DNA from: Lachnospiraceae bacterium
Lineage (GTDB): Bacteria > Bacillota > Clostridia > Lachnospirales > Lachnospiraceae
Length of the DNA stretch: 52,448 bases
NCBI GenBank assembly: GCA_017623675.1
Contig: JAGAOO010000052.1
Span: forward strand, 1-52,448
Reading direction: 5' to 3'
In this document: piece after piece, positions 1 to 52,448 of the stretch
Position numbering within the stretch: position 1 is the first letter of the stretch
Layout of the letters: every line of letters starts with the position of its first letter
The notes under the pieces: model-generated
Databases searched by the model: none
Seen by the model: only the letters and a program-made list of their open reading frames with translations
Told to the model about the DNA's origin: nothing
Translations under genes and position numbers: made by a program

Positions 1-8
1 ATTAGTAT

Positions 9-81
9 TAGGCATAAACATTCTCCTTGGTATGTTATTTTGTGGTGATTTAATTATATCGTATGGGTGTGTTTATGCCTA
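9..81. repeat. 12-bp inverted repeat at left edge
   Basis: TAGGCATAAACA at 9-20 is the exact reverse complement of 70-81, with 49 bases between. It could be the remains of an element or a long stem-loop. I see no gene here and the upstream context lies outside the window. Confidence 0.4.
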
Positions 82-100
82 TTCTTTTGTGAAAAAACAA

Positions 101-146
101 ATAGGTTCTAAACTTTACCCCCAAGTAAAGTTTAGAACCTAATTTT
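101..146. terminator. Bidirectional intrinsic terminator
   Basis: A perfect 16-bp stem (103-118 with 125-140) closes a six-base loop, CCCCAA. It has AATTTT on the right and an A-rich run (91-100) on the left, so it could stop transcription in both directions. It separates whatever lies to the left from the VTC gene. No clear sigma-A promoter was seen between it and that gene. Confidence 0.8.
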
Positions 147-230
147 CACACTTTTTTCAAATACTGTTCACAGAATAAATGTAAAAAATAGGTAAAATCC
201 CATCATACAATCTATGATAGGAGGAATTCT

Positions 231-983
231 ATGGGAGCAGGGGAACAGATTTTCAAACGGTACGAAATCAAATATTTGTTAAATGGTGAACAGTATAGAG
301 GACTACAACAGCGACTTCATCCATATTTGACAGAGGACGCATATGGAGAAACGGAAATCTGCAATTGTTATTATGATACACCGGATTTTCGTTTGATTCG
401 AAATTCCTTAGAGAAACCTGTATATAAGGAAAAATTAAGAATGAGAAGTTATGGAACTCCAAAGGATGGAAAGAGCCGGGTATATCTGGAATTGAAAAAG
501 AAGTTTCAAGGTGTGGTGTATAAGCGGCGGGAGCAGATGAGCTTAGAACAAGCAAGTAATATGATGAACGGAAAGATACGGTCAGCAGATACCCAGATAC
601 TACGGGAGATAGAGTGGTTTTGTAATTATTATCAAAATCTGTATCCTGCAATGTATGTGTCATACCGTAGAATAGCGTTGTTAGAAAAAGAAAAGAAGGA
701 GGAGTATTCTCTGGAAGAGAAAAGCAAAGGTTCCAACCTGAGAGTTACTTTTGACTGGGATATTCGTTGGCGAACGGAAGAAGTAGATTTGGATAAAGAG
801 AATTATGGGAATTCTCTGTTACTCCCGGAACAACGGATTATGGAAATAAAAACGCCGGCATCAATACCGAAATGGCTGGCAGATATCTTAGATGAAATGG
901 AAATCTTTCCGAGCTCCTGTTCCAAATACGGAAAAGCCTATGAACAGTGGAAGCACGGAATCATGAAAGAGGATATAGCATGA
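231..983 (+). CDS. VTC domain polyphosphate polymerase
   Basis: The protein has 250 residues and matches the VTC catalytic fold, a tunnel-shaped triphosphate-tunnel enzyme that makes inorganic polyphosphate from nucleoside triphosphate in eukaryotes. Basic and acidic motifs expected in the tunnel are visible in order: FKRYEIKYLL near residue 8, YYDTPDF near 47, YKEKLRMRSYG near 65, YLELKKK near 85, VYKRR near 96, and near the C-terminus MEIKTPASIPKWL and CSKYGKAYEQW. A GGAGG site lies eight bases before the ATG. It is followed after 13 bases by a DUF4956 membrane protein, the usual partner of bacterial VTC proteins, which suggests a membrane-associated activity. The biological role in bacteria is not settled; the family assignment is solid, the reaction is inferred. 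Confidence 0.9.
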   Translation: MGAGEQIFKRYEIKYLLNGEQYRGLQQRLHPYLTEDAYGETEICNCYYDTPDFRLIRNSLEKPVYKEKLRMRSYGTPKDGKSRVYLELKKKFQGVVYKRREQMSLEQASNMMNGKIRSADTQILREIEWFCNYYQNLYPAMYVSYRRIALLEKEKKEEYSLEEKSKGSNLRVTFDWDIRWRTEEVDLDKENYGNSLLLPEQRIMEIKTPASIPKWLADILDEMEIFPSSCSKYGKAYEQWKHGIMKEDIA

Positions 984-996
984 GGAGGAGATTAAT

Positions 997-1551
997 ATGA
1001 ATCAAATAATGGAAACTATTTTTGTAGAAAATGCAAATGGCTCTATCAATGCAGGAAGCTTTTTTCTCTGTCTTGGAGTCTCTATACTGCTTGGAATCTT
1101 AATTGCTGCCGGTTATATGTTCCGCAATACATATACCAAAAGCTTTGTACTGACTTTGGCACTTCTGCCGGCAATTGTCCAAGTGATTATTATGCTGGTA
1201 AATGGAAACATCGGTGCCGGTATTGCTGTAATGGGTGCGTTTTCTCTGGTACGGTTCCGTTCTGCACAAGGAACGGCGAGAGAGATTGGCAGTATTTTTC
1301 TGGTGATGGCAGTCGGGCTTGCTACCGGTATGGGTTATATATGGATTGCTATTTTATTTTCAATCTGCATGGAACTTTTAAGTCTTTTATTAGTCATTCT
1401 AAAGTTTGGGGAAAAACAGAATCCGGAGTTGCTGCTTCGTATTACGATTCCCGAATCCTTGGATTATACCCGGGTATTTGATGAGATTTTCGATACATAT
1501 GCAAAGAAATGTAAGCTTCTACAGGTAAAAACCACAAATATGGGAATTTAG
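997..1551 (+). CDS. DUF4956 membrane protein, C-terminus lost
   Basis: The 184-residue protein has about four membrane segments (roughly residues 22-42, 48-70, 72-90 and 100-135) and the family signature GAFSLVRFRSAQGTAREI. DUF4956 proteins usually sit next to VTC-domain polymerases and are thought to work with them at the membrane; their biochemical role is unknown. The open frame ends early, right after KTTNMG. The shifted frame just beyond (1542-1601) encodes GNLEILC followed by a short tail, which resembles the normal C-terminal end of the family. I infer that an internal deletion removed part of the C-terminal cytoplasmic domain and changed the frame. The membrane part is intact, so the gene may or may not still work. 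Confidence 0.85.
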   Translation: MNQIMETIFVENANGSINAGSFFLCLGVSILLGILIAAGYMFRNTYTKSFVLTLALLPAIVQVIIMLVNGNIGAGIAVMGAFSLVRFRSAQGTAREIGSIFLVMAVGLATGMGYIWIAILFSICMELLSLLLVILKFGEKQNPELLLRITIPESLDYTRVFDEIFDTYAKKCKLLQVKTTNMGI

Positions 1552-1653
1552 AAATATTATGCAGCTATGCAGAAACACAACTGGAATCTCAGGCATTATA
1601 GAATCATGTAAAGTTATTTGATATAAAAAGCAAGTGCAAAAAGGAGGTTTCGT

Positions 1654-3072
1654 ATGAAAAAGAGAATCTTGGCAGGAATTGTGAGTGCTTCCATGATTGT
1701 CTGCATATGTGCAGGCTGTCAGAACGAACAACCCGTTACATCTAATGCGAATATAGAGGAAGTAAGAGAAAATGAATCACAAACTGAAATTGTACTGAAG
1801 GATGATGAAATTACAGCATCTACTCATTTAGTTTCCATTGAAGGAAATGTAGTAAAGATTACGCAAGCAGGAAGCTATGTATTCACTGGAGAGTTATCGG
1901 ATGGAAGAATCTTAGTAGAAGCCGAGAAAGAAGATGCGGTAGAACTGGTTCTGAATGGGGTAGATATTACTTGCAGTGATTATGCACCCATTCAGGTTTT
2001 GCAGGCAGATAATGTTACGATTAATCTGGCAGAAGAATCTGTGAATGTGTTAACAGATGGCAGTACATATTCCTTAGCAGATGAAGAGGATAATACAGAT
2101 GGAGTTATATTCAGTAAGGATGATTTAGAATTCAAGGGAAATGGAACTCTATATATCAACGGAAATTATAAGCATGGAATTGTAGGAAAAGATGATGTAA
2201 TAATTCATGGAGGAACTTATGTTATTCAGGCTGTGGAAGATGGTGTGAATGCAAATGACAGTATTACCATTGAAGATGGTGACATTACGATTACAGCAGG
2301 CGATGATGGAATCCATGTAGATGAATTACTAACGATAAATGCTGGGATAATTATGGTTGCAGAAAGTACCGAAGGCTTAGAAGGACATCAAGTGATTATT
2401 AATGGTGGAGACATAGACATAACAGCCAGTGACGATGGTATTAATTCGAATAGCGGAAGTGATTCTGAGAATGCAGAACTGAATGTGACGATGGAAGCTG
2501 GTGGTGCATTTCCGGAGACAGTAGAAGAAGGAAGCCTGCCAGAGCGTCCGGAAGATGGGACATTCCCAGAGGAATCCGAAAGAGGAAATATATTAGGTGG
2601 TGAACGTGGTCAAGGAAGGATGGGAGGAATGACCATGGACGCAGATGAGGATTCCTTGATACAAATTAACGGGGGAACGATTCAGGTAGATGCCAATGGT
2701 GATGGATTGGATTCCAATGGATACTTGGAAATAAATGGCGGTGCAATTTATATCAGTGGTTCTGTCGGAAATGGAGATAGTGCGATTGATTATGGATTGG
2801 AAGCAACTATAAGTGGAGGGACCATTTTGGCGGCGGGTTTTAGTGGAATGGCAGAGGCATTTAGCAGTGAATCACAACAATATAGTATTCTATATAAGAT
2901 GCAGGATATAAAGGCTGCAGGTACCTCAGTTGTGGTAAGGGATAGCAGTGGAGCAGAAATACTCTCCTTTACACCTGGAAAAGAATACAACTGTCTGATT
3001 CTATCCTCGCCGGAAATGGAGGAAGGAGAAAGATACACCATTGAAATAGATGGAAATACAGAAGAATTATAG
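1654..3072 (+). CDS. Cthe_2159-type carbohydrate-binding lipoprotein
   Basis: The 472-residue protein starts with a lipoprotein signal (basic MKKR, hydrophobic stretch, then CAGC with the lipidated Cys at 22). The rest is a repetitive beta-helix with runs such as ITIEDGDITITAGDDG and VIINGGDIDITASDDG, rich in Asp and Gly as expected for a calcium-binding parallel beta-helix. This is the Cthe_2159 family, whose founding member binds acidic polysaccharide and cellulose. An acidic Pro/Glu/Gly-rich insertion (about residues 285-325) interrupts the helix. An AGGAGG site precedes the ATG. The gene follows the VTC/DUF4956 pair, a common arrangement in Lachnospiraceae, so a joint cell-surface role is likely. 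Its end overlaps the end of the convergent HD-GYP gene by six bases. Confidence 0.8.
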   Translation: MKKRILAGIVSASMIVCICAGCQNEQPVTSNANIEEVRENESQTEIVLKDDEITASTHLVSIEGNVVKITQAGSYVFTGELSDGRILVEAEKEDAVELVLNGVDITCSDYAPIQVLQADNVTINLAEESVNVLTDGSTYSLADEEDNTDGVIFSKDDLEFKGNGTLYINGNYKHGIVGKDDVIIHGGTYVIQAVEDGVNANDSITIEDGDITITAGDDGIHVDELLTINAGIIMVAESTEGLEGHQVIINGGDIDITASDDGINSNSGSDSENAELNVTMEAGGAFPETVEEGSLPERPEDGTFPEESERGNILGGERGQGRMGGMTMDADEDSLIQINGGTIQVDANGDGLDSNGYLEINGGAIYISGSVGNGDSAIDYGLEATISGGTILAAGFSGMAEAFSSESQQYSILYKMQDIKAAGTSVVVRDSSGAEILSFTPGKEYNCLILSSPEMEEGERYTIEIDGNTEEL

Positions 3073-4173
3073 AATTTGCTGGATTTTTAATTCCGGCTCT
3101 TTTGAAAGGTCAATAAACCGATCCTTTGTATGTAACATTGGTTTGGACAGGGCGGAGTCGTTAATCATAACAATTTCGCCTTGTTCGCCATTCGAAAGCA
3201 GAACCGTTTCATGCATATAGGTCTGTGCAATACCTTTTAAGAAGGTCAAGATGTATTTGGTATCATATTTTTGGTAGCCCTCTGCTTCGAACTGGCGGAT
3301 AACTTCAAACGGACAGATTCCTTTACGATATACCCGATCTGCAGTCATAGCTTCATAGATGTCTACAATGCAGACAATTTTAGCAAATGGTGGAATTTTT
3401 TGAGCAGGCAGTCCTAAAGGGTAACCGGTACCATCACATTTTTCATGATGGCACAATGCGGAATAAGAAATGCGAGGGTCTAAATGTTGTTTGGATAATA
3501 ATTCAAAGCCACGCATGGGATGTTGTTTGATAATGGTATATTCTTTAGAAGTCAATTTCCCTGGCTTTGTAATGATTTCAGAAGGAATTAATAGTTTTCC
3601 AATATCGTGCATTAAACCGGCAACAGTCAGAATCTTAGTGTCTTCTTCTGTCAGATTCAGCCACTTTCCCATAATATTACAAATGATAGAAACATTTAAG
3701 GAATGGGCATAGGTAGAGTCATCAAAATGTCGCATGTTGTGAAGCATGTCGAAGACTTGATAGGAAGAGTCGGCATGTTCTAAAATTTCGGCAGTGGTTT
3801 CAAACATTTTGTCAACATCAACTTGTGCATTGCGGTCTGCAATGTCATTTAGGGAATGATGTAATGAGTCCTTTGCTTCTGAAAAGGCTTCATTATACTT
3901 GATAAAAGCTTCGCTACTCTGAATCTTTTCTGAATGTGTCATTGGAACGGATGAACGGACCGGTTCTTGTTCAAATGCTTCTTTCGGAAGAGCAACATTA
4001 TTTTCCAAAATAATAGAAACAGCAGAAATGGAATACATAGAAAGACGATTGATTGCTTTCTCTGTCAATACAGTTCCCTTCGGAAGAATTAATTGCACCT
4101 CGCTGTTGTAAACATCGTCAGCAATCTTCATTCCGGGCTTAAGATATGGTAATTTGATTTTCTTTGATGCCAT
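3067..4173 (-). CDS. HD-GYP cyclic-di-GMP phosphodiesterase
   Basis: The C-terminal half is a full HD-GYP domain: H in SLNVS, the metal-binding HD in LMHDIGK, the double His in HHEKCDGTGYP (the GYP motif), and a later DIYEAMTADR. These proteins hydrolyse cyclic di-GMP. The first 130 residues form a DUF3391-like or linker region beginning KIKLPYLKPGMKIADDV, as is common in this class. The open frame extends upstream to 4254, but I prefer the ATG at 4173 because AAAGGATGGGAG lies just before it and the longer version adds a sequence unlike the family. No signal peptide or membrane segment is seen, so it is probably cytoplasmic. A second cyclic-di-GMP protein, the EAL protein at 46.9 kb, lies in the same window. 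Confidence 0.9.
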   Translation of the reverse strand: MASKKIKLPYLKPGMKIADDVYNSEVQLILPKGTVLTEKAINRLSMYSISAVSIILENNVALPKEAFEQEPVRSSVPMTHSEKIQSSEAFIKYNEAFSEAKDSLHHSLNDIADRNAQVDVDKMFETTAEILEHADSSYQVFDMLHNMRHFDDSTYAHSLNVSIICNIMGKWLNLTEEDTKILTVAGLMHDIGKLLIPSEIITKPGKLTSKEYTIIKQHPMRGFELLSKQHLDPRISYSALCHHEKCDGTGYPLGLPAQKIPPFAKIVCIVDIYEAMTADRVYRKGICPFEVIRQFEAEGYQKYDTKYILTFLKGIAQTYMHETVLLSNGEQGEIVMINDSALSKPMLHTKDRFIDLSKEPELKIQQIL

Positions 4174-4316
4174 AACTCCCATCCTTTGCAACATATATCT
4201 ATCTAAAATACTCTGCCAACAGTATAAAATAGAAATAGTAAAAAAGTCAATCAAACTATGAAAATGGTGAACATATAGATTCCGATTGTAAAGTTTTGGT
4301 TATAAGAAAACAATAG

Positions 4317-4345
4317 TTGACGAAAGACGGCAAATGTAGTAAGGT
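4317..4345 (+). promoter_or_regulatory. Sigma-A-like promoter for S-box/metK
   Basis: TTGACG at 4317-4322 is followed after 17 bases by TAAGGT at 4340-4345. The start would fall about 20 bases before the S-box P1 helix. The -10 is weak, but the ileS T-box promoter has the same TAAGGT. Confidence 0.5.
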
Positions 4346-4369
4346 GATTTTGTAATTATATAGATACTT

Positions 4370-4501
4370 CTCTTATTCAGAACGGTGGAGGCAGAAGGGC
4401 CAGTGAAGCCGTGGCAACCCCATATCCGGAAGGTGCCTACCTGAGCGAGTAAGTATGATGGATATCATACAACATCTGATAGATGTATCGAGCAATAAGA
4501 G
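4370..4501 (+). ncRNA. SAM-I (S-box) riboswitch
   Basis: The P1 helix is formed by CTCTTATT (4370-4377) and AATAAGAG (4494-4501). Between them are the conserved S-box core GGCCAGTGAAGCC and GGCAACC (4399-4418), a P3 arm and a P4 arm. S-box RNAs bind S-adenosylmethionine and switch off transcription when it is plentiful. A terminator follows directly and metK, the SAM synthetase gene, is downstream, so this is simple product feedback. Confidence 0.95.
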
Positions 4502-4517
4502 GATTTGACAAGCATTC

Positions 4518-4545
4518 AAGTCCGATTATTCGGACTTTTTCTTTT
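4518..4545 (+). terminator. S-box expression-platform terminator
   Basis: AAGTCCGA (4518-4525) pairs with TCGGACTT (4530-4537) around TTAT and runs into a T-rich tract. It lies 16 bases after P1 and is the off-state terminator of the riboswitch. About 150 bases of leader remain before metK; they hold a 7-bp palindrome (4546-4562) of unknown meaning. Confidence 0.9.
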
Positions 4546-4692
4546 ATCTAATAGGATTAGATTCTTTATCTGATAGAAATTAGGTATTTTGTCTGACGAA
4601 GGATTAGATAAGTTGTTGCTTGAAAAGGATCACAGAATAAAAAGAGGCAGTAATACTATATAAAATTTAAGAAGATATGAATGGAGGAACAC

Positions 4693-5880
4693 ATGGAAAA
4701 ACGACTATTTACTTCAGAATCTGTAACCGAAGGACACCCGGACAAAATTTGTGACCAGATTTCCGATGCTATTTTGGATGAATTACTAAAACAGGACCCA
4801 ATGAGCCGGGTTGCTTGTGAAACCTGTGTAACGACAGGCTTAGTACTGGTTATGGGTGAGATTACAACAAAGGGATATGTAGATATACAAAAAACGGTTC
4901 GTGAAACCATTCGTGAAATTGGTTATGACCGGGCGAAGTATGGCTTTGATGCGGAAACCTGTGGTGTCATTGTAGCGTTAGATGAGCAGTCTGGTGATAT
5001 TGCCATGGGTGTGAATAAGGCATTAGAGGCAAGAGAAGCCGATATGAGTGATGCGGAAATAGAAGCCATTGGTGCCGGAGACCAGGGTATGATGTTTGGC
5101 TATGCGGTCAACGAAACCGAGGAATTAATGCCGTATCCGATTGCTTTGGCACATAAACTGGCAAGAAGACTGACCGAGGTAAGAAAAGACGGAACTCTTC
5201 CATACTTAAGACCGGATGGAAAGACTCAGGTTTCCGTAGAGTATGATGAAAATGGAAAGCCATTTCGTTTGGATGCAGTTGTACTTTCTACCCAGCATGA
5301 TGAGAAAGTAACCCAGGAACAGATTCACGAGGATATTAAAAAGTATGTATTTGATGTGATTTTACCAAAGGAAATGGTAGATGCAGAAACCAAGTTCTTT
5401 ATTAATCCAACCGGGCGGTTTGTAATCGGTGGACCTCATGGAGATAGTGGTCTGACCGGTCGTAAAATCATTGTAGATACCTATGGCGGATATGGCAGAC
5501 ACGGTGGTGGTGCATTTTCCGGCAAGGACTGTACCAAGGTTGACCGTTCTGCTGCATATGCTGCCCGTTATGTAGCTAAGAATATTGTGGCAGCAGGTTT
5601 GGCAGATAAATGTGAGATTCAGTTATCTTATGCAATTGGTGTTGCAAGTCCTACCTCAATTATGGTGGATACTTTCGGAACAGGAAAGATATCCGATGAA
5701 GCGATGGTAAATATGATTCGGGAGAACTTTGATTTGCGTCCGGCAGGTATCATTAAAATGTTGGATTTACGTCGCCCGATTTACAAGCAGACAGCCGCTT
5801 ATGGACATTTTGGCAGAACAGATTTGGATTTGCCTTGGGAGCGTACGGATAAGGTTGAGGTATTGAAGAAATACCTGTAA
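4693..5880 (+). CDS. metK: S-adenosylmethionine synthetase
   Basis: MetK makes S-adenosylmethionine from methionine and ATP in the cytoplasm. The 395-residue protein has the expected length and hallmarks: [15 protein letters not shown] near the start, [12 protein letters not shown] in the middle, and the glycine-rich [13 protein letters not shown] and [15 protein letters not shown] loops. I place the start at 4693 rather than 4681 because GGAGG at 4683-4687 lies five bases before the second ATG and would overlap the first. It is preceded by an S-box riboswitch and its terminator, so expression should fall when SAM is high. The ispE start lies about 20 bases after the metK stop. Confidence 0.97.
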
Positions 5881-5899
5881 AGTGGAAAGGATGGCTGAT

Positions 5900-6772
5900 A
5901 TGGAAGCAATTTCATTACAGGCATATGCAAAAATAAATTTGGGTCTGGATGTGTTGCGAAAGCGGGAAGATGGATATCATGAAGTAAGGATGATTATGCA
6001 GAGCATATCGCTGGCAGATACCTTAGTACTTCGGAAATCATCAGAAGAAGGAATTCATCTTAGAAATCATGATGGAATAGAAAATCCGGATGTCCCTATG
6101 GATTCTACTAATTTGGTGTACAGAGCCATTCAGATGTTAAAGGAAGAATTTCAAATTACAGAAGGCATAGAAGCAGTCTTAACAAAGCGAATTCCGGTGG
6201 CAGCAGGAATGGCTGGTGGCAGTACCGATGCGGCAGCAGCATTAAAAGGAATGAACCAGCTTTTTTCGCTGGGCTTATCTACACAGGAATTGTGTGAACG
6301 AGGTGTCAAACTGGGAGCAGATATTCCATACTGTATTCAAGGAGGGACTGCACTTTCGGAGGGAATTGGAGAGATATTAACTCCTTTACCAAAGATGCCG
6401 GACTGCTATATCCTGATAGCAAAACCGCCGATTAATGTATCTACAGCATTTGTATATGGCAATCTGAAAGCTAATGAATTGACAAAACACCCGGATATTG
6501 ACGGTATGATACAGGCAATTCACCAGCAGGATTTAGCCGGCATAGCAGACCGATTGGGGAATGCATTGGAAACAGTTACCATTCCGGCATATCCGGTCAT
6601 AGCAGATATTAAGAAAATCATGGTAGACTGCGGAGCCATGCAGTCCTTAATGAGTGGCAGTGGCCCTACCGTATTTGGTATTTTTTCTGACGAGAAGAAA
6701 GCTCAGGCAACTGCAGAGCAGATAAGAGAAAAGGGTTTGTCGGAGCAGGTATATGTAACAAAGTCATTGTAA
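5900..6772 (+). CDS. ispE: 4-diphosphocytidyl-2-C-methylerythritol kinase
   Basis: IspE is the GHMP kinase that phosphorylates CDP-methylerythritol in the non-mevalonate isoprenoid pathway. The protein (290 residues) opens with AYAKINLGLDVL, carries the GHMP ATP loop PVAAGMAGGSTDAAAAL near residue 95, and ends with LMSGSGPTVFGIF, all typical of IspE. The open frame could start at a GTG at 5882 or an ATG at 5891, but the AAAGG at 5886-5890 best serves the ATG at 5900, which gives the normal N-terminus. It likely shares the metK transcript and so may also respond to the S-box. Its stop codon overlaps the first bases of the foldback cluster. Confidence 0.95.
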   Translation: MEAISLQAYAKINLGLDVLRKREDGYHEVRMIMQSISLADTLVLRKSSEEGIHLRNHDGIENPDVPMDSTNLVYRAIQMLKEEFQITEGIEAVLTKRIPVAAGMAGGSTDAAAALKGMNQLFSLGLSTQELCERGVKLGADIPYCIQGGTALSEGIGEILTPLPKMPDCYILIAKPPINVSTAFVYGNLKANELTKHPDIDGMIQAIHQQDLAGIADRLGNALETVTIPAYPVIADIKKIMVDCGAMQSLMSGSGPTVFGIFSDEKKAQATAEQIREKGLSEQVYVTKSL

Positions 6773-7265
6773 ATTATGGTTTATCGTACTGACTAGCGTT
6801 CGGCTTCGAATATATATACTTGATGCAGACACGTTTGCACTTCGGTCAGTACGTAGCGGTACATAGGATTGCAAAAGACGCAATCCAAGTACCGACGTAC
6901 TTTTAGAGTCTGCATTCAAGTATATATATTCATCCGCCGAACATCTACTCTGGTAAAACCCATAATTTATATTGGGGAAAGTAGTATGGCTCCGCAGTCA
7001 TTGATAACTTGTGCGGAGCAGTACTTTGCTTTCCATAAAAATTATGGTTCTTGCCCATTCCTACAACAGCGGTTTTGAGGGTATATGTTTCCGCAACGAC
7101 CTTAGAAGCACGTTGGTACTTAGGCTGTGCTCCATAATAAGAAAACATAGACTTATTGATGCACAGCCTTACGTACCGTTACGTGCTGGCTGGAGCGCAA
7201 GCGTGTCGTGCGGGAATATATATCCACAAAACCGCGGTTGCAGACACTATACAAAACCATAATTT
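6772..7265. repeat. Cluster of three long foldback hairpins
   Basis: This 490-bp stretch has no convincing gene and folds into three adjacent long imperfect hairpins. The first (6772-6967) pairs 6808-6830 with 6908-6931, then GTAC-rich arms near 6849-6862 and 6889-6900, then 6866-6872 with 6880-6886. The second (about 6961-7045) pairs 6976-6996 with 7012-7034. The third (7039-7265) pairs 7069-7077 with 7227-7235 and 7108-7130 with 7161-7186. The outer ends are AATTATGGTTT at 6772 and its complement AAACCATAATT ending at 7264; related AATTATGG or CCATAATT ends also bound the inner hairpins. The structure suggests nested or tandem insertion of a small foldback (MITE-like) element or a structured RNA. 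No transposase is present. Small open frames inside it are by-products. Confidence 0.8.
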
Positions 7266-7286
7266 AATATATATAGAGGTGATGTC

Positions 7287-7961
7287 ATGGAATTAAAATT
7301 CGATGTAAATGAATATTTGCCCCTACGGGATGTTGTCTTTCAAACCTTACGTCAGGCAATTATCACCGGAGAGATTCCGCCCGGAGAACGTTTGATGGAG
7401 ATACCTCTTGCAAAGAAGTTAGGGGTTAGCCGGACGCCGGTTCGGGAAGCCATTCGTATGTTGGAATTAGAAGGCTTGGTGGTAATGATTCCGAGACGGG
7501 GAGCGGAAGTGGCAAGGATTACGGAAAAAGATTTACGGGATGCGTTAGAGGTACGATGTGCCTTAGAGGAGCAGGCAGTAATTTTGGCTTGTCAGAGAAT
7601 TACAAGGGAAGAGAAAGAGAAGCTGAAGGCTGCATGTATAGCCTTTCGGGAAGCAATCAGTACCAAGCTGGTACCGTCCATTGTTGACGGAGATGTTGCA
7701 TTCCATGATGCGATTTTGGAAGCGACCCACAATCAGCGATTGGTTATGATTACGCATAATCTTTGGGAGCAGGTATACCGTTACCGGGTAGAATATGTGA
7801 AGGATTTTAGTTATCATGATGTTTTGGTCAGCGAACATGATGCTATAACCAATGCAATTTTGATGGGAGATGGAGAGCAGGCAAGAACTGTTATGCGGAA
7901 GCATATCTATAATCAGGAATCCATTGTAATCAGTAATGTACAAAGTCAAATGAATAAGTAA
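7287..7961 (+). CDS. GntR-family regulator, FCD (FadR) subfamily
   Basis: The 224-residue protein has an N-terminal winged helix with the GntR pattern AIITGEIPPGERL and VSRTPVREAIRMLELEGLV (residues about 25-65) and a C-terminal all-helical FCD ligand domain (about 80-215). The FCD metal or ligand positions appear as the D and H of GDVAFHDAI, H in THNLW and H in SEHDAI. Such proteins repress genes for uptake or breakdown of organic acids and sugars acids, but no catabolic genes sit nearby, so its target is unknown. AGAGGTGAT lies just before the ATG. The upstream region is the foldback cluster, so its promoter is not obvious. A terminator follows immediately. Confidence 0.9.
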   Translation: MELKFDVNEYLPLRDVVFQTLRQAIITGEIPPGERLMEIPLAKKLGVSRTPVREAIRMLELEGLVVMIPRRGAEVARITEKDLRDALEVRCALEEQAVILACQRITREEKEKLKAACIAFREAISTKLVPSIVDGDVAFHDAILEATHNQRLVMITHNLWEQVYRYRVEYVKDFSYHDVLVSEHDAITNAILMGDGEQARTVMRKHIYNQESIVISNVQSQMNK

Positions 7962-7981
7962 TTCAAACCTCACACATACTA
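7951..7981 (+). promoter_or_regulatory. Sigma-G-like promoter for gerA
   Basis: TGAATA (7951-7956), an 18-base spacer and CATACTA (7975-7981) match the sigma-G forespore consensus of Bacillus very closely. The predicted start near 7988 gives a leader of about 17 bases before the gerA ATG. The site overlaps the 3' end of gntR and the left arm and loop of the gntR terminator. GerA-type receptors are sigma-G dependent in Bacillus, so context supports the call. Confidence 0.65.
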
Positions 7982-8004
7982 TAGAAAATGTGTGAGGTTT
8001 TTTT
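7965..8004 (+). terminator. Intrinsic terminator of gntR
   Basis: AAACCTCACACAT (7965-7977) pairs perfectly with ATGTGTGAGGTTT (7988-8000), ending in a run of seven T that abuts the gerA ATG. The right arm also contains GTGAGG, the only plausible ribosome binding site for gerA. Confidence 0.9.
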
Positions 8005-9519
8005 ATGGAACAATTATACAATTCAAATCATGAAATAACAGCAAAACTAGATAAGAATTTAAAGAAAAACGAGGCAGTTGTAAAAACTTTATTTAGTAAA
8101 TGCGATGATATTGTTGAAAAAGAGTTTCAATTCCTGCGTCAGAACCAGACCATTCGGGCGTATATGGTTTACATTGATGGATTGACGGATTCGGAAATGC
8201 TTCAGGATAATGTGATTGCACCTTTGCAGAGAAAGAAATGGGAACAGGAGGAGAATATCTTTCAGGCCTTCTTCCACAGTGAAATAGATGTGGCAGATTT
8301 GAAGGAAGAAACCTCTTTTGATAAGGTGATTAACTATATACTCAAAGGTGACACTGCTTTATTTATTGATGGCTATGCCAAAGTTATTATTATTTCCAGT
8401 AAAAAGCTTCCCACCAGAGGGGTAGAAGAATCTAAGGCAGAATCCGTTATGCGGGGGCCGAGAGACAGTTTCAATGAAAGCCTTCGAACCTGTACTGCAT
8501 TAATTCGTCGAAGGATTAAAGATCCTAAGTGTAAGATTGAACAGGAAAAGTTCGGGGAGCGTTCCAGAACAGATTATGCTTTGATATACATGGAAGATTT
8601 GGTGCAGGAGGGTTTGGTTGAGGAGATAAAGGCAGAATTAGATTCCTATAAAACCGATGCCATATATGACAGTGGCATGTTGGAACATTTTATGAATCGA
8701 AAATGGTATTCGCCCTTTCCATTAATACAGAGTACCGAGCGACCGGACAAGGTGGCTTCTTCCATTCTGGAAGGCAGGGTGGCAATTGTGGTGGACAATT
8801 CTCCGGAGGTTTTACTGCTTCCGGCAACCTTCAATACCTTTTTTCAGGCATCGGATGATTATTATAATCAGTGGTCGGTTGCTACGTTTGCCCGAATCTT
8901 ACGATATATAGCTTCGATTCTGGCAATTGGATTGCCGGGCTTTTATATTGCAATCACAAGTTTTCATTTAGAAATGCTTCCAACAGAATTACTTTTGGCC
9001 ATTGCACAGGCGAGAAGCAGTATCACTTTTCCGATAGTGGTAGAGGTCTTATTAATGGAATTGGAATTTGAACTACTACGGGAGGCGGGAATTCGATTGC
9101 CGGGACCTATGGGAAATACCATTGGAATTGTAGGTGGTTTGATTGTCGGACAGGCAGCAGTAGAAGCAGGACTTGTCAGTACGATTGTGGTAATTGTAGT
9201 TGCTTTGGGGGCGTTGGCATCCTTTACCATTCCCAATGAGAGTTTTGCTTCTGCGTATCGGCTTCTTAAATTCTTTCTAATCCTTGTAAGCGCGATATGG
9301 GGCTTATATGGATTTGTTTTGGGAATGCTGATGATTGCCATTCATTTGTCCGGACTTACCAGCTATGGTGTGCCATATATGGTGCCGGCAGTTTCGACAG
9401 CAAGTGGCCGGTATGAGAGTGTTAGGGATTTTATTTTGCGGCTCCCGATTTACACCATGAAAAAAAGACCGGTGTTCACCAAGGAAGGACAAAGAAATCG
9501 TATGCGGAAAAAGATTTGA
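8005..9519 (+). CDS. Spore germination receptor subunit GerA
   Basis: The 504-residue protein is a GerA-family nutrient receptor A subunit, which sits in the inner spore membrane and senses germinants together with B and C subunits. The N-terminal soluble part carries the family motif RGVEESKAESVMRGPRDSF near residue 140 and TALIRRRIKDP; the C-terminal half (about residues 290-480) has several membrane segments with the typical LRYIASILAIGLPGFYIA. The start follows the gntR terminator directly; GTGAGG in the terminator stem is seven bases upstream. A sigma-G-like promoter sits within the terminator. A GerB-GerC fusion gene follows after 13 bases, so the two form one receptor operon. Confidence 0.93.
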   Translation: MEQLYNSNHEITAKLDKNLKKNEAVVKTLFSKCDDIVEKEFQFLRQNQTIRAYMVYIDGLTDSEMLQDNVIAPLQRKKWEQEENIFQAFFHSEIDVADLKEETSFDKVINYILKGDTALFIDGYAKVIIISSKKLPTRGVEESKAESVMRGPRDSFNESLRTCTALIRRRIKDPKCKIEQEKFGERSRTDYALIYMEDLVQEGLVEEIKAELDSYKTDAIYDSGMLEHFMNRKWYSPFPLIQSTERPDKVASSILEGRVAIVVDNSPEVLLLPATFNTFFQASDDYYNQWSVATFARILRYIASILAIGLPGFYIAITSFHLEMLPTELLLAIAQARSSITFPIVVEVLLMELEFELLREAGIRLPGPMGNTIGIVGGLIVGQAAVEAGLVSTIVVIVVALGALASFTIPNESFASAYRLLKFFLILVSAIWGLYGFVLGMLMIAIHLSGLTSYGVPYMVPAVSTASGRYESVRDFILRLPIYTMKKRPVFTKEGQRNRMRKKI

Positions 9520-9532
9520 CAGGAGGTTGAAA

Positions 9533-11092
9533 ATGGGAGAAGCAGAATACCGGATTTCACCCAAGCAGTTGCGGCGGATGATTATTTTAGAAACAGGCTC
9601 TATTGGCTGTCTGTTTGTAACTATGTGGTCAGGGAAAGAAAATGGAATACTCACAGTGATGTTAAGTATCATAGGAAGTCTGATTTATGGAGGAATCCTA
9701 ATGGCAATCGGTAGAATCGATGGAGGATTCTTTGCTATGACAGAACGGTCTATGAATGGATTCCTGTGGCGGATTGCCTGGTTGATTTATGTTCTGCGAT
9801 TTGCAATTCGTGGTGCATGGATATTGTCTTATATGGAATTCTTGATTAGGGAGACATTATTCGATGGTTCTCGGCTGATGATACTTCTCCCCCTGTTAGT
9901 GATTTGTGGTTATGCAGGCATGCGGAATTTAGAAGGTCGTGCCAGATTTGTGGAATTACTGTTCTGGTGGGTGGTACTTCCGTTGGTATTGCTTTTTGTG
10001 GTTGGATTGTGGAAGGCTGATTTTATCAGTGTATTACCAAGGGAACCGATTCGTTTTCAGGAACTTATGGTGGGGGATTATCATTTGATGGTACTGTTTC
10101 TTCCTTTGGAGCTATTGTTATTCCGTATGTCGGCATCGGAGGGTAGTGATAAGAAGGTTTGGGCAAATGGCATGCGTGGTATATTGCTGGCAGGGCTGTG
10201 GGTGTTTCTGGTTTATATTGTAACAGACGGTATGCTTGGTTCCAATTGGGGACATGATACCTTGTTAGGTGTTACAGATGCTATGGAACTGATTTCGATT
10301 AAGAGCGGGGGATTGGAACGCTTGGATATTCTGATGATTTTATTCTGGCTGGTAGGTGGAATTGTGACATTAAGTGGGTATCTGTTCCAAGGACAGCAGT
10401 TGTTACGCCGATGCCTGCCTTTTGGGAAATACTATGGTGTAGCCGCAGTCTGGATGACCTTTGCAATATTGGCAATTTACTTTTGTTTTTCTACTGCATG
10501 GGAGTGGTCTGAATGGTATTTGCAATATGCCTGTATCATTGACTTTCCAATTTCTATTGTGCTGCCGCTCATAATCTGGCTCCTATATCGGATGAAATAT
10601 CGGAAAGAGAATCGTCGGCTTTTAAAACAACAGACAGAAAAAGCAGTAAAGGAATTTTGTGGCTGCCTGCTGTTAGTTCCCGTGTTGTTTCATCTGACTG
10701 GTTGTACACAGCGTCCATCAATCGAGGAACGAACCTACGTGGAAAGTATTCATATTACACCTGATGTCAATGGGTATCAGTATCAGTGCATGCTGGTATA
10801 TGTGGATACACAATCTCCGGAATATGTAACCGTAGCAGAAGATATCGAAGAATTTAATCAGGAGTATACCTGTATGACCGGTGGTAAGTTAGATTATTCT
10901 CATTTACAGGGAATTTATCTGTCAGAAAGCTTATATGAACCGAAGGTAGCTGAAGATGTATTGGAAGATATTCGTGAAGAGACCCAGGCGGTACTGTCAA
11001 CCCCTATCTATCAGGACGGATTGGAAATCGGGGAACAGAAGAATGAGACTTTAGGAGACTGGTTAAAAGCAGCGAGGGAACAGATAGTATAA
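9533..11092 (+). CDS. GerB permease fused to GerC-like domain
   Basis: The first 370 or so residues form a GerB/GerKB-type membrane protein of the amino acid-polyamine transporter fold with about ten helices. After a basic stretch (RRLLKQQTEKAVKEF) comes a hydrophobic segment ending LTGCTQRPSIEERTYVESI, which looks like the lipobox and first residues of a GerC lipoprotein (usually TGCWDRREIEDRAFV). About 130 residues of GerC-like N-terminal domain follow, then the protein ends; ordinary GerC has about 350 residues. The protein is therefore a B-C fusion with a shortened C part. ATG at 9533 follows GGAGG at 9522-9526; the open frame also reads from a TTG at 9527, which is too close. No separate gerC follows. 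Confidence 0.85.
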   Translation: MGEAEYRISPKQLRRMIILETGSIGCLFVTMWSGKENGILTVMLSIIGSLIYGGILMAIGRIDGGFFAMTERSMNGFLWRIAWLIYVLRFAIRGAWILSYMEFLIRETLFDGSRLMILLPLLVICGYAGMRNLEGRARFVELLFWWVVLPLVLLFVVGLWKADFISVLPREPIRFQELMVGDYHLMVLFLPLELLLFRMSASEGSDKKVWANGMRGILLAGLWVFLVYIVTDGMLGSNWGHDTLLGVTDAMELISIKSGGLERLDILMILFWLVGGIVTLSGYLFQGQQLLRRCLPFGKYYGVAAVWMTFAILAIYFCFSTAWEWSEWYLQYACIIDFPISIVLPLIIWLLYRMKYRKENRRLLKQQTEKAVKEFCGCLLLVPVLFHLTGCTQRPSIEERTYVESIHITPDVNGYQYQCMLVYVDTQSPEYVTVAEDIEEFNQEYTCMTGGKLDYSHLQGIYLSESLYEPKVAEDVLEDIREETQAVLSTPIYQDGLEIGEQKNETLGDWLKAAREQIV

Positions 11093-11115
11093 CATCACGA
11101 AAATTGGAAATAATC
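11087..11115 (+). promoter_or_regulatory. Sigma-F-like promoter for spoIIR
   Basis: GTATA (11087-11091), 14 bases, then GGAAATAATC (11106-11115) fits the forespore sigma-F pattern GYWTA / GGNRANANTW except in the last base. spoIIR is a sigma-F gene in Bacillus and Clostridioides. The spoIIQ-like gene at 45.3 kb has the same layout and spacing. Confidence 0.55.
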
Positions 11116-11153
11116 TCCATAAGAAATATCTGGTAGCAAATGGAGGTTATGAT

Positions 11154-11954
11154 ATGGACATTTACAAAACAGCACTATCTGCATTGCTGATTGCTCCCAT
11201 TGTAGGAGGAATCGGAATTCACACTATAAAGCAATATCAGGCAATGAAAGAGAAAGCAGAAGAAATTAGCACAATATCAGAGGAACGGGTTCAGGAACTG
11301 GAAGCCATGCTGGAGGGAGAGTTTTCCTATGATGCGATAGAGGAATGCGTCTTTTTAGAAAATGGTTTGGATGAAGAGGAGTTGGAAGAAAGTACTTTAG
11401 GAGTAAACGATATATCAGAGAGTATTGCAAATGAAGTGATTCGATTTCATGTTCGGGCAAATTCCGATTCTGAGGAGGACCAGGCATTAAAGCTGCAGGT
11501 ACGGGATGCAATTCTGGAGGAACTGGGAACGGAATTGGAAAAAGCAGAATCTAAGGACGAAGCACGAAAGGTTATGGAGGATAATTTGGAAAAAATAGAA
11601 AAAATCGGGGCAGAGATTATTGAAGAAGCCGGCTATGATTATGAGATTGATGCCTATCTGACCGTAGAAGAATTTCCAATGAAATCTTATGGTGACCTTA
11701 TGTTTCCGGCAGGAGAGTATGAAGCATTGCGGGTGGATATCGGAACGCACGAAGGTGGCAACTGGTGGTGTGTGATGTATCCCGGACTTTGTTTTGTAGA
11801 TACCGTAGGAGGTGTGGTGGCTACCGATGGAAAAGAGGAATTGCAACGAGTGTTGACACCGGAGGAATACGAGGAACTTTTATTATGTCCATCGGAAGAT
11901 ACACAGGTAGAATATCGCAGCCTGCTTTGGGACAGCCTGTTTGAAAATGAATAG
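11154..11954 (+). CDS. spoIIR: Stage II sporulation protein R
   Basis: SpoIIR is made in the forespore and signals across the septum to trigger SpoIIGA processing of pro-sigma-E in the mother cell. The 266-residue protein has an N-terminal membrane or signal segment (about 5-25), an acidic linker, then the conserved domain with VIRFHVRANSDSEEDQALK near residue 95 and YGDLMFPAGEYEALRVDIG with NWWCVMYPGLCFVD near 180-220, all hallmarks of the family. GGAGG lies seven bases before the ATG. A sigma-F-like promoter overlaps the end of the gerB-C gene, which agrees with forespore expression. The acidic insert between the signal and the domain is longer than I expect for the family. Confidence 0.95.
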   Translation: MDIYKTALSALLIAPIVGGIGIHTIKQYQAMKEKAEEISTISEERVQELEAMLEGEFSYDAIEECVFLENGLDEEELEESTLGVNDISESIANEVIRFHVRANSDSEEDQALKLQVRDAILEELGTELEKAESKDEARKVMEDNLEKIEKIGAEIIEEAGYDYEIDAYLTVEEFPMKSYGDLMFPAGEYEALRVDIGTHEGGNWWCVMYPGLCFVDTVGGVVATDGKEELQRVLTPEEYEELLLCPSEDTQVEYRSLLWDSLFENE

Positions 11955-11970
11955 GCTTTGCTCCAAAAAC

Positions 11971-11999
11971 TTTACTTCTTTCATTTGTTGCGGTATACT
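11971..11999 (+). promoter_or_regulatory. Sigma-A promoter for ddl
   Basis: TTTACT (11971-11976), 17 bases, TATACT (11994-11999). The leader of about 90 bases contains a perfect 10-bp stem-loop (12018-12027 with 12040-12049) without a T tract. Confidence 0.65.
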
Positions 12000-12094
12000 T
12001 ATATCAATTATGGAAAGAAATCCGGCAGATGGTATCCAATGCCGGATTTCGGGAATACAATGAATAGAAAACAGATAAAGGAAGGATAACATCC

Positions 12095-13153
12095 ATGGAA
12101 AAGAAAACCATAGCTGTACTTTTTGGAGGACAGTCCTCAGAACATGAGGTATCCTGCATATCAGCAGTTACGATTACGAATGCAATCAATACCGAGGAGT
12201 ATAACATAGTTCGGATTGGAATTACGAAGGAGGGTCACTGGTTACTGGTTCCTTCTACACAAGATATTGCAAGTGGTGCATGGACGAAAAGTACAACCAC
12301 AGCAGTCATCTCGCCCGACGCAACCAGAAAAGAAATTATTTGCATTAGTCCGGAAGGTACAACGTGTATACCGGTTGATGTGGTTTTTCCGGTATTGCAT
12401 GGATTATATGGAGAAGATGGTACCGTACAGGGCTTATTGGAGCTGGCAAAGATTCCTTATGTGGGTTGTGGTGTGATTGCATCTGCCCTTGGTATGGATA
12501 AATTATATGCAAAGATAGTGGTAGATACTTTAGGTATTGCCCAGGCAGCATATGTGCCGGTACGAAAGGCAGAGTTGAAGGACATGGAAGCCGTTCTTGC
12601 AAAGGTAGAAGAGAAGCTTGCGTATCCGGTATTTGTAAAGCCTTCTAATGCAGGTTCTTCCAAAGGTATTTCCAAGGCACATAATCGAGAAGAATTGAAA
12701 GCAGCCTTTATGGAAGCGGCAAAGCATGATGAGAAGATTTTAGTGGAAGAAACCATTATTGGACGGGAATTGGAATGTGCAGTGCTGGGTGGCAGTGAAG
12801 TGGAGGCTTCCGGCGTAGGTGAGATTCTGGCAGCAGCAGAATTCTATGACTATGATGCCAAGTACAATGATGCAGCCTCTAAAACCATTATCGGACCGGA
12901 ACTGCCGGAAGGAAAAGAGGATGAAATCCGGCAGGCAGCAGTTACCATATTTAAGGCATTGGATGGATTTGGATTATCCCGGGTGGACTTCTTTTTGGAA
13001 AGGGATACGAACCGGGTCATCTTTAATGAGATTAATACCTTACCGGGCTTTACCGGAATTAGTATGTACCCGATGTTATGGAAGGCAAAGGGTCTGGACA
13101 TACATACACTGGTAGCAAAGATTATCGCATTGGCTTACGAGAGAAGAAAGTAG
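12095..13153 (+). CDS. ddl: D-alanine--D-alanine ligase
   Basis: Ddl joins two D-alanines with ATP to give the dipeptide end of the peptidoglycan stem. The 352-residue ATP-grasp enzyme begins IAVLFGGQSSEHEVSCIS, has the central VFPVLHGLYGEDGTVQGLLE, the ATP-binding PVFVKPSNAGSSKGI, and the metal-binding RVDFFLE with FNEINTLPGFT near the C-terminus. Residue Tyr or Phe in the omega loop is read as EFYDYDAKYND, with Tyr, as in the D-Ala-D-Ala rather than D-Ala-D-Lac type. It is followed after eight bases by murI, so two peptidoglycan precursor genes share a transcript. Confidence 0.96.
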   Translation: MEKKTIAVLFGGQSSEHEVSCISAVTITNAINTEEYNIVRIGITKEGHWLLVPSTQDIASGAWTKSTTTAVISPDATRKEIICISPEGTTCIPVDVVFPVLHGLYGEDGTVQGLLELAKIPYVGCGVIASALGMDKLYAKIVVDTLGIAQAAYVPVRKAELKDMEAVLAKVEEKLAYPVFVKPSNAGSSKGISKAHNREELKAAFMEAAKHDEKILVEETIIGRELECAVLGGSEVEASGVGEILAAAEFYDYDAKYNDAASKTIIGPELPEGKEDEIRQAAVTIFKALDGFGLSRVDFFLERDTNRVIFNEINTLPGFTGISMYPMLWKAKGLDIHTLVAKIIALAYERRK

Positions 13154-13161
13154 GGAAGCAG

Positions 13162-13971
13162 ATGAATACACAATCTCCAATTGGAGTGTTTGATTCCGGT
13201 GTTGGCGGTTTGACTGTAGTAAAAGAAATCATGCGTCAGTTGCCGGGAGAAAGTATGGTATATTTTGGCGATACTGCCAGAGTGCCATATGGATCAAAAT
13301 CCAAAAAAACAGTTTTAAAATATTCCAGACAGATTGTTAAATTCCTTCAAACAAAGGAAGTAAAAGCAATTGTGGTCGCCTGTAATACGGCAAGTGCATT
13401 AGCTCTGCCTGAAATCAAACAGGAAATAGATATACCGATTATGGGTGTGGTAGAACCTGGTGCCAAGATGGCAGCAGAAAGTACCAAGACTAATAATATT
13501 GGAATCATCGGAACGGAAAGTACAATTAAAAGTGGGATTTACTCTAAATTCCTACGGAACATAAATCCGGATATTACGGTAGTTGCAAGAGCCTGTCCGT
13601 TATTCGTTCCGTTGGTAGAAGAAGGCTTGTTGGAAGACCGGATTACAGACGATGTTATTGGACGATATCTTCATGAATTAAAAGAATACGGTATTGATTC
13701 ATTAATTTTAGGCTGTACCCATTACCCATTAATACGAAATGCCATCAGCCGATACATGGGACCGGAGGTAAATCTGATTAATCCGGCATATGAAACAGCC
13801 AAGAGTCTGAAGGTGATGTTGACAGAACAAAAGCTGTTGAATCAGTCCGGGGAACAGGCACATTATGAGTATTATGTCAGCGATGGCGTAGATAAATTCC
13901 GTACATTTGCAGCTCAGGTTTTGCCATGTGATGTGGAACAGACCATGGTGATTGATATTGAAAGCTATTAA
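13162..13971 (+). CDS. murI: Glutamate racemase
   Basis: MurI converts L-glutamate to D-glutamate for peptidoglycan. The 269-residue protein has both catalytic cysteines in their motifs: VACNTASAL near residue 75 and LGCTHYPLI near 185, plus the N-terminal IGVFDSGVGGLTV and YFGDTARVPYG. The open frame reads into ddl, but the ATG at 13162 with AGGGA upstream gives the standard N-terminus. It sits between ddl and a DUF1934 gene in an apparent operon. Confidence 0.96.
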   Translation: MNTQSPIGVFDSGVGGLTVVKEIMRQLPGESMVYFGDTARVPYGSKSKKTVLKYSRQIVKFLQTKEVKAIVVACNTASALALPEIKQEIDIPIMGVVEPGAKMAAESTKTNNIGIIGTESTIKSGIYSKFLRNINPDITVVARACPLFVPLVEEGLLEDRITDDVIGRYLHELKEYGIDSLILGCTHYPLIRNAISRYMGPEVNLINPAYETAKSLKVMLTEQKLLNQSGEQAHYEYYVSDGVDKFRTFAAQVLPCDVEQTMVIDIESY

Positions 13972-13981
13972 CAGGTGAAAT

Positions 13982-14410
13982 ATGACAAAACAGGTATTAT
14001 TATCGATTACCGGCAGCCAATTTTCAGAATCGGACAGCGACAGCATAGAACTGGTAACGGTGGCAAATTATTATAAGCGAAATGGACATCATTTCATCTT
14101 ATATGAGGAGGTTCCGGATGGAGAGGATTCTGTAGTGAAGAATACCTTGAAGTTCGACCATACTTTTTTTGAAATGACGAAAAAAGGGGCGGTGAATACG
14201 CAACTGTTATTTATGCCCGGTGCAAGTAATTCTACCTATTACTCCACCCCGGCAGGGCCAATGACGGTCAACGTAACCACTGCACAGTATACTTTGTCAG
14301 AGGAAGAGAATTATATTGAGGTGTATATTAAATATGCTCTGGACATCAATTACAGTTATTCCTCTGAGAATGAGATATTGATACGTGTGGGACCTCATAA
14401 GGAAGTGTAA
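13982..14410 (+). CDS. DUF1934 (YwiB-like) protein
   Basis: The 142-residue protein is rich in beta strands and matches the DUF1934/YwiB family, small lipocalin-like beta-barrels of unknown function found in Firmicutes. Typical features are the start with VLLSITGSQ, the central YEEVPDGEDSVVKNTLKF, a GAVNTQLLFMPG strand, TPAGPM and the final YALDINYSYSSENEI. It lies ten bases after murI, and association with cell-wall genes is common, but I cannot name a role. Confidence 0.8.
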   Translation: MTKQVLLSITGSQFSESDSDSIELVTVANYYKRNGHHFILYEEVPDGEDSVVKNTLKFDHTFFEMTKKGAVNTQLLFMPGASNSTYYSTPAGPMTVNVTTAQYTLSEEENYIEVYIKYALDINYSYSSENEILIRVGPHKEV

Positions 14411-14466
14411 ATTTAGGTGGAAATGGAAATCCGTAGGAAAGCATGGAATGGAGAAGGGGGAGTTAT

Positions 14467-15087
14467 ATGCTGGAGTACGATTATGAGAGGATGTATGATG
14501 CATTTCTTGGAATTGATACGAAGGAAGAGGAATGGGAAGAAGAAGGTATACCGGAGGAGTATAACCGTTATGAGGTAACGCCGTATGATGCCTTGAGTGT
14601 AGCATGTGAACAGATTCGAATAAAACCTACAGACTGTGTTGTGGATTTTGGTTGTGGAAAAGGGCGGATTCTGTTCTTTTTTAATAATTTTTATCTTTGT
14701 AAAACGAAAGGGATTGAACACGATGCGGAATTGTTTCGTCAGTTAGAGGATAACAAGTCCTATTATTCGGTGCGGTTCAAGGAACGGGAAGAAATGATAC
14801 ATCTGTATCATATGAAGGCAGAGGAATATTCCATTTCCAAAGAGGATAATATCTTTTATTTTTTCAATCCATGCTCGCCGGAACATTTTGCAACTATTTT
14901 AGAGCATATTATATTATCCGTAGAAGAACATTCCAGAGTGGTAACTTTGATTCTTTATTATGTGTCAGAAGAGTATTTGAAAATCATTCGGGAAATGTGT
15001 TGGAAGCAGAAACGTATGATTCGGCTTCCAAAATACATGGAGGATACAGATGAAAAGATATATGTATTCCAGAATCCGTTATATTAA
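14467..15087 (+). CDS. SAM-dependent methyltransferase-like protein
   Basis: The 206-residue protein carries a class I methyltransferase motif I, CVVDFGCGKGRILFF (about residues 57-70), and a motif II-like acidic GIEHDAELF, followed by FYFFNPCSPEHF in the position of motif IV (often NPP or similar). The substrate is unknown. The open frame reaches back to an ATG at 14443, but GGGGGAG five bases before the ATG at 14467 decides the start. It follows the DUF1934 gene with a 56-base gap. Confidence 0.75.
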   Translation: MLEYDYERMYDAFLGIDTKEEEWEEEGIPEEYNRYEVTPYDALSVACEQIRIKPTDCVVDFGCGKGRILFFFNNFYLCKTKGIEHDAELFRQLEDNKSYYSVRFKEREEMIHLYHMKAEEYSISKEDNIFYFFNPCSPEHFATILEHIILSVEEHSRVVTLILYYVSEEYLKIIREMCWKQKRMIRLPKYMEDTDEKIYVFQNPLY

Positions 15088-15111
15088 TCAGTAAAGGAAG
15101 GAATCGTAACA

Positions 15112-15294
15112 ATGAGTGCAGTGAATATTGTAGCTCTGTTATCAGTGATTGGTTCGATTTTAATCTGCCTGCTGGTAGTAGCAGCAGTGGTTGTGGTAAT
15201 TATAAAATTAGTATCCGATAAAAAGAAAGGCAAGTCCCAGTGTGGGGGCGATTGTTATGGATGCCCCTACTCTGGTTCCTGCCATAATAGATAA
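15112..15294 (+). CDS. FeoB-associated Cys-rich membrane peptide
   Basis: This 60-residue peptide has one long membrane segment (about residues 8-33), a basic patch DKKKGK and a cysteine-rich tail C-X3-C-X2-C-X5-C (positions 44, 48, 51, 57), the pattern of the small proteins encoded next to feoB. They are thought to help ferrous iron uptake. No feoB or feoA is in the window, so this is an orphan copy. It converges with the next gene with two bases between the stop codons and no terminator that I can see. Confidence 0.75.
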   Translation: MSAVNIVALLSVIGSILICLLVVAAVVVVIIKLVSDKKKGKSQCGGDCYGCPYSGSCHNR

Positions 15295-15296
15295 AA

Positions 15297-15851
15297 CTAT
15301 TTTGTGATTTTCTTTGCAGCCTCTTTCTGAGCCTTTGCACGAGCTTTGGCTTCTTTTTCTGTGGCTTTGTTCTTTTCTTCTTCTGCCATGAGCTTTTGGT
15401 ATTCGCTTTGTTTCTTGCGAAGCTTCGCTCCCCAGCTGGATTTCTTTTTCCCGTCTGCCGGTTCAACTTTTCCACGAACATTTTTTACACTGACTATGTA
15501 AATGCCGCTTACCATAGCCTTTACCTCACCCTTAACTGGAAGGTCATCGAAGATTGCATCGTCAGCAATCAGGGTTAGGATTTGAGGCCCTACTTTTGCT
15601 TTGACAACAGGAATCTTTGAGTTTTGATATCTTTTTGGGGTCTGCTCCATTACTATTTTTGGAAGCTTGGCATCCTTCATTTTCATGAATTTCTTATCGA
15701 TAATCAGCATGGTAACCGGCTGTGCTGCTTCCTCCATCTGTTCCTTTTGTGCCATCTGCTTTTTCTGCATCTTTTCTCCCCAGAAGTAAAGTGCTACCAT
15801 AGCAGCGATGACAACCACAAGTGCAATTAATATATAGATCCAAGGTTGCAT
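15297..15851 (-). CDS. Single-pass membrane protein, unknown
   Basis: I do not recognise a named family. The 184-residue protein has one N-terminal membrane helix (about 5-25), a charged Met/Gln/Lys linker, a compact central beta-rich domain (about 45-130) and a very basic, Ala/Lys/Glu-rich helical tail (about 140-184). The cytoplasmic tail could bind nucleic acid or acidic lipid, but that is a guess. It is the last gene of a minus-strand operon, 15 bases after plsC. Confidence 0.7.
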   Translation of the reverse strand: MQPWIYILIALVVVIAAMVALYFWGEKMQKKQMAQKEQMEEAAQPVTMLIIDKKFMKMKDAKLPKIVMEQTPKRYQNSKIPVVKAKVGPQILTLIADDAIFDDLPVKGEVKAMVSGIYIVSVKNVRGKVEPADGKKKSSWGAKLRKKQSEYQKLMAEEEKNKATEKEAKARAKAQKEAAKKITK

Positions 15852-15866
15852 TGGTGTTCCTCCTTT

Positions 15867-16634
15867 TTATTGTTCTTTTTGATTCAAGGCATCATTTTCT
15901 GCCTTATGTGCATCATATAGTTCTTTTACAAAGCGTTGGGTATAAGCACCCAAATGTTTCTTGTCTTCCGGTTCTAATGCGGAAATATCAATTGGATTAC
16001 CATAAACCACGGTTATGGTTCCTTTGGTCAGTTTCAAACCTTCATTATTTTCCAGACAGTCATCAGTACCAATAACTGCAACCGGAATGACAGGTGCATT
16101 CGCTTTTGTAGCCATTTTCAGACTTCCGTCTTTGAATTCTTTCATATCTGCATCATGACTTCTGGTACCTTCCGGACAGATAGACATGGAACAGCCGGCT
16201 TCCATATGCTCCACTCCTTCCGTGATGCTTTTGACTGCTGATTTTATATTTGCACGGTCTAAGAAGACACAACCGATATCGCTCATCCAAAAGCCTAGTA
16301 AAGGAATCTTTTTCAGTTCCTTCTTGGCAACAAAGCCAACCGGAACTCCTGCAGTGGTCTGCATAAGCAGGATATCCAGATTGCTCCTGTGGTTACTGAC
16401 AAAGAGTACCGGAGTATCCGTTGGAATAAGTTCTGCACCAACTACATTCTTCTTTATACCACAAATTCCAAATACACAGTTGAATGCCCAGCGTATGACT
16501 TTATGGGAAACCCGATATTTCGTCATAGGTTTTTTTCTGCCAATCAGCCACAAAACCAGATGCAGCGGCATGGAAAAAATTAAAAAGCATGCAACAAATA
16601 ACAGGGCAAAAATGGTACGAAAATTGGTTTTCAT
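15867..16634 (-). CDS. plsC: 1-acyl-glycerol-3-phosphate acyltransferase
   Basis: PlsC adds the second acyl chain to lysophosphatidic acid at the inner face of the membrane. The 255-residue protein has an N-terminal membrane segment and the acyltransferase motifs in order: SNHRSNLDIL (the catalytic HX4D), VFLDRANI and ICPEGTRSHD, with a later VIPVAVIG. It lies nine bases after malQ and shares its transcript. Confidence 0.92.
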   Translation of the reverse strand: MKTNFRTIFALLFVACFLIFSMPLHLVLWLIGRKKPMTKYRVSHKVIRWAFNCVFGICGIKKNVVGAELIPTDTPVLFVSNHRSNLDILLMQTTAGVPVGFVAKKELKKIPLLGFWMSDIGCVFLDRANIKSAVKSITEGVEHMEAGCSMSICPEGTRSHDADMKEFKDGSLKMATKANAPVIPVAVIGTDDCLENNEGLKLTKGTITVVYGNPIDISALEPEDKKHLGAYTQRFVKELYDAHKAENDALNQKEQ

Positions 16635-16643
16635 TACTTCCTC

Positions 16644-18176
16644 CTATCTTCCATAAAGCTTTGCGGTTTCGAATAGCCTTGCTGCTAATCTATCATTTAA
16701 ATCTGCATCTGTAAATCGCCAGCTCCAGTTCCCTTCGGCAACGCCTGGGGTATTCAATCTTGCCCAGGAATCCAGACATAGGACATCCTGCATAGGAACA
16801 ATTGCCATGTTAGCCACAGAAGCAAAGCAGGAACGAATCATAACCCAGCAGATATCACTACCATCGGTGCTGTAATAACGGCGCAATTTATCCCGGGAAG
16901 CTTCAAATGCATTCGTGTACCAACCCAAAGTTGTGTCATTATCATGGGTACCGGTATAGCATACACAATTCCTTGTGAAATTATGTGGCAGGAAGTGATT
17001 CTCCTCCGGGTTCTCAAAAGCAAACTGTAAGATTTTCATACCGGGCAGACTGAACTTATCACGAAGTTCCACAACGGAATGATCAATTTCCCCCAAATCC
17101 TCTGCAATAATTGGAAGATTATAGCCCAGAGTAGCTTCCAGTGTAGTAAAGAAGTTGATTCCCGGAGCCTCTACCCACTTGCCATGTTCAGCAGTTTCAT
17201 CCCCAAATGGAATCTCCCAATACTTGTCGAATCCGCGGAAGTGGTCAATACGCAAAAAATCAGTTAAGGTAAGCTGATAACGAATTCGGTCAATCCACCA
17301 TTGATAGCCTGTCTTTGTGTGATTTTTCCAGTTGTATAATGGATTGCCCCATAACTGTCCGGTAGCACTGAAATAGTCTGGTGGTACACCGGCAACCACA
17401 GTTGGATAACCTTTAGAATCCAACTTAAACAGGCTTGGGTTACTCCATACATCTACACTGTCCCAGGCAACGAAAATTGGAATATCTCCTACAATTTTAA
17501 TGCCTTTCTTATTAGCATATTCCTTAAGGGCAAACCAGTCATGATGAAACAGGAACTGAATAAATTTATAATAGCCAACCTCTTTTTCTAGTTTCTTTGT
17601 CCAGGAAGTCTTTTGTTTTGCTGTTGGATGTTTCAAGGAATCCTCCCACAAATACCAAGGAGCACCATCATGGTAATCTTTACCTGCCATAAACAGTGCA
17701 TAATCATCCAGCCAGAATGTGTTTTCACAAAACTGTTGGTATTCGGTTATCAAGGATTCGTCAGTATGTAAATCATCTTGGATTGTATCATCCATAAAAC
17801 GTTCATATGCCAAATGTAGTAAGGCGGTTTTGAATTCAATTAATTCACCAAAGTCTACCTGCACCGGATTCCATTTCGGCATTTCCTTGAAATCGCTATC
17901 ATATAATAAATGTACTTTTTTCAAATAATCAATACTGATAATTAAAGGCTGTCCGGCAAAAGAGGAAAAAGGCTGGTAAGGAGAATCTCCAAATCCGGTA
18001 TGTCCCAGCGGAAGTACCTGCCAGAGGTTTAATCCTGATTTTTCTAAAAAATCAATAAAGCGATAAGCACCGTTTCCTAAATCACCAATTCCATAAGGAC
18101 CGGGGAAGGAAGTTGGATGTGCCAGGATGCCGGCATATTTTTCAATTGGGGCTTCTGCTCCGGTAATATTTGTCAT
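16644..18176 (-). CDS. malQ: 4-alpha-glucanotransferase (amylomaltase)
   Basis: MalQ (GH77) moves maltodextrin segments between chains during starch, maltose or glycogen metabolism. The 510-residue protein has the normal length of the bacterial enzyme. It opens with AGILAHPTSFPGPYGIGDLG, has FLRIDHFRGFDKYWEIP (the nucleophile Asp region), PIIAEDLGEID (acid/base Glu) and YTGTHDNDTTLGWY (third Asp), so the catalytic set is complete. A promoter lies about 55 bases upstream. A matching glycogen phosphorylase gene is at 40-42.6 kb, though not in the same operon. Confidence 0.96.
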   Translation of the reverse strand: MTNITGAEAPIEKYAGILAHPTSFPGPYGIGDLGNGAYRFIDFLEKSGLNLWQVLPLGHTGFGDSPYQPFSSFAGQPLIISIDYLKKVHLLYDSDFKEMPKWNPVQVDFGELIEFKTALLHLAYERFMDDTIQDDLHTDESLITEYQQFCENTFWLDDYALFMAGKDYHDGAPWYLWEDSLKHPTAKQKTSWTKKLEKEVGYYKFIQFLFHHDWFALKEYANKKGIKIVGDIPIFVAWDSVDVWSNPSLFKLDSKGYPTVVAGVPPDYFSATGQLWGNPLYNWKNHTKTGYQWWIDRIRYQLTLTDFLRIDHFRGFDKYWEIPFGDETAEHGKWVEAPGINFFTTLEATLGYNLPIIAEDLGEIDHSVVELRDKFSLPGMKILQFAFENPEENHFLPHNFTRNCVCYTGTHDNDTTLGWYTNAFEASRDKLRRYYSTDGSDICWVMIRSCFASVANMAIVPMQDVLCLDSWARLNTPGVAEGNWSWRFTDADLNDRLAARLFETAKLYGR

Positions 18177-18226
18177 AAGAAGTTCCTCCTTGATTCTTGC
18201 GTCAGATGTATTGTCATAACTGAAAT

Positions 18227-18255
18227 ATTATACATAAAAAAAGAAGAAAATACAA
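18227..18255 (-). promoter_or_regulatory. Sigma-A promoter for the malQ operon
   Basis: On the minus strand TTGTAT (18255-18250), 17 bases, TATAAT (18232-18227). The spacing is ideal and the -10 is perfect. Confidence 0.75.
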
Positions 18256-18312
18256 TAAAAACTCAAGGGGTTTTTGGTTTTTATGCATATTTAAAATTTT
18301 AATACGAAAATA

Positions 18313-18340
18313 TTGATTTTTTATTAAGATTATGTTATCT
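18313..18340 (+). promoter_or_regulatory. Sigma-A promoter for DUF4870 gene
   Basis: TTGATT (18313-18318), 16 bases, TTATCT (18335-18340), with TG two bases before the -10. Immediately downstream a 14-bp sequence, TTTTATTTGATAAT, is repeated exactly in tandem (18340-18353 and 18354-18367), in the 5' leader. Confidence 0.5.
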
Positions 18341-18367
18341 TTTATTTGATAATTTTTATTTGATAAT
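18340..18367 (+). repeat. Tandem 14-bp direct repeat in leader
   Basis: TTTTATTTGATAAT occurs twice without a gap, directly after the -10 of the DUF4870 promoter. It could be a regulator site or simple AT-rich slippage. Confidence 0.6.
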
Positions 18368-18401
18368 AAATAAGAATTAAATATGAAGTGGAGGAAGAAA
18401 A

Positions 18402-18668
18402 ATGGACGCAAAAGTTACAAGTATCTTATCTTATTGTACATGGATTGGCTGGTTAATTGCATTCTTTGCAGGCGATAAAGAAGGAGCAAAGTTCCATTTA
18501 AATCAGGGATTGGTAGTTATGCTTTTCTCATTAGGAGCAATTATTCCTATCATTGGTTGGATTTGGGAAATCTTCATCGTTGTATGCATGGTTTTGGGCA
18601 TAATTTCAGCAGCTAAGGGAGAAGAAAAAGAAGTTCCATTACTTGGTAAGATTCAAATCCTTAAGTAA
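18402..18668 (+). CDS. DUF4870 small membrane protein
   Basis: The 88-residue protein has three hydrophobic segments and the DUF4870 pattern: SILSYCTWIGWLIAFFAGD, then KFHLNQGLVVMLF and a C-terminal GIISAAKGEEKEVPLLGKI. The family is widespread and has no known biochemical role. GGAGG precedes the ATG. A related but longer protein is encoded next, suggesting an old duplication. Confidence 0.85.
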   Translation: MDAKVTSILSYCTWIGWLIAFFAGDKEGAKFHLNQGLVVMLFSLGAIIPIIGWIWEIFIVVCMVLGIISAAKGEEKEVPLLGKIQILK

Positions 18669-18709
18669 TTTGCATAACGAGATGTAAAGAAACTGATTTA
18701 TAAAAGTAG

Positions 18710-18742
18710 GGCAGAGCAGTATGCTTTGCCTTATTTTTATTT
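18710..18742 (+). terminator. Intrinsic terminator after DUF4870 gene
   Basis: GGCAGAGCA (18710-18718) pairs with TGCTTTGCC (18722-18730), with one G-T pair and a three-base loop, then TTATTTTTATTT. The next promoter begins inside the T tract. Confidence 0.8.
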
Positions 18743-18769
18743 GACGCTTTTGTCGGGAGCCGATATAAT
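18741..18769 (+). promoter_or_regulatory. Consensus sigma-A promoter
   Basis: TTGACG (18741-18746), exactly 17 bases, TATAAT (18764-18769). This is the strongest housekeeping promoter I see in the window and drives the next small membrane protein gene. Confidence 0.9.
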
Positions 18770-18802
18770 AGCAGTAGTTTATAATTTAAGGAGGAAATGA
18801 AA

Positions 18803-19192
18803 ATGAACGATTTTTTGAATACGCGGGAAATTCCCGTAGATGCAGCAGATGCGGATAGTAATAAGGCATTTGGCATTCTTAGCTATTTAAGTCTATTGTT
18901 TCTTATTCCGTTGCTTGCAGCAAAAGACTCTGTATTTGCCAAGTTCCATGCAAATCAGGGATTGGTATTGTTTTTAACAGGATTGGCTTTGAATGTGGTA
19001 ACTGGAATTATTGGCGGAATTTTTGGAGCTTTACATCTGGGATGGCTGGCCGGAATCATTGGCTCTCTTGTAAATCTGGTCATGATTGCATTTGTAGTCG
19101 TTGGAATTATTAATGCTGCACAGGGAAAGGCAAAAGAACTTCCGTTGATTGGACAGATTCATATTATAGACAGTGAGAATAAGCAGAATTAG
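18803..19192 (+). CDS. DUF4870-like membrane protein
   Basis: The 129-residue protein resembles the preceding DUF4870 protein with an added N-terminal stretch and longer hydrophobic segments: it shares ILSYLSLLFLIPLLAA, KFHANQGLVLFL and GIINAAQGKAKELPLIGQI. Three to four membrane helices are likely. The start at 18803 is chosen because GGAGG at 18790-18794 lies eight bases away, whereas the ATG at 18797 is only two bases from it. A DUF4190-like gene follows after 17 bases. Confidence 0.82.
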   Translation: MNDFLNTREIPVDAADADSNKAFGILSYLSLLFLIPLLAAKDSVFAKFHANQGLVLFLTGLALNVVTGIIGGIFGALHLGWLAGIIGSLVNLVMIAFVVVGIINAAQGKAKELPLIGQIHIIDSENKQN

Positions 19193-19209
19193 AATAGGAG
19201 GAAGGTTAG

Positions 19210-19590
19210 ATGGGTAAGAAACCGCAATCCGTGAAGCTGTCACAACGAGTGAATCCCTATCAGGGAAAAGCACAAGAACAATTAAAAAAAGTCGAGAAAC
19301 AGGCATTTGTTGCCTGTGTTGCATCGATAGCAGGATTTCCATTGTCGTTGTTAGGTGTTGGAATGATTATGGGAATCGTTGGTCTGGTGCTTGGTTGGAA
19401 AGCAAAACGCCCAAATGGAACCCGGCCGGCAGGAGCGATTGTAGCAATTGTGTTTGGTATCATCAGTATTATTCTAAGTATTCCGGGCTGGATAGTAATA
19501 TATGGATTGTATATTAATCCGGGCTCCCAGTTCGTGCAGAATCTGGTGAATGCATTAATGAATTCTTCCAATTTGATAGCACTTTTCTAG
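19210..19590 (+). CDS. DUF4190-like small membrane protein
   Basis: The 126-residue protein starts with a short basic cytoplasmic stretch, then two glycine-rich membrane segments (about 35-62 and 75-105) with GMIMGIVGLVLGWKAKR and AGAIVAIVFGIISIILS, the DUF4190 pattern. No function is known. AGGAGGAAGG lies before the ATG and it is transcribed with the previous gene. Confidence 0.7.
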   Translation: MGKKPQSVKLSQRVNPYQGKAQEQLKKVEKQAFVACVASIAGFPLSLLGVGMIMGIVGLVLGWKAKRPNGTRPAGAIVAIVFGIISIILSIPGWIVIYGLYINPGSQFVQNLVNALMNSSNLIALF

Positions 19591-19673
19591 TATTTGCATT
19601 TGTATTGTTTCCGGAATGAAGAAAAAAGGATTGGTTACACTAGTATAAAAAATATCAGCTTAGTGAGGAAAAC

Positions 19674-20330
19674 ATGAAACAGGGAATATTATTTGATTTA
19701 GATGGAACACTGTGGGATTCCAGTCGACAGGTGGTGGAATCCTGGAATGAAACCTTAAAACGTCAGCCGGATATCCACCGACAGATTACAATTGAGGATA
19801 TGCAAGGCTTTATGGGACTTCCTATGGATGAAATCGGAAGAAGGTGCTTTCAGGGGCAGGGTTTGACTGATGAGCGGATTGTGGAAATTATGAGAAGCTG
19901 TGAGCAGGAGGAAAATGAATATATCCGTCTGCATGGTGGTGTACTATTTCCACACTTAGAGGAAGTACTGCAAGATTTATCCAAGGATTATTTTCTGGCG
20001 GTTGTCAGTAATTGTCAGGTGGGATATATCGAAGCGTTTTTAGAATACCATAAGCTGTCTTCCTATTTTAACGATTTTGAAAGTTTTGGAAATACAGGTC
20101 TGCAAAAGGGAGATAATATTCGTCTGGTCTGTGAACGGAATCAATTGGAGCAGGCAGTGTATTTAGGTGATATCCAAGGAGATTATGATTCTGCATGCAA
20201 AGCCGGAATTCCATTTATTTTAGCCGGATATGGCTTCGGAACGGTGGATGCAGATGTACCGGTGATTCAAAGCTTGTTGGAGCTTCGAAAAGCAGTGGAA
20301 GGGGTGCAATATGATAATTTACGAACATGA
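19674..20330 (+). CDS. HAD-family phosphatase (PGP-like)
   Basis: The 218-residue protein has the haloacid dehalogenase motifs: LFDLDGTLWDSS at the N-terminus (nucleophile and acid Asp), VVSNCQ near residue 106 (motif II), K at QKGDN (motif III) and YLGDIQGDYDSA near 165 (motif IV). A helical cap lies between motifs I and II, as in phosphoglycolate phosphatase and related phosphatases. The substrate cannot be told from sequence. It overlaps the thioesterase gene by 20 bases, so the two are translationally linked. Confidence 0.88.
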   Translation: MKQGILFDLDGTLWDSSRQVVESWNETLKRQPDIHRQITIEDMQGFMGLPMDEIGRRCFQGQGLTDERIVEIMRSCEQEENEYIRLHGGVLFPHLEEVLQDLSKDYFLAVVSNCQVGYIEAFLEYHKLSSYFNDFESFGNTGLQKGDNIRLVCERNQLEQAVYLGDIQGDYDSACKAGIPFILAGYGFGTVDADVPVIQSLLELRKAVEGVQYDNLRT

Positions 20331-20736
20331 AGCACAGTATTATGAAACAGATCAGATGGGAATCATTCATCATTCGAATTATATCCGCTGGTTTGAGTCT
20401 GCCAGAATTCAGTACCTGAAGGAGATTGGGATTGATTATGGAAAATGTGAAGAGATGGGATTCATGAGTCCGGTCATGGAAGTGACCTGTTCTTATAAAT
20501 CTATGGTTCGTTTTGGAGATACAGTACAGATATTCACCAGATTTGAAGAATATTCCGGTGTGAAGTTTTATGTTTCTTATGAGGTGCGGGATAAGGTAAC
20601 CGGTGAATTACGAACCACAGGAAGAAGCAAGCATTGCTTTACGGATAAAAATGGAAAGCCAATATCCTTAAAACGTTCCTTCCCGGAAATACACGAGAAA
20701 TTCATGGAAGCAATTGAGACGCAGGAAAAGGTATAG
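20311..20736 (+). CDS. Hotdog-fold acyl-CoA thioesterase
   Basis: The 141-residue protein is a 4-hydroxybenzoyl-CoA/YbgC-type thioesterase. The N-terminal YYETDQMGIIHHSNYIRWFE contains the catalytic Asp and the HXXYXXXFE-like pattern. The rest has the strands SYKSMVRFGDTVQIF and GVKFYVSYEV. It would hydrolyse acyl-CoA or acyl-carrier thioesters in the cytoplasm; the true substrate is unknown. The T7SS FHA gene begins only 27 bases later, so read-through into that locus is possible. Confidence 0.9.
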   Translation: MIIYEHEAQYYETDQMGIIHHSNYIRWFESARIQYLKEIGIDYGKCEEMGFMSPVMEVTCSYKSMVRFGDTVQIFTRFEEYSGVKFYVSYEVRDKVTGELRTTGRSKHCFTDKNGKPISLKRSFPEIHEKFMEAIETQEKV

Positions 20737-20763
20737 GATTAAAAAGTGAAAGTGGGTGACAAT

Positions 20764-21831
20764 ATGCATCGATTAATCAGCAGTGGATACTTGGTTGAAG
20801 GTGTAGAGGGACAAAATATTACATATACATTAATGGCACAAAATTTGTTTTTTGATATAGGTTATAAAGTTTTACAATCTCAAGCAAAGTACGGATATAT
20901 TAATTGTAATATTACGACTCATAATGGAAAACAAAAACTAATTTATAATGTATCGGGTTTAAAATCATTTGATGTCTTGATGAAAAATATGTCGCCAAAG
21001 TTGTTTTTGAACATATTTTGTAACTTGCTGGATGTGGTAATTAATGTGAAAAATAACGGATTTATGCAATGTGAAAACATTTCATTAGATTTCAGACGCA
21101 TATTTGTTGATACAAACAACATGAAGGTGTGGTTGATTTATGTTCCTTTGAATATACAAAGCGATCCAAATAGTTATGTATATTTTGAGACACAATTAAA
21201 GAAAAGAATTGTGGATGCGATTGATAATACTCCGATACTGAATCAAGATGTCCACATGAAACGAATTCGAAATTCCATGGCAGAGGGAATATTATCAATT
21301 GAACAGGTAAGAACGATTGCAATTGAGTGCATGGGGAATGTGGAAGCAGGAGGGTATTCTGTGAAATTGTCAGAACCATTGATAAGTGGTATGGAGATGC
21401 TGGAGAAATCTATGGTAACTCCTGTTGTGCCAGACAAGAAAGCAGTGGCAATATCGCAGGTGCAGAAACAGCAGATTGTGACAACACAGAGTTCCTCGAT
21501 ATCACAGGAGAATCGAACAACAACCCGAAAAATTTGTCTTAAAAGAACAAATGCACAAGAGCCACTTATTTTCACTATTGAAAAAGATGAGTATTTAATA
21601 GGAAAACAAAAAGAAGCGGTAGATGGTTATGTTCCAAATAATACAGCTATTAGCCGAATACATTGTAAAGTGATTTATCGTACTGGCGAATTTTATATTG
21701 TAGACATGGGAAGTACGAATGGAACATATCTAAATCGGAATAGATTGCAACCAAACTGCCCAACCGGATTACATTTGAATGATAGAATAATGGTTGCGGA
21801 TTGTGAATTCATTGTGGCAAGCATATCGTAA
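20764..21831 (+). CDS. T7SS FHA protein, possible EssB-like N-domain
   Basis: The 355-residue protein has no membrane segment. Residues 255-352 are an FHA phosphothreonine-binding domain with LIGK, SRIH (297-300) and GSTNG (316-320). Residues 1-200 are a DUF6382-like region; KLIYNV, a SFDVLMK helix, NGFMQCENISLDFRRIFVD and VWLIYVP fall in the order seen in the soluble pseudokinase half of EssB/YukC. I therefore infer, without proof, that this is the EssB counterpart, with an FHA domain in place of the membrane helix and outer part. GGGTGA before the ATG at 20764 decides the start over a GTG at 20746. It opens the T7SS cluster. Confidence 0.75.
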   Translation: MHRLISSGYLVEGVEGQNITYTLMAQNLFFDIGYKVLQSQAKYGYINCNITTHNGKQKLIYNVSGLKSFDVLMKNMSPKLFLNIFCNLLDVVINVKNNGFMQCENISLDFRRIFVDTNNMKVWLIYVPLNIQSDPNSYVYFETQLKKRIVDAIDNTPILNQDVHMKRIRNSMAEGILSIEQVRTIAIECMGNVEAGGYSVKLSEPLISGMEMLEKSMVTPVVPDKKAVAISQVQKQQIVTTQSSSISQENRTTTRKICLKRTNAQEPLIFTIEKDEYLIGKQKEAVDGYVPNNTAISRIHCKVIYRTGEFYIVDMGSTNGTYLNRNRLQPNCPTGLHLNDRIMVADCEFIVASIS

Positions 21832-21846
21832 AGCGAGGGGATGCAG

Positions 21847-22899
21847 ATGGCAAAGATAAATGTTTTGATTGTTGATGCGGATGAACGTTATGTTGGTCCG
21901 CTGGAACGGAAATTTACAGCAGAATTAAATGGGAAAGCAAATATTGGAATTATTACGGATATAAATTATTTGGAAGTGTTGTTTTCGACACCACAAACCT
22001 TAGATATCTTGTTAATTAATGAGCAATTATATAATGTCAGTATTGAGAAACATAATATTGGCAGTGTATTCATTTTGACAGAAGAAGTAAACGAGCAGGA
22101 ACGTGTGAATGGTCATAAATTGATTTATAAGTATACGAGTGTTCGGGAAATATATAATATGGTATATAACAATCTTCCTACCGAATTGATATCGAGTATT
22201 AATTCCAGAGAGAAGACAAAGGTGATTACTGTATATTCTCCAATTGGAGGGAGTGGTAAAACAACAATAGCAATGATGTTGGCTGCAAATTTTGCTACAA
22301 AATCAAAGCGTGTGTTGTTGGTTGGGACGGACAATTTGCAAACATTTGCGTTTGAATTGAATGATGCGACAAGACTGAAGCAGGGAATAGAGAAGGAATT
22401 AATGAACGATAAGGTTGCCATATATGATTTGGTTGAACCGTCTATTATTCGAGATGTAATGGATGTGTTTCCTCCGCTTTCCAGAGCTAAGGTTGCATTG
22501 AACATTGCCAGTGATTTCTATTCGGAAATTGTTAAGAGTATCAAGGCTAGAAATATTTATGATTATATTGTTGTAGATACAGCAACTGATTTTTCGGATG
22601 AAACAATAAAGTTATTTGGAGTTTCAGATCAAACATTGATATTAGTGCAACAGGATAGACGGTCTGCATACAAGGTAGAGCGGTTCTTATACAATGTTGA
22701 TTGTTCAGATTCCAGAAAGTATACAATAGTATGTAATCAATATAAAAATGAAGAAGAAAATACTTTGGTTTCTGGGGAGTTTGATATTAAGTGCAGAGTA
22801 TCAGAATACATAAATTATAATCCAAGAATACATATGCTTGGATTTAGAGAAAACTGTCAGAATAAGGATTTTAATAAGATTTCTGACTTGTTCATTTAG
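21847..22899 (+). CDS. CpaE/MinD-like ATPase of the T7SS locus
   Basis: The 350-residue protein has a receiver-like N-terminal domain (about 1-110) in which the phospho-acceptor Asp is replaced by Asn (DILLINEQL), and a P-loop ATPase of the MinD/ParA/CpaE class from residue 125 with the deviant Walker A SPIGGSGKTT (131-140) and a DYIVVDTATDF Walker B. CpaE-type proteins place secretion machines such as Tad pili at the cell pole. Canonical Bacillus or Staphylococcus T7SS loci lack such a gene. Its place between the FHA gene and the YukD-like gene suggests a role in placing or assembling this T7SS. GAGGGG six bases before the ATG at 21847 sets the start. Confidence 0.8.
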   Translation: MAKINVLIVDADERYVGPLERKFTAELNGKANIGIITDINYLEVLFSTPQTLDILLINEQLYNVSIEKHNIGSVFILTEEVNEQERVNGHKLIYKYTSVREIYNMVYNNLPTELISSINSREKTKVITVYSPIGGSGKTTIAMMLAANFATKSKRVLLVGTDNLQTFAFELNDATRLKQGIEKELMNDKVAIYDLVEPSIIRDVMDVFPPLSRAKVALNIASDFYSEIVKSIKARNIYDYIVVDTATDFSDETIKLFGVSDQTLILVQQDRRSAYKVERFLYNVDCSDSRKYTIVCNQYKNEEENTLVSGEFDIKCRVSEYINYNPRIHMLGFRENCQNKDFNKISDLFI

Positions 22900-22907
22900 G
22901 AGGGAAT

Positions 22908-23165
22908 ATGGATAAGACGAATAGAGCGATAGTATATCTCTATATACATGGCAAAAATGAAAAATTCGAACTGGATATCCCATTGAATATTACGGCTTAT
23001 GAATTACTTATTGGGTTGAATGAAGCATATCATTTGAACATGAATATGACGGATGTTTCAACGTGCTTTCTGAAAACTGAAAATCCGATTGCTTTGATTC
23101 GAGGGAATCGACTGTTGTCGGAATATGGGTTACGGAATGGAACAATAATTAACATTGTAGAATAA
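22908..23165 (+). CDS. YukD/EsaB-like ubiquitin-fold protein
   Basis: The 85-residue protein has the beta-grasp pattern of YukD/EsaB: an initial AIVYLYIHGKNEKFELDIP hairpin, a helix ITAYELLIGLNEAY, and the last strand pair LLSEYGLRNGTIINIV, where LxxxGLxxGxxI is typical. EsaB is a small cytoplasmic protein needed for T7 secretion in Firmicutes. It lies between the ATPase and essC with short gaps, as yukD does in Bacillus. Confidence 0.85.
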   Translation: MDKTNRAIVYLYIHGKNEKFELDIPLNITAYELLIGLNEAYHLNMNMTDVSTCFLKTENPIALIRGNRLLSEYGLRNGTIINIVE

Positions 23166-23180
23166 TGGGGTGAGGTACTT

Positions 23181-26100
23181 ATGGGTCAAAGGTATAAGGT
23201 GATTCTTTCAAATAAGGCATTTTATCGGGAGGTGTCGTTGCCAATTGATGAACCGTTTGTTTGTGTGGGAACAACAAGGAATTGTAGCGTTCGTTTGGGG
23301 AAAGGTTTGTTTTTCGATGATATTGAGTTAAGATTTGACAACAGAAATGGACAGTGGTCGGTTGCATGCTCTGATAATTTGTACATATTATCAGATGGAA
23401 TAATTAAACTTTCGGTGAAGGAATTAACATACGGCGATGGAATTAAAGTTAAGTATGTTGATTCTAGTCAAGATGCGTTAAAAATAGATTTTTTAATGGA
23501 TTTTGATTATGAAATGAAAGACTATAATTGCATGATTGATGTAACGGGAGTGGATCAGATTCGCATAGGTGGAAGTGCAAGTTGTGAAATCTATTTGGAA
23601 GATGAATTAGTTGGCAAGGAAATCGTTCGCCTGTTTTATCAGCAAGGACAGTACTATATTAGCGATAATGACTCGAAATATGGTGTATATGTAAATGGAA
23701 TTAAAATTCAAGGAACGGTTCCAATTAAGAATTATGACTTCTTTTCTATTGCAGGTTTTAGTTTCTATTACAAACAAAGGAAGCTATATACAGCAAAATC
23801 TTCAAAAATTAAAATTCAGGGGTTGCAATTCATGGAAGCGGAACCGCCAAAGAGTAAAATGCAATATCCAAAGTTCAATCGTAATACGCGAATACAATAT
23901 GAAATACCGGAAGAAGAAATTGAAGTATTGGCACCGGAAGCAGAGCAGAAAATGCAAAAGAAGAGTATTTTGCTTAGTCTGATTCCTTCATTAGTGATGC
24001 TTGGAATGACAATTGTTCTTCGTGGAGTTTTGGGAAATGGTGGTACCTTTGTAATATATAGTGCATGTACGATGACGATGGGTATTATTATGTCTATTAT
24101 TACATATGTGGGTGACCGCAAACAATTTAAGAAGGATTCGATTCAACGAAAGAAATTGTATAATGAGTACATAGAGAGAAAAGAGAAGGAAATTCAAGAA
24201 AGCAGAGAAAATGAATTAGCGATTCGCAGGAAGATAAGTACATCTCCGGAAGAGAACATCAATGAGGTTCTCGGTTTTGGAAAGCGTATTTTTGAAAAGG
24301 AAATAAAGGATAAGGACTTTTTGGAAGTCTACCTTGGAACAGGTCAGGTTGAGGCGAAATGTAAAGTGGAGTATGCGCATAAAGAAACAATTTCCGTTGA
24401 TGACCCGTTGATGCTAGTTCCGGAAGAGATAGAAGAAAAGTATCACTATATTCAGGATGCACCAATTATTGTGCCGTTTAAGGAGGCATCCGGTGTAGGA
24501 GTGGTAGGCACTCGAACCAAATTGCTTGAGTATCTAAAAAATATTAGCTTGGATATAGCGTCTCGGCATTTTTACAAAGATGTAAAAATGGTTTACTTTA
24601 TGGAATATGAAGATGTAATTAACAACAGTTGGATTTGTTCTTTGCCACATGTGACAAATGAAAAACTCAATGTACGTAATGTTATTTGTGACGAAGAAAG
24701 TCAAAATGTCTTGCTGGAATACTATTATTCAGTTTTGGCGACTAGGGAGTCTGAGTCAAATGAAGAAACCCCGACCGCTTGGAGCGAGCACTATGTGTTC
24801 TTTGTAATGGATGCTAGAAAGCTTGCAGTTCATCCGATTTCAAAGTATTTTTCTAAAGCGGACAAATATGGATTTACTTTTGTCTTTTTAGAAGAATACG
24901 AAGAGTTTATTCCTCAAGGTTGTACAGAAATGATTTACTTGGAGAATAAGGAAGATGGAGCAACGTTAAAGACAGAAAATGGAGAGATAATTACTGATTT
25001 CAAATATCCTGATATTTCAAATGGAGTAATGGAATCTGTTTCCACAAAGTTAAGTGCGGTCTACGTTGATGAGGTTAATCTGGCAAGTGAGTTAACAAAG
25101 AGTATTACAATGTTTGAGCTGCTTGGTATTGTGGATGTGACTGATTTAGATTTGAAAGAACGTTGGGAAAAATCGGAGGTATATAAAACTATGGCTGCCC
25201 CTCTTGGAGTAAAGAAAAAGGGAGAAGTCGTATACCTCAATCTGAGTGATAAGGCAAATGGACATGGGCCTCATGGTTTGGTTGCAGGTACAACCGGTTC
25301 TGGTAAAAGTGAAATACTTCAGTCGTACATTTTGTCTATGGCCACATTGTTTCATCCATATGATGTGAGTTTTGTTATCATCGACTTCAAAGGTGGAGGT
25401 ATGGCAAATCAATTCCTGAACCTTCCACACTTAAATGGTGCAGTTACCAATATAGATGGACGTGAGATAAATCGTTTCTTGTTGTCGGTAAAATCTGAAT
25501 TGATACGTAGACAGGAACTGTTTTCGCAAAGTGGAGTAAATCATATTAATGATTACATAAAATTGTACAAAAAAGGCTTGGTTGGTGTTCCAATGCCTCA
25601 TTTGATAATTGTGGTTGATGAATTTGCGGAATTGAAAGCAGAATATCCGGAGTTCATGAAAGAAATTATTAGTGCCGCACGTATTGGTCGTACATTGGGT
25701 ATCCACTTGATTTTGGCCACTCAGAAGCCATCGGGTGTTGTTGATAATCAGGTGTGGAGTAATTCAAAGTTCCGCTTATGCTTGAAAGTACAAAATAAAG
25801 AAGATAGTAATGAAGTAATCAAGAGTCCGCTTGCTGCAGAAATTGTGGAGCCGGGACGTGCATACTTGCAAGTTGGTAATAATGAAATTTTTGATTTATT
25901 CCAGTCTGCATTTAGTGGTGCGCCTGTACCGGATTTGTCTGCAACCGAAGTTAGAGAATATGTGTTATACTCAATGAATCCATGGGGAAAACGTACGGTT
26001 GTATATGAAAATAAGGCTAAAAAGACAAAAGAAAATGTTAAGAATCAGTTGGAGACTATTATTGATTATATTGCAGAGTACGTAAAGTCAGAAAACTATG

Positions 26101-27749
26101 TGCCGTTGCCTGGAATTTGTCTTCCGTCGTTGCCGGATACATTGACATTGGATGAAATTACGGTGAAAGAACATAAGGATGCAATGATTTGGGCGAAGAT
26201 TGGCCGATTTGATGATCCGGGCATGCAGATGCAGGAAGCTTATGAAGTGAACTTGTCAGAAAGTAACACCTACATTATTGGATCTGCTCAGACAGGAAAA
26301 ACATCGTTGTTACAAACTGTTATTTGCGATGTTATTCAGCATTACACACCGGACGACGTAAATATGTATATTTTCGATGGTGGAAACATGGCATTGAATT
26401 GCTTTGAAGCCTCTAATCATGTTGGTGGTTATACGGAACCGCAGAACGCAGAACGTGTTGTGAATCTGTTTAAGATGTTATTCTCTATTATTCAAGAAAG
26501 AAAAATGGAGTTTGCGTCGAAAGGTTTGGGAACGTTTTCTGCTTATAAGGAAGCTGGTTTTGCCATGCCACAGGTCCTGGTGATTATGGATAATGTTTCG
26601 GCATTCAAAGAAAATTTCTCGAATTTGGAAGAGCAATTCCTGAAACTTACAAGAGAAGGCTTGAGTGTTGGTATCAATTTCATTGTAACCGGAACGCAGA
26701 CCAATTCTATTGGGCATAAGAACCTTGCAAACTTTGGAACGAAAATAGCGTTAAACTGTAATGATAAGGGTGAGTATTCTAACTTATTTGGTCGCTGTAA
26801 GCTAGATATCAAGGAAGTGCCTGGACGAGGAATTGTAGTGCGTGAGAAGAGAACGCTGGAATGCCAGATGGCATTATGTGTTAAGGCCGAAAGAGAAATT
26901 GAGCGAAATAAGAAATTGTTGGAGATTATATCTGAATGTAATGCAAGAAATGAAGAAATGAATGCAAGACAGATACCGGAAGTTCCGGATATTGTTCTTC
27001 AGAGTGAACTGTATCGTAAAAATAGGGACTTATATAAGAAACCGTATGTATTGCCGATTGGTATTAATTATTCAACCGTTGAGTATGAGTTCCTCTCTCT
27101 GCGAGAGGCGGGATGTTTTGCAGTGCTGGGTAAGGCAAAGATGGGAAAAACTAATTTCGCAAAACAATTGTTATGGGGCATGGAAAAAACAGCAGATATT
27201 GCGCCGACAGAAGTATATGCATTTGATGGCATGGAAAGAGGCCTTTCGTTTGTGAAGAATTCAAGTCTTGTCAAGAATTACACAATGGATATATCCGAAA
27301 TGGAAGTGATACTCGAAGAATTGCATGAGACATTGAATCACAGACTTGAACTGCTGTATGAGGCCGAGAATGCAGAAGAGTATCTGTCGAAAGTTCCTTT
27401 GATTTGTATTATGATGGAAAACAAAGATTTGATGGCAAAGATTGTATCAAATAAGGACAAGGAATTGACGGCGCGTTTTCTTGATTTTCTTAAGAAGTTT
27501 AAACAGGTTAAGGCGTTTGTTCTCTTTTCAAATATGGATAATGTTGCAACGGGATTTAGTCCGGGTGATGTTATAAAGGCAATAAAAGAAAATAGAAAAG
27601 CAATTTTTCTTGATGACATTTCTGAAATCAAGTTCTTGGATGTGAATAACAAAGCGTTGAAGGAATTCAATAAGCCAGTGGCACCTGGCGATGGATTCTT
27701 ATATATGGGTAATACATTTGGAAAAGTTAAGACAATTTTTAATGATTAG
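23181..27749 (+). CDS. essC: EssC/YukBA T7SS ATPase
   Basis: EssC is the membrane ATPase that drives type VII secretion. The 1522-residue protein has two N-terminal FHA-like domains (about 1-95 and 100-205), two membrane segments (about 261-310), and three FtsK/SpoIIIE-type P-loop domains. Domain 1 is complete: GTTGSGKSE near residue 703, IIDFKGGG, and VVDEFAEL near 811. Domain 2 has GSAQTGKTS near 1034 with MDN where DE is usual, and domain 3 has GKAKMGKTN near 1316 with MMEN, so only the first looks fully catalytic, as in known EssC proteins. The length matches Staphylococcus EssC. The C-terminal domain, which selects substrates in Staphylococcus, is followed by an unknown gene and the substrate block. 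Confidence 0.95.
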   Translation: MGQRYKVILSNKAFYREVSLPIDEPFVCVGTTRNCSVRLGKGLFFDDIELRFDNRNGQWSVACSDNLYILSDGIIKLSVKELTYGDGIKVKYVDSSQDALKIDFLMDFDYEMKDYNCMIDVTGVDQIRIGGSASCEIYLEDELVGKEIVRLFYQQGQYYISDNDSKYGVYVNGIKIQGTVPIKNYDFFSIAGFSFYYKQRKLYTAKSSKIKIQGLQFMEAEPPKSKMQYPKFNRNTRIQYEIPEEEIEVLAPEAEQKMQKKSILLSLIPSLVMLGMTIVLRGVLGNGGTFVIYSACTMTMGIIMSIITYVGDRKQFKKDSIQRKKLYNEYIERKEKEIQESRENELAIRRKISTSPEENINEVLGFGKRIFEKEIKDKDFLEVYLGTGQVEAKCKVEYAHKETISVDDPLMLVPEEIEEKYHYIQDAPIIVPFKEASGVGVVGTRTKLLEYLKNISLDIASRHFYKDVKMVYFMEYEDVINNSWICSLPHVTNEKLNVRNVICDEESQNVLLEYYYSVLATRESESNEETPTAWSEHYVFFVMDARKLAVHPISKYFSKADKYGFTFVFLEEYEEFIPQGCTEMIYLENKEDGATLKTENGEIITDFKYPDISNGVMESVSTKLSAVYVDEVNLASELTKSITMFELLGIVDVTDLDLKERWEKSEVYKTMAAPLGVKKKGEVVYLNLSDKANGHGPHGLVAGTTGSGKSEILQSYILSMATLFHPYDVSFVIIDFKGGGMANQFLNLPHLNGAVTNIDGREINRFLLSVKSELIRRQELFSQSGVNHINDYIKLYKKGLVGVPMPHLIIVVDEFAELKAEYPEFMKEIISAARIGRTLGIHLILATQKPSGVVDNQVWSNSKFRLCLKVQNKEDSNEVIKSPLAAEIVEPGRAYLQVGNNEIFDLFQSAFSGAPVPDLSATEVREYVLYSMNPWGKRTVVYENKAKKTKENVKNQLETIIDYIAEYVKSENYVPLPGICLPSLPDTLTLDEITVKEHKDAMIWAKIGRFDDPGMQMQEAYEVNLSESNTYIIGSAQTGKTSLLQTVICDVIQHYTPDDVNMYIFDGGNMALNCFEASNHVGGYTEPQNAERVVNLFKMLFSIIQERKMEFASKGLGTFSAYKEAGFAMPQVLVIMDNVSAFKENFSNLEEQFLKLTREGLSVGINFIVTGTQTNSIGHKNLANFGTKIALNCNDKGEYSNLFGRCKLDIKEVPGRGIVVREKRTLECQMALCVKAEREIERNKKLLEIISECNARNEEMNARQIPEVPDIVLQSELYRKNRDLYKKPYVLPIGINYSTVEYEFLSLREAGCFAVLGKAKMGKTNFAKQLLWGMEKTADIAPTEVYAFDGMERGLSFVKNSSLVKNYTMDISEMEVILEELHETLNHRLELLYEAENAEEYLSKVPLICIMMENKDLMAKIVSNKDKELTARFLDFLKKFKQVKAFVLFSNMDNVATGFSPGDVIKAIKENRKAIFLDDISEIKFLDVNNKALKEFNKPVAPGDGFLYMGNTFGKVKTIFND

Positions 27750-27760
27750 GAGTGTGCTAT

Positions 27761-28759
27761 ATGAATTGGTATTACAATGACAAGGGGAGAATGACAAAAG
27801 AAAATAAGTCAATTCTCAAACTGCAACTGGATAAAGATAGGGTGTACATATTTCAAGATCAGCAAATGAAAATCCAGGGAATTGAATATGCTGGACGATT
27901 GTCTGATAAGGTCGAAACTATAGAATATGATTCCATAAAGAGAATTGTTAATCTTGACGGTTCCGGAATAGCAGTATACGGAGATATATTTGATGTACAG
28001 ACCAGAAAGACGTTTTGTGGACAAGAGGCATTTCGGTATATTTCTTCTTGCGTGGTCAATTATGAGGGTATTGTTAATGCACTGCTTCATAGAACGGGGT
28101 TACCACTGGAAACGACTTCAGAAAGACGAAAAGCGGAAACTGCCGCAGGTCGGAAAGGTAGTGTTATTCCTGCGACAATAAGCCAAAATGCGCAATATAT
28201 CATGTATAGTAACGGAAGAGTTCTCATTGATGAACTGGCAGATGTGTGGCCAAAGCCGATTGCCAAAATGTGGGACGGTGCCATGAACGATAGAAATCGT
28301 CGAATCGTTATGAATACTCTTGGATTTATGAAAATGGATATTTCGGGCGATGATTTGGTAATAATATGTGGGCCAAGATGCGTTCAGTTGACGGTTGATG
28401 CACTTGCGACAGCGTCGCCCTGGAGAACAGTGGCATCAAATATGGATAATGACAATTTGTGGAAAGGAAGTACATGGGAATATCGGATACCAATGAATAA
28501 AATCGAGAGACTGATTTCGGAAACAGAAAATTATACACGTAAGCCGGTCGGGATTACATGGTGGAGAATAACTGGTGATTTTCATGTAACCGAATATAAA
28601 GATTTGGATTACTTTTTGTCTGGTGTGGGTCAGGATGCAGGAAAAGCTGTGAATGAGATTCTGGTGGAAAGTCCATGGATTATTGCGGAGTCAGGCGGTT
28701 ACAAGTGGCAAGAACGTATTGCGGAAATTAGTGGTAAGAAGTGGGAAAGCGTGGATTAG
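27761..28759 (+). CDS. Unrecognised T7SS-linked protein
   Basis: I do not recognise a family. The 332-residue protein is soluble, without signal or membrane segments. The first 120 residues are strand-rich with short charged turns; a linker rich in Glu, Arg and Ala follows (about 120-140); the second half is mixed, with many aromatic residues (WPKPIAKMWDGAMND, WWRITGDFHVTEYKDLDYFL). It begins 12 bases after essC and has the same base use, so it belongs to the machinery part of the locus. Position just after essC and before the substrates makes an adaptor or chaperone for the EssC C-terminal domain plausible. AGGAGTG before the ATG at 27761 sets the start. Confidence 0.8.
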   Translation: MNWYYNDKGRMTKENKSILKLQLDKDRVYIFQDQQMKIQGIEYAGRLSDKVETIEYDSIKRIVNLDGSGIAVYGDIFDVQTRKTFCGQEAFRYISSCVVNYEGIVNALLHRTGLPLETTSERRKAETAAGRKGSVIPATISQNAQYIMYSNGRVLIDELADVWPKPIAKMWDGAMNDRNRRIVMNTLGFMKMDISGDDLVIICGPRCVQLTVDALATASPWRTVASNMDNDNLWKGSTWEYRIPMNKIERLISETENYTRKPVGITWWRITGDFHVTEYKDLDYFLSGVGQDAGKAVNEILVESPWIIAESGGYKWQERIAEISGKKWESVD

Positions 28760-28866
28760 TGCTAATTGCATGAAATGTTTTGTTCGAGATGTACAAATTC
28801 ATATAAAATAGCATAAATTTCTGTGGTTTTGCACAAAAGAGAGTGCGCAAATATGTCAAAATGACG

Positions 28867-28895
28867 TTGAAATTCTTTTGAATTACTGGCATAAT
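28867..28895 (+). promoter_or_regulatory. Sigma-A promoter for the T7SS substrate block
   Basis: TTGAAA (28867-28872), 17 bases, CATAAT (28890-28895). It gives the substrate genes their own transcription start after the 168-base gap behind the machinery genes. Confidence 0.65.
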
Positions 28896-28942
28896 AGACA
28901 TATATAGCTTTGTTGATTAATTGAGTAATGAGGAGGTTCTTT

Positions 28943-29266
28943 ATGGGGAATGTGACACCAGGAGAAAGCTTGCAATACTTAGACTCTTCTGCTTTGGAGA
29001 GTGTAAATAGTAAATTTTTGACTGCATTGAGAAGCTTTACCGATATAAAGACGGACATTCAGACAAATGTAAATAATTTGTTTGATGATTGGGTTGGCGA
29101 TGCTCGAAACGAATTTGAATCACAGTATTTGCAATTGTTTCAAAAAATCTCTGATATAGAGGAAGCGTTGCATGAATTGTATGATATGACTGTTGATGCC
29201 GAAGCAGCGTTTGAGGATGCAGATGATCAGATACGTCAAAAGATTGCTATGAGCCAGGAGGGATAA
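28943..29266 (+). CDS. WXG100-like ESX substrate or partner
   Basis: The 107-residue all-helical protein has the central turn DDWVGDARNEF, a true W-X-G, flanked by two amphipathic helices as in the EsxA fold. It extends about ten residues beyond the usual length at the C-terminus. GGAGG seven bases before the ATG at 28943 sets the start; the earlier ATG at 28928 overlaps it. It is the first gene of the separately promoted substrate block and precedes a coiled-coil protein and a candidate effector, in the manner of the small partners encoded before LXG toxins. Confidence 0.8.
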   Translation: MGNVTPGESLQYLDSSALESVNSKFLTALRSFTDIKTDIQTNVNNLFDDWVGDARNEFESQYLQLFQKISDIEEALHELYDMTVDAEAAFEDADDQIRQKIAMSQEG

Positions 29267-29267
29267 G

Positions 29268-29666
29268 ATGGGAGATCACGCATATTACAAAAGAATGCAC
29301 CAAAATGCACAAGCGACTGTTAGGACGCTGAGAGGTCGAAAGAGTGAATTGGAAGCGATTCGTGATAACATTGACACGACACTTAGTTCGTATCCGACGG
29401 ATATTAATACATACATTACGGATTGTCATTCATATCTTGAAAATGGAATACGTTTATCCACTGCTACGAAAGAGGATACCGTACTAAATTATAAAGAAAG
29501 TGCTTCCAGTGATGATGGTAAGATTCAGTCGGCAAGATCGAGTATTGTTTCGGAGATTGCATCAGTAGCGAGTGCTCTGTCGACAGCAGAATCGGATGAA
29601 GCATACTATGGCCGAAAGAGATATGAAGCAGCAGAGGAAGAGAAGATACCGTGGTGGAATAGATAG
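29268..29666 (+). CDS. Helical LXG-partner-like protein
   Basis: The 132-residue protein is almost all helix with heptad-like spacing (about residues 10-45 and 85-125) and resembles the small DUF5082/YwqH-type partners encoded before LXG effectors. These partners pair with the N-terminal LXG helix and help its export. The similarity is by shape and position, not a strong motif match. It starts one base after the preceding stop. Confidence 0.55.
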   Translation: MGDHAYYKRMHQNAQATVRTLRGRKSELEAIRDNIDTTLSSYPTDINTYITDCHSYLENGIRLSTATKEDTVLNYKESASSDDGKIQSARSSIVSEIASVASALSTAESDEAYYGRKRYEAAEEEKIPWWNR

Positions 29667-29677
29667 GATGGTGGCAA

Positions 29678-31039
29678 ATGGGTGAGTTGATTATTTATTA
29701 CGATGCGCTTGTAGATGCTGCAAGCAAGGCAAGCAAGGCGGCTGCAGAATTCGATGCATACGCTACAAGATTGAAGGAAAAAGTCGCTAATAAATTAGAT
29801 AGTTACAGTGGAGGCAAGACTGGCAATCTATACTCAGCAGAAACTGAAATCGATAATAAGATTGCAGAGGCAGAGCAGATGGCAGATGCGTTCTATGCTT
29901 ATTCAACTGCTATCGGTAACAACGGTTTTATTCAGACGGCGAAGGCGGCAGATGCGGCTGTTAAGTCGGAGGTTACAACAAAGATTGGCGAATTTAGAGA
30001 TACATATGGTATTAAGGAGAATCCGATTACAAAGTGGATTTGTGATTTGGTTTGTGTCTTGAATGAAACTGCCTTGGGAAGATTGTTAAAGGACATTGCT
30101 GATTCTATTGCAATCGCATTGGAGCATTTGTGGAATGATTTCACAGATTGGTACAATTATTGGGGCGGTGAATACTTGCTGAAGGATATTGCAGTAGCAG
30201 TAGCAGCGGCGGTAGTTGCGGTGGCAGCAGTTGTGTTGGTGGTTGTTACCGGAGGAGCTGCATTGGCTATCATCTCAGCGGCAATTGCAGCAGTGGTTGC
30301 ATGTCTGAATCTGGGGGCGACAATATATAATTCAGTCAATGCATATGGCGCAATGCAGGATGGAGATCCGTCGTGGGCGAAGCGATATAGTAATCGGGAC
30401 GGTTTTACGGATACATTGCGTAAGGAAAGCGATTCAAAAATAATACATGGTATAGCTTTAGCTGTTGATGGCGTAGAATTTGCGGGACAGATTATTGGTT
30501 TAGTTGACACTCTAAGAAACTTGGGTGGTGCAATAAAGAACTTTAAGAACTTTATGACTGCCCTAAAGAACGATCCGTTCAAGAATGCTTCGTTCCAGTC
30601 ATGGTTTAAGTCAGATATGTTCTCGTTTAAATCGATTAGTAATTCATTGACTGGTGATTTGATTTCAAATCTCAGTGAGTTGAAGGGGGGAGCAAATGTT
30701 AAAACTGTATGTCAGGTAATTGGCTCTTTGAATAGTACTTGGGAAAATATTACATTTGCAAAAGATATGTTCAGTGGAGATAAATCATTTGTGGATATTG
30801 CACTGAAGGCAACGAGTATTGCGGGTAGCATGGCGGATAATGGTATGAAAGAAAATGGTTTTACTGAGACATTTGGCAGAAATTCAACCAACAGCAATGG
30901 AACTATAGACAGGGTTTTCAGATTTGATATGGCTGGGGATGTAGTTGGAAATGGTGATAATTCACTGTTTAGCAGTATTTCGGGTTCATTAAGCTCTAGC
31001 AATGATATCATTGGTAAGGTTGCTGGTTACTTTAACTAG
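29678..31039 (+). CDS. Candidate LXG-like T7SS effector
   Basis: The 453-residue protein starts with a long helical region (about 1-160) of the size and pattern seen in LXG or WXG-type export domains, followed by a very hydrophobic Ala/Val-rich stretch with Gly (about 171-217) that could span or insert into a membrane twice. The C-terminal 230 residues are helical and Ser/Lys/Asn/Gly-rich with no toxin motif that I recognise. Position after two small helical partners suggests that it is exported by the locus. It could be a membrane-acting toxin or a structural surface protein. No obvious immunity gene follows; the next gene is a TPR protein. Confidence 0.6.
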   Translation: MGELIIYYDALVDAASKASKAAAEFDAYATRLKEKVANKLDSYSGGKTGNLYSAETEIDNKIAEAEQMADAFYAYSTAIGNNGFIQTAKAADAAVKSEVTTKIGEFRDTYGIKENPITKWICDLVCVLNETALGRLLKDIADSIAIALEHLWNDFTDWYNYWGGEYLLKDIAVAVAAAVVAVAAVVLVVVTGGAALAIISAAIAAVVACLNLGATIYNSVNAYGAMQDGDPSWAKRYSNRDGFTDTLRKESDSKIIHGIALAVDGVEFAGQIIGLVDTLRNLGGAIKNFKNFMTALKNDPFKNASFQSWFKSDMFSFKSISNSLTGDLISNLSELKGGANVKTVCQVIGSLNSTWENITFAKDMFSGDKSFVDIALKATSIAGSMADNGMKENGFTETFGRNSTNSNGTIDRVFRFDMAGDVVGNGDNSLFSSISGSLSSSNDIIGKVAGYFN

Positions 31040-31056
31040 TTCGGAGGTTACATCAA

Positions 31057-32364
31057 GTGGTAAAGGAACAAATTGAGGAATTAAATGTCCAGGCGCGAGT
31101 CTTGTATTCGAACGGACAAAAAGATAAGGCGAAAGAGTATTTTCAAAAGGCATTAGAACTAGATCCTATGGATTTAGATACAAATCTAAACCTCGGAAAT
31201 ATGTATGCTGCAGATGGTAATTTTGTAAAGGCATATGAGCAATTTGCAGAGGTTGAAAAAAAGGTTTCCAAGGATGGAAGAGTATACTTTCACATGGGAA
31301 ATATGAGTGCAAAACTGGAACAATATGATAGAGCCATTTCGGAATATAATGCAGCGATACGAGCTGGTTTGACGGACGGATTTTTGTTCTATAATTTAGG
31401 AAATGTTTATGAGGAAAGAGGCAATGTTGATATGGCGCTTCGTAATTTTACAAAGGCGGCATTAAAAGCACCGGAAGAACCTAGATTTCCAGTTAAGAAA
31501 GCATTGTTACTCATGTCTGATAAACGATACGAAGAAGCACTTACAGTTTTGGAACAAGTAATTGAGCGTTTTCCGGATTTGTTTGAAGGATATCACTTTT
31601 GTGTACAAGTTTATCAACATTTGCATCGCTTTGAGGATGCTGAGAAATTGCTTACAAAAGCAATTGATATGTTCCCGGCAGATGTTTCGCTCTGCTTAGA
31701 CCGTGCCAGACTTCAGACGACGATGGGGAATTACAAAAAAGCGTTGGAAATGTTGGAAGAAATTGAGCAGATGGACAAGAGTGATGTAGAAGCACGTAAT
31801 ATCTGTTTTGAAAAAGGTAAGGTTTACCTTATTATGGAAGATTCAGAGAAAGCAATTGCATACTTTGAAAACTGTAAACAGTACGAAAATGAGCACCAAG
31901 TTGATGTTGAATCAAGATTTTTCTTGACGCTTCTGTATAAGATTGAAAACGATTATCAGAAGATGTATGAAAATGTAAAATCAATTCATGAAGTTGCAGA
32001 TGATACCAGTTTTTCGAAAACCACATACTATTTGTGGCCGTTGTCCCTTCGGTTGTTAGGAAAAGAGGAAGAAGCTTTAGCAGCGTATAGAGAATCAATC
32101 TCTGTACTTCGTTTGATGTCATTGAAAAAAACGGTAGAATTGGATGTGTATTTGTTGCGCGCAGCATGTCATAGAGATATTAAGGAATATGAAAAGGCAC
32201 ATGAATTGGTTGATTTCGTTACGACGCTTTATCCGGATTTGGCAGAGACTCATTTTGTAAAAGCAAGTATATATGATGCGGAGAACAATCAAGAGGCGGC
32301 TGAAAAGGAACGAGAGATTGGAAAGAAAATCAATCCAAATGCAAGTTTGGCTTGGGATAGATAG
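31057..32364 (+). CDS. TPR repeat protein of T7SS locus
   Basis: The 435-residue protein is made of tetratricopeptide repeats, for example NGQKDKAKEYFQKALELDP and LNLGNMYAADGNFVKAYEQF, about ten to eleven copies in all, with no signal or membrane segment. TPR proteins bind other proteins, so here it may be a cytoplasmic chaperone for substrates or an immunity protein for the preceding candidate effector. The start codon is GTG, nine bases after GGAGG. Gaps to both neighbours are short. Confidence 0.85.
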   Translation: MVKEQIEELNVQARVLYSNGQKDKAKEYFQKALELDPMDLDTNLNLGNMYAADGNFVKAYEQFAEVEKKVSKDGRVYFHMGNMSAKLEQYDRAISEYNAAIRAGLTDGFLFYNLGNVYEERGNVDMALRNFTKAALKAPEEPRFPVKKALLLMSDKRYEEALTVLEQVIERFPDLFEGYHFCVQVYQHLHRFEDAEKLLTKAIDMFPADVSLCLDRARLQTTMGNYKKALEMLEEIEQMDKSDVEARNICFEKGKVYLIMEDSEKAIAYFENCKQYENEHQVDVESRFFLTLLYKIENDYQKMYENVKSIHEVADDTSFSKTTYYLWPLSLRLLGKEEEALAAYRESISVLRLMSLKKTVELDVYLLRAACHRDIKEYEKAHELVDFVTTLYPDLAETHFVKASIYDAENNQEAAEKEREIGKKINPNASLAWDR

Positions 32365-32374
32365 GAGGATGTAA

Positions 32375-32704
32375 ATGAATACAGCATATCAAGGTAATAA
32401 TGACTTGTGTTTTGATACAGGCGTTTTTGAGACAGTTGCAGCCAATTTAAGAAATGACGCTACAGAATTGCAAACTATATTAACTGATTTGACGGATGCA
32501 GTAGAAACGCTAAAGGATGACTGGAAATCAAAGGCGAGTGACACTTTTTTTGAATTGGTGTCTGATGAATGGGCAAATGACTTAAGTCGTTATGCTGACT
32601 TAGTTGACACCTTGGCAGAAATTCTAGAGTTTGCAGCAACGACATATGGTGATTTAGAGACAGCGGCAACACAGTTGGAATTTGATCCAACGGCAGAGGG
32701 ATAA
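32375..32704 (+). CDS. WXG100-like protein with altered WXG
   Basis: The 109-residue protein has two helices and a central turn LKDDWKSKASDTFFEL where W-K-S stands in place of W-X-G. Otherwise length and fold agree with ESX proteins. It starts ten bases after the TPR gene. It may pair with the WXG100 protein encoded next or act as partner of another substrate. Confidence 0.7.
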   Translation: MNTAYQGNNDLCFDTGVFETVAANLRNDATELQTILTDLTDAVETLKDDWKSKASDTFFELVSDEWANDLSRYADLVDTLAEILEFAATTYGDLETAATQLEFDPTAEG

Positions 32705-32740
32705 CAAACGTAGGGAAAAGGAACTAAAAGGATTACAGTG

Positions 32741-32769
32741 ATATTCATTCTGATACGTCAGAATAATAT
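32741..32769 (+). promoter_or_regulatory. UACG hairpin before the WXG100 gene
   Basis: ATATT-C-ATTCTGA (32741-32753) pairs with TCAGAAT-AATAT (32758-32769) around a TACG loop, a 12-bp stem with one bulged C. There is no T tract, so it is not a normal terminator. A weak promoter, TTCATT (32744-32749) 17 bases before TATAAA (32767-32772), overlaps it. It may stabilise or process the mRNA of the abundant WXG100 substrate, or be an operator. Confidence 0.5.
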
Positions 32770-32801
32770 AAATATTACAAAATATAAGGAGGATTTTACT
32801 T

Positions 32802-33092
32802 ATGGCAACAATTCGTTTAACACCGGAGGAATTAGCTCAGCACGGTACAGACATTCAGGGAATGGGAGAGGAAATCGGAACAATCATTGCAGAACTTGAT
32901 ACAAAGATTGAAACTGTTGTAGCTGAATGGGATGGTCTTGCACAGGATGCATTTTATAATTCGTACTCAGATATGAAAGATACATTAAAGAGCTTTGCTG
33001 ATTTAGTTACTGGATTTGGTCAGCAGGTTTCAGCTGCTGCTGAAGCATTCGAAAGTGTTGATACTGAACTTCAGTCAGCATTTCAGGGCTAA
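32802..33092 (+). CDS. WXG100 (EsxA-like) T7SS substrate
   Basis: The 96-residue protein is a classical WXG100: two helices joined by AEWDGLAQDAFYNSY with W-D-G. EsxA-like proteins are the main exported substrates and are needed for secretion of others. AAGGAGG lies upstream of the ATG. A 12-bp hairpin precedes it and a strong terminator follows, so it may be made in larger amounts than the genes before it. A clear YXXXD/E export signal is not visible at the C-terminus. Confidence 0.93.
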   Translation: MATIRLTPEELAQHGTDIQGMGEEIGTIIAELDTKIETVVAEWDGLAQDAFYNSYSDMKDTLKSFADLVTGFGQQVSAAAEAFESVDTELQSAFQG

Positions 33093-33104
33093 TTGAAAAG
33101 TGTT

Positions 33105-33147
33105 AATTCAGAGGTTCTTTAGTTCGACTAAAGGACCTCTGAATTTA
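33105..33147 (+). terminator. Intrinsic terminator ending the T7SS locus
   Basis: An 18-bp stem (33105-33122 with 33128-33145) with one G-T pair and the loop TTCGA. The T tract after it is short. The next gene has its own promoter. Confidence 0.75.
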
Positions 33148-33149
33148 TG

Positions 33150-33178
33150 TTGAAAAGTTTTAAAAGATAGTGTAAAGT
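33150..33178 (+). promoter_or_regulatory. Sigma-A promoter after T7SS locus
   Basis: TTGAAA (33150-33155), 17 bases, TAAAGT (33173-33178), for the two hypothetical genes that follow. Confidence 0.55.
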
Positions 33179-33212
33179 ATTCATTCTAGAATAAAGCTTG
33201 AGGTAGTTGTAT

Positions 33213-33632
33213 ATGTATATAGTAGAATACGAATCACAAATTTACGTTAAAAAGGAACATGTGAATTTTATTACAGTACTTGGGAAAAAAGCAGGATACC
33301 AGAAGACTAGAGTATCTTTGCAAATTAATCATTCTAATTTGAAAGCACTGTTTCATACAGTAGATTCAGGATATGGAAAAAGAGCAAGATTATATACCCT
33401 GTGCAGAGATGATGTAGAAAGCTGTGAATATAGTAGAGAATTGCACTGTATTCGTTTTTTTGGTGAAATGGCGGTTAGTGAATATGAGAGTGCTGAAAAA
33501 ACGGAAGAAGCAATTCGTAAAACAAGAAGAAAACAAGAACTATTTTTATATATTAGTACGGATGATGAGGCAATTATTGCAAATGAAATTAAAATGTGGG
33601 CAGGTTCGCGTTGGACTGATATGGATGAATAA
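33213..33632 (+). CDS. Hypothetical protein, unknown
   Basis: I do not recognise this 139-residue protein. It is basic and soluble, with a strand-rich first half and a charged helix (about 92-112, with KTEEAIRKTRRKQE). No signal peptide or membrane segment is present. The ATG at 33213 is chosen over a TTG at 33207 because of the GAGGT about eight bases before it. It is co-transcribed with the next membrane protein. Confidence 0.65.
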   Translation: MYIVEYESQIYVKKEHVNFITVLGKKAGYQKTRVSLQINHSNLKALFHTVDSGYGKRARLYTLCRDDVESCEYSRELHCIRFFGEMAVSEYESAEKTEEAIRKTRRKQELFLYISTDDEAIIANEIKMWAGSRWTDMDE

Positions 33633-33671
33633 ATCAAGGGAAAGCAGATAGGAGAGGAGGAAATTGGGCAA

Positions 33672-34655
33672 GTGTTAAAGACGATGATAAAACAAGGCAT
33701 TTTGACACTCGTTTGTCTGGTAATTTTGGTACTTTCCGGTTCCTATTGCCTGCCAAGGTTTGAGGTGTATACACCCGCAGGTAACAGGGGTACAGTCGTG
33801 GCAACGGATGTATACAAGAAAGGTTATATGGATCTAAAAGTGAATCAGGATGGGGAAGAAGTGTACTTCACCTGGGATTATTCCGGTAATGAGCCTGGCT
33901 GGAAGAAAGGCGATGTCTTATTAGTTTATGGCGACATTGATACGACCGCGCATGGTTTGGGTTCTAATGTGGATTTGATTGTTGCTAATATGTGGACGGC
34001 TTATTTGATGTTAGGACTTGCTTTGTTGTCGGCGGTTGGCTTTGTGGTATTTCTGATTTTATTCATTAGAAACTGGCGACTGGGAGCATTGCGACAATTC
34101 TCTATGTCACGATTGAAAGAAAATATAATTACAGCCATATTTGGTGTAGAAGTAATTGCGTTATTTCTGTCATTTGTTATTACTGGGGTATATGTTGTTC
34201 AGGTGATTATGATTATCACCAGCCCGCACATTATGACGGGACATGTTGTATCTGTTACCAGAGAAGCAACCAGTGAAACATATTATAATCGAACAACGCA
34301 TTCACAATACCATATTTATAAGAAAACGATAGTAGTTCAATTAGATACACCATATGAAGGTGAAGAGTTGTTTGCCAAAACCTATAGAGAGCGATACGGA
34401 AATTTTGTGCGGGAAGGTGAACCGGCACTGGTGACCTTCAGAACCTGGGAAGACAACAATGGGAAGGTGTACACATATGGGGATTTAGGATTAGGTGTAA
34501 CGGCACTGGTGTTTTTGATACTGCACAAAATTATCAGCAGTATCGTATACCCTAAGGGGAAAAAAGTGCCATTTCAGTTGCTTTCTTTAAAATTGATTCC
34601 GAGCGAAGAGCAGGAAAATAACCAAGAAATTAAAACGCAGACACTTGACAAATAA
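33672..34655 (+). CDS. DUF3592-like multi-pass membrane protein
   Basis: The 327-residue protein has four likely membrane segments (about 8-26, 107-132, 152-180, 268-290) and two extracytoplasmic beta-rich parts. The second, with ITSPHIMTGHVVSVTREA and later EGEPALVTFRTW, resembles DUF3592. Function is unknown. The start is a GTG 11 bases after GGAGG; no closer ATG gives a better fit. The ileS T-box promoter overlaps its 3' end. Confidence 0.65.
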   Translation: MLKTMIKQGILTLVCLVILVLSGSYCLPRFEVYTPAGNRGTVVATDVYKKGYMDLKVNQDGEEVYFTWDYSGNEPGWKKGDVLLVYGDIDTTAHGLGSNVDLIVANMWTAYLMLGLALLSAVGFVVFLILFIRNWRLGALRQFSMSRLKENIITAIFGVEVIALFLSFVITGVYVVQVIMIITSPHIMTGHVVSVTREATSETYYNRTTHSQYHIYKKTIVVQLDTPYEGEELFAKTYRERYGNFVREGEPALVTFRTWEDNNGKVYTYGDLGLGVTALVFLILHKIISSIVYPKGKKVPFQLLSLKLIPSEEQENNQEIKTQTLDK

Positions 34656-34673
34656 ATTCCCTTATTGTAAGGT
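34645..34673 (+). promoter_or_regulatory. Sigma-A promoter for the ileS T-box
   Basis: TTGACA (34645-34650), 17 bases, TAAGGT (34668-34673). It overlaps the last codons of the preceding gene. Confidence 0.65.
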
Positions 34674-34689
34674 GTAAATGATTGTAATT

Positions 34690-35003
34690 CCAATGTTTGT
34701 GTTGGAAGCAATGAAATGAATAGAAACCATAAAAAGGCATAGATGGAGACAGTAGCCTTTCTTGAACATGACAGAGAGCCGGAGCAGGTGGGAACCGGTA
34801 TTAGTAGAGAATCCGTGAACATCACTCCGGAGCCGCAGACCGAAGAAGAGCAATCCTCGTAGACTCTGCCGTAGTTCCTGCGTTAAAGGGAGCGTGAGTA
34901 AATGAAGTGACAGATATTGAATAGTCGCATTCAGAGCTTGTAAGAAATTAGGTGGTATAGCGAAAACAGGAACCTTCGTCCTAATGGATGTAGGTTCCTT
35001 TTG
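34690..35003 (+). ncRNA. tRNA-Ile T-box leader
   Basis: The leader has the T-box stem I with an AGAGAGCC start near 34773 and a pairing of CCGGAG with CTCCGG around a specifier loop in which ATC (34821-34823) reads isoleucine. The conserved T-box AGGTGGTATAGCG lies at 34950-34962, where TGGT would pair with the NCCA end of uncharged tRNA-Ile. A terminator (AGGAACCT at 34968-34975 with AGGTTCCT at 34992-34999, then T) follows. Uncharged tRNA-Ile should favour the antiterminator and turn on ileS. The 5' end is approximate. Confidence 0.93.
34968..35003 (+). terminator. T-box regulated terminator
   Basis: AGGAACCT and AGGTTCCT form the base of an interrupted stem that continues with GTCC and GGAT around TAAT, followed by TTTT. 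It is the off-state of the ileS T-box. Confidence 0.9.
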
Positions 35004-35060
35004 CATGTAAGCAATGAGACGAGCGGTCATTAAAACGCAAATTAGGAAAGGAAGAGACAA

Positions 35061-38000
35061 ATGTACGAAAAGGTATCTGCAAATCTGAATTTCGTAGAAC
35101 GAGAAGCAAAAGTAGAACAGTTCTGGAAAGACAACAAGATTTTTGAAAAGAGTATTGAGGAAAAGGAAGGATGTCCGGTTTACACCTTCTATGACGGACC
35201 TCCTACGGCTAACGGAAAGCCGCACATTGGTCATGTATTAACCCGTGTTATCAAGGATATGATTCCACGTTACCAGACCATGAAGGGGCATAAGATTATA
35301 AGAAAGGCAGGCTGGGATACCCATGGTCTTCCGGTTGAGTTAGAGATTGAAAAGGAACTGGGTATTGATGGTAAGGAACAGATTGAAGCATACGGTCTGG
35401 ATCCATTTATCCGGAAATGCAAGGAGTCTGTATGGCAGTATAAGGGAATGTGGGAAGAGTTCTCAGGCAAGGTCGGCTTCTGGGCTGATATGGATGACCC
35501 GTATGTAACTTATCATAATACATTTATCGAGTCTGAATGGTGGGCTCTTAAAAAAATCTGGGATGATGGATTACTATACAAGGGATTTAAGATTGTTCCA
35601 TACTGCCCTCGCTGTGGCACACCGCTTTCCTCTCATGAGGTAGCACAGGGGTATAAGACAGTTAAGGAGCGTTCCGCCGTTGTACGTTTTAAGTGTGTAG
35701 GCGAAGATGCATATTTCCTGGCATGGACAACTACTCCATGGACGCTTCCGTCCAACGTGGCACTTTGTGTAAATCCGGACGAGGAATACTGCAAGGTAAA
35801 AGCTGCAGACGGCAAGGTATATTATATGGCAAAGGCACTTCTTGACAACGTTCTTGGCAAAATTGAACGGGAAGAAGGCGTACCTGCTTATGAGATATTA
35901 GAAACCTATAAGGGTATCGATTTAGAAAGAAAAGAATATGAGCCATTATTTGAGTGCACGAAGAATTATGTGGCTAAGCTTAAAGAAAAAGGACATTACA
36001 TTACCTGTGATTCCTATGTAACCATGTCAGATGGTACCGGTATCGTTCATATTGCACCTGCATTTGGTGAGGATGATGCCAATGTTGGACGTAAGTATGG
36101 CCTTCCATTTGTTCAATTCGTAAATGGTAAGGGCGAAATGACAGAAGATACCCCATACGCAGGTATGTGGGTAAAGGATGCAGATAAAGAGGTGCTTGTG
36201 GATCTTGAGAAAGCAGGTTTGCTCTTTGATGCTCCTAAGTTCGAACATGAATATCCACACTGCTGGAGATGTGACAAGCCTCTGATTTACTATGCAAGAG
36301 ATACCTGGTTCATCAAGATGTCTGCTGTAAAGGATCGCTTGGTGAAGAATAATAATACGGTTAACTGGATCCCGGAAGGTATTGGTAAAGGACGGTTCGG
36401 TTCATGGCTTGAAAATGTACAGGATTGGGGACTTTCCCGGAACAGATACTGGGGAACTCCGCTTAATATCTGGCAGTGTTCCTGTGGCAAGCAGCATGCC
36501 ATCGGCTCCATTGAGGAATTAAAGAGCATGAGTAAGAATTGTCCGGATGACATTGAACTTCACCGCCCATATATTGATGCTGTAACGATTACCTGCCCGG
36601 ATTGTGGTGGCGAAATGAAGAGAGTACCGGAGGTTATCGACTGCTGGTTTGATTCCGGTGCTATGCCATTTGCACAGTGGCATTATCCATTTGAAAATCA
36701 GGACATTTTTGAAGAGAACTTCCCTGCTGACTTCATTAGTGAGGCCGTTGACCAGACGCGTGGCTGGTTCTACTCTCTGATGGCAATTTCAACCTTATTG
36801 TTTGATAAGGCACCATATAAGAATGTTATTGTACTTGGCCATGTTCTTGACAAAGATGGTAATAAAATGAGTAAGTCGAAGGGGAACGCAGTAGACCCGA
36901 TGGAAGCCTTGAATAAGTTCGGTGCAGATGCTATTCGCTGGTACTTCTATAGCAACTCTGCTCCGTGGCTGCCAAACCGTTTCCATGAAGATGCGGTTGT
37001 GGAAGGACAACGTAAGTTCATGGGTACTTTATGGAACACTTATGCATTCTATGTACTCTATGCAGAGATTGACCAGTTCGATCCTACAAAATATACCTTA
37101 GATTATGATAAGTTATCTGTCATGGATAAATGGTTATTATCGAAGTTACATTCTGCAATTAAGACGGTGGATGAGTCACTTGGGGCTTATAAGATTCCGG
37201 AAGCGACAAGAGCATTATCAGACTTTGTAGATGATATGAGTAACTGGTATGTAAGACGTGGCCGTGAGCGCTATTGGGCAAAGGGAATGGAACAGGATAA
37301 GATTAATGCTTACATGACATTATATACAGCTTTAGTTGAAATCTGTAAGGCTTCGGCTCCAATGATTCCATTCCTGACAGAAGATATTTATCAGAATCTT
37401 GTTCGCAGTTTGGATAAGACGGCACCGGAGAGTATCCATCTGTGTGACTTCCCGGTTGCAAATGAGGCATTTATAGATAAAGACTTAGAGGCAGATATGG
37501 ATGAGGTGCTTCATGTAGTAGTTCTTGGACGTGCAGCCCGTAACGCAGCAAATATCAAGAACCGTCAGCCAATCGGAACCATGTATATCAAGGCTGAGAA
37601 GCCACTTTCAGAGTTCTTTGTAGAGATTATTGAGGATGAGTTGAATGTGAAGGATGCTCAGTTCAAGGATGATGTATCTGCATTTACATCCTATAGCTTC
37701 AAACCACAGCTTCGTACAGTTGGTCCTAAGTATGGCAAGCAGTTAGGCGGAATCAAGCAGTATCTGGCTTCCGTAGATGGTAATCAGGCAATGGGACAGC
37801 TTAAGAGCGAGGGTGCGATTAGTTTTGATGTAGATGGTGTGACTGTATCTCTTGCAGAAGAAGACTTACTGATTGAAGCAGCTCAGATGGAAGGCTTTAT
37901 GTCTCAGCAGGATAATAAGGTTACGGTAGTATTGGATACCAATCTGACAGAAGACTTAATCGAAGAAGGGTTTGTTCGTGAAATTGTATCAAAGATTCAG

Positions 38001-38219
38001 ACTATGCGTAAGGATAAAGATGCAGATTTCCAGGTGACAGACCGTATTACGATTTATGTGACTGATAACGACAAGATTGCTGATATCATGAAGAAAAATG
38101 AAGAGGCAGTTAAGAGTGATACCTTAGCCGAGTCAATCGTTTATGGCTCTACCGATGGAGTAGTAAAGGACTGGAATATCAACGGTGAAAAGGTAACACT
38201 TGGTATCAAGAAGAACTAG
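35061..38219 (+). CDS. ileS: Isoleucyl-tRNA synthetase, type 2
   Basis: IleS charges tRNA-Ile. The 1052-residue protein has the class I motifs GKPHIGHV near residue 52 and NKMSKSKGN near 600, the editing (CP1) domain with GTGIVHIAPAFGEDD and the WDTHGLPVE motif, and the long C-terminal region typical of the eukaryote-like IleRS2 form found in many Clostridia. IleRS2 enzymes are known for low sensitivity to mupirocin. It is controlled by an isoleucine T-box. A GGAAGAG site lies before the ATG and a strong terminator follows. Confidence 0.97.
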   Translation: MYEKVSANLNFVEREAKVEQFWKDNKIFEKSIEEKEGCPVYTFYDGPPTANGKPHIGHVLTRVIKDMIPRYQTMKGHKIIRKAGWDTHGLPVELEIEKELGIDGKEQIEAYGLDPFIRKCKESVWQYKGMWEEFSGKVGFWADMDDPYVTYHNTFIESEWWALKKIWDDGLLYKGFKIVPYCPRCGTPLSSHEVAQGYKTVKERSAVVRFKCVGEDAYFLAWTTTPWTLPSNVALCVNPDEEYCKVKAADGKVYYMAKALLDNVLGKIEREEGVPAYEILETYKGIDLERKEYEPLFECTKNYVAKLKEKGHYITCDSYVTMSDGTGIVHIAPAFGEDDANVGRKYGLPFVQFVNGKGEMTEDTPYAGMWVKDADKEVLVDLEKAGLLFDAPKFEHEYPHCWRCDKPLIYYARDTWFIKMSAVKDRLVKNNNTVNWIPEGIGKGRFGSWLENVQDWGLSRNRYWGTPLNIWQCSCGKQHAIGSIEELKSMSKNCPDDIELHRPYIDAVTITCPDCGGEMKRVPEVIDCWFDSGAMPFAQWHYPFENQDIFEENFPADFISEAVDQTRGWFYSLMAISTLLFDKAPYKNVIVLGHVLDKDGNKMSKSKGNAVDPMEALNKFGADAIRWYFYSNSAPWLPNRFHEDAVVEGQRKFMGTLWNTYAFYVLYAEIDQFDPTKYTLDYDKLSVMDKWLLSKLHSAIKTVDESLGAYKIPEATRALSDFVDDMSNWYVRRGRERYWAKGMEQDKINAYMTLYTALVEICKASAPMIPFLTEDIYQNLVRSLDKTAPESIHLCDFPVANEAFIDKDLEADMDEVLHVVVLGRAARNAANIKNRQPIGTMYIKAEKPLSEFFVEIIEDELNVKDAQFKDDVSAFTSYSFKPQLRTVGPKYGKQLGGIKQYLASVDGNQAMGQLKSEGAISFDVDGVTVSLAEEDLLIEAAQMEGFMSQQDNKVTVVLDTNLTEDLIEEGFVREIVSKIQTMRKDKDADFQVTDRITIYVTDNDKIADIMKKNEEAVKSDTLAESIVYGSTDGVVKDWNINGEKVTLGIKKN

Positions 38220-38262
38220 TTTTAGTTGATATATCAATAATAAATGGATTGAATGAAATTAC

Positions 38263-38318
38263 CCCCTACCACTGACATTGATGTGATAATGAATGTTGGT
38301 GGTAGGGGATTTTTATTT
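38263..38318 (+). terminator. Intrinsic terminator of ileS
   Basis: CCCCTACCAC (38263-38272) pairs with GTGGTAGGGG (38299-38308), and the stem extends inward through GACATT and AATGTT, before a T-rich tract. The first palindromic site of the HipA operon starts in the tract. Confidence 0.9.
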
Positions 38319-38375
38319 GACGTGCGACAAATAATATGCTATAAAAAGTATAGAGATATTTGACGTGCGACAAAT
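38315..38375 (+). promoter_or_regulatory. Twin palindromic operators and promoter
   Basis: ATTTGACGTGCGACAAAT occurs identically at 38315-38332 and 38358-38375, 43 bp apart (about four helical turns). Each is a near-perfect palindrome, ATTTGnCGnnCGnCAAAT. The first copy contains TTGACG (38317-38322), which with TATAAA (38340-38345) forms a promoter with 17-base spacing. A half-site ATTTGTCAA lies at 38397-38405. A repressor dimer on these sites would block the -35. Confidence 0.8.
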
Positions 38376-38432
38376 GATTTGGTTTGAATAAGATTTATTT
38401 GTCAATAATAGAAATGGGGGGTGACAGAAGCT

Positions 38433-39239
38433 ATGAATATTATTCATGAAAAACAAGATTTAACGTATTTGAATTGGTCACATATTCGAACCTCCAGTGG
38501 AACAGCCGGAACATTTTTGAAATCCGAATCCAACCTGGATGGTAGGAAAAGATACTATAAATTGTCTAATTTTGATTCCTCGAGAGGCGTGATTGGGCAT
38601 GAATGTGTAAATGAAATCATTGTTGACCGATTACTCACATTGTTAGGAGTGGAGCATTTATCATACGAACTGGTTCATGCGGATATCGAAATAGAGAATA
38701 AACGATACAGCACATATTTATGTTCATCAGAGGATTTTAAGAAACGAGGCGAAAGCAAAATAGCATTGGATGATTTTTACACAGCGAATGCTAAGAAGGG
38801 AGAATCTCATTATGAATTTTGTGCGCGTATGAATTGGCAGAGATATATAGATACCATGCTTGCGGTGGATTATATTATATTGAATAGAGATCGGCATGGA
38901 GCGAATATTGAAGTGTTAAGGAATGCAAGAGCACATACACTTCGAATAGCACCTCTGTTTGATCATGGACTATCATTATTATATTCTTGTACCACCGAGG
39001 AAGAGGTTATGAAATTTGACATTTTTGAGGATAAGAAGTGCCAAAACTTCATTGGAAGCCATTCCTGTTATGATAACCTGAAGCTAATTCGCAATAAAAG
39101 TGGGATATTTAAAAACAAATTAAAGAAATCAGATAAAGACTTTTTACTGGAAGGGTTAGAAAATGTTTTGCCAGAGGTATTCATAGAGAAAATCTGGGCG
39201 ATGATATATGAAAGGTATGAGATATATGAAAATATATGA
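38433..39239 (+). CDS. HipA-core protein kinase (possible toxin)
   Basis: The 268-residue protein has the HipA kinase core without the usual N-terminal subdomain: a Ser/Gly loop SSGTAGTFLK (21-30), a likely ATP Lys in YYKLS (43), a conserved Glu (57), the catalytic loop NRDRHGAN (151-158) and the metal Asp in PLFDHGLS (174-181). HipA kinases phosphorylate tRNA synthetases or translation factors and act as toxins when free. The kinase set is complete. GGGGGGTGAC before the ATG at 38433 sets the start. It overlaps the next gene by 14 bases and sits behind paired palindromes, which suggests an autoregulated two-gene module. It is not a full HipAB: no hipB-like small gene precedes it. Confidence 0.85.
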   Translation: MNIIHEKQDLTYLNWSHIRTSSGTAGTFLKSESNLDGRKRYYKLSNFDSSRGVIGHECVNEIIVDRLLTLLGVEHLSYELVHADIEIENKRYSTYLCSSEDFKKRGESKIALDDFYTANAKKGESHYEFCARMNWQRYIDTMLAVDYIILNRDRHGANIEVLRNARAHTLRIAPLFDHGLSLLYSCTTEEEVMKFDIFEDKKCQNFIGSHSCYDNLKLIRNKSGIFKNKLKKSDKDFLLEGLENVLPEVFIEKIWAMIYERYEIYENI

Positions 39240-40023
39240 GATATTGGATGAAGAGAATAAAATAAATATAGGTGTTCTTCTGTATTTCGAAAAGAAAAAA
39301 GAATTTATCATTGAGCTTCAAAGCAATATTGATGAGTGGATGGCACCATTGTTGTTTACGAATCTCGTGAAAAATCAGATATATACAGTTCCAAGAAAAA
39401 TGGCTTATATGTGGGTAAAAGAAAGAATCATTCCAAGTGGAAGACAAAATATAAGTGAAATCTTAAAAAATCACAAAATGGAAGTCTATGATGAGATGAA
39501 ATTCTTGGAATTATCTAAGGGAAAATGTTCGCAGGATAGTATGTATATTAGGAAAATCGATGAGTTGCCGGAATATGTGATAGAAAGAAGAAAAAGAAAT
39601 GTGGTGGATCTGGTTGTATGTGATGGATGGAAAATTCTATGCTTCTTTGAAAATGATATTGTGAAACGTGTTGACATGACAGAACTTTCGTATGTGGATG
39701 GAATTTCGAAAATAATTAACAATAAAAAGTTATATCAGTCATGTAAAGTAGGGACAGGCGGATACTCGATTACGTTCGATGACGCAATTGATATATCATC
39801 GTCTATTCTTTATGAACATGGAGATATCCTTCCAATTTCCAGAAACGATTTTATCTGTTTTGCAAGAAATAATCTGTTGGATACATCAGAGTGCTGTGAA
39901 TTATTAGAGTGTTCAAGGCAAAATGTTTCATATATGATAAGGCACGAACAATTAAATCCTATCAAGGAAGACATAAAGGGGAATTTGTACCTAAAAGGTG
40001 AGATTGTTAAGAATATGTGGTAG
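39226..40023 (+). CDS. DUF2442-HTH partner of HipA-like kinase
   Basis: The 265-residue protein has an N-terminal half I do not recognise (1-125), a DUF2442-like segment (about 128-200: VCDGWKILCFFEN, VKRVDMTEL, DISSSILYEHG) and a C-terminal helix-turn-helix (about 214-262: LLDTSECCELLECSRQNVSYMI, then YLKGEIV, like excisionase/MerR HTH). The quoted HTH stretch is split by a turn. The likely role is to bind the paired palindromes upstream and to restrain or report on the kinase. The ATG at 39226 is favoured by AAAGGT nine bases before; two earlier ATGs at 39208 and 39217 are possible. The operon is AT-rich compared with ileS and glgP, hinting at acquisition. Confidence 0.7.
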   Translation: MKIYEILDEENKINIGVLLYFEKKKEFIIELQSNIDEWMAPLLFTNLVKNQIYTVPRKMAYMWVKERIIPSGRQNISEILKNHKMEVYDEMKFLELSKGKCSQDSMYIRKIDELPEYVIERRKRNVVDLVVCDGWKILCFFENDIVKRVDMTELSYVDGISKIINNKKLYQSCKVGTGGYSITFDDAIDISSSILYEHGDILPISRNDFICFARNNLLDTSECCELLECSRQNVSYMIRHEQLNPIKEDIKGNLYLKGEIVKNMW

Positions 40024-40087
40024 TCACTTCAAAATATGTCAGTTTTACCATTCTTTGGGGAAAATGTAATTATTTTTGAGATATTGG

Positions 40088-40116
40088 TTGAGTTATCAGA
40101 TTGTTTCTGATAAAAT
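40088..40116 (+). promoter_or_regulatory. glgP promoter with spacer operator
   Basis: TTGAGT (40088-40093), 17 bases, TAAAAT (40111-40116). Nearly all the spacer is a perfect inverted repeat, TTATCAGA (40093-40100) and TCTGATAA (40106-40113) around TTGTT, which looks like a repressor site between -35 and -10. Confidence 0.7.
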
Positions 40117-40171
40117 ATATGTGATTTTGGGTTTTATAATTCAGGAAAATGCTAAGGAGGCAATAAGGGGA

Positions 40172-42628
40172 ATGAAGAAGAAAAACGATTTCGACAAAGA
40201 AGGATTTAAGAAAGAAGTCATTAATAATGTAAAGACGCTTTATCGTAAGACTATTGATGAAGCAACTCAACAACAGGTATTTCAGGCTGTTGCATACGCA
40301 GTTAAAGATGACATCATTGATCGCTGGATAGCAACTCATAAAGAATATGAGAAGAAGAATGTTAAGACAGTATACTACTTGTCAATGGAATTCTTAATGG
40401 GTCGTGCTTTAGGTAACAACTTGATTAACTTAACCTACTATGACGAGATTAAGGAAGCATTAGAGGAGTTAGGATTTGATATTAATGTAATTGAAGATCA
40501 GGAGCCGGATGCAGCACTTGGTAATGGTGGCTTAGGTCGTCTGGCAGCATGTTTCCTGGATTCTCTTGCTACACTTGGCTATCCTGCATACGGATGTGGC
40601 ATCCGGTATCGTTATGGTATGTTCAAGCAGGCAATTAAGGATGGCTATCAGGTTGAAAAGCCGGATGATTGGTTAAAGGATGGCAATCCATTTGAAGTAC
40701 GTCGTGGTGAATATGCATGTGAAGTTAAGTTTGGCGGTTATGTACGTGTAGAAAACCGGAATGGACGTAATTACTTCATACAGGAAGGATATCAGGCAAT
40801 TCGTGCAGTGCCATATGATTTGCCGGTAATCGGTTATGGTAATAATGTAGTTAACACCTTAAGAATCTGGGATGCAGAAGCAATTCAGGATTTCAATCTG
40901 GATTCATTTGACAAGGGTGAATATCAGAAGGCTGTAGAACAGCAGAATCTGGCAAGAACTATAGTAGAGGTATTATATCCAAACGATAACCATTATGCAG
41001 GTAAGGAATTGCGTTTGAAGCAGCAGTATTTCTTCATTTCTGCTTCCATTCAGACAGCAATTAAGAAGTTTAAGGAAAATAACAGTGATTTACACGATAT
41101 TCCAAAGAAGTTAGTATTCCAGTTAAATGATACCCATCCAACGGTAACCGTTGCAGAGTTAATGAGAATCTTAATGGATGAGGAAGGCTTGGAATGGGAT
41201 GAAGCATGGGAGATTACAACTCATACCTGTGCATACACCAATCATACCATTATGGCAGAAGCTTTGGAGAAATGGCCAATCGAGTTATTCTCAAGACTGC
41301 TTCCTCGTGTATATCAGATTATTGAAGAGATTAACAGACGTTATGTGGCTGAGATTCAGGCAAAATATCCTGGTGACCAGTCTAAGGTTAAGAACATGGC
41401 AATCCTTTACGATGGACAGGTTAAGATGGCTCATCTTGCAATTGCCGGTTCCTTCTCCGTAAATGGTGTTGCACAGCTTCATACAGAAATCTTAAAGAAG
41501 AGAGAATTAAAGGACTTCTACGAGATGCGTCCGGAGCAGTTCAACAACAAGACCAATGGTATTACCCAGAGAAGATTCTTATTACATGGTAATCCGTTGC
41601 TGGCAAACTGGGTAACGGACAAGATTGGTGATGAGTGGATTACTGATTTAAGTCAGATTAGCAAGTTAAAGGTATATGTGGATGATCCTAAGTGCCAGCA
41701 GGAATTCATGAACATTAAGTACCAGAATAAGATTCGTCTGGCAAACTATATTAAGGAACACAATGGTGTAGATGTAGACCCACGTTCTATCTTCGATGTA
41801 CAGGTTAAGCGTTTACATGAGTACAAGAGACAGTTGCTGAACATTTTACATGTTATGCACTTATATAATGAGTTGAAGGCAAATCCTGGCATGGATATGG
41901 TTCCTAGAACCTTTATCTTTGGTGCAAAGGCAGCAGCCGGCTATAAGCGTGCTAAGTTAACAATCAAGTTAATTAATGCAGTGGCAGATGTAATTAATAA
42001 TGATGAATCCATCAAGGGTAAGATTAAGGTGGTATTCATTGAAAACTACCGGGTATCCAATGCTGAGATTATCTTTGCAGCAGCAGATGTCAGCGAGCAG
42101 ATTTCTACCGCTTCCCGTGAAGCTTCCGGTACCGGTAACATGAAGTTCATGTTAAATGGTGCATTAACCTTAGGTACTATGGATGGTGCTAATGTGGAAA
42201 TTGTAGAAGAGGTTGGCATGGAGAATGCATTTATCTTCGGTATGTCAGCAGATGAGGTTATGAAGTATGAGCGGGAAGGTGGATATCATCCAATGGATAT
42301 CTACAATAACAATCAGGCTGTTCGAACCGTATTGACACAGTTGATTAATGGATTCTATTCACCGGAAGATCCTGATTTGTTCCGTGAATTATATGATTCC
42401 TTAACAAAGGAAGATGTATATTTCACTTTGAAGGATTTCGATTCCTATGCAGAAGCTCATAAGAGAATTGATGCTGCGTATCGGGATGAAGCAGCTTGGG
42501 CAAAATCAGCCATGTTGAATACGGCTTGTGCCGGCAAGTTCTCATCTGACCGTACCATTCAGGAATACGTAGATGATATCTGGAAGTTAGAGAAGGTAAC
42601 AGTAAAGCTTCCAAAGACAAGTAAATAA
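40172..42628 (+). CDS. glgP: Glycogen/starch/maltodextrin phosphorylase
   Basis: The enzyme (GT35) releases glucose 1-phosphate from alpha-1,4-glucans using pyridoxal phosphate. The 818-residue protein has the normal length and motifs: YYLSMEFLMGRALGNNL near the start, DAALGNGGLGRLAACFLDS, FQLNDTHPTVTVAELMR, RRVKRLHEYKRQLLN-like VKRLHEYKRQLLN, and EASGTGNMKFMLNGALTLG with the PLP Lys. The frame is open back to 40076, but the ATG at 40172 with AAGGAGG 11 bases upstream gives the usual start. Its own promoter with a palindrome suggests repression under some condition. malQ at 16.6-18.2 kb would act on the same glucans. Confidence 0.96.
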   Translation: MKKKNDFDKEGFKKEVINNVKTLYRKTIDEATQQQVFQAVAYAVKDDIIDRWIATHKEYEKKNVKTVYYLSMEFLMGRALGNNLINLTYYDEIKEALEELGFDINVIEDQEPDAALGNGGLGRLAACFLDSLATLGYPAYGCGIRYRYGMFKQAIKDGYQVEKPDDWLKDGNPFEVRRGEYACEVKFGGYVRVENRNGRNYFIQEGYQAIRAVPYDLPVIGYGNNVVNTLRIWDAEAIQDFNLDSFDKGEYQKAVEQQNLARTIVEVLYPNDNHYAGKELRLKQQYFFISASIQTAIKKFKENNSDLHDIPKKLVFQLNDTHPTVTVAELMRILMDEEGLEWDEAWEITTHTCAYTNHTIMAEALEKWPIELFSRLLPRVYQIIEEINRRYVAEIQAKYPGDQSKVKNMAILYDGQVKMAHLAIAGSFSVNGVAQLHTEILKKRELKDFYEMRPEQFNNKTNGITQRRFLLHGNPLLANWVTDKIGDEWITDLSQISKLKVYVDDPKCQQEFMNIKYQNKIRLANYIKEHNGVDVDPRSIFDVQVKRLHEYKRQLLNILHVMHLYNELKANPGMDMVPRTFIFGAKAAAGYKRAKLTIKLINAVADVINNDESIKGKIKVVFIENYRVSNAEIIFAAADVSEQISTASREASGTGNMKFMLNGALTLGTMDGANVEIVEEVGMENAFIFGMSADEVMKYEREGGYHPMDIYNNNQAVRTVLTQLINGFYSPEDPDLFRELYDSLTKEDVYFTLKDFDSYAEAHKRIDAAYRDEAAWAKSAMLNTACAGKFSSDRTIQEYVDDIWKLEKVTVKLPKTSK

Positions 42629-42661
42629 GACTGAAAGAAAATCAGTTATATAAGAATGAAC

Positions 42662-42693
42662 CCCTCTTCGGCAACGGAGAGGGATTTTCTTTT
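42662..42693 (+). terminator. Intrinsic terminator of glgP
   Basis: CCCTCTTCG (42662-42670) and CGGAGAGGG (42675-42683) around GCAA with one T-G pair, followed by ATTTTCTTTT. Confidence 0.9.
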
Positions 42694-42789
42694 GTCCAAT
42701 CGAATAGGTGACAGCCTATGCAATTGGTTGTAATGGATTACGGTATAATTTTATGACTGCCGAATAAACTGTATATAGGAGGACGAGGC

Positions 42790-43686
42790 ATGAGAGAAAA
42801 ACTAACAATGGCATTTGCTATCATAATTCTGGCAGTCATGATTCCTTATCTGGGAACAATTGTATTGACCGGAAAGGTAGGAGCGACTACAATCTCGGTA
42901 GCAGAACTGGACAGTGGCAAAACGGTTTCATTGGATTTGAACGGACAGTATATGGTGCTGGATGTAGAGGCATACCTAAAAGGAGTTCTTCCTACAGCAA
43001 TGGAGGGCTCGGAGAATATTGAAATGTGGAAAACTCTGGCTATCATTGAGCGAACGAATATATATAAGAAAATGGACGGAATGGGGAATATTGACGAAGA
43101 AGATTTGGGTATGAAGTATTTAAGTGAGGAAGAAATCCGCCAATTATGGGGAGAACAGAATTATGATTCCTATATGAAAAAATTAGAGCAGGCAATTATA
43201 GAAACTGCCGGTATTGTACTGCTTTATGATGGAGAATATATTGATGCACTATACCACAAAGTGAGTGTAGGTACAACGGTTAGTGCAGAAGAGTTGTTTG
43301 GTGAAGAGATACCCTATCTGTCTGCAGTTGTCAGTAGTCACGATGTAGAGTCCAAGGATTATATGAATCTGGTCATGATATCTAAGGATACTGTGCAAGA
43401 ACTGATTATATTGGAAAGTACAGAGCATGGATATGTGAAACGAATCAAATGTAATGGAGAAGAATTAACCGGGGAAGAGGCACAGGAACGCCTGGGCTTA
43501 AGTTCTCTTAATTTTTATATTGAAGATATGGGAGAAGAGTTTCGGGTGGTATGCTTAGGGAAAGGCCATGGAATGGGTCTTAGTTTATATGGAGCCGGTA
43601 TTATGGCGGCAGAAGGTAAGGGATATGTGGAGATTCTTCAATACTACTATCCCGGGGTACAATTGTCAGAAAAACTATCGCTTTAG
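42790..43686 (+). CDS. SpoIID/LytB-like protein, Glu missing
   Basis: The 298-residue protein has an N-terminal membrane segment (about 8-28) and the SpoIID fold: VEAYLKGVLPTAM near residue 60, ETAGIVLLYDGEYIDALYH near 138, and the C-terminal GKGHGMGLSLYGAGIMA with ILQYYYPG. SpoIID is a mother-cell lytic transglycosylase needed for engulfment. In the family the motif reads GVVPSEMP with a catalytic Glu; here the aligned residue is Ala70 (GVLPTAM), and the ALKAQAVAARTY helix is altered to MWKTLAIIERTN. The protein may be inactive or use the adjacent Glu72. GGAGGACGAGGC lies before the ATG. It heads a run with an L,D-transpeptidase and a SpoIIQ-like gene. Confidence 0.82.
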   Translation: MREKLTMAFAIIILAVMIPYLGTIVLTGKVGATTISVAELDSGKTVSLDLNGQYMVLDVEAYLKGVLPTAMEGSENIEMWKTLAIIERTNIYKKMDGMGNIDEEDLGMKYLSEEEIRQLWGEQNYDSYMKKLEQAIIETAGIVLLYDGEYIDALYHKVSVGTTVSAEELFGEEIPYLSAVVSSHDVESKDYMNLVMISKDTVQELIILESTEHGYVKRIKCNGEELTGEEAQERLGLSSLNFYIEDMGEEFRVVCLGKGHGMGLSLYGAGIMAAEGKGYVEILQYYYPGVQLSEKLSL

Positions 43687-43747
43687 GTACTTTACTTGCA
43701 TAGGAGGAATGGTGTATTATGGTACTTATGCGAAAGGATGAAGGGAA

Positions 43748-45271
43748 ATGAAATTACGAAGAAAAGTAGTAATCACTTTGCTGAGTCTTCTGGTTATGAC
43801 CGGATGTGGTGTTGGGGTTCTCTTAGGAAACAGCCAGATACAGAAAGCAAGAGTGTTAGATGATAATCGAATGGAACAGGGACAGGAAAGTGATGAATCG
43901 GTTCTGCGTCCGGGAAGTGAAATTGTAGGAGAGAATAGTCGGAGCGAGGAATCTGCTACCGGTGGCAGTCAGGCGTTCTCAGAGCAGGAATTGCAGGATT
44001 TGGAAGATTATTCTCAAGCCCCGGCGGATAATGGTTGTCCTTATTATGTCAAAGTAAATCGACAAATGAATGTAGTAACAATATATGCGTTAGATGATGA
44101 AGGCTACTATACGGTGCCTGTGAAGGCTATGGTCTGTTCTGTTGGTAAGAATGATGGTACGCCTGCCGGAACCTTTCAGACCTCGGATAAACATAGCTGG
44201 TGTTCTCTGGTAGGTGGAGTTTACGGACAGTATGCCTATCGGATTCAAGGACAGATTATGTTTCATTCTGTACCATATTATTCTATGAATAAAGGGAATT
44301 TGGAAACGGAAGAATATAATAAACTGGGAGAAGCAGCATCCTTAGGTTGCATCCGTTTATCTGTTGCTGACGCAAAATGGATATACGATAATTGTCCAAG
44401 AGGTACAATTGTAACTATTTATGACAGTACTTATGCAGGTCCATTGGGAAAGCCTGCTGCGGAAAGAATTGATTTGTCCGACCAAAACGCAGGCTGGGAT
44501 CCGACTGACCCTGATGAAGCGAACCCATGGAATACGGGGAAACCAAGAATTCTCGGTGGTGGTGACAGAATGATTGAACGGGGTTGTACCTACCAACCGG
44601 CTTGTGGGGTTCTTGCTGTGGATGGAAATGGTAAGGATATAACGGATCAACTGGTTGTGCAGGGAACAGTAGACGCAATGACAATCGGTGAATATCCGGT
44701 TACATATCAGGTGCAGGATGAAGAAGGAAATCCGGTTATCGTCTCCAGTGTGATACGAGTGGTGGATACCATTTCACCGGAAATTATCCTGCAGGAGGAA
44801 AAAATTTCATTAAATCGTATAGAGGCATCAGAAGCCAATTTGTTTGCAAGTATTTCCTCCGTTGTTACAGTGTCAGATGCGGGTGATAAGCTGGGCGAAG
44901 AATGTATTGAACTGGATACTCATTGTCTGGAAAATGAAAATCAGGGAGAATTTCTGATAACGATTGGTGCAAAGGATGCATCAGGAAACGAAGCAGAACC
45001 AAAGACATTAAGGGTGCTTTTAGATAGAGAAGCTCCTACAGTAGTAGAGCCGGAGCAAAAGATATTTACAGCTTCCTCTGAGAAGAATTTGGAGGAACAA
45101 TTAAAGAAGGCCATTGTAGTAGAAGATAATTATAGTGGTGTACAACAGGTACATGTATCCTGGGTATGGGAATCCTCTAAGGAAAGCTATACCGTTCTGG
45201 TAACAGCGAAAGATAACTATGGAAATGTGACCAGTACATTTTTGCATGACTTTACTTTTTCTTTGGAATAA
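43748..45271 (+). CDS. L,D-transpeptidase lipoprotein, Ig-like repeats
   Basis: The 507-residue protein has an N-terminal signal with a lipobox MTGC (Cys20), a YkuD catalytic domain (about 95-225) with HSVPY and the active-site EAASLGCIRLSVADA, and a C-terminal part with Ig-like DUF5011 repeats (EYPVTYQVQDEEGNPV and later copies). YkuD enzymes cross-link peptidoglycan through L,D bonds. Lying between spoIID-like and spoIIQ-like genes, it may act in the spore cortex or engulfment. A 10-codon open frame at 43719-43751 with its own GGAGG overlaps the ATG by ATGA and may couple translation. Confidence 0.88.
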   Translation: MKLRRKVVITLLSLLVMTGCGVGVLLGNSQIQKARVLDDNRMEQGQESDESVLRPGSEIVGENSRSEESATGGSQAFSEQELQDLEDYSQAPADNGCPYYVKVNRQMNVVTIYALDDEGYYTVPVKAMVCSVGKNDGTPAGTFQTSDKHSWCSLVGGVYGQYAYRIQGQIMFHSVPYYSMNKGNLETEEYNKLGEAASLGCIRLSVADAKWIYDNCPRGTIVTIYDSTYAGPLGKPAAERIDLSDQNAGWDPTDPDEANPWNTGKPRILGGGDRMIERGCTYQPACGVLAVDGNGKDITDQLVVQGTVDAMTIGEYPVTYQVQDEEGNPVIVSSVIRVVDTISPEIILQEEKISLNRIEASEANLFASISSVVTVSDAGDKLGEECIELDTHCLENENQGEFLITIGAKDASGNEAEPKTLRVLLDREAPTVVEPEQKIFTASSEKNLEEQLKKAIVVEDNYSGVQQVHVSWVWESSKESYTVLVTAKDNYGNVTSTFLHDFTFSLE

Positions 45272-45273
45272 TT

Positions 45274-45302
45274 GAATAATTTCATTTCCTCTGGCAACAA
45301 TA
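45274..45302 (+). promoter_or_regulatory. Sigma-F-like promoter for spoIIQ-like gene
   Basis: GAATA (45274-45278), 14 bases, GGCAACAATA (45293-45302). The -10 matches GGNRANANTW fully; the -35 differs from GYWTA at one position. spoIIQ is a sigma-F gene in Bacillus, and spoIIR here has the same spacing. Confidence 0.6.
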
Positions 45303-45320
45303 GTAGCAGAGGTGATGAAA

Positions 45321-46124
45321 ATGAAGAAATCCGTAATGGAATTTTTGAAAGCGAACGGATTCTACTTATCCTTTGGAGTTGGTGTGGTTGCATTGGTAGT
45401 TGCACTGGCTGTATATAATGTAAATACCAATAAAGAGGAAAAGCAGAATCAGGAAATTAACTTGAATGAACCGGCAGAACAAGAAATAGCAGATGCAGAA
45501 GGAACGGAAGAAGTTCAAGAAACCATATTAGATGGTGATATGGATGTGCCAATGGATATGTGGAGTACCCGGGATGTAGCAGAAGCAGATACAGAGGAAA
45601 CAGAGGAAGACACTGTTGCCGGGAATACGGAAGAGTCGGGAGAAGATGTAGAAGCGGTGATTTCCAATCAGGCGGCAGGTTATGAGCCGGTAGAGGGACT
45701 TGCTTTTTCCGGTGTGGAAGAAGTGACAATGCCGGTGCTGGGCAACACTATTCTTCCGTACAGTATGGATACCACGGTATATTTTCAGACATTAGGTACC
45801 TACAGATGTAATCCGGGTATGCTGTTACAGGCACCTTCCGGAACTGAGGTTGCATCTATCTGGCATGGGCAGGTAATTGAGAAAAAGCATACAAAAGAAT
45901 ATGGAACCATGGTTACCGTTGATTTAGGAAGCGGATATACAGCTATCTACGGACAACTGGAGGATGTCAGAGTAGACATCGGAGATGAAGTATGGAAGGA
46001 TACAATTCTGGGTGTTGTTGCAGAACCAACAGCATATTATGAAAAAGAAGGCTCCCATTTATACTTTGAAGTAAGAAAAGACGGAGAAACAATCAACCCT
46101 ATGGAAATATTGCAGGTTGAGTAG
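45321..46124 (+). CDS. spoIIQ: SpoIIQ-like M23 protein, catalytic site lost
   Basis: The 267-residue protein has one N-terminal membrane helix (about 13-32), a long acidic linker (about 35-115) and a C-terminal LytM/M23 domain with LLQAPSGTEVASIWHGQV, GYTAIYGQL and GSHLYFEVRKDG. This is the layout of SpoIIQ, the forespore protein that binds SpoIIIAH across the septum during engulfment. All three zinc ligands are lost: H-X-G-X-D is N-P-G-M-L and H-L-H is H-L-Y. B. subtilis SpoIIQ is likewise non-enzymatic, whereas many clostridial ones keep the site. GAGGTG before the ATG at 45321 sets the start. A sigma-F-like promoter precedes it. Confidence 0.8.
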   Translation: MKKSVMEFLKANGFYLSFGVGVVALVVALAVYNVNTNKEEKQNQEINLNEPAEQEIADAEGTEEVQETILDGDMDVPMDMWSTRDVAEADTEETEEDTVAGNTEESGEDVEAVISNQAAGYEPVEGLAFSGVEEVTMPVLGNTILPYSMDTTVYFQTLGTYRCNPGMLLQAPSGTEVASIWHGQVIEKKHTKEYGTMVTVDLGSGYTAIYGQLEDVRVDIGDEVWKDTILGVVAEPTAYYEKEGSHLYFEVRKDGETINPMEILQVE

Positions 46125-46162
46125 AACATTAGGACAGGAAAGAAAATAGAAGGAATAAGATA

Positions 46163-46205
46163 AGGGTTATTGTACCAGTAAGTTTGAGTACAATAACCCT
46201 TTTTA
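46163..46205. terminator. Bidirectional terminator, spoIIQ/perR
   Basis: AGGGTTATTGTAC (46163-46175) pairs perfectly with GTACAATAACCCT (46188-46200), with T tract on the right. It lies between two convergent genes; the run of T reaches the perR stop. Confidence 0.9.
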
Positions 46206-46598
46206 TGCCTCATTGATAGAACATTTTTCACAAGTGCCGGAATATATGATTGTGCAATCCTTAATGGTTCCCTTAAACTCCGGTGATACAAAGGAAATGG
46301 GGTCATAAGGCAGAGGTGCACAGATATCTTCCAGACAGCCGCAGGAAGTACAAAAAAAGTGAGGGTGGGGAGTAGTGGTTGCATCAAAATGGTCTACCTT
46401 ACCATCACAGGAGATACGAAGAATAATACCGTTTTCTGCAAGCTGGGATAAGTTGCGGTATACTGTGCCCAGACTGATGTTGGGAATGGTTTCCTGTAAA
46501 GCAGTATACACCATCTCCGCTGTTGGATGGTCGGTTCGTGTGCACAAATATGTAAGGATAGCATCCCGTTGGCGACTTCGTTTCATGGTTGTGTGCAT
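46203..46598 (-). CDS. perR: Fur-family regulator, PerR type
   Basis: The 131-residue protein has the Fur winged helix (TYLCTRTDHPTAEMVYTAL, NISLGTVYRNLSQLAENG) and the metal site HFDATTTPHPHFFC with CTSCGCLEDI and a C-terminal CEKC, so both Cys pairs of the structural zinc site are present. The Asp in LEDI where Fur has Glu, together with HPH, favours the peroxide sensor PerR. AAGGAA eight bases before the ATG at 46598 sets the start. A likely self-operator lies just upstream. Confidence 0.82.
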   Translation of the reverse strand: MHTTMKRSRQRDAILTYLCTRTDHPTAEMVYTALQETIPNISLGTVYRNLSQLAENGIILRISCDGKVDHFDATTTPHPHFFCTSCGCLEDICAPLPYDPISFVSPEFKGTIKDCTIIYSGTCEKCSINEA

Positions 46599-46617
46599 AG
46601 TTCATTTCCTTCATAAA

Positions 46618-46632
46618 TAATAATGATTACTA
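46618..46632. promoter_or_regulatory. Per/Fur-box-like palindrome
   Basis: TAATAATGATTACTA is a 7-1-7 inverted repeat with one mismatch, close to the Per box TTATAATNATTATAA, placed about 20 bases before perR. Autoregulation is likely if real. Confidence 0.5.
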
Positions 46633-46732
46633 TTTATATCATATAGAATGAATAATAAATTGTCAATAGAATACATAAAGCTCTTTTTAAGGAAAAATTA
46701 CCATGTATTAGTCTTTTCCTGACAGGAAGGAA

Positions 46733-46762
46733 TTGACAAAAGGATGGAAAACTTGATACTAT
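46733..46762 (+). promoter_or_regulatory. Sigma-A promoter for EAL gene
   Basis: TTGACA (46733-46738), 18 bases, TACTAT (46757-46762), with an extended TG. The leader to the next gene is about 85 bases. Confidence 0.65.
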
Positions 46763-46852
46763 AAAAGATAAGAAACACTTGAGAGAAGTGGAATGAAATT
46801 GCTTTCATTTATGCAATTACTATGGGGATTAATATAATGTAGGAGACGCAAT

Positions 46853-48511
46853 ATGGGGAATGATAATTTTATGGAAGAAATGTACTTGGCGGCTGTACGC
46901 CAGCTAAGAACGATTGTCTTCGAACTGAATTATGAAACTGGGCAGAAGTATTGTTCGCCATTATTTTTGGAAAGCTTTGGAGTGGAATCTATTTCAAATG
47001 AAGATTTTACACTGGATGAAGCAACGGCAGGAATCGTTTACGAAGAGGATGTAGAATTATATCGAACTTTATTTGCAAGCCGTAGTGGAGAAAGAACGGT
47101 AACCTGTCGGTTTGTAACAAAAAACGGGACAATTAACTGGTATAAAGTGACACTTCAATATGACCAAAAAGAAGATGGTGAGATTGCAAGAGTGATTGGA
47201 ACCATGAAGGATGTCAGTGATGAAATTCGGTCCTCTGCCGCATTGCGTTACCACAGAGATTTTGATACCTTAACAGGTGCACCTAATTTTCAACAGTTTA
47301 ATGAAGAAGTATCCCGAACACTGGAGTGGGATAACGGACACCATCATGCCATGATTGTGCTTGATATTGAGGAGTTTAAGGTAATCAATGATTTGTTTGG
47401 TATGCGGGTAGGAGATTTAGTGTTGATTCATCTGGCAGATTGCTTGAAGGAGCTGGTAGTACGTCCGAATGTATTTTGCCGTATGCATAGTGATGTCTTT
47501 TGTATCTGCATTACGTATGAAACCAAAGGAGACATCATAAGATTTATTGAAAAGTTAAAAAAGAGAATAGAAGTAAATGAATTTGATTTTGAAATCAAAA
47601 CCTCATATGGTGTTTACCTACCGGATGACAGCAATTTGCTGGAAGTGAATCTGATGTGTGACCGGGCTTCGCTTGCTAAGAAAAGTATTAAAGATAATGC
47701 AATGCAGTTCTGTGCATTTTATGATGAGGAATACCGAAATGAAATCCTTAAGAATAACCGAATTGAAGCAGAGATGCAGCAGGCGTTGAGAGAAAAACAA
47801 TTTGTCATGTATCTGCAACCAAAGTTCAATCTGGAAAATGGAGAAATTGTGGGCGCAGAGGTGCTTGCAAGGTGGAAACACCCGGAAAAAGGAATGATTC
47901 AGCCCAATGATTTTATCCCACTTTTTGAACGAAATGGATTCATTATGAAGCTGGATGAATATATGTGGGAAGAAGCATGTAAAGCGATTCAAAGTTGGAG
48001 AAAAGCAGGAAGACGACAATTTCCGGTTTCAGTGAACGTGTCCCGATATCATATATATAATCGACACATTGAGAATATTTTGGAGAATTTATTAAAGAAA
48101 TATGATTTGACACCGGGAGCATTGTCATTAGAGATTACGGAAACCATGTTTTTCGATAATTCGAATGAATTGTATTTTCTGCTGAATCGATTACGGGATA
48201 TGGGATTTCGACTGGAAGTAGATGATTTTGGCTCCGGATATTCGTCTTTGAATATGTTGCGAAATGTACCGGTAGATGTAATCAAAATTGATAAAGGATT
48301 TCTGGATGATACCTTAAATTCGGAGAAAGGTAAGGTAGTGATACGACATACCATTGCAATGGCAAAAGAACTGCAATTACAGATTATTGCAGAGGGAGTG
48401 GAAACGACGGAGCATGTGGATTTCTTAAAGGGATCTCATTGTGATGTGGCACAGGGATTTTATTTTGCAAGACCAATGCCATTGGAGGAATTTAACAAAT
48501 TGAACTTTTAG
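46853..48511 (+). CDS. PAS-GGDEF-EAL protein, probable phosphodiesterase
   Basis: The 552-residue protein has a PAS-like sensor (about 15-128), a GGDEF domain (about 130-290) and an EAL domain (about 305-550), with no membrane segment. The GGDEF catalytic motif reads HSDVF (about 211-215), so it cannot be a cyclase but may bind GTP. The EAL part is intact: EVLARWKHP, DDFGSGYSSLNMLRN, IKIDKGF, AEGVET, and QGFYFARPM. It should hydrolyse cyclic di-GMP in response to whatever the PAS domain senses. Together with the HD-GYP protein at 3.1-4.2 kb, it makes two hydrolases and no active synthase in this window. Confidence 0.93.
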   Translation: MGNDNFMEEMYLAAVRQLRTIVFELNYETGQKYCSPLFLESFGVESISNEDFTLDEATAGIVYEEDVELYRTLFASRSGERTVTCRFVTKNGTINWYKVTLQYDQKEDGEIARVIGTMKDVSDEIRSSAALRYHRDFDTLTGAPNFQQFNEEVSRTLEWDNGHHHAMIVLDIEEFKVINDLFGMRVGDLVLIHLADCLKELVVRPNVFCRMHSDVFCICITYETKGDIIRFIEKLKKRIEVNEFDFEIKTSYGVYLPDDSNLLEVNLMCDRASLAKKSIKDNAMQFCAFYDEEYRNEILKNNRIEAEMQQALREKQFVMYLQPKFNLENGEIVGAEVLARWKHPEKGMIQPNDFIPLFERNGFIMKLDEYMWEEACKAIQSWRKAGRRQFPVSVNVSRYHIYNRHIENILENLLKKYDLTPGALSLEITETMFFDNSNELYFLLNRLRDMGFRLEVDDFGSGYSSLNMLRNVPVDVIKIDKGFLDDTLNSEKGKVVIRHTIAMAKELQLQIIAEGVETTEHVDFLKGSHCDVAQGFYFARPMPLEEFNKLNF

Positions 48512-48531
48512 TAAATAATGCCATGTTCTTG

Positions 48532-48560
48532 TTGACATCAATATATGACTGTTGTATATT
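48532..48560 (+). promoter_or_regulatory. Sigma-A promoter for acpP-like gene
   Basis: TTGACA (48532-48537), 17 bases, TATATT (48555-48560). It is close to consensus and gives a leader of about 55 bases. Confidence 0.8.
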
Positions 48561-48620
48561 ACTTGTGTGCTAAGAGAGACGTTAGCAAAAGGAATAGATT
48601 AGAAGAATAAAGGAGATTGA

Positions 48621-48860
48621 ATGGTTATGTTTGAGAAGATGCGTGATATTATTGCGGAACAGCTTGGTGCGGATGCGAATAATATAGAATTGAGTACCTC
48701 TTTCAAAGATGACTTGGATGCAGATTCGTTGGACTTATTTGAACTGGTAATGGCAATTGAGGATGCATTTAATGTTGAAATCCCGGCAGATGAAGTATCT
48801 GAAATGAACACCGTAGAAGATGTAATTGAATACTTAAAAGGTATGGGAATTGAAGCATAA
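48621..48860 (+). CDS. acpP: Acyl carrier protein
   Basis: The 79-residue acidic protein has the four-helix ACP pattern and the phosphopantetheine site DADSLDLFELVMAIED. It carries growing acyl chains in fatty acid synthesis or a special pathway. The gene stands alone, not in a fab operon, so it could be a second ACP. AGGAG is five bases before the ATG at 48621; a second ATG at 48627 would also fit and gives MFEKM. Confidence 0.93.
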   Translation: MVMFEKMRDIIAEQLGADANNIELSTSFKDDLDADSLDLFELVMAIEDAFNVEIPADEVSEMNTVEDVIEYLKGMGIEA

Positions 48861-48888
48861 CATAACGGTATAAGCATTGAAAAGAATT

Positions 48889-48930
48889 AAAAAACCCCAC
48901 CGTCAATTTGACGGTGGGGTTTGTGTTTTG
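48889..48930. terminator. Bidirectional terminator, acpP/GH94
   Basis: AAACCCCACCGTCAA (48892-48906) and TTGACGGTGGGGTTT (48908-48922) form a 14-15 bp stem, with A and T tracts on opposite sides. It serves the two convergent genes. Confidence 0.92.
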
Positions 48931-48933
48931 TTA

Positions 48934-51387
48934 TTAACCTAAAACAACTTCTACAGTATGCTCTTTGCCATCAGCAAATACCGGAAGAACATTGCCTTCA
49001 ATTGCGTTGCCATCAACAATTACGCTCTTTACACCCTTGCTGACATGAGAAGGGTTAGAAACTGTAATATTGTAGGTAGCATTACGGAACTGACGGGTAG
49101 CCTTAAAGCCGTCCCAAGCTGACGGGATGGAAGGATCAATCTTCAATCCGTTGTAATCAGGGATAATACCTAACATATACTGAGAAACTGCTACAAAGTT
49201 CCAAGCAGCGGTACCTGTTAACCAGCTGTTCTTAGCTTCACCAAAACGACCTGCATCCTTACCTGCAATCATCTGTGCGTATACATAAGGTTCTGTTCTG
49301 TGTAAATCAGAAATATCCTCTAAGTATGCAGGTGCAATCTTTGAGTAATACTCGAATGCCTTATCGCCATGACCAACATAAGCCTCAGCACAGATAATCC
49401 ATGCATTATTATGACAGAAGATACCTGCATTCTCCTTATAACCTGCCGGATAAGTAGAAATCTCACCATATTCAATATAATACTTGGTAAAAGCAGGATT
49501 GTTCAATACAAGACCGTGCTTGCAGTTTAAGTACTTGTCCACACTTTCCAAAGTCTTTAAGTCATAACCCTTGTCCTTACCAATCTCAGACATAACAGCA
49601 AAGCCCTGTGGCTCGATGAAAATCTTACCTTCTTCACATTCCTTAGAACCAACTTTCTTGCCGAAGTCATCATAAGCACGTAAGAACCATTCTCCATCAT
49701 AACCATGCTCGATGATGTTGTTCTTCATCTTATCAATCTCAGCCTGTGCCTTAGCAGCAGCATCATCTAAGCCCTTGTACTTGCAAAGTGCTACATATTC
49801 AGGACCTGCATATGTGAAGAGGGTTGCTACAAATAAGCTTTCTGCAACCTTTGAGTATTTGTCATCGCCATACTTAGGAGAAGTCCATGTCTGGAAGCTT
49901 TCGCCCGGAGTATTGGAGAAACAAGAAAGGTTCAGACAGTCATTCCAGTCTGCACGCATGCTAAGTGGTAATCCATGAGGACCAAGATTATTCACAATGC
50001 GGTAGAAGGACTGTTGTAAATGATGCATCATAGGCTGTGCCAATTTCTCATCATTCCGGTATGGAACCATTTCATCCAAAATAGCATAATCACCGGTTTC
50101 TTTAATATAAGCAGCGGTAGAAAGAATCATCCATAATGGATCATCTGAGAAGTCACCGCCAACGGCATCATTACCCTTCTTGGTAAGTGGCTGATACTGA
50201 TGGAAGCAACCGCCATCTTCGAACTGAGTTGCAGCTAAATCCAAGATTCTTTCTCTTGCCCGGTCTGGAATCTGATGAACGAAACCAAGTAAATCCTGGT
50301 TGGAATCACGGAAGCCCATGCCACGTCCGATACCACTCTCAAAGTAAGAAGCGGAACGAGACATATTGAAGGTAACCATACACTGATACTGATTCCAGAT
50401 ATTAACCATACGGTTCATCTTGTCATCCGGGGTGTTAACCGTGTATTTAGAAAGTAAATCAGCCCAGCTCTGCTTTAATTCAGCAAGTGCTGCATCTACT
50501 TTTTCAGCTGTATTAAACTGTTCAATCATTGCATAAGCTCTTGACTTGTTCATAGAACCGTCTGCATTGAACTTCTCTTCCTGTGGATTCTCAACATAGC
50601 CAAGAATGAATACCAAATCTTTGGTTTCTCCCGGAGCTAAGGTGATGTTCAGGCAGTGAGAAGCAATTGGAGACCAGCCATCTGCCTTAGAATTCGTAGC
50701 CTTGCCGGCTAAGACAGCCTGTGGTGCATCGAATCCATTGTATAAGCCCATGAAGCTTTCACGGTCACAATCATAACCTTCGATATCAGCATTTACTGTA
50801 TAGAAAGCAAAATGATCACGACGCTCCTTATATTCTGTCTTGTGGAATAAAGTAGAACCTTCTACTTCAACCTCACCGGTGTTAAAGTTTCTCTGGAAGT
50901 TGGTAGAATCATCTTCTGCATTCCATAAACACCACTCTAAGAAAGAGAATAATTTAAATTCCTTTGGAGATGTGCCTTCATTCTTTAATGAAACCTTCTG
51001 AACCTCGCCCTTGTAGTTGTTTGGTACGAAGAAAGTAACCTCAGCCTTTAAGCCGTTGCTCTTACCACTGATAACAGTGTAACCCATACCATGACGACAT
51101 TCGTAGAATTCAAGGTCCTTCTTAACCGGTGACCAGCCAGGAGACCAGATGTTGTCATCCTCATTGATGTAGAAATAACGTCCGCCCATATCTACCGGAA
51201 CGTTGTTGTAACGATAACGGGTAATTCTTCTGAGACGGGCATCTTTATAGAAACTGTAACCGCCTGCCGTATTCGAAATAAGTGAGAAGAAATCCTGATT
51301 TCCTAAGTAGTTAATCCATGGATATGGAGTCTTAGGATTTGTTATCACGTACTCTTTGTTTTGGTCGTCAAAATAACCGAATTTCAT
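48934..51387 (-). CDS. GH94 cellobiose phosphorylase-like enzyme
   Basis: GH94 enzymes split cellobiose or related beta-glucosides with phosphate to give glucose 1-phosphate and glucose. The 817-residue protein opens with [13 protein letters not shown] and has [22 protein letters not shown] and [10 protein letters not shown] with the catalytic Asp, both typical of cellobiose phosphorylase. Chitobiose or laminaribiose phosphorylase cannot be ruled out. No signal peptide is seen, so it acts on imported disaccharide. A consensus promoter lies upstream. GGGAGGT lies before the ATG at 51387. Confidence 0.88.
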
Positions 51388-51441
51388 GTGTGTATGTACC
51401 TCCCTTTGTTCTAGCGGACCCCGTAAGGTCTCATATGGTCT

Positions 51442-51470
51442 ATTATATCGTATTTAAGGGATAAAAACAA
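51442..51470 (-). promoter_or_regulatory. Sigma-A promoter for the GH94 gene
   Basis: On the minus strand TTGTTT (51470-51465), 17 bases, TATAAT (51447-51442). It lies between the epimerase gene stop and the phosphorylase start. Confidence 0.8.
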
Positions 51471-51481
51471 GGAAAAATAAA

Positions 51482-52448
51482 CTATTTAACAACAGTATAA
51501 AAATGCTGTGTTACTGTTTTGCTTTCTCCCGGTGCAAGCTCTGCATAACCGGTATCCTCCGGTGCCAGAGGCAGATTTGGTGCATCAATAATCCAGGTCA
51601 TAGGCTCCGGACAGAAGTATCCCTTTTCACCCCAGTCATTCCAGATAACCCAGAACTTGTAATCCTGACAAACCTCATAGCGGATTTCTTTGCCGGAAGC
51701 AAGATCGGTTGCTACGATTCCGTAAAAAGGCTTATCATCAATGTCACCCATTTCTGCATAATAAACATCATTATTAATAATCTGTTTTACCGGAACCATA
51801 GAGCCGGTCAGGTATTGGCGGTCATGATTATCCAGAGGCATGAATACTCCGGTTGGCAGGCAACGGTCATTTAACTGCCATTTTTCACCAATCGGAACAT
51901 ATAACCGCATGTCCTCTCCTTTGCCATCCGAAGTAAATGGTCCCATCATCGTTGTATGGGTGCATACACCATAAGGCATTTGAACAGAAGATAAGTTGGT
52001 CATGGTAAATGCATAATTCAAACCATCTTTGGATAAGGTAAAGGTAAATTCTGCCTTAAACTTAATCGGAAGGTATTGAAAATATTCATCCGCTTCATCA
52101 TATAAATATTCTGTTTTGGCAACTGCCTGTTCCTCAAAAGCAGTAACTTCAATAACAGAATAAGGGCGTTTGTGTAAAAAGCCGTGGATAAAGTTCCCAA
52201 GAGCTTCTTCATTCATTGGTAACTCATAAAGTGCATCTGTGGTTTTTAACCGACCTCCATTGAGGCGGTTTGGCAGATACAGGGAAGGCAGTCCGTAAAC
52301 TTCCGGAGACTGTTTGATTTCGTCCATAGAAGTCTCTTCATGGAAACGAAAGATTTCAATATCATTTTCCTCATCCCGAAGTCGAATAACATTGCTGCCA
52401 ATGCCCGGAGCAATTAACGCCAGATAGCCACCCGCCTTTAATTCAATG
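51482..52448 (-). CDS. Aldose 1-epimerase-like protein (partial)
   Basis: The minus-strand reading frame stays open from the stop at 51482 to the window edge. An internal Met at 52327 is not the start: the residues before it, IELKAGGYLALIAPGIGSN and IRLRDEENDIEIFRF, match the N-terminus of aldose 1-epimerase (galactose mutarotase) proteins. Later family features are THTTMMGPF, NDRCLPTG and WVIWNDWGEKGYFCPEPM with the catalytic Glu. About 322 codons are present and only a short N-terminal piece is missing. It interconverts sugar anomers and fits with the adjacent phosphorylase. Confidence 0.85.
   Translation of the reverse strand, partial: IELKAGGYLALIAPGIGSNVIRLRDEENDIEIFRFHEETSMDEIKQSPEVYGLPSLYLPNRLNGGRLKTTDALYELPMNEEALGNFIHGFLHKRPYSVIEVTAFEEQAVAKTEYLYDEADEYFQYLPIKFKAEFTFTLSKDGLNYAFTMTNLSSVQMPYGVCTHTTMMGPFTSDGKGEDMRLYVPIGEKWQLNDRCLPTGVFMPLDNHDRQYLTGSMVPVKQIINNDVYYAEMGDIDDKPFYGIVATDLASGKEIRYEVCQDYKFWVIWNDWGEKGYFCPEPMTWIIDAPNLPLAPEDTGYAELAPGESKTVTQHFYTVVK

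Follow-up and report, generated by a model that had tools for sequence, protein, structure and literature searches.

A predicted two-gene HipA kinase toxin-antitoxin module with a HipS-DUF2442-winged-helix partner in Lachnospiraceae

In a 52,448-nucleotide contig of a Lachnospiraceae bacterium (JAGAOO010000052.1, assembly GCA_017623675.1; the whole stretch is called the window), the interval between ileS and glgP (38220-40171) holds a two-gene kinase/partner module. What kind of system is it, and does it belong to a known class? HipA-type kinases have been connected with persistence, and a part in phage defence is suspected for some newer families, according to the accessible part of PMC8262856. 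The original prediction saw here a kinase and helix-turn-helix (HTH) module with operators of its own, possibly an undescribed type of toxin-antitoxin system. A strong hairpin followed by U residues (38263-38308; -31.9 kcal/mol, z -8.5), presumably a terminator, lies between ileS and the module.

The first gene (38433..39239, + strand) encodes a 268-residue HipA-core Ser/Thr kinase, the predicted toxin, and its start is the ATG at 38433, downstream of GGGGGG at 38416-38421. Sequence and structure model place it in the HipA superfamily, with a HipA-like kinase fold, a Gly-rich loop, a catalytic D/N and a metal-binding D. In the Gly-rich loop S21-S-G-T-A-G26 (38493..38510, +), S21, G23 and G26 are invariant among 73 aligned kinases, and residues 20-25 are the lowest-confidence stretch of the model. 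The catalytic motif N151-R-D-R-H-G-A-N158 (38883..38906, +) was read from the sequence and alignment, and F176-D-H-G179 (38958..38969, +) is a putative metal-binding motif by analogy with HipA. A sequence search of solved structures matched CtkA (E 6e-6), and the Pfam HipA_C match is below the curated cut-off. Full-length HipA has N-subdomain-1 fused to its kinase, whereas the window kinase lacks it and the corresponding lid is in the partner; the model aligns from residue 7-8 onward to HipA from residue 120-122 onward. The predicted combination of a full catalytic set and a missing N-terminal subdomain is borne out by alignment and model. Elsewhere in the same genome are two HipA homologues with the N-subdomain (L001 and L002, on G000:C58 and C51) and a further HipA/CtkA-like kinase match (G000:C77:46032-46529), making the module kinase one of at least four.

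The second gene (39226..40023, +) encodes the partner, a 265-residue predicted antitoxin and autorepressor. Its start at 39226 is common to nearly all aligned relatives, and we use it in place of the originally proposed 39208, which lies upstream. The two genes overlap by 14 nt, as they do in 63 of 80 relatives (starts chosen by script), which suggests translational coupling, and both are under purifying selection. Residues 1-112 (39226..39561, +) form a HipS-like domain, a homologue of HipA N-subdomain-1, in which R73-Q74-N75 (39442-39450) is invariant among 68 aligned partners; they are followed by a DUF2442 domain (residues 120-203; 39583..39834, +) and a winged HTH of excisionase/MerR type (HTH_17/excisionase; residues 205-265; 39838..40020, +). 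Homology and predicted fold agree on a HipS-type domain encoded apart from the kinase. BLASTP of the partner against HipN gave no match, nor did a two-sequence hhalign, and the HipS homology emerged with a larger profile. Among solved structures, a sequence search gave a weak match to NE0471 (2auw; E 0.022). At E<=0.1, 26 partners matched 14 families, which include neither HIRAN nor a resolvase family; DUF2442 and the HTH_17/excisionase-type domain appear instead.

Two identical 18-mers mark the promoter. Operator O1 (38315..38332), the imperfect palindrome ATTTGACGTGCGACAAAT, includes the -35 hexamer TTGACG (38317-38322); the -10 hexamer TATAAA (38340..38345, +) follows 17 nt past that -35, and O2 (38358..38375) begins 43 bp after O1, so that the operators flank the -10. 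The output of a generic promoter scan did not include this promoter. Within 300 bp upstream of the kinase, a core site (11 of 14 positions matching) was present in 95 of 102 distinct regions and at least two sites in 77, compared with a mean of 1.2 and a maximum of 5 of 102 shuffled regions passing the core criterion. Spacing in the 77 distinct two-site loci has a median of 43 bp (range 39-52), and 58 of them have a -10 (at least 5 of 6 matches, 16-18 nt after the upstream site), against 5.6% of control positions. The window's own genome contains just two copies of the exact core, both at this locus.

Operators accompany the HTH. The core is present in 94 of 99 distinct HTH-bearing modules, and the other five (L018, L020, L022, L023 and L113) have a CTTGAC-N4-(G)ACAAG-like palindrome matching at least 9 of 12 positions, a criterion that was set post hoc and, combined with the core criterion, is also passed by 9.3 of 102 shuffled regions. 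Five relatives of the kinase (L031, L032, L209, L210 and L211) have HipS-only partners without a DNA-binding domain, and none of the five has a core or CTTGAC-like palindrome. The difference between 99 of 99 HTH-bearing modules (core or post hoc palindrome) and 0 of 5 HipS-only relatives gives a Fisher p of 1e-8, ignoring relatedness. This co-occurrence is the strongest indication that operator binding resides in the C-terminal winged helix, and with operator conservation it fits the autoregulation of type II toxin-antitoxin modules; the winged helix probably switches the pair off at the twin operator.

The pairing is close to universal among the loci compared. Partner matches, many of them partial, occurred in 44 of 299 family genomes in a first sample, and 28 of 30 partner loci examined from it, including the window, have the kinase alongside. 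A genome scan returned 379 kinase relatives; in the best 80 of these plus one viral-contig locus, the partner is directly downstream of the kinase in 80 of 81, the exception (L052) ending at a contig edge. The kinase was found in 33 of 397 family genomes at 184 bits or more (next match, 58 bits), and all 33 have an adjacent partner, as determined by a partner search of an equally drawn sample and cross-reading of contigs and coordinates. The conserved pairing and upstream palindromes that the original prediction had proposed as its check were both found. Across the phylum (284 genomes), two genomes had a kinase match at E<=1e-30: that of the window itself and another from the same family. Most titles among the best 80 of 379 loci name Lachnospiraceae, Butyrivibrio, Eubacterium or the like, with a few simply 'bacterium', 'Firmicutes' or 'Clostridiales'; the pair is thus far one of Lachnospiraceae from gut and rumen, and B. 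hungatei DSM 14810 (L075) is among its carriers.

No kinase without a partner was seen among the loci examined. Partners without an intact kinase number four: a full partner that has an operator-like site but only the remnant of a kinase next to it (L213, in G843), an orphan HipS domain (G272), a partner with a stop (G153) and a shortened partner (G081), with short or weak matches such as G177, G214, G901, G248 and G154 excluded from the count. Toxin-antitoxin pairs would be expected to lean this way, but little is proved by four cases of which two are in decay. By eye, the neighbours of the orphan HipS-like gene (L030/L212, G272:C15) encode an adenylation enzyme and a methyltransferase.

In a kinase tree, the 19 kinases of the module family group together (100/99) on a long branch that is separate from the HipI, HipJ, HipL and HipM rows used; the row labels were assigned here from partner genes. 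Their sister group is unsure, with several long branches (the HipI, HipJ, HipM and HipT rows) meeting there. Two HipS-only members sit at the base of the clade as drawn, which suggests that DUF2442-HTH may have been added later to a kinase-HipS pair.

Gerdes and colleagues (2021) defined ten Hip organisations, and, going by the accessible part of PMC8262856, three of them come nearest to the module: hipIN, with a HipS-HIRAN partner downstream, hipJS, with HipS downstream, and hipMP, whose partner is resolvase-like. The module resembles hipIN in its short kinase core without N-subdomain-1 and its downstream partner with a HipS-like N-terminus, but HipN ends in HIRAN, whereas the window partner ends in DUF2442 and a winged HTH, and the kinases are a separate group (100/99). 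The hipJS layout of a short kinase and then a HipS-type partner is that of the five HipS-only relatives; the window module differs in its operators and three-domain, 265-residue partner. hipMP also pairs a short kinase with a following partner thought to bind DNA (PMC8262856, accessible part), but HipP is resolvase-like, unlike the HTH_17/excisionase-type partner with DUF2442. At one locus (L162, G190:C34), a kinase-like gene with an apparently degenerate catalytic NxDRH precedes a gene with a HipS-like N-domain and, by eye, a resolvase-like end; HipP antitoxins may also carry a HipS lid. hipBST shares a kinase without N-subdomain-1 and a lid as a separate protein, but consists of three genes, B-S-T, with the HTH on a separate HipB, whereas here the roles of HipS and HipB are apparently fused downstream; its order is not seen in the module, with the kinase first in 80 of 81 loci and no widely shared upstream gene. 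DUF2442 is a partner domain of the Dickeya dhiTA pair (DUF4160/DUF2442; PMC8198452, accessible part), where as here it is in the non-toxin partner, and NE0471 (2auw), which bears the title putative DNA-binding, is likewise a DUF2442 protein, but both lack a HipA kinase and a HipS domain.

In listings of the open PMC literature and in the accessible part of PMC8262856, which is what the search covered, no partner joining HipS, DUF2442 and HTH is described. Judged from sequence, the module looks like a previously undescribed variant of HipA kinase toxin-antitoxin modules. A kinase/HTH module with operators of its own, and with an order and partner unlike hipBA and hipBST, stands as predicted, but the partner's HipS-like lid, which the original prediction had missed, puts the module close to hipIN, hipJS and hipMP, so it is no isolated new type.

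We consider it likely that the two genes form a type II-like toxin-antitoxin module within the HipA kinase superfamily, with a bifunctional partner as inhibitor and autorepressor. This reading is based on homology, predicted domain folds, gene pairing, operator conservation and HTH co-occurrence, and purifying selection; we infer kinase toxicity, inhibition by the partner, DNA binding, coupling and a target. The N-terminal HipS-like lid, probably the antitoxin part, would dock on the kinase and keep it inactive, while the C-terminal winged helix would bind both palindromes around the promoter and stop transcription of the pair. DUF2442 would link the two and may serve dimer formation or sensing. 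On a shortage of partner, the promoter would open and free kinase could phosphorylate some target. The antitoxin of hipBST is its lid, HipS, which uses Trp65 to block HipT (PMC10627512, accessible part). That contact was rejected for the partner: in the alignment, the Trp of the HipS-like L128 meets Arg73 of the invariant Arg-Gln-Asn, so the predicted inhibition by the lid would use a different contact. More speculatively, and with little confidence, we envisage a further type of Hip kinase module, in which one protein is the switch and arose when an ancestral kinase-HipS pair gained DUF2442-HTH; a DUF2442 sensor joining HipS and HipB functions, or a factor of phage or host that binds this sensor, would decide kinase release and promoter opening together.

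The neighbourhood contributes no third conserved component (536 flanking ORFs, 80 loci), the largest flanking similarity cluster being ABC-transporter ATPases at 9 of 80 loci. Among immediate neighbours (148 scanned of 153 ORFs; the 25 commonest of 151 families reported), SfsA occurs 6 times, HTH_3 5, ABC 4 and Uma2 2; SfsA, the commonest at 6 of 148, may reflect chance or a preferred site. Meaning had originally been attached to the position directly after an aminoacyl-tRNA synthetase gene. Neighbour counts and congener comparison do not support this, and it was rejected: no neighbour family exceeds 9 of 80 loci, no tRNA synthetase is among those 25 families, and glgP lies directly after ileS, 105-139 bp past it, in three of seven congeners (L175, L177 and L178 among L172-L178), representing the empty site. 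In L174 glgP is about 1.1 kb past ileS, and in three others it is outside the stretch compared. The interval, short in three of seven congeners and with other sequence in the rest, is a variable site of the genus where the module was inserted or lost. Plasmid or phage carriage was considered and set aside, with one plasmid match (Pseudobutyrivibrio), no partner match in a phage collection and one relative in viral contigs.

PADLOC PDC labels are predictions, and one of them bears on whether the module serves abortive infection, the DUF2442/HTH protein sensing infection or being displaced by a phage protein and so freeing the kinase. Candidate PDC-M03 is matched by 27 of 27 kinases (best 4e-14) and 22 of 26 partners (best 2e-5), and mad1 of the MADS defence system by 12 of 26 partners (best 4.3e-7), the aligned part being probably the HTH. 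PDC-M03, unnamed in the open PMC literature, apparently corresponds in kind to hipIN: the PDC-M03B profile matches L116 (Couple_hipA E 2e-7, HIRAN E 3e-11) and L117 (HIRAN E 1e-11), and a gene for a HipA-like kinase immediately precedes L117. PDC-M03B looks like HipS plus HIRAN, and its match in the window spans only partner residues 67-118, inside the shared HipS part. A scattered distribution, with the kinase in 33 of 397 family genomes, and the empty sites would suit defence, as would the prediction of HIRAN/HipA gene clusters as phage defence (PMC11706625, accessible part). Against it, Uma2 (2) is the sole restriction-like family and no integrase or transposase appears among the 25 commonest families of immediate neighbours, and viral and phage sequences gave the single relative above. 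Defence is possible, if doubtful, and a candidate label only.

We regard as unlikely a non-toxic signalling pair, with a kinase that controls some metabolic or envelope target and a partner that serves as regulatory lid and transcription factor: the unit is scattered without a widely shared neighbour, its overlap and twin operators are toxin-antitoxin-like, and no kinase was seen lacking its partner. Still less probable is a HipS-like domain that the kinase requires for activity, as its activator or scaffold, in the way that N-subdomain-1 belongs to active HipA, with control by repression only. Replacement of Trp65 by Arg73 would be compatible with such a role, and in HipA the lid is part of the toxin (PMC8262856, accessible part), but the stand-alone lid is an antitoxin in hipBST (PMC10627512, accessible part), and the lid is the minimal partner, because five relatives keep it alone, without DNA-binding domain or operator. 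For the toxin-antitoxin reading, inhibitor and repressor are apparently one protein, and the natural HipS-only relatives are controls that make the roles of lid, DUF2442 and HTH separately testable; the module is compact and, with 379 kinase relatives in one genome scan, common enough for laboratory work.

Elsewhere in the window, 20746-27749 encodes in a row an FHA-domain protein, an AAA/ParA-like ATPase and a 1522-residue protein with FHA and FtsK/SpoIIIE domains, a cluster that looks like type VII-b secretion (EssC-like).
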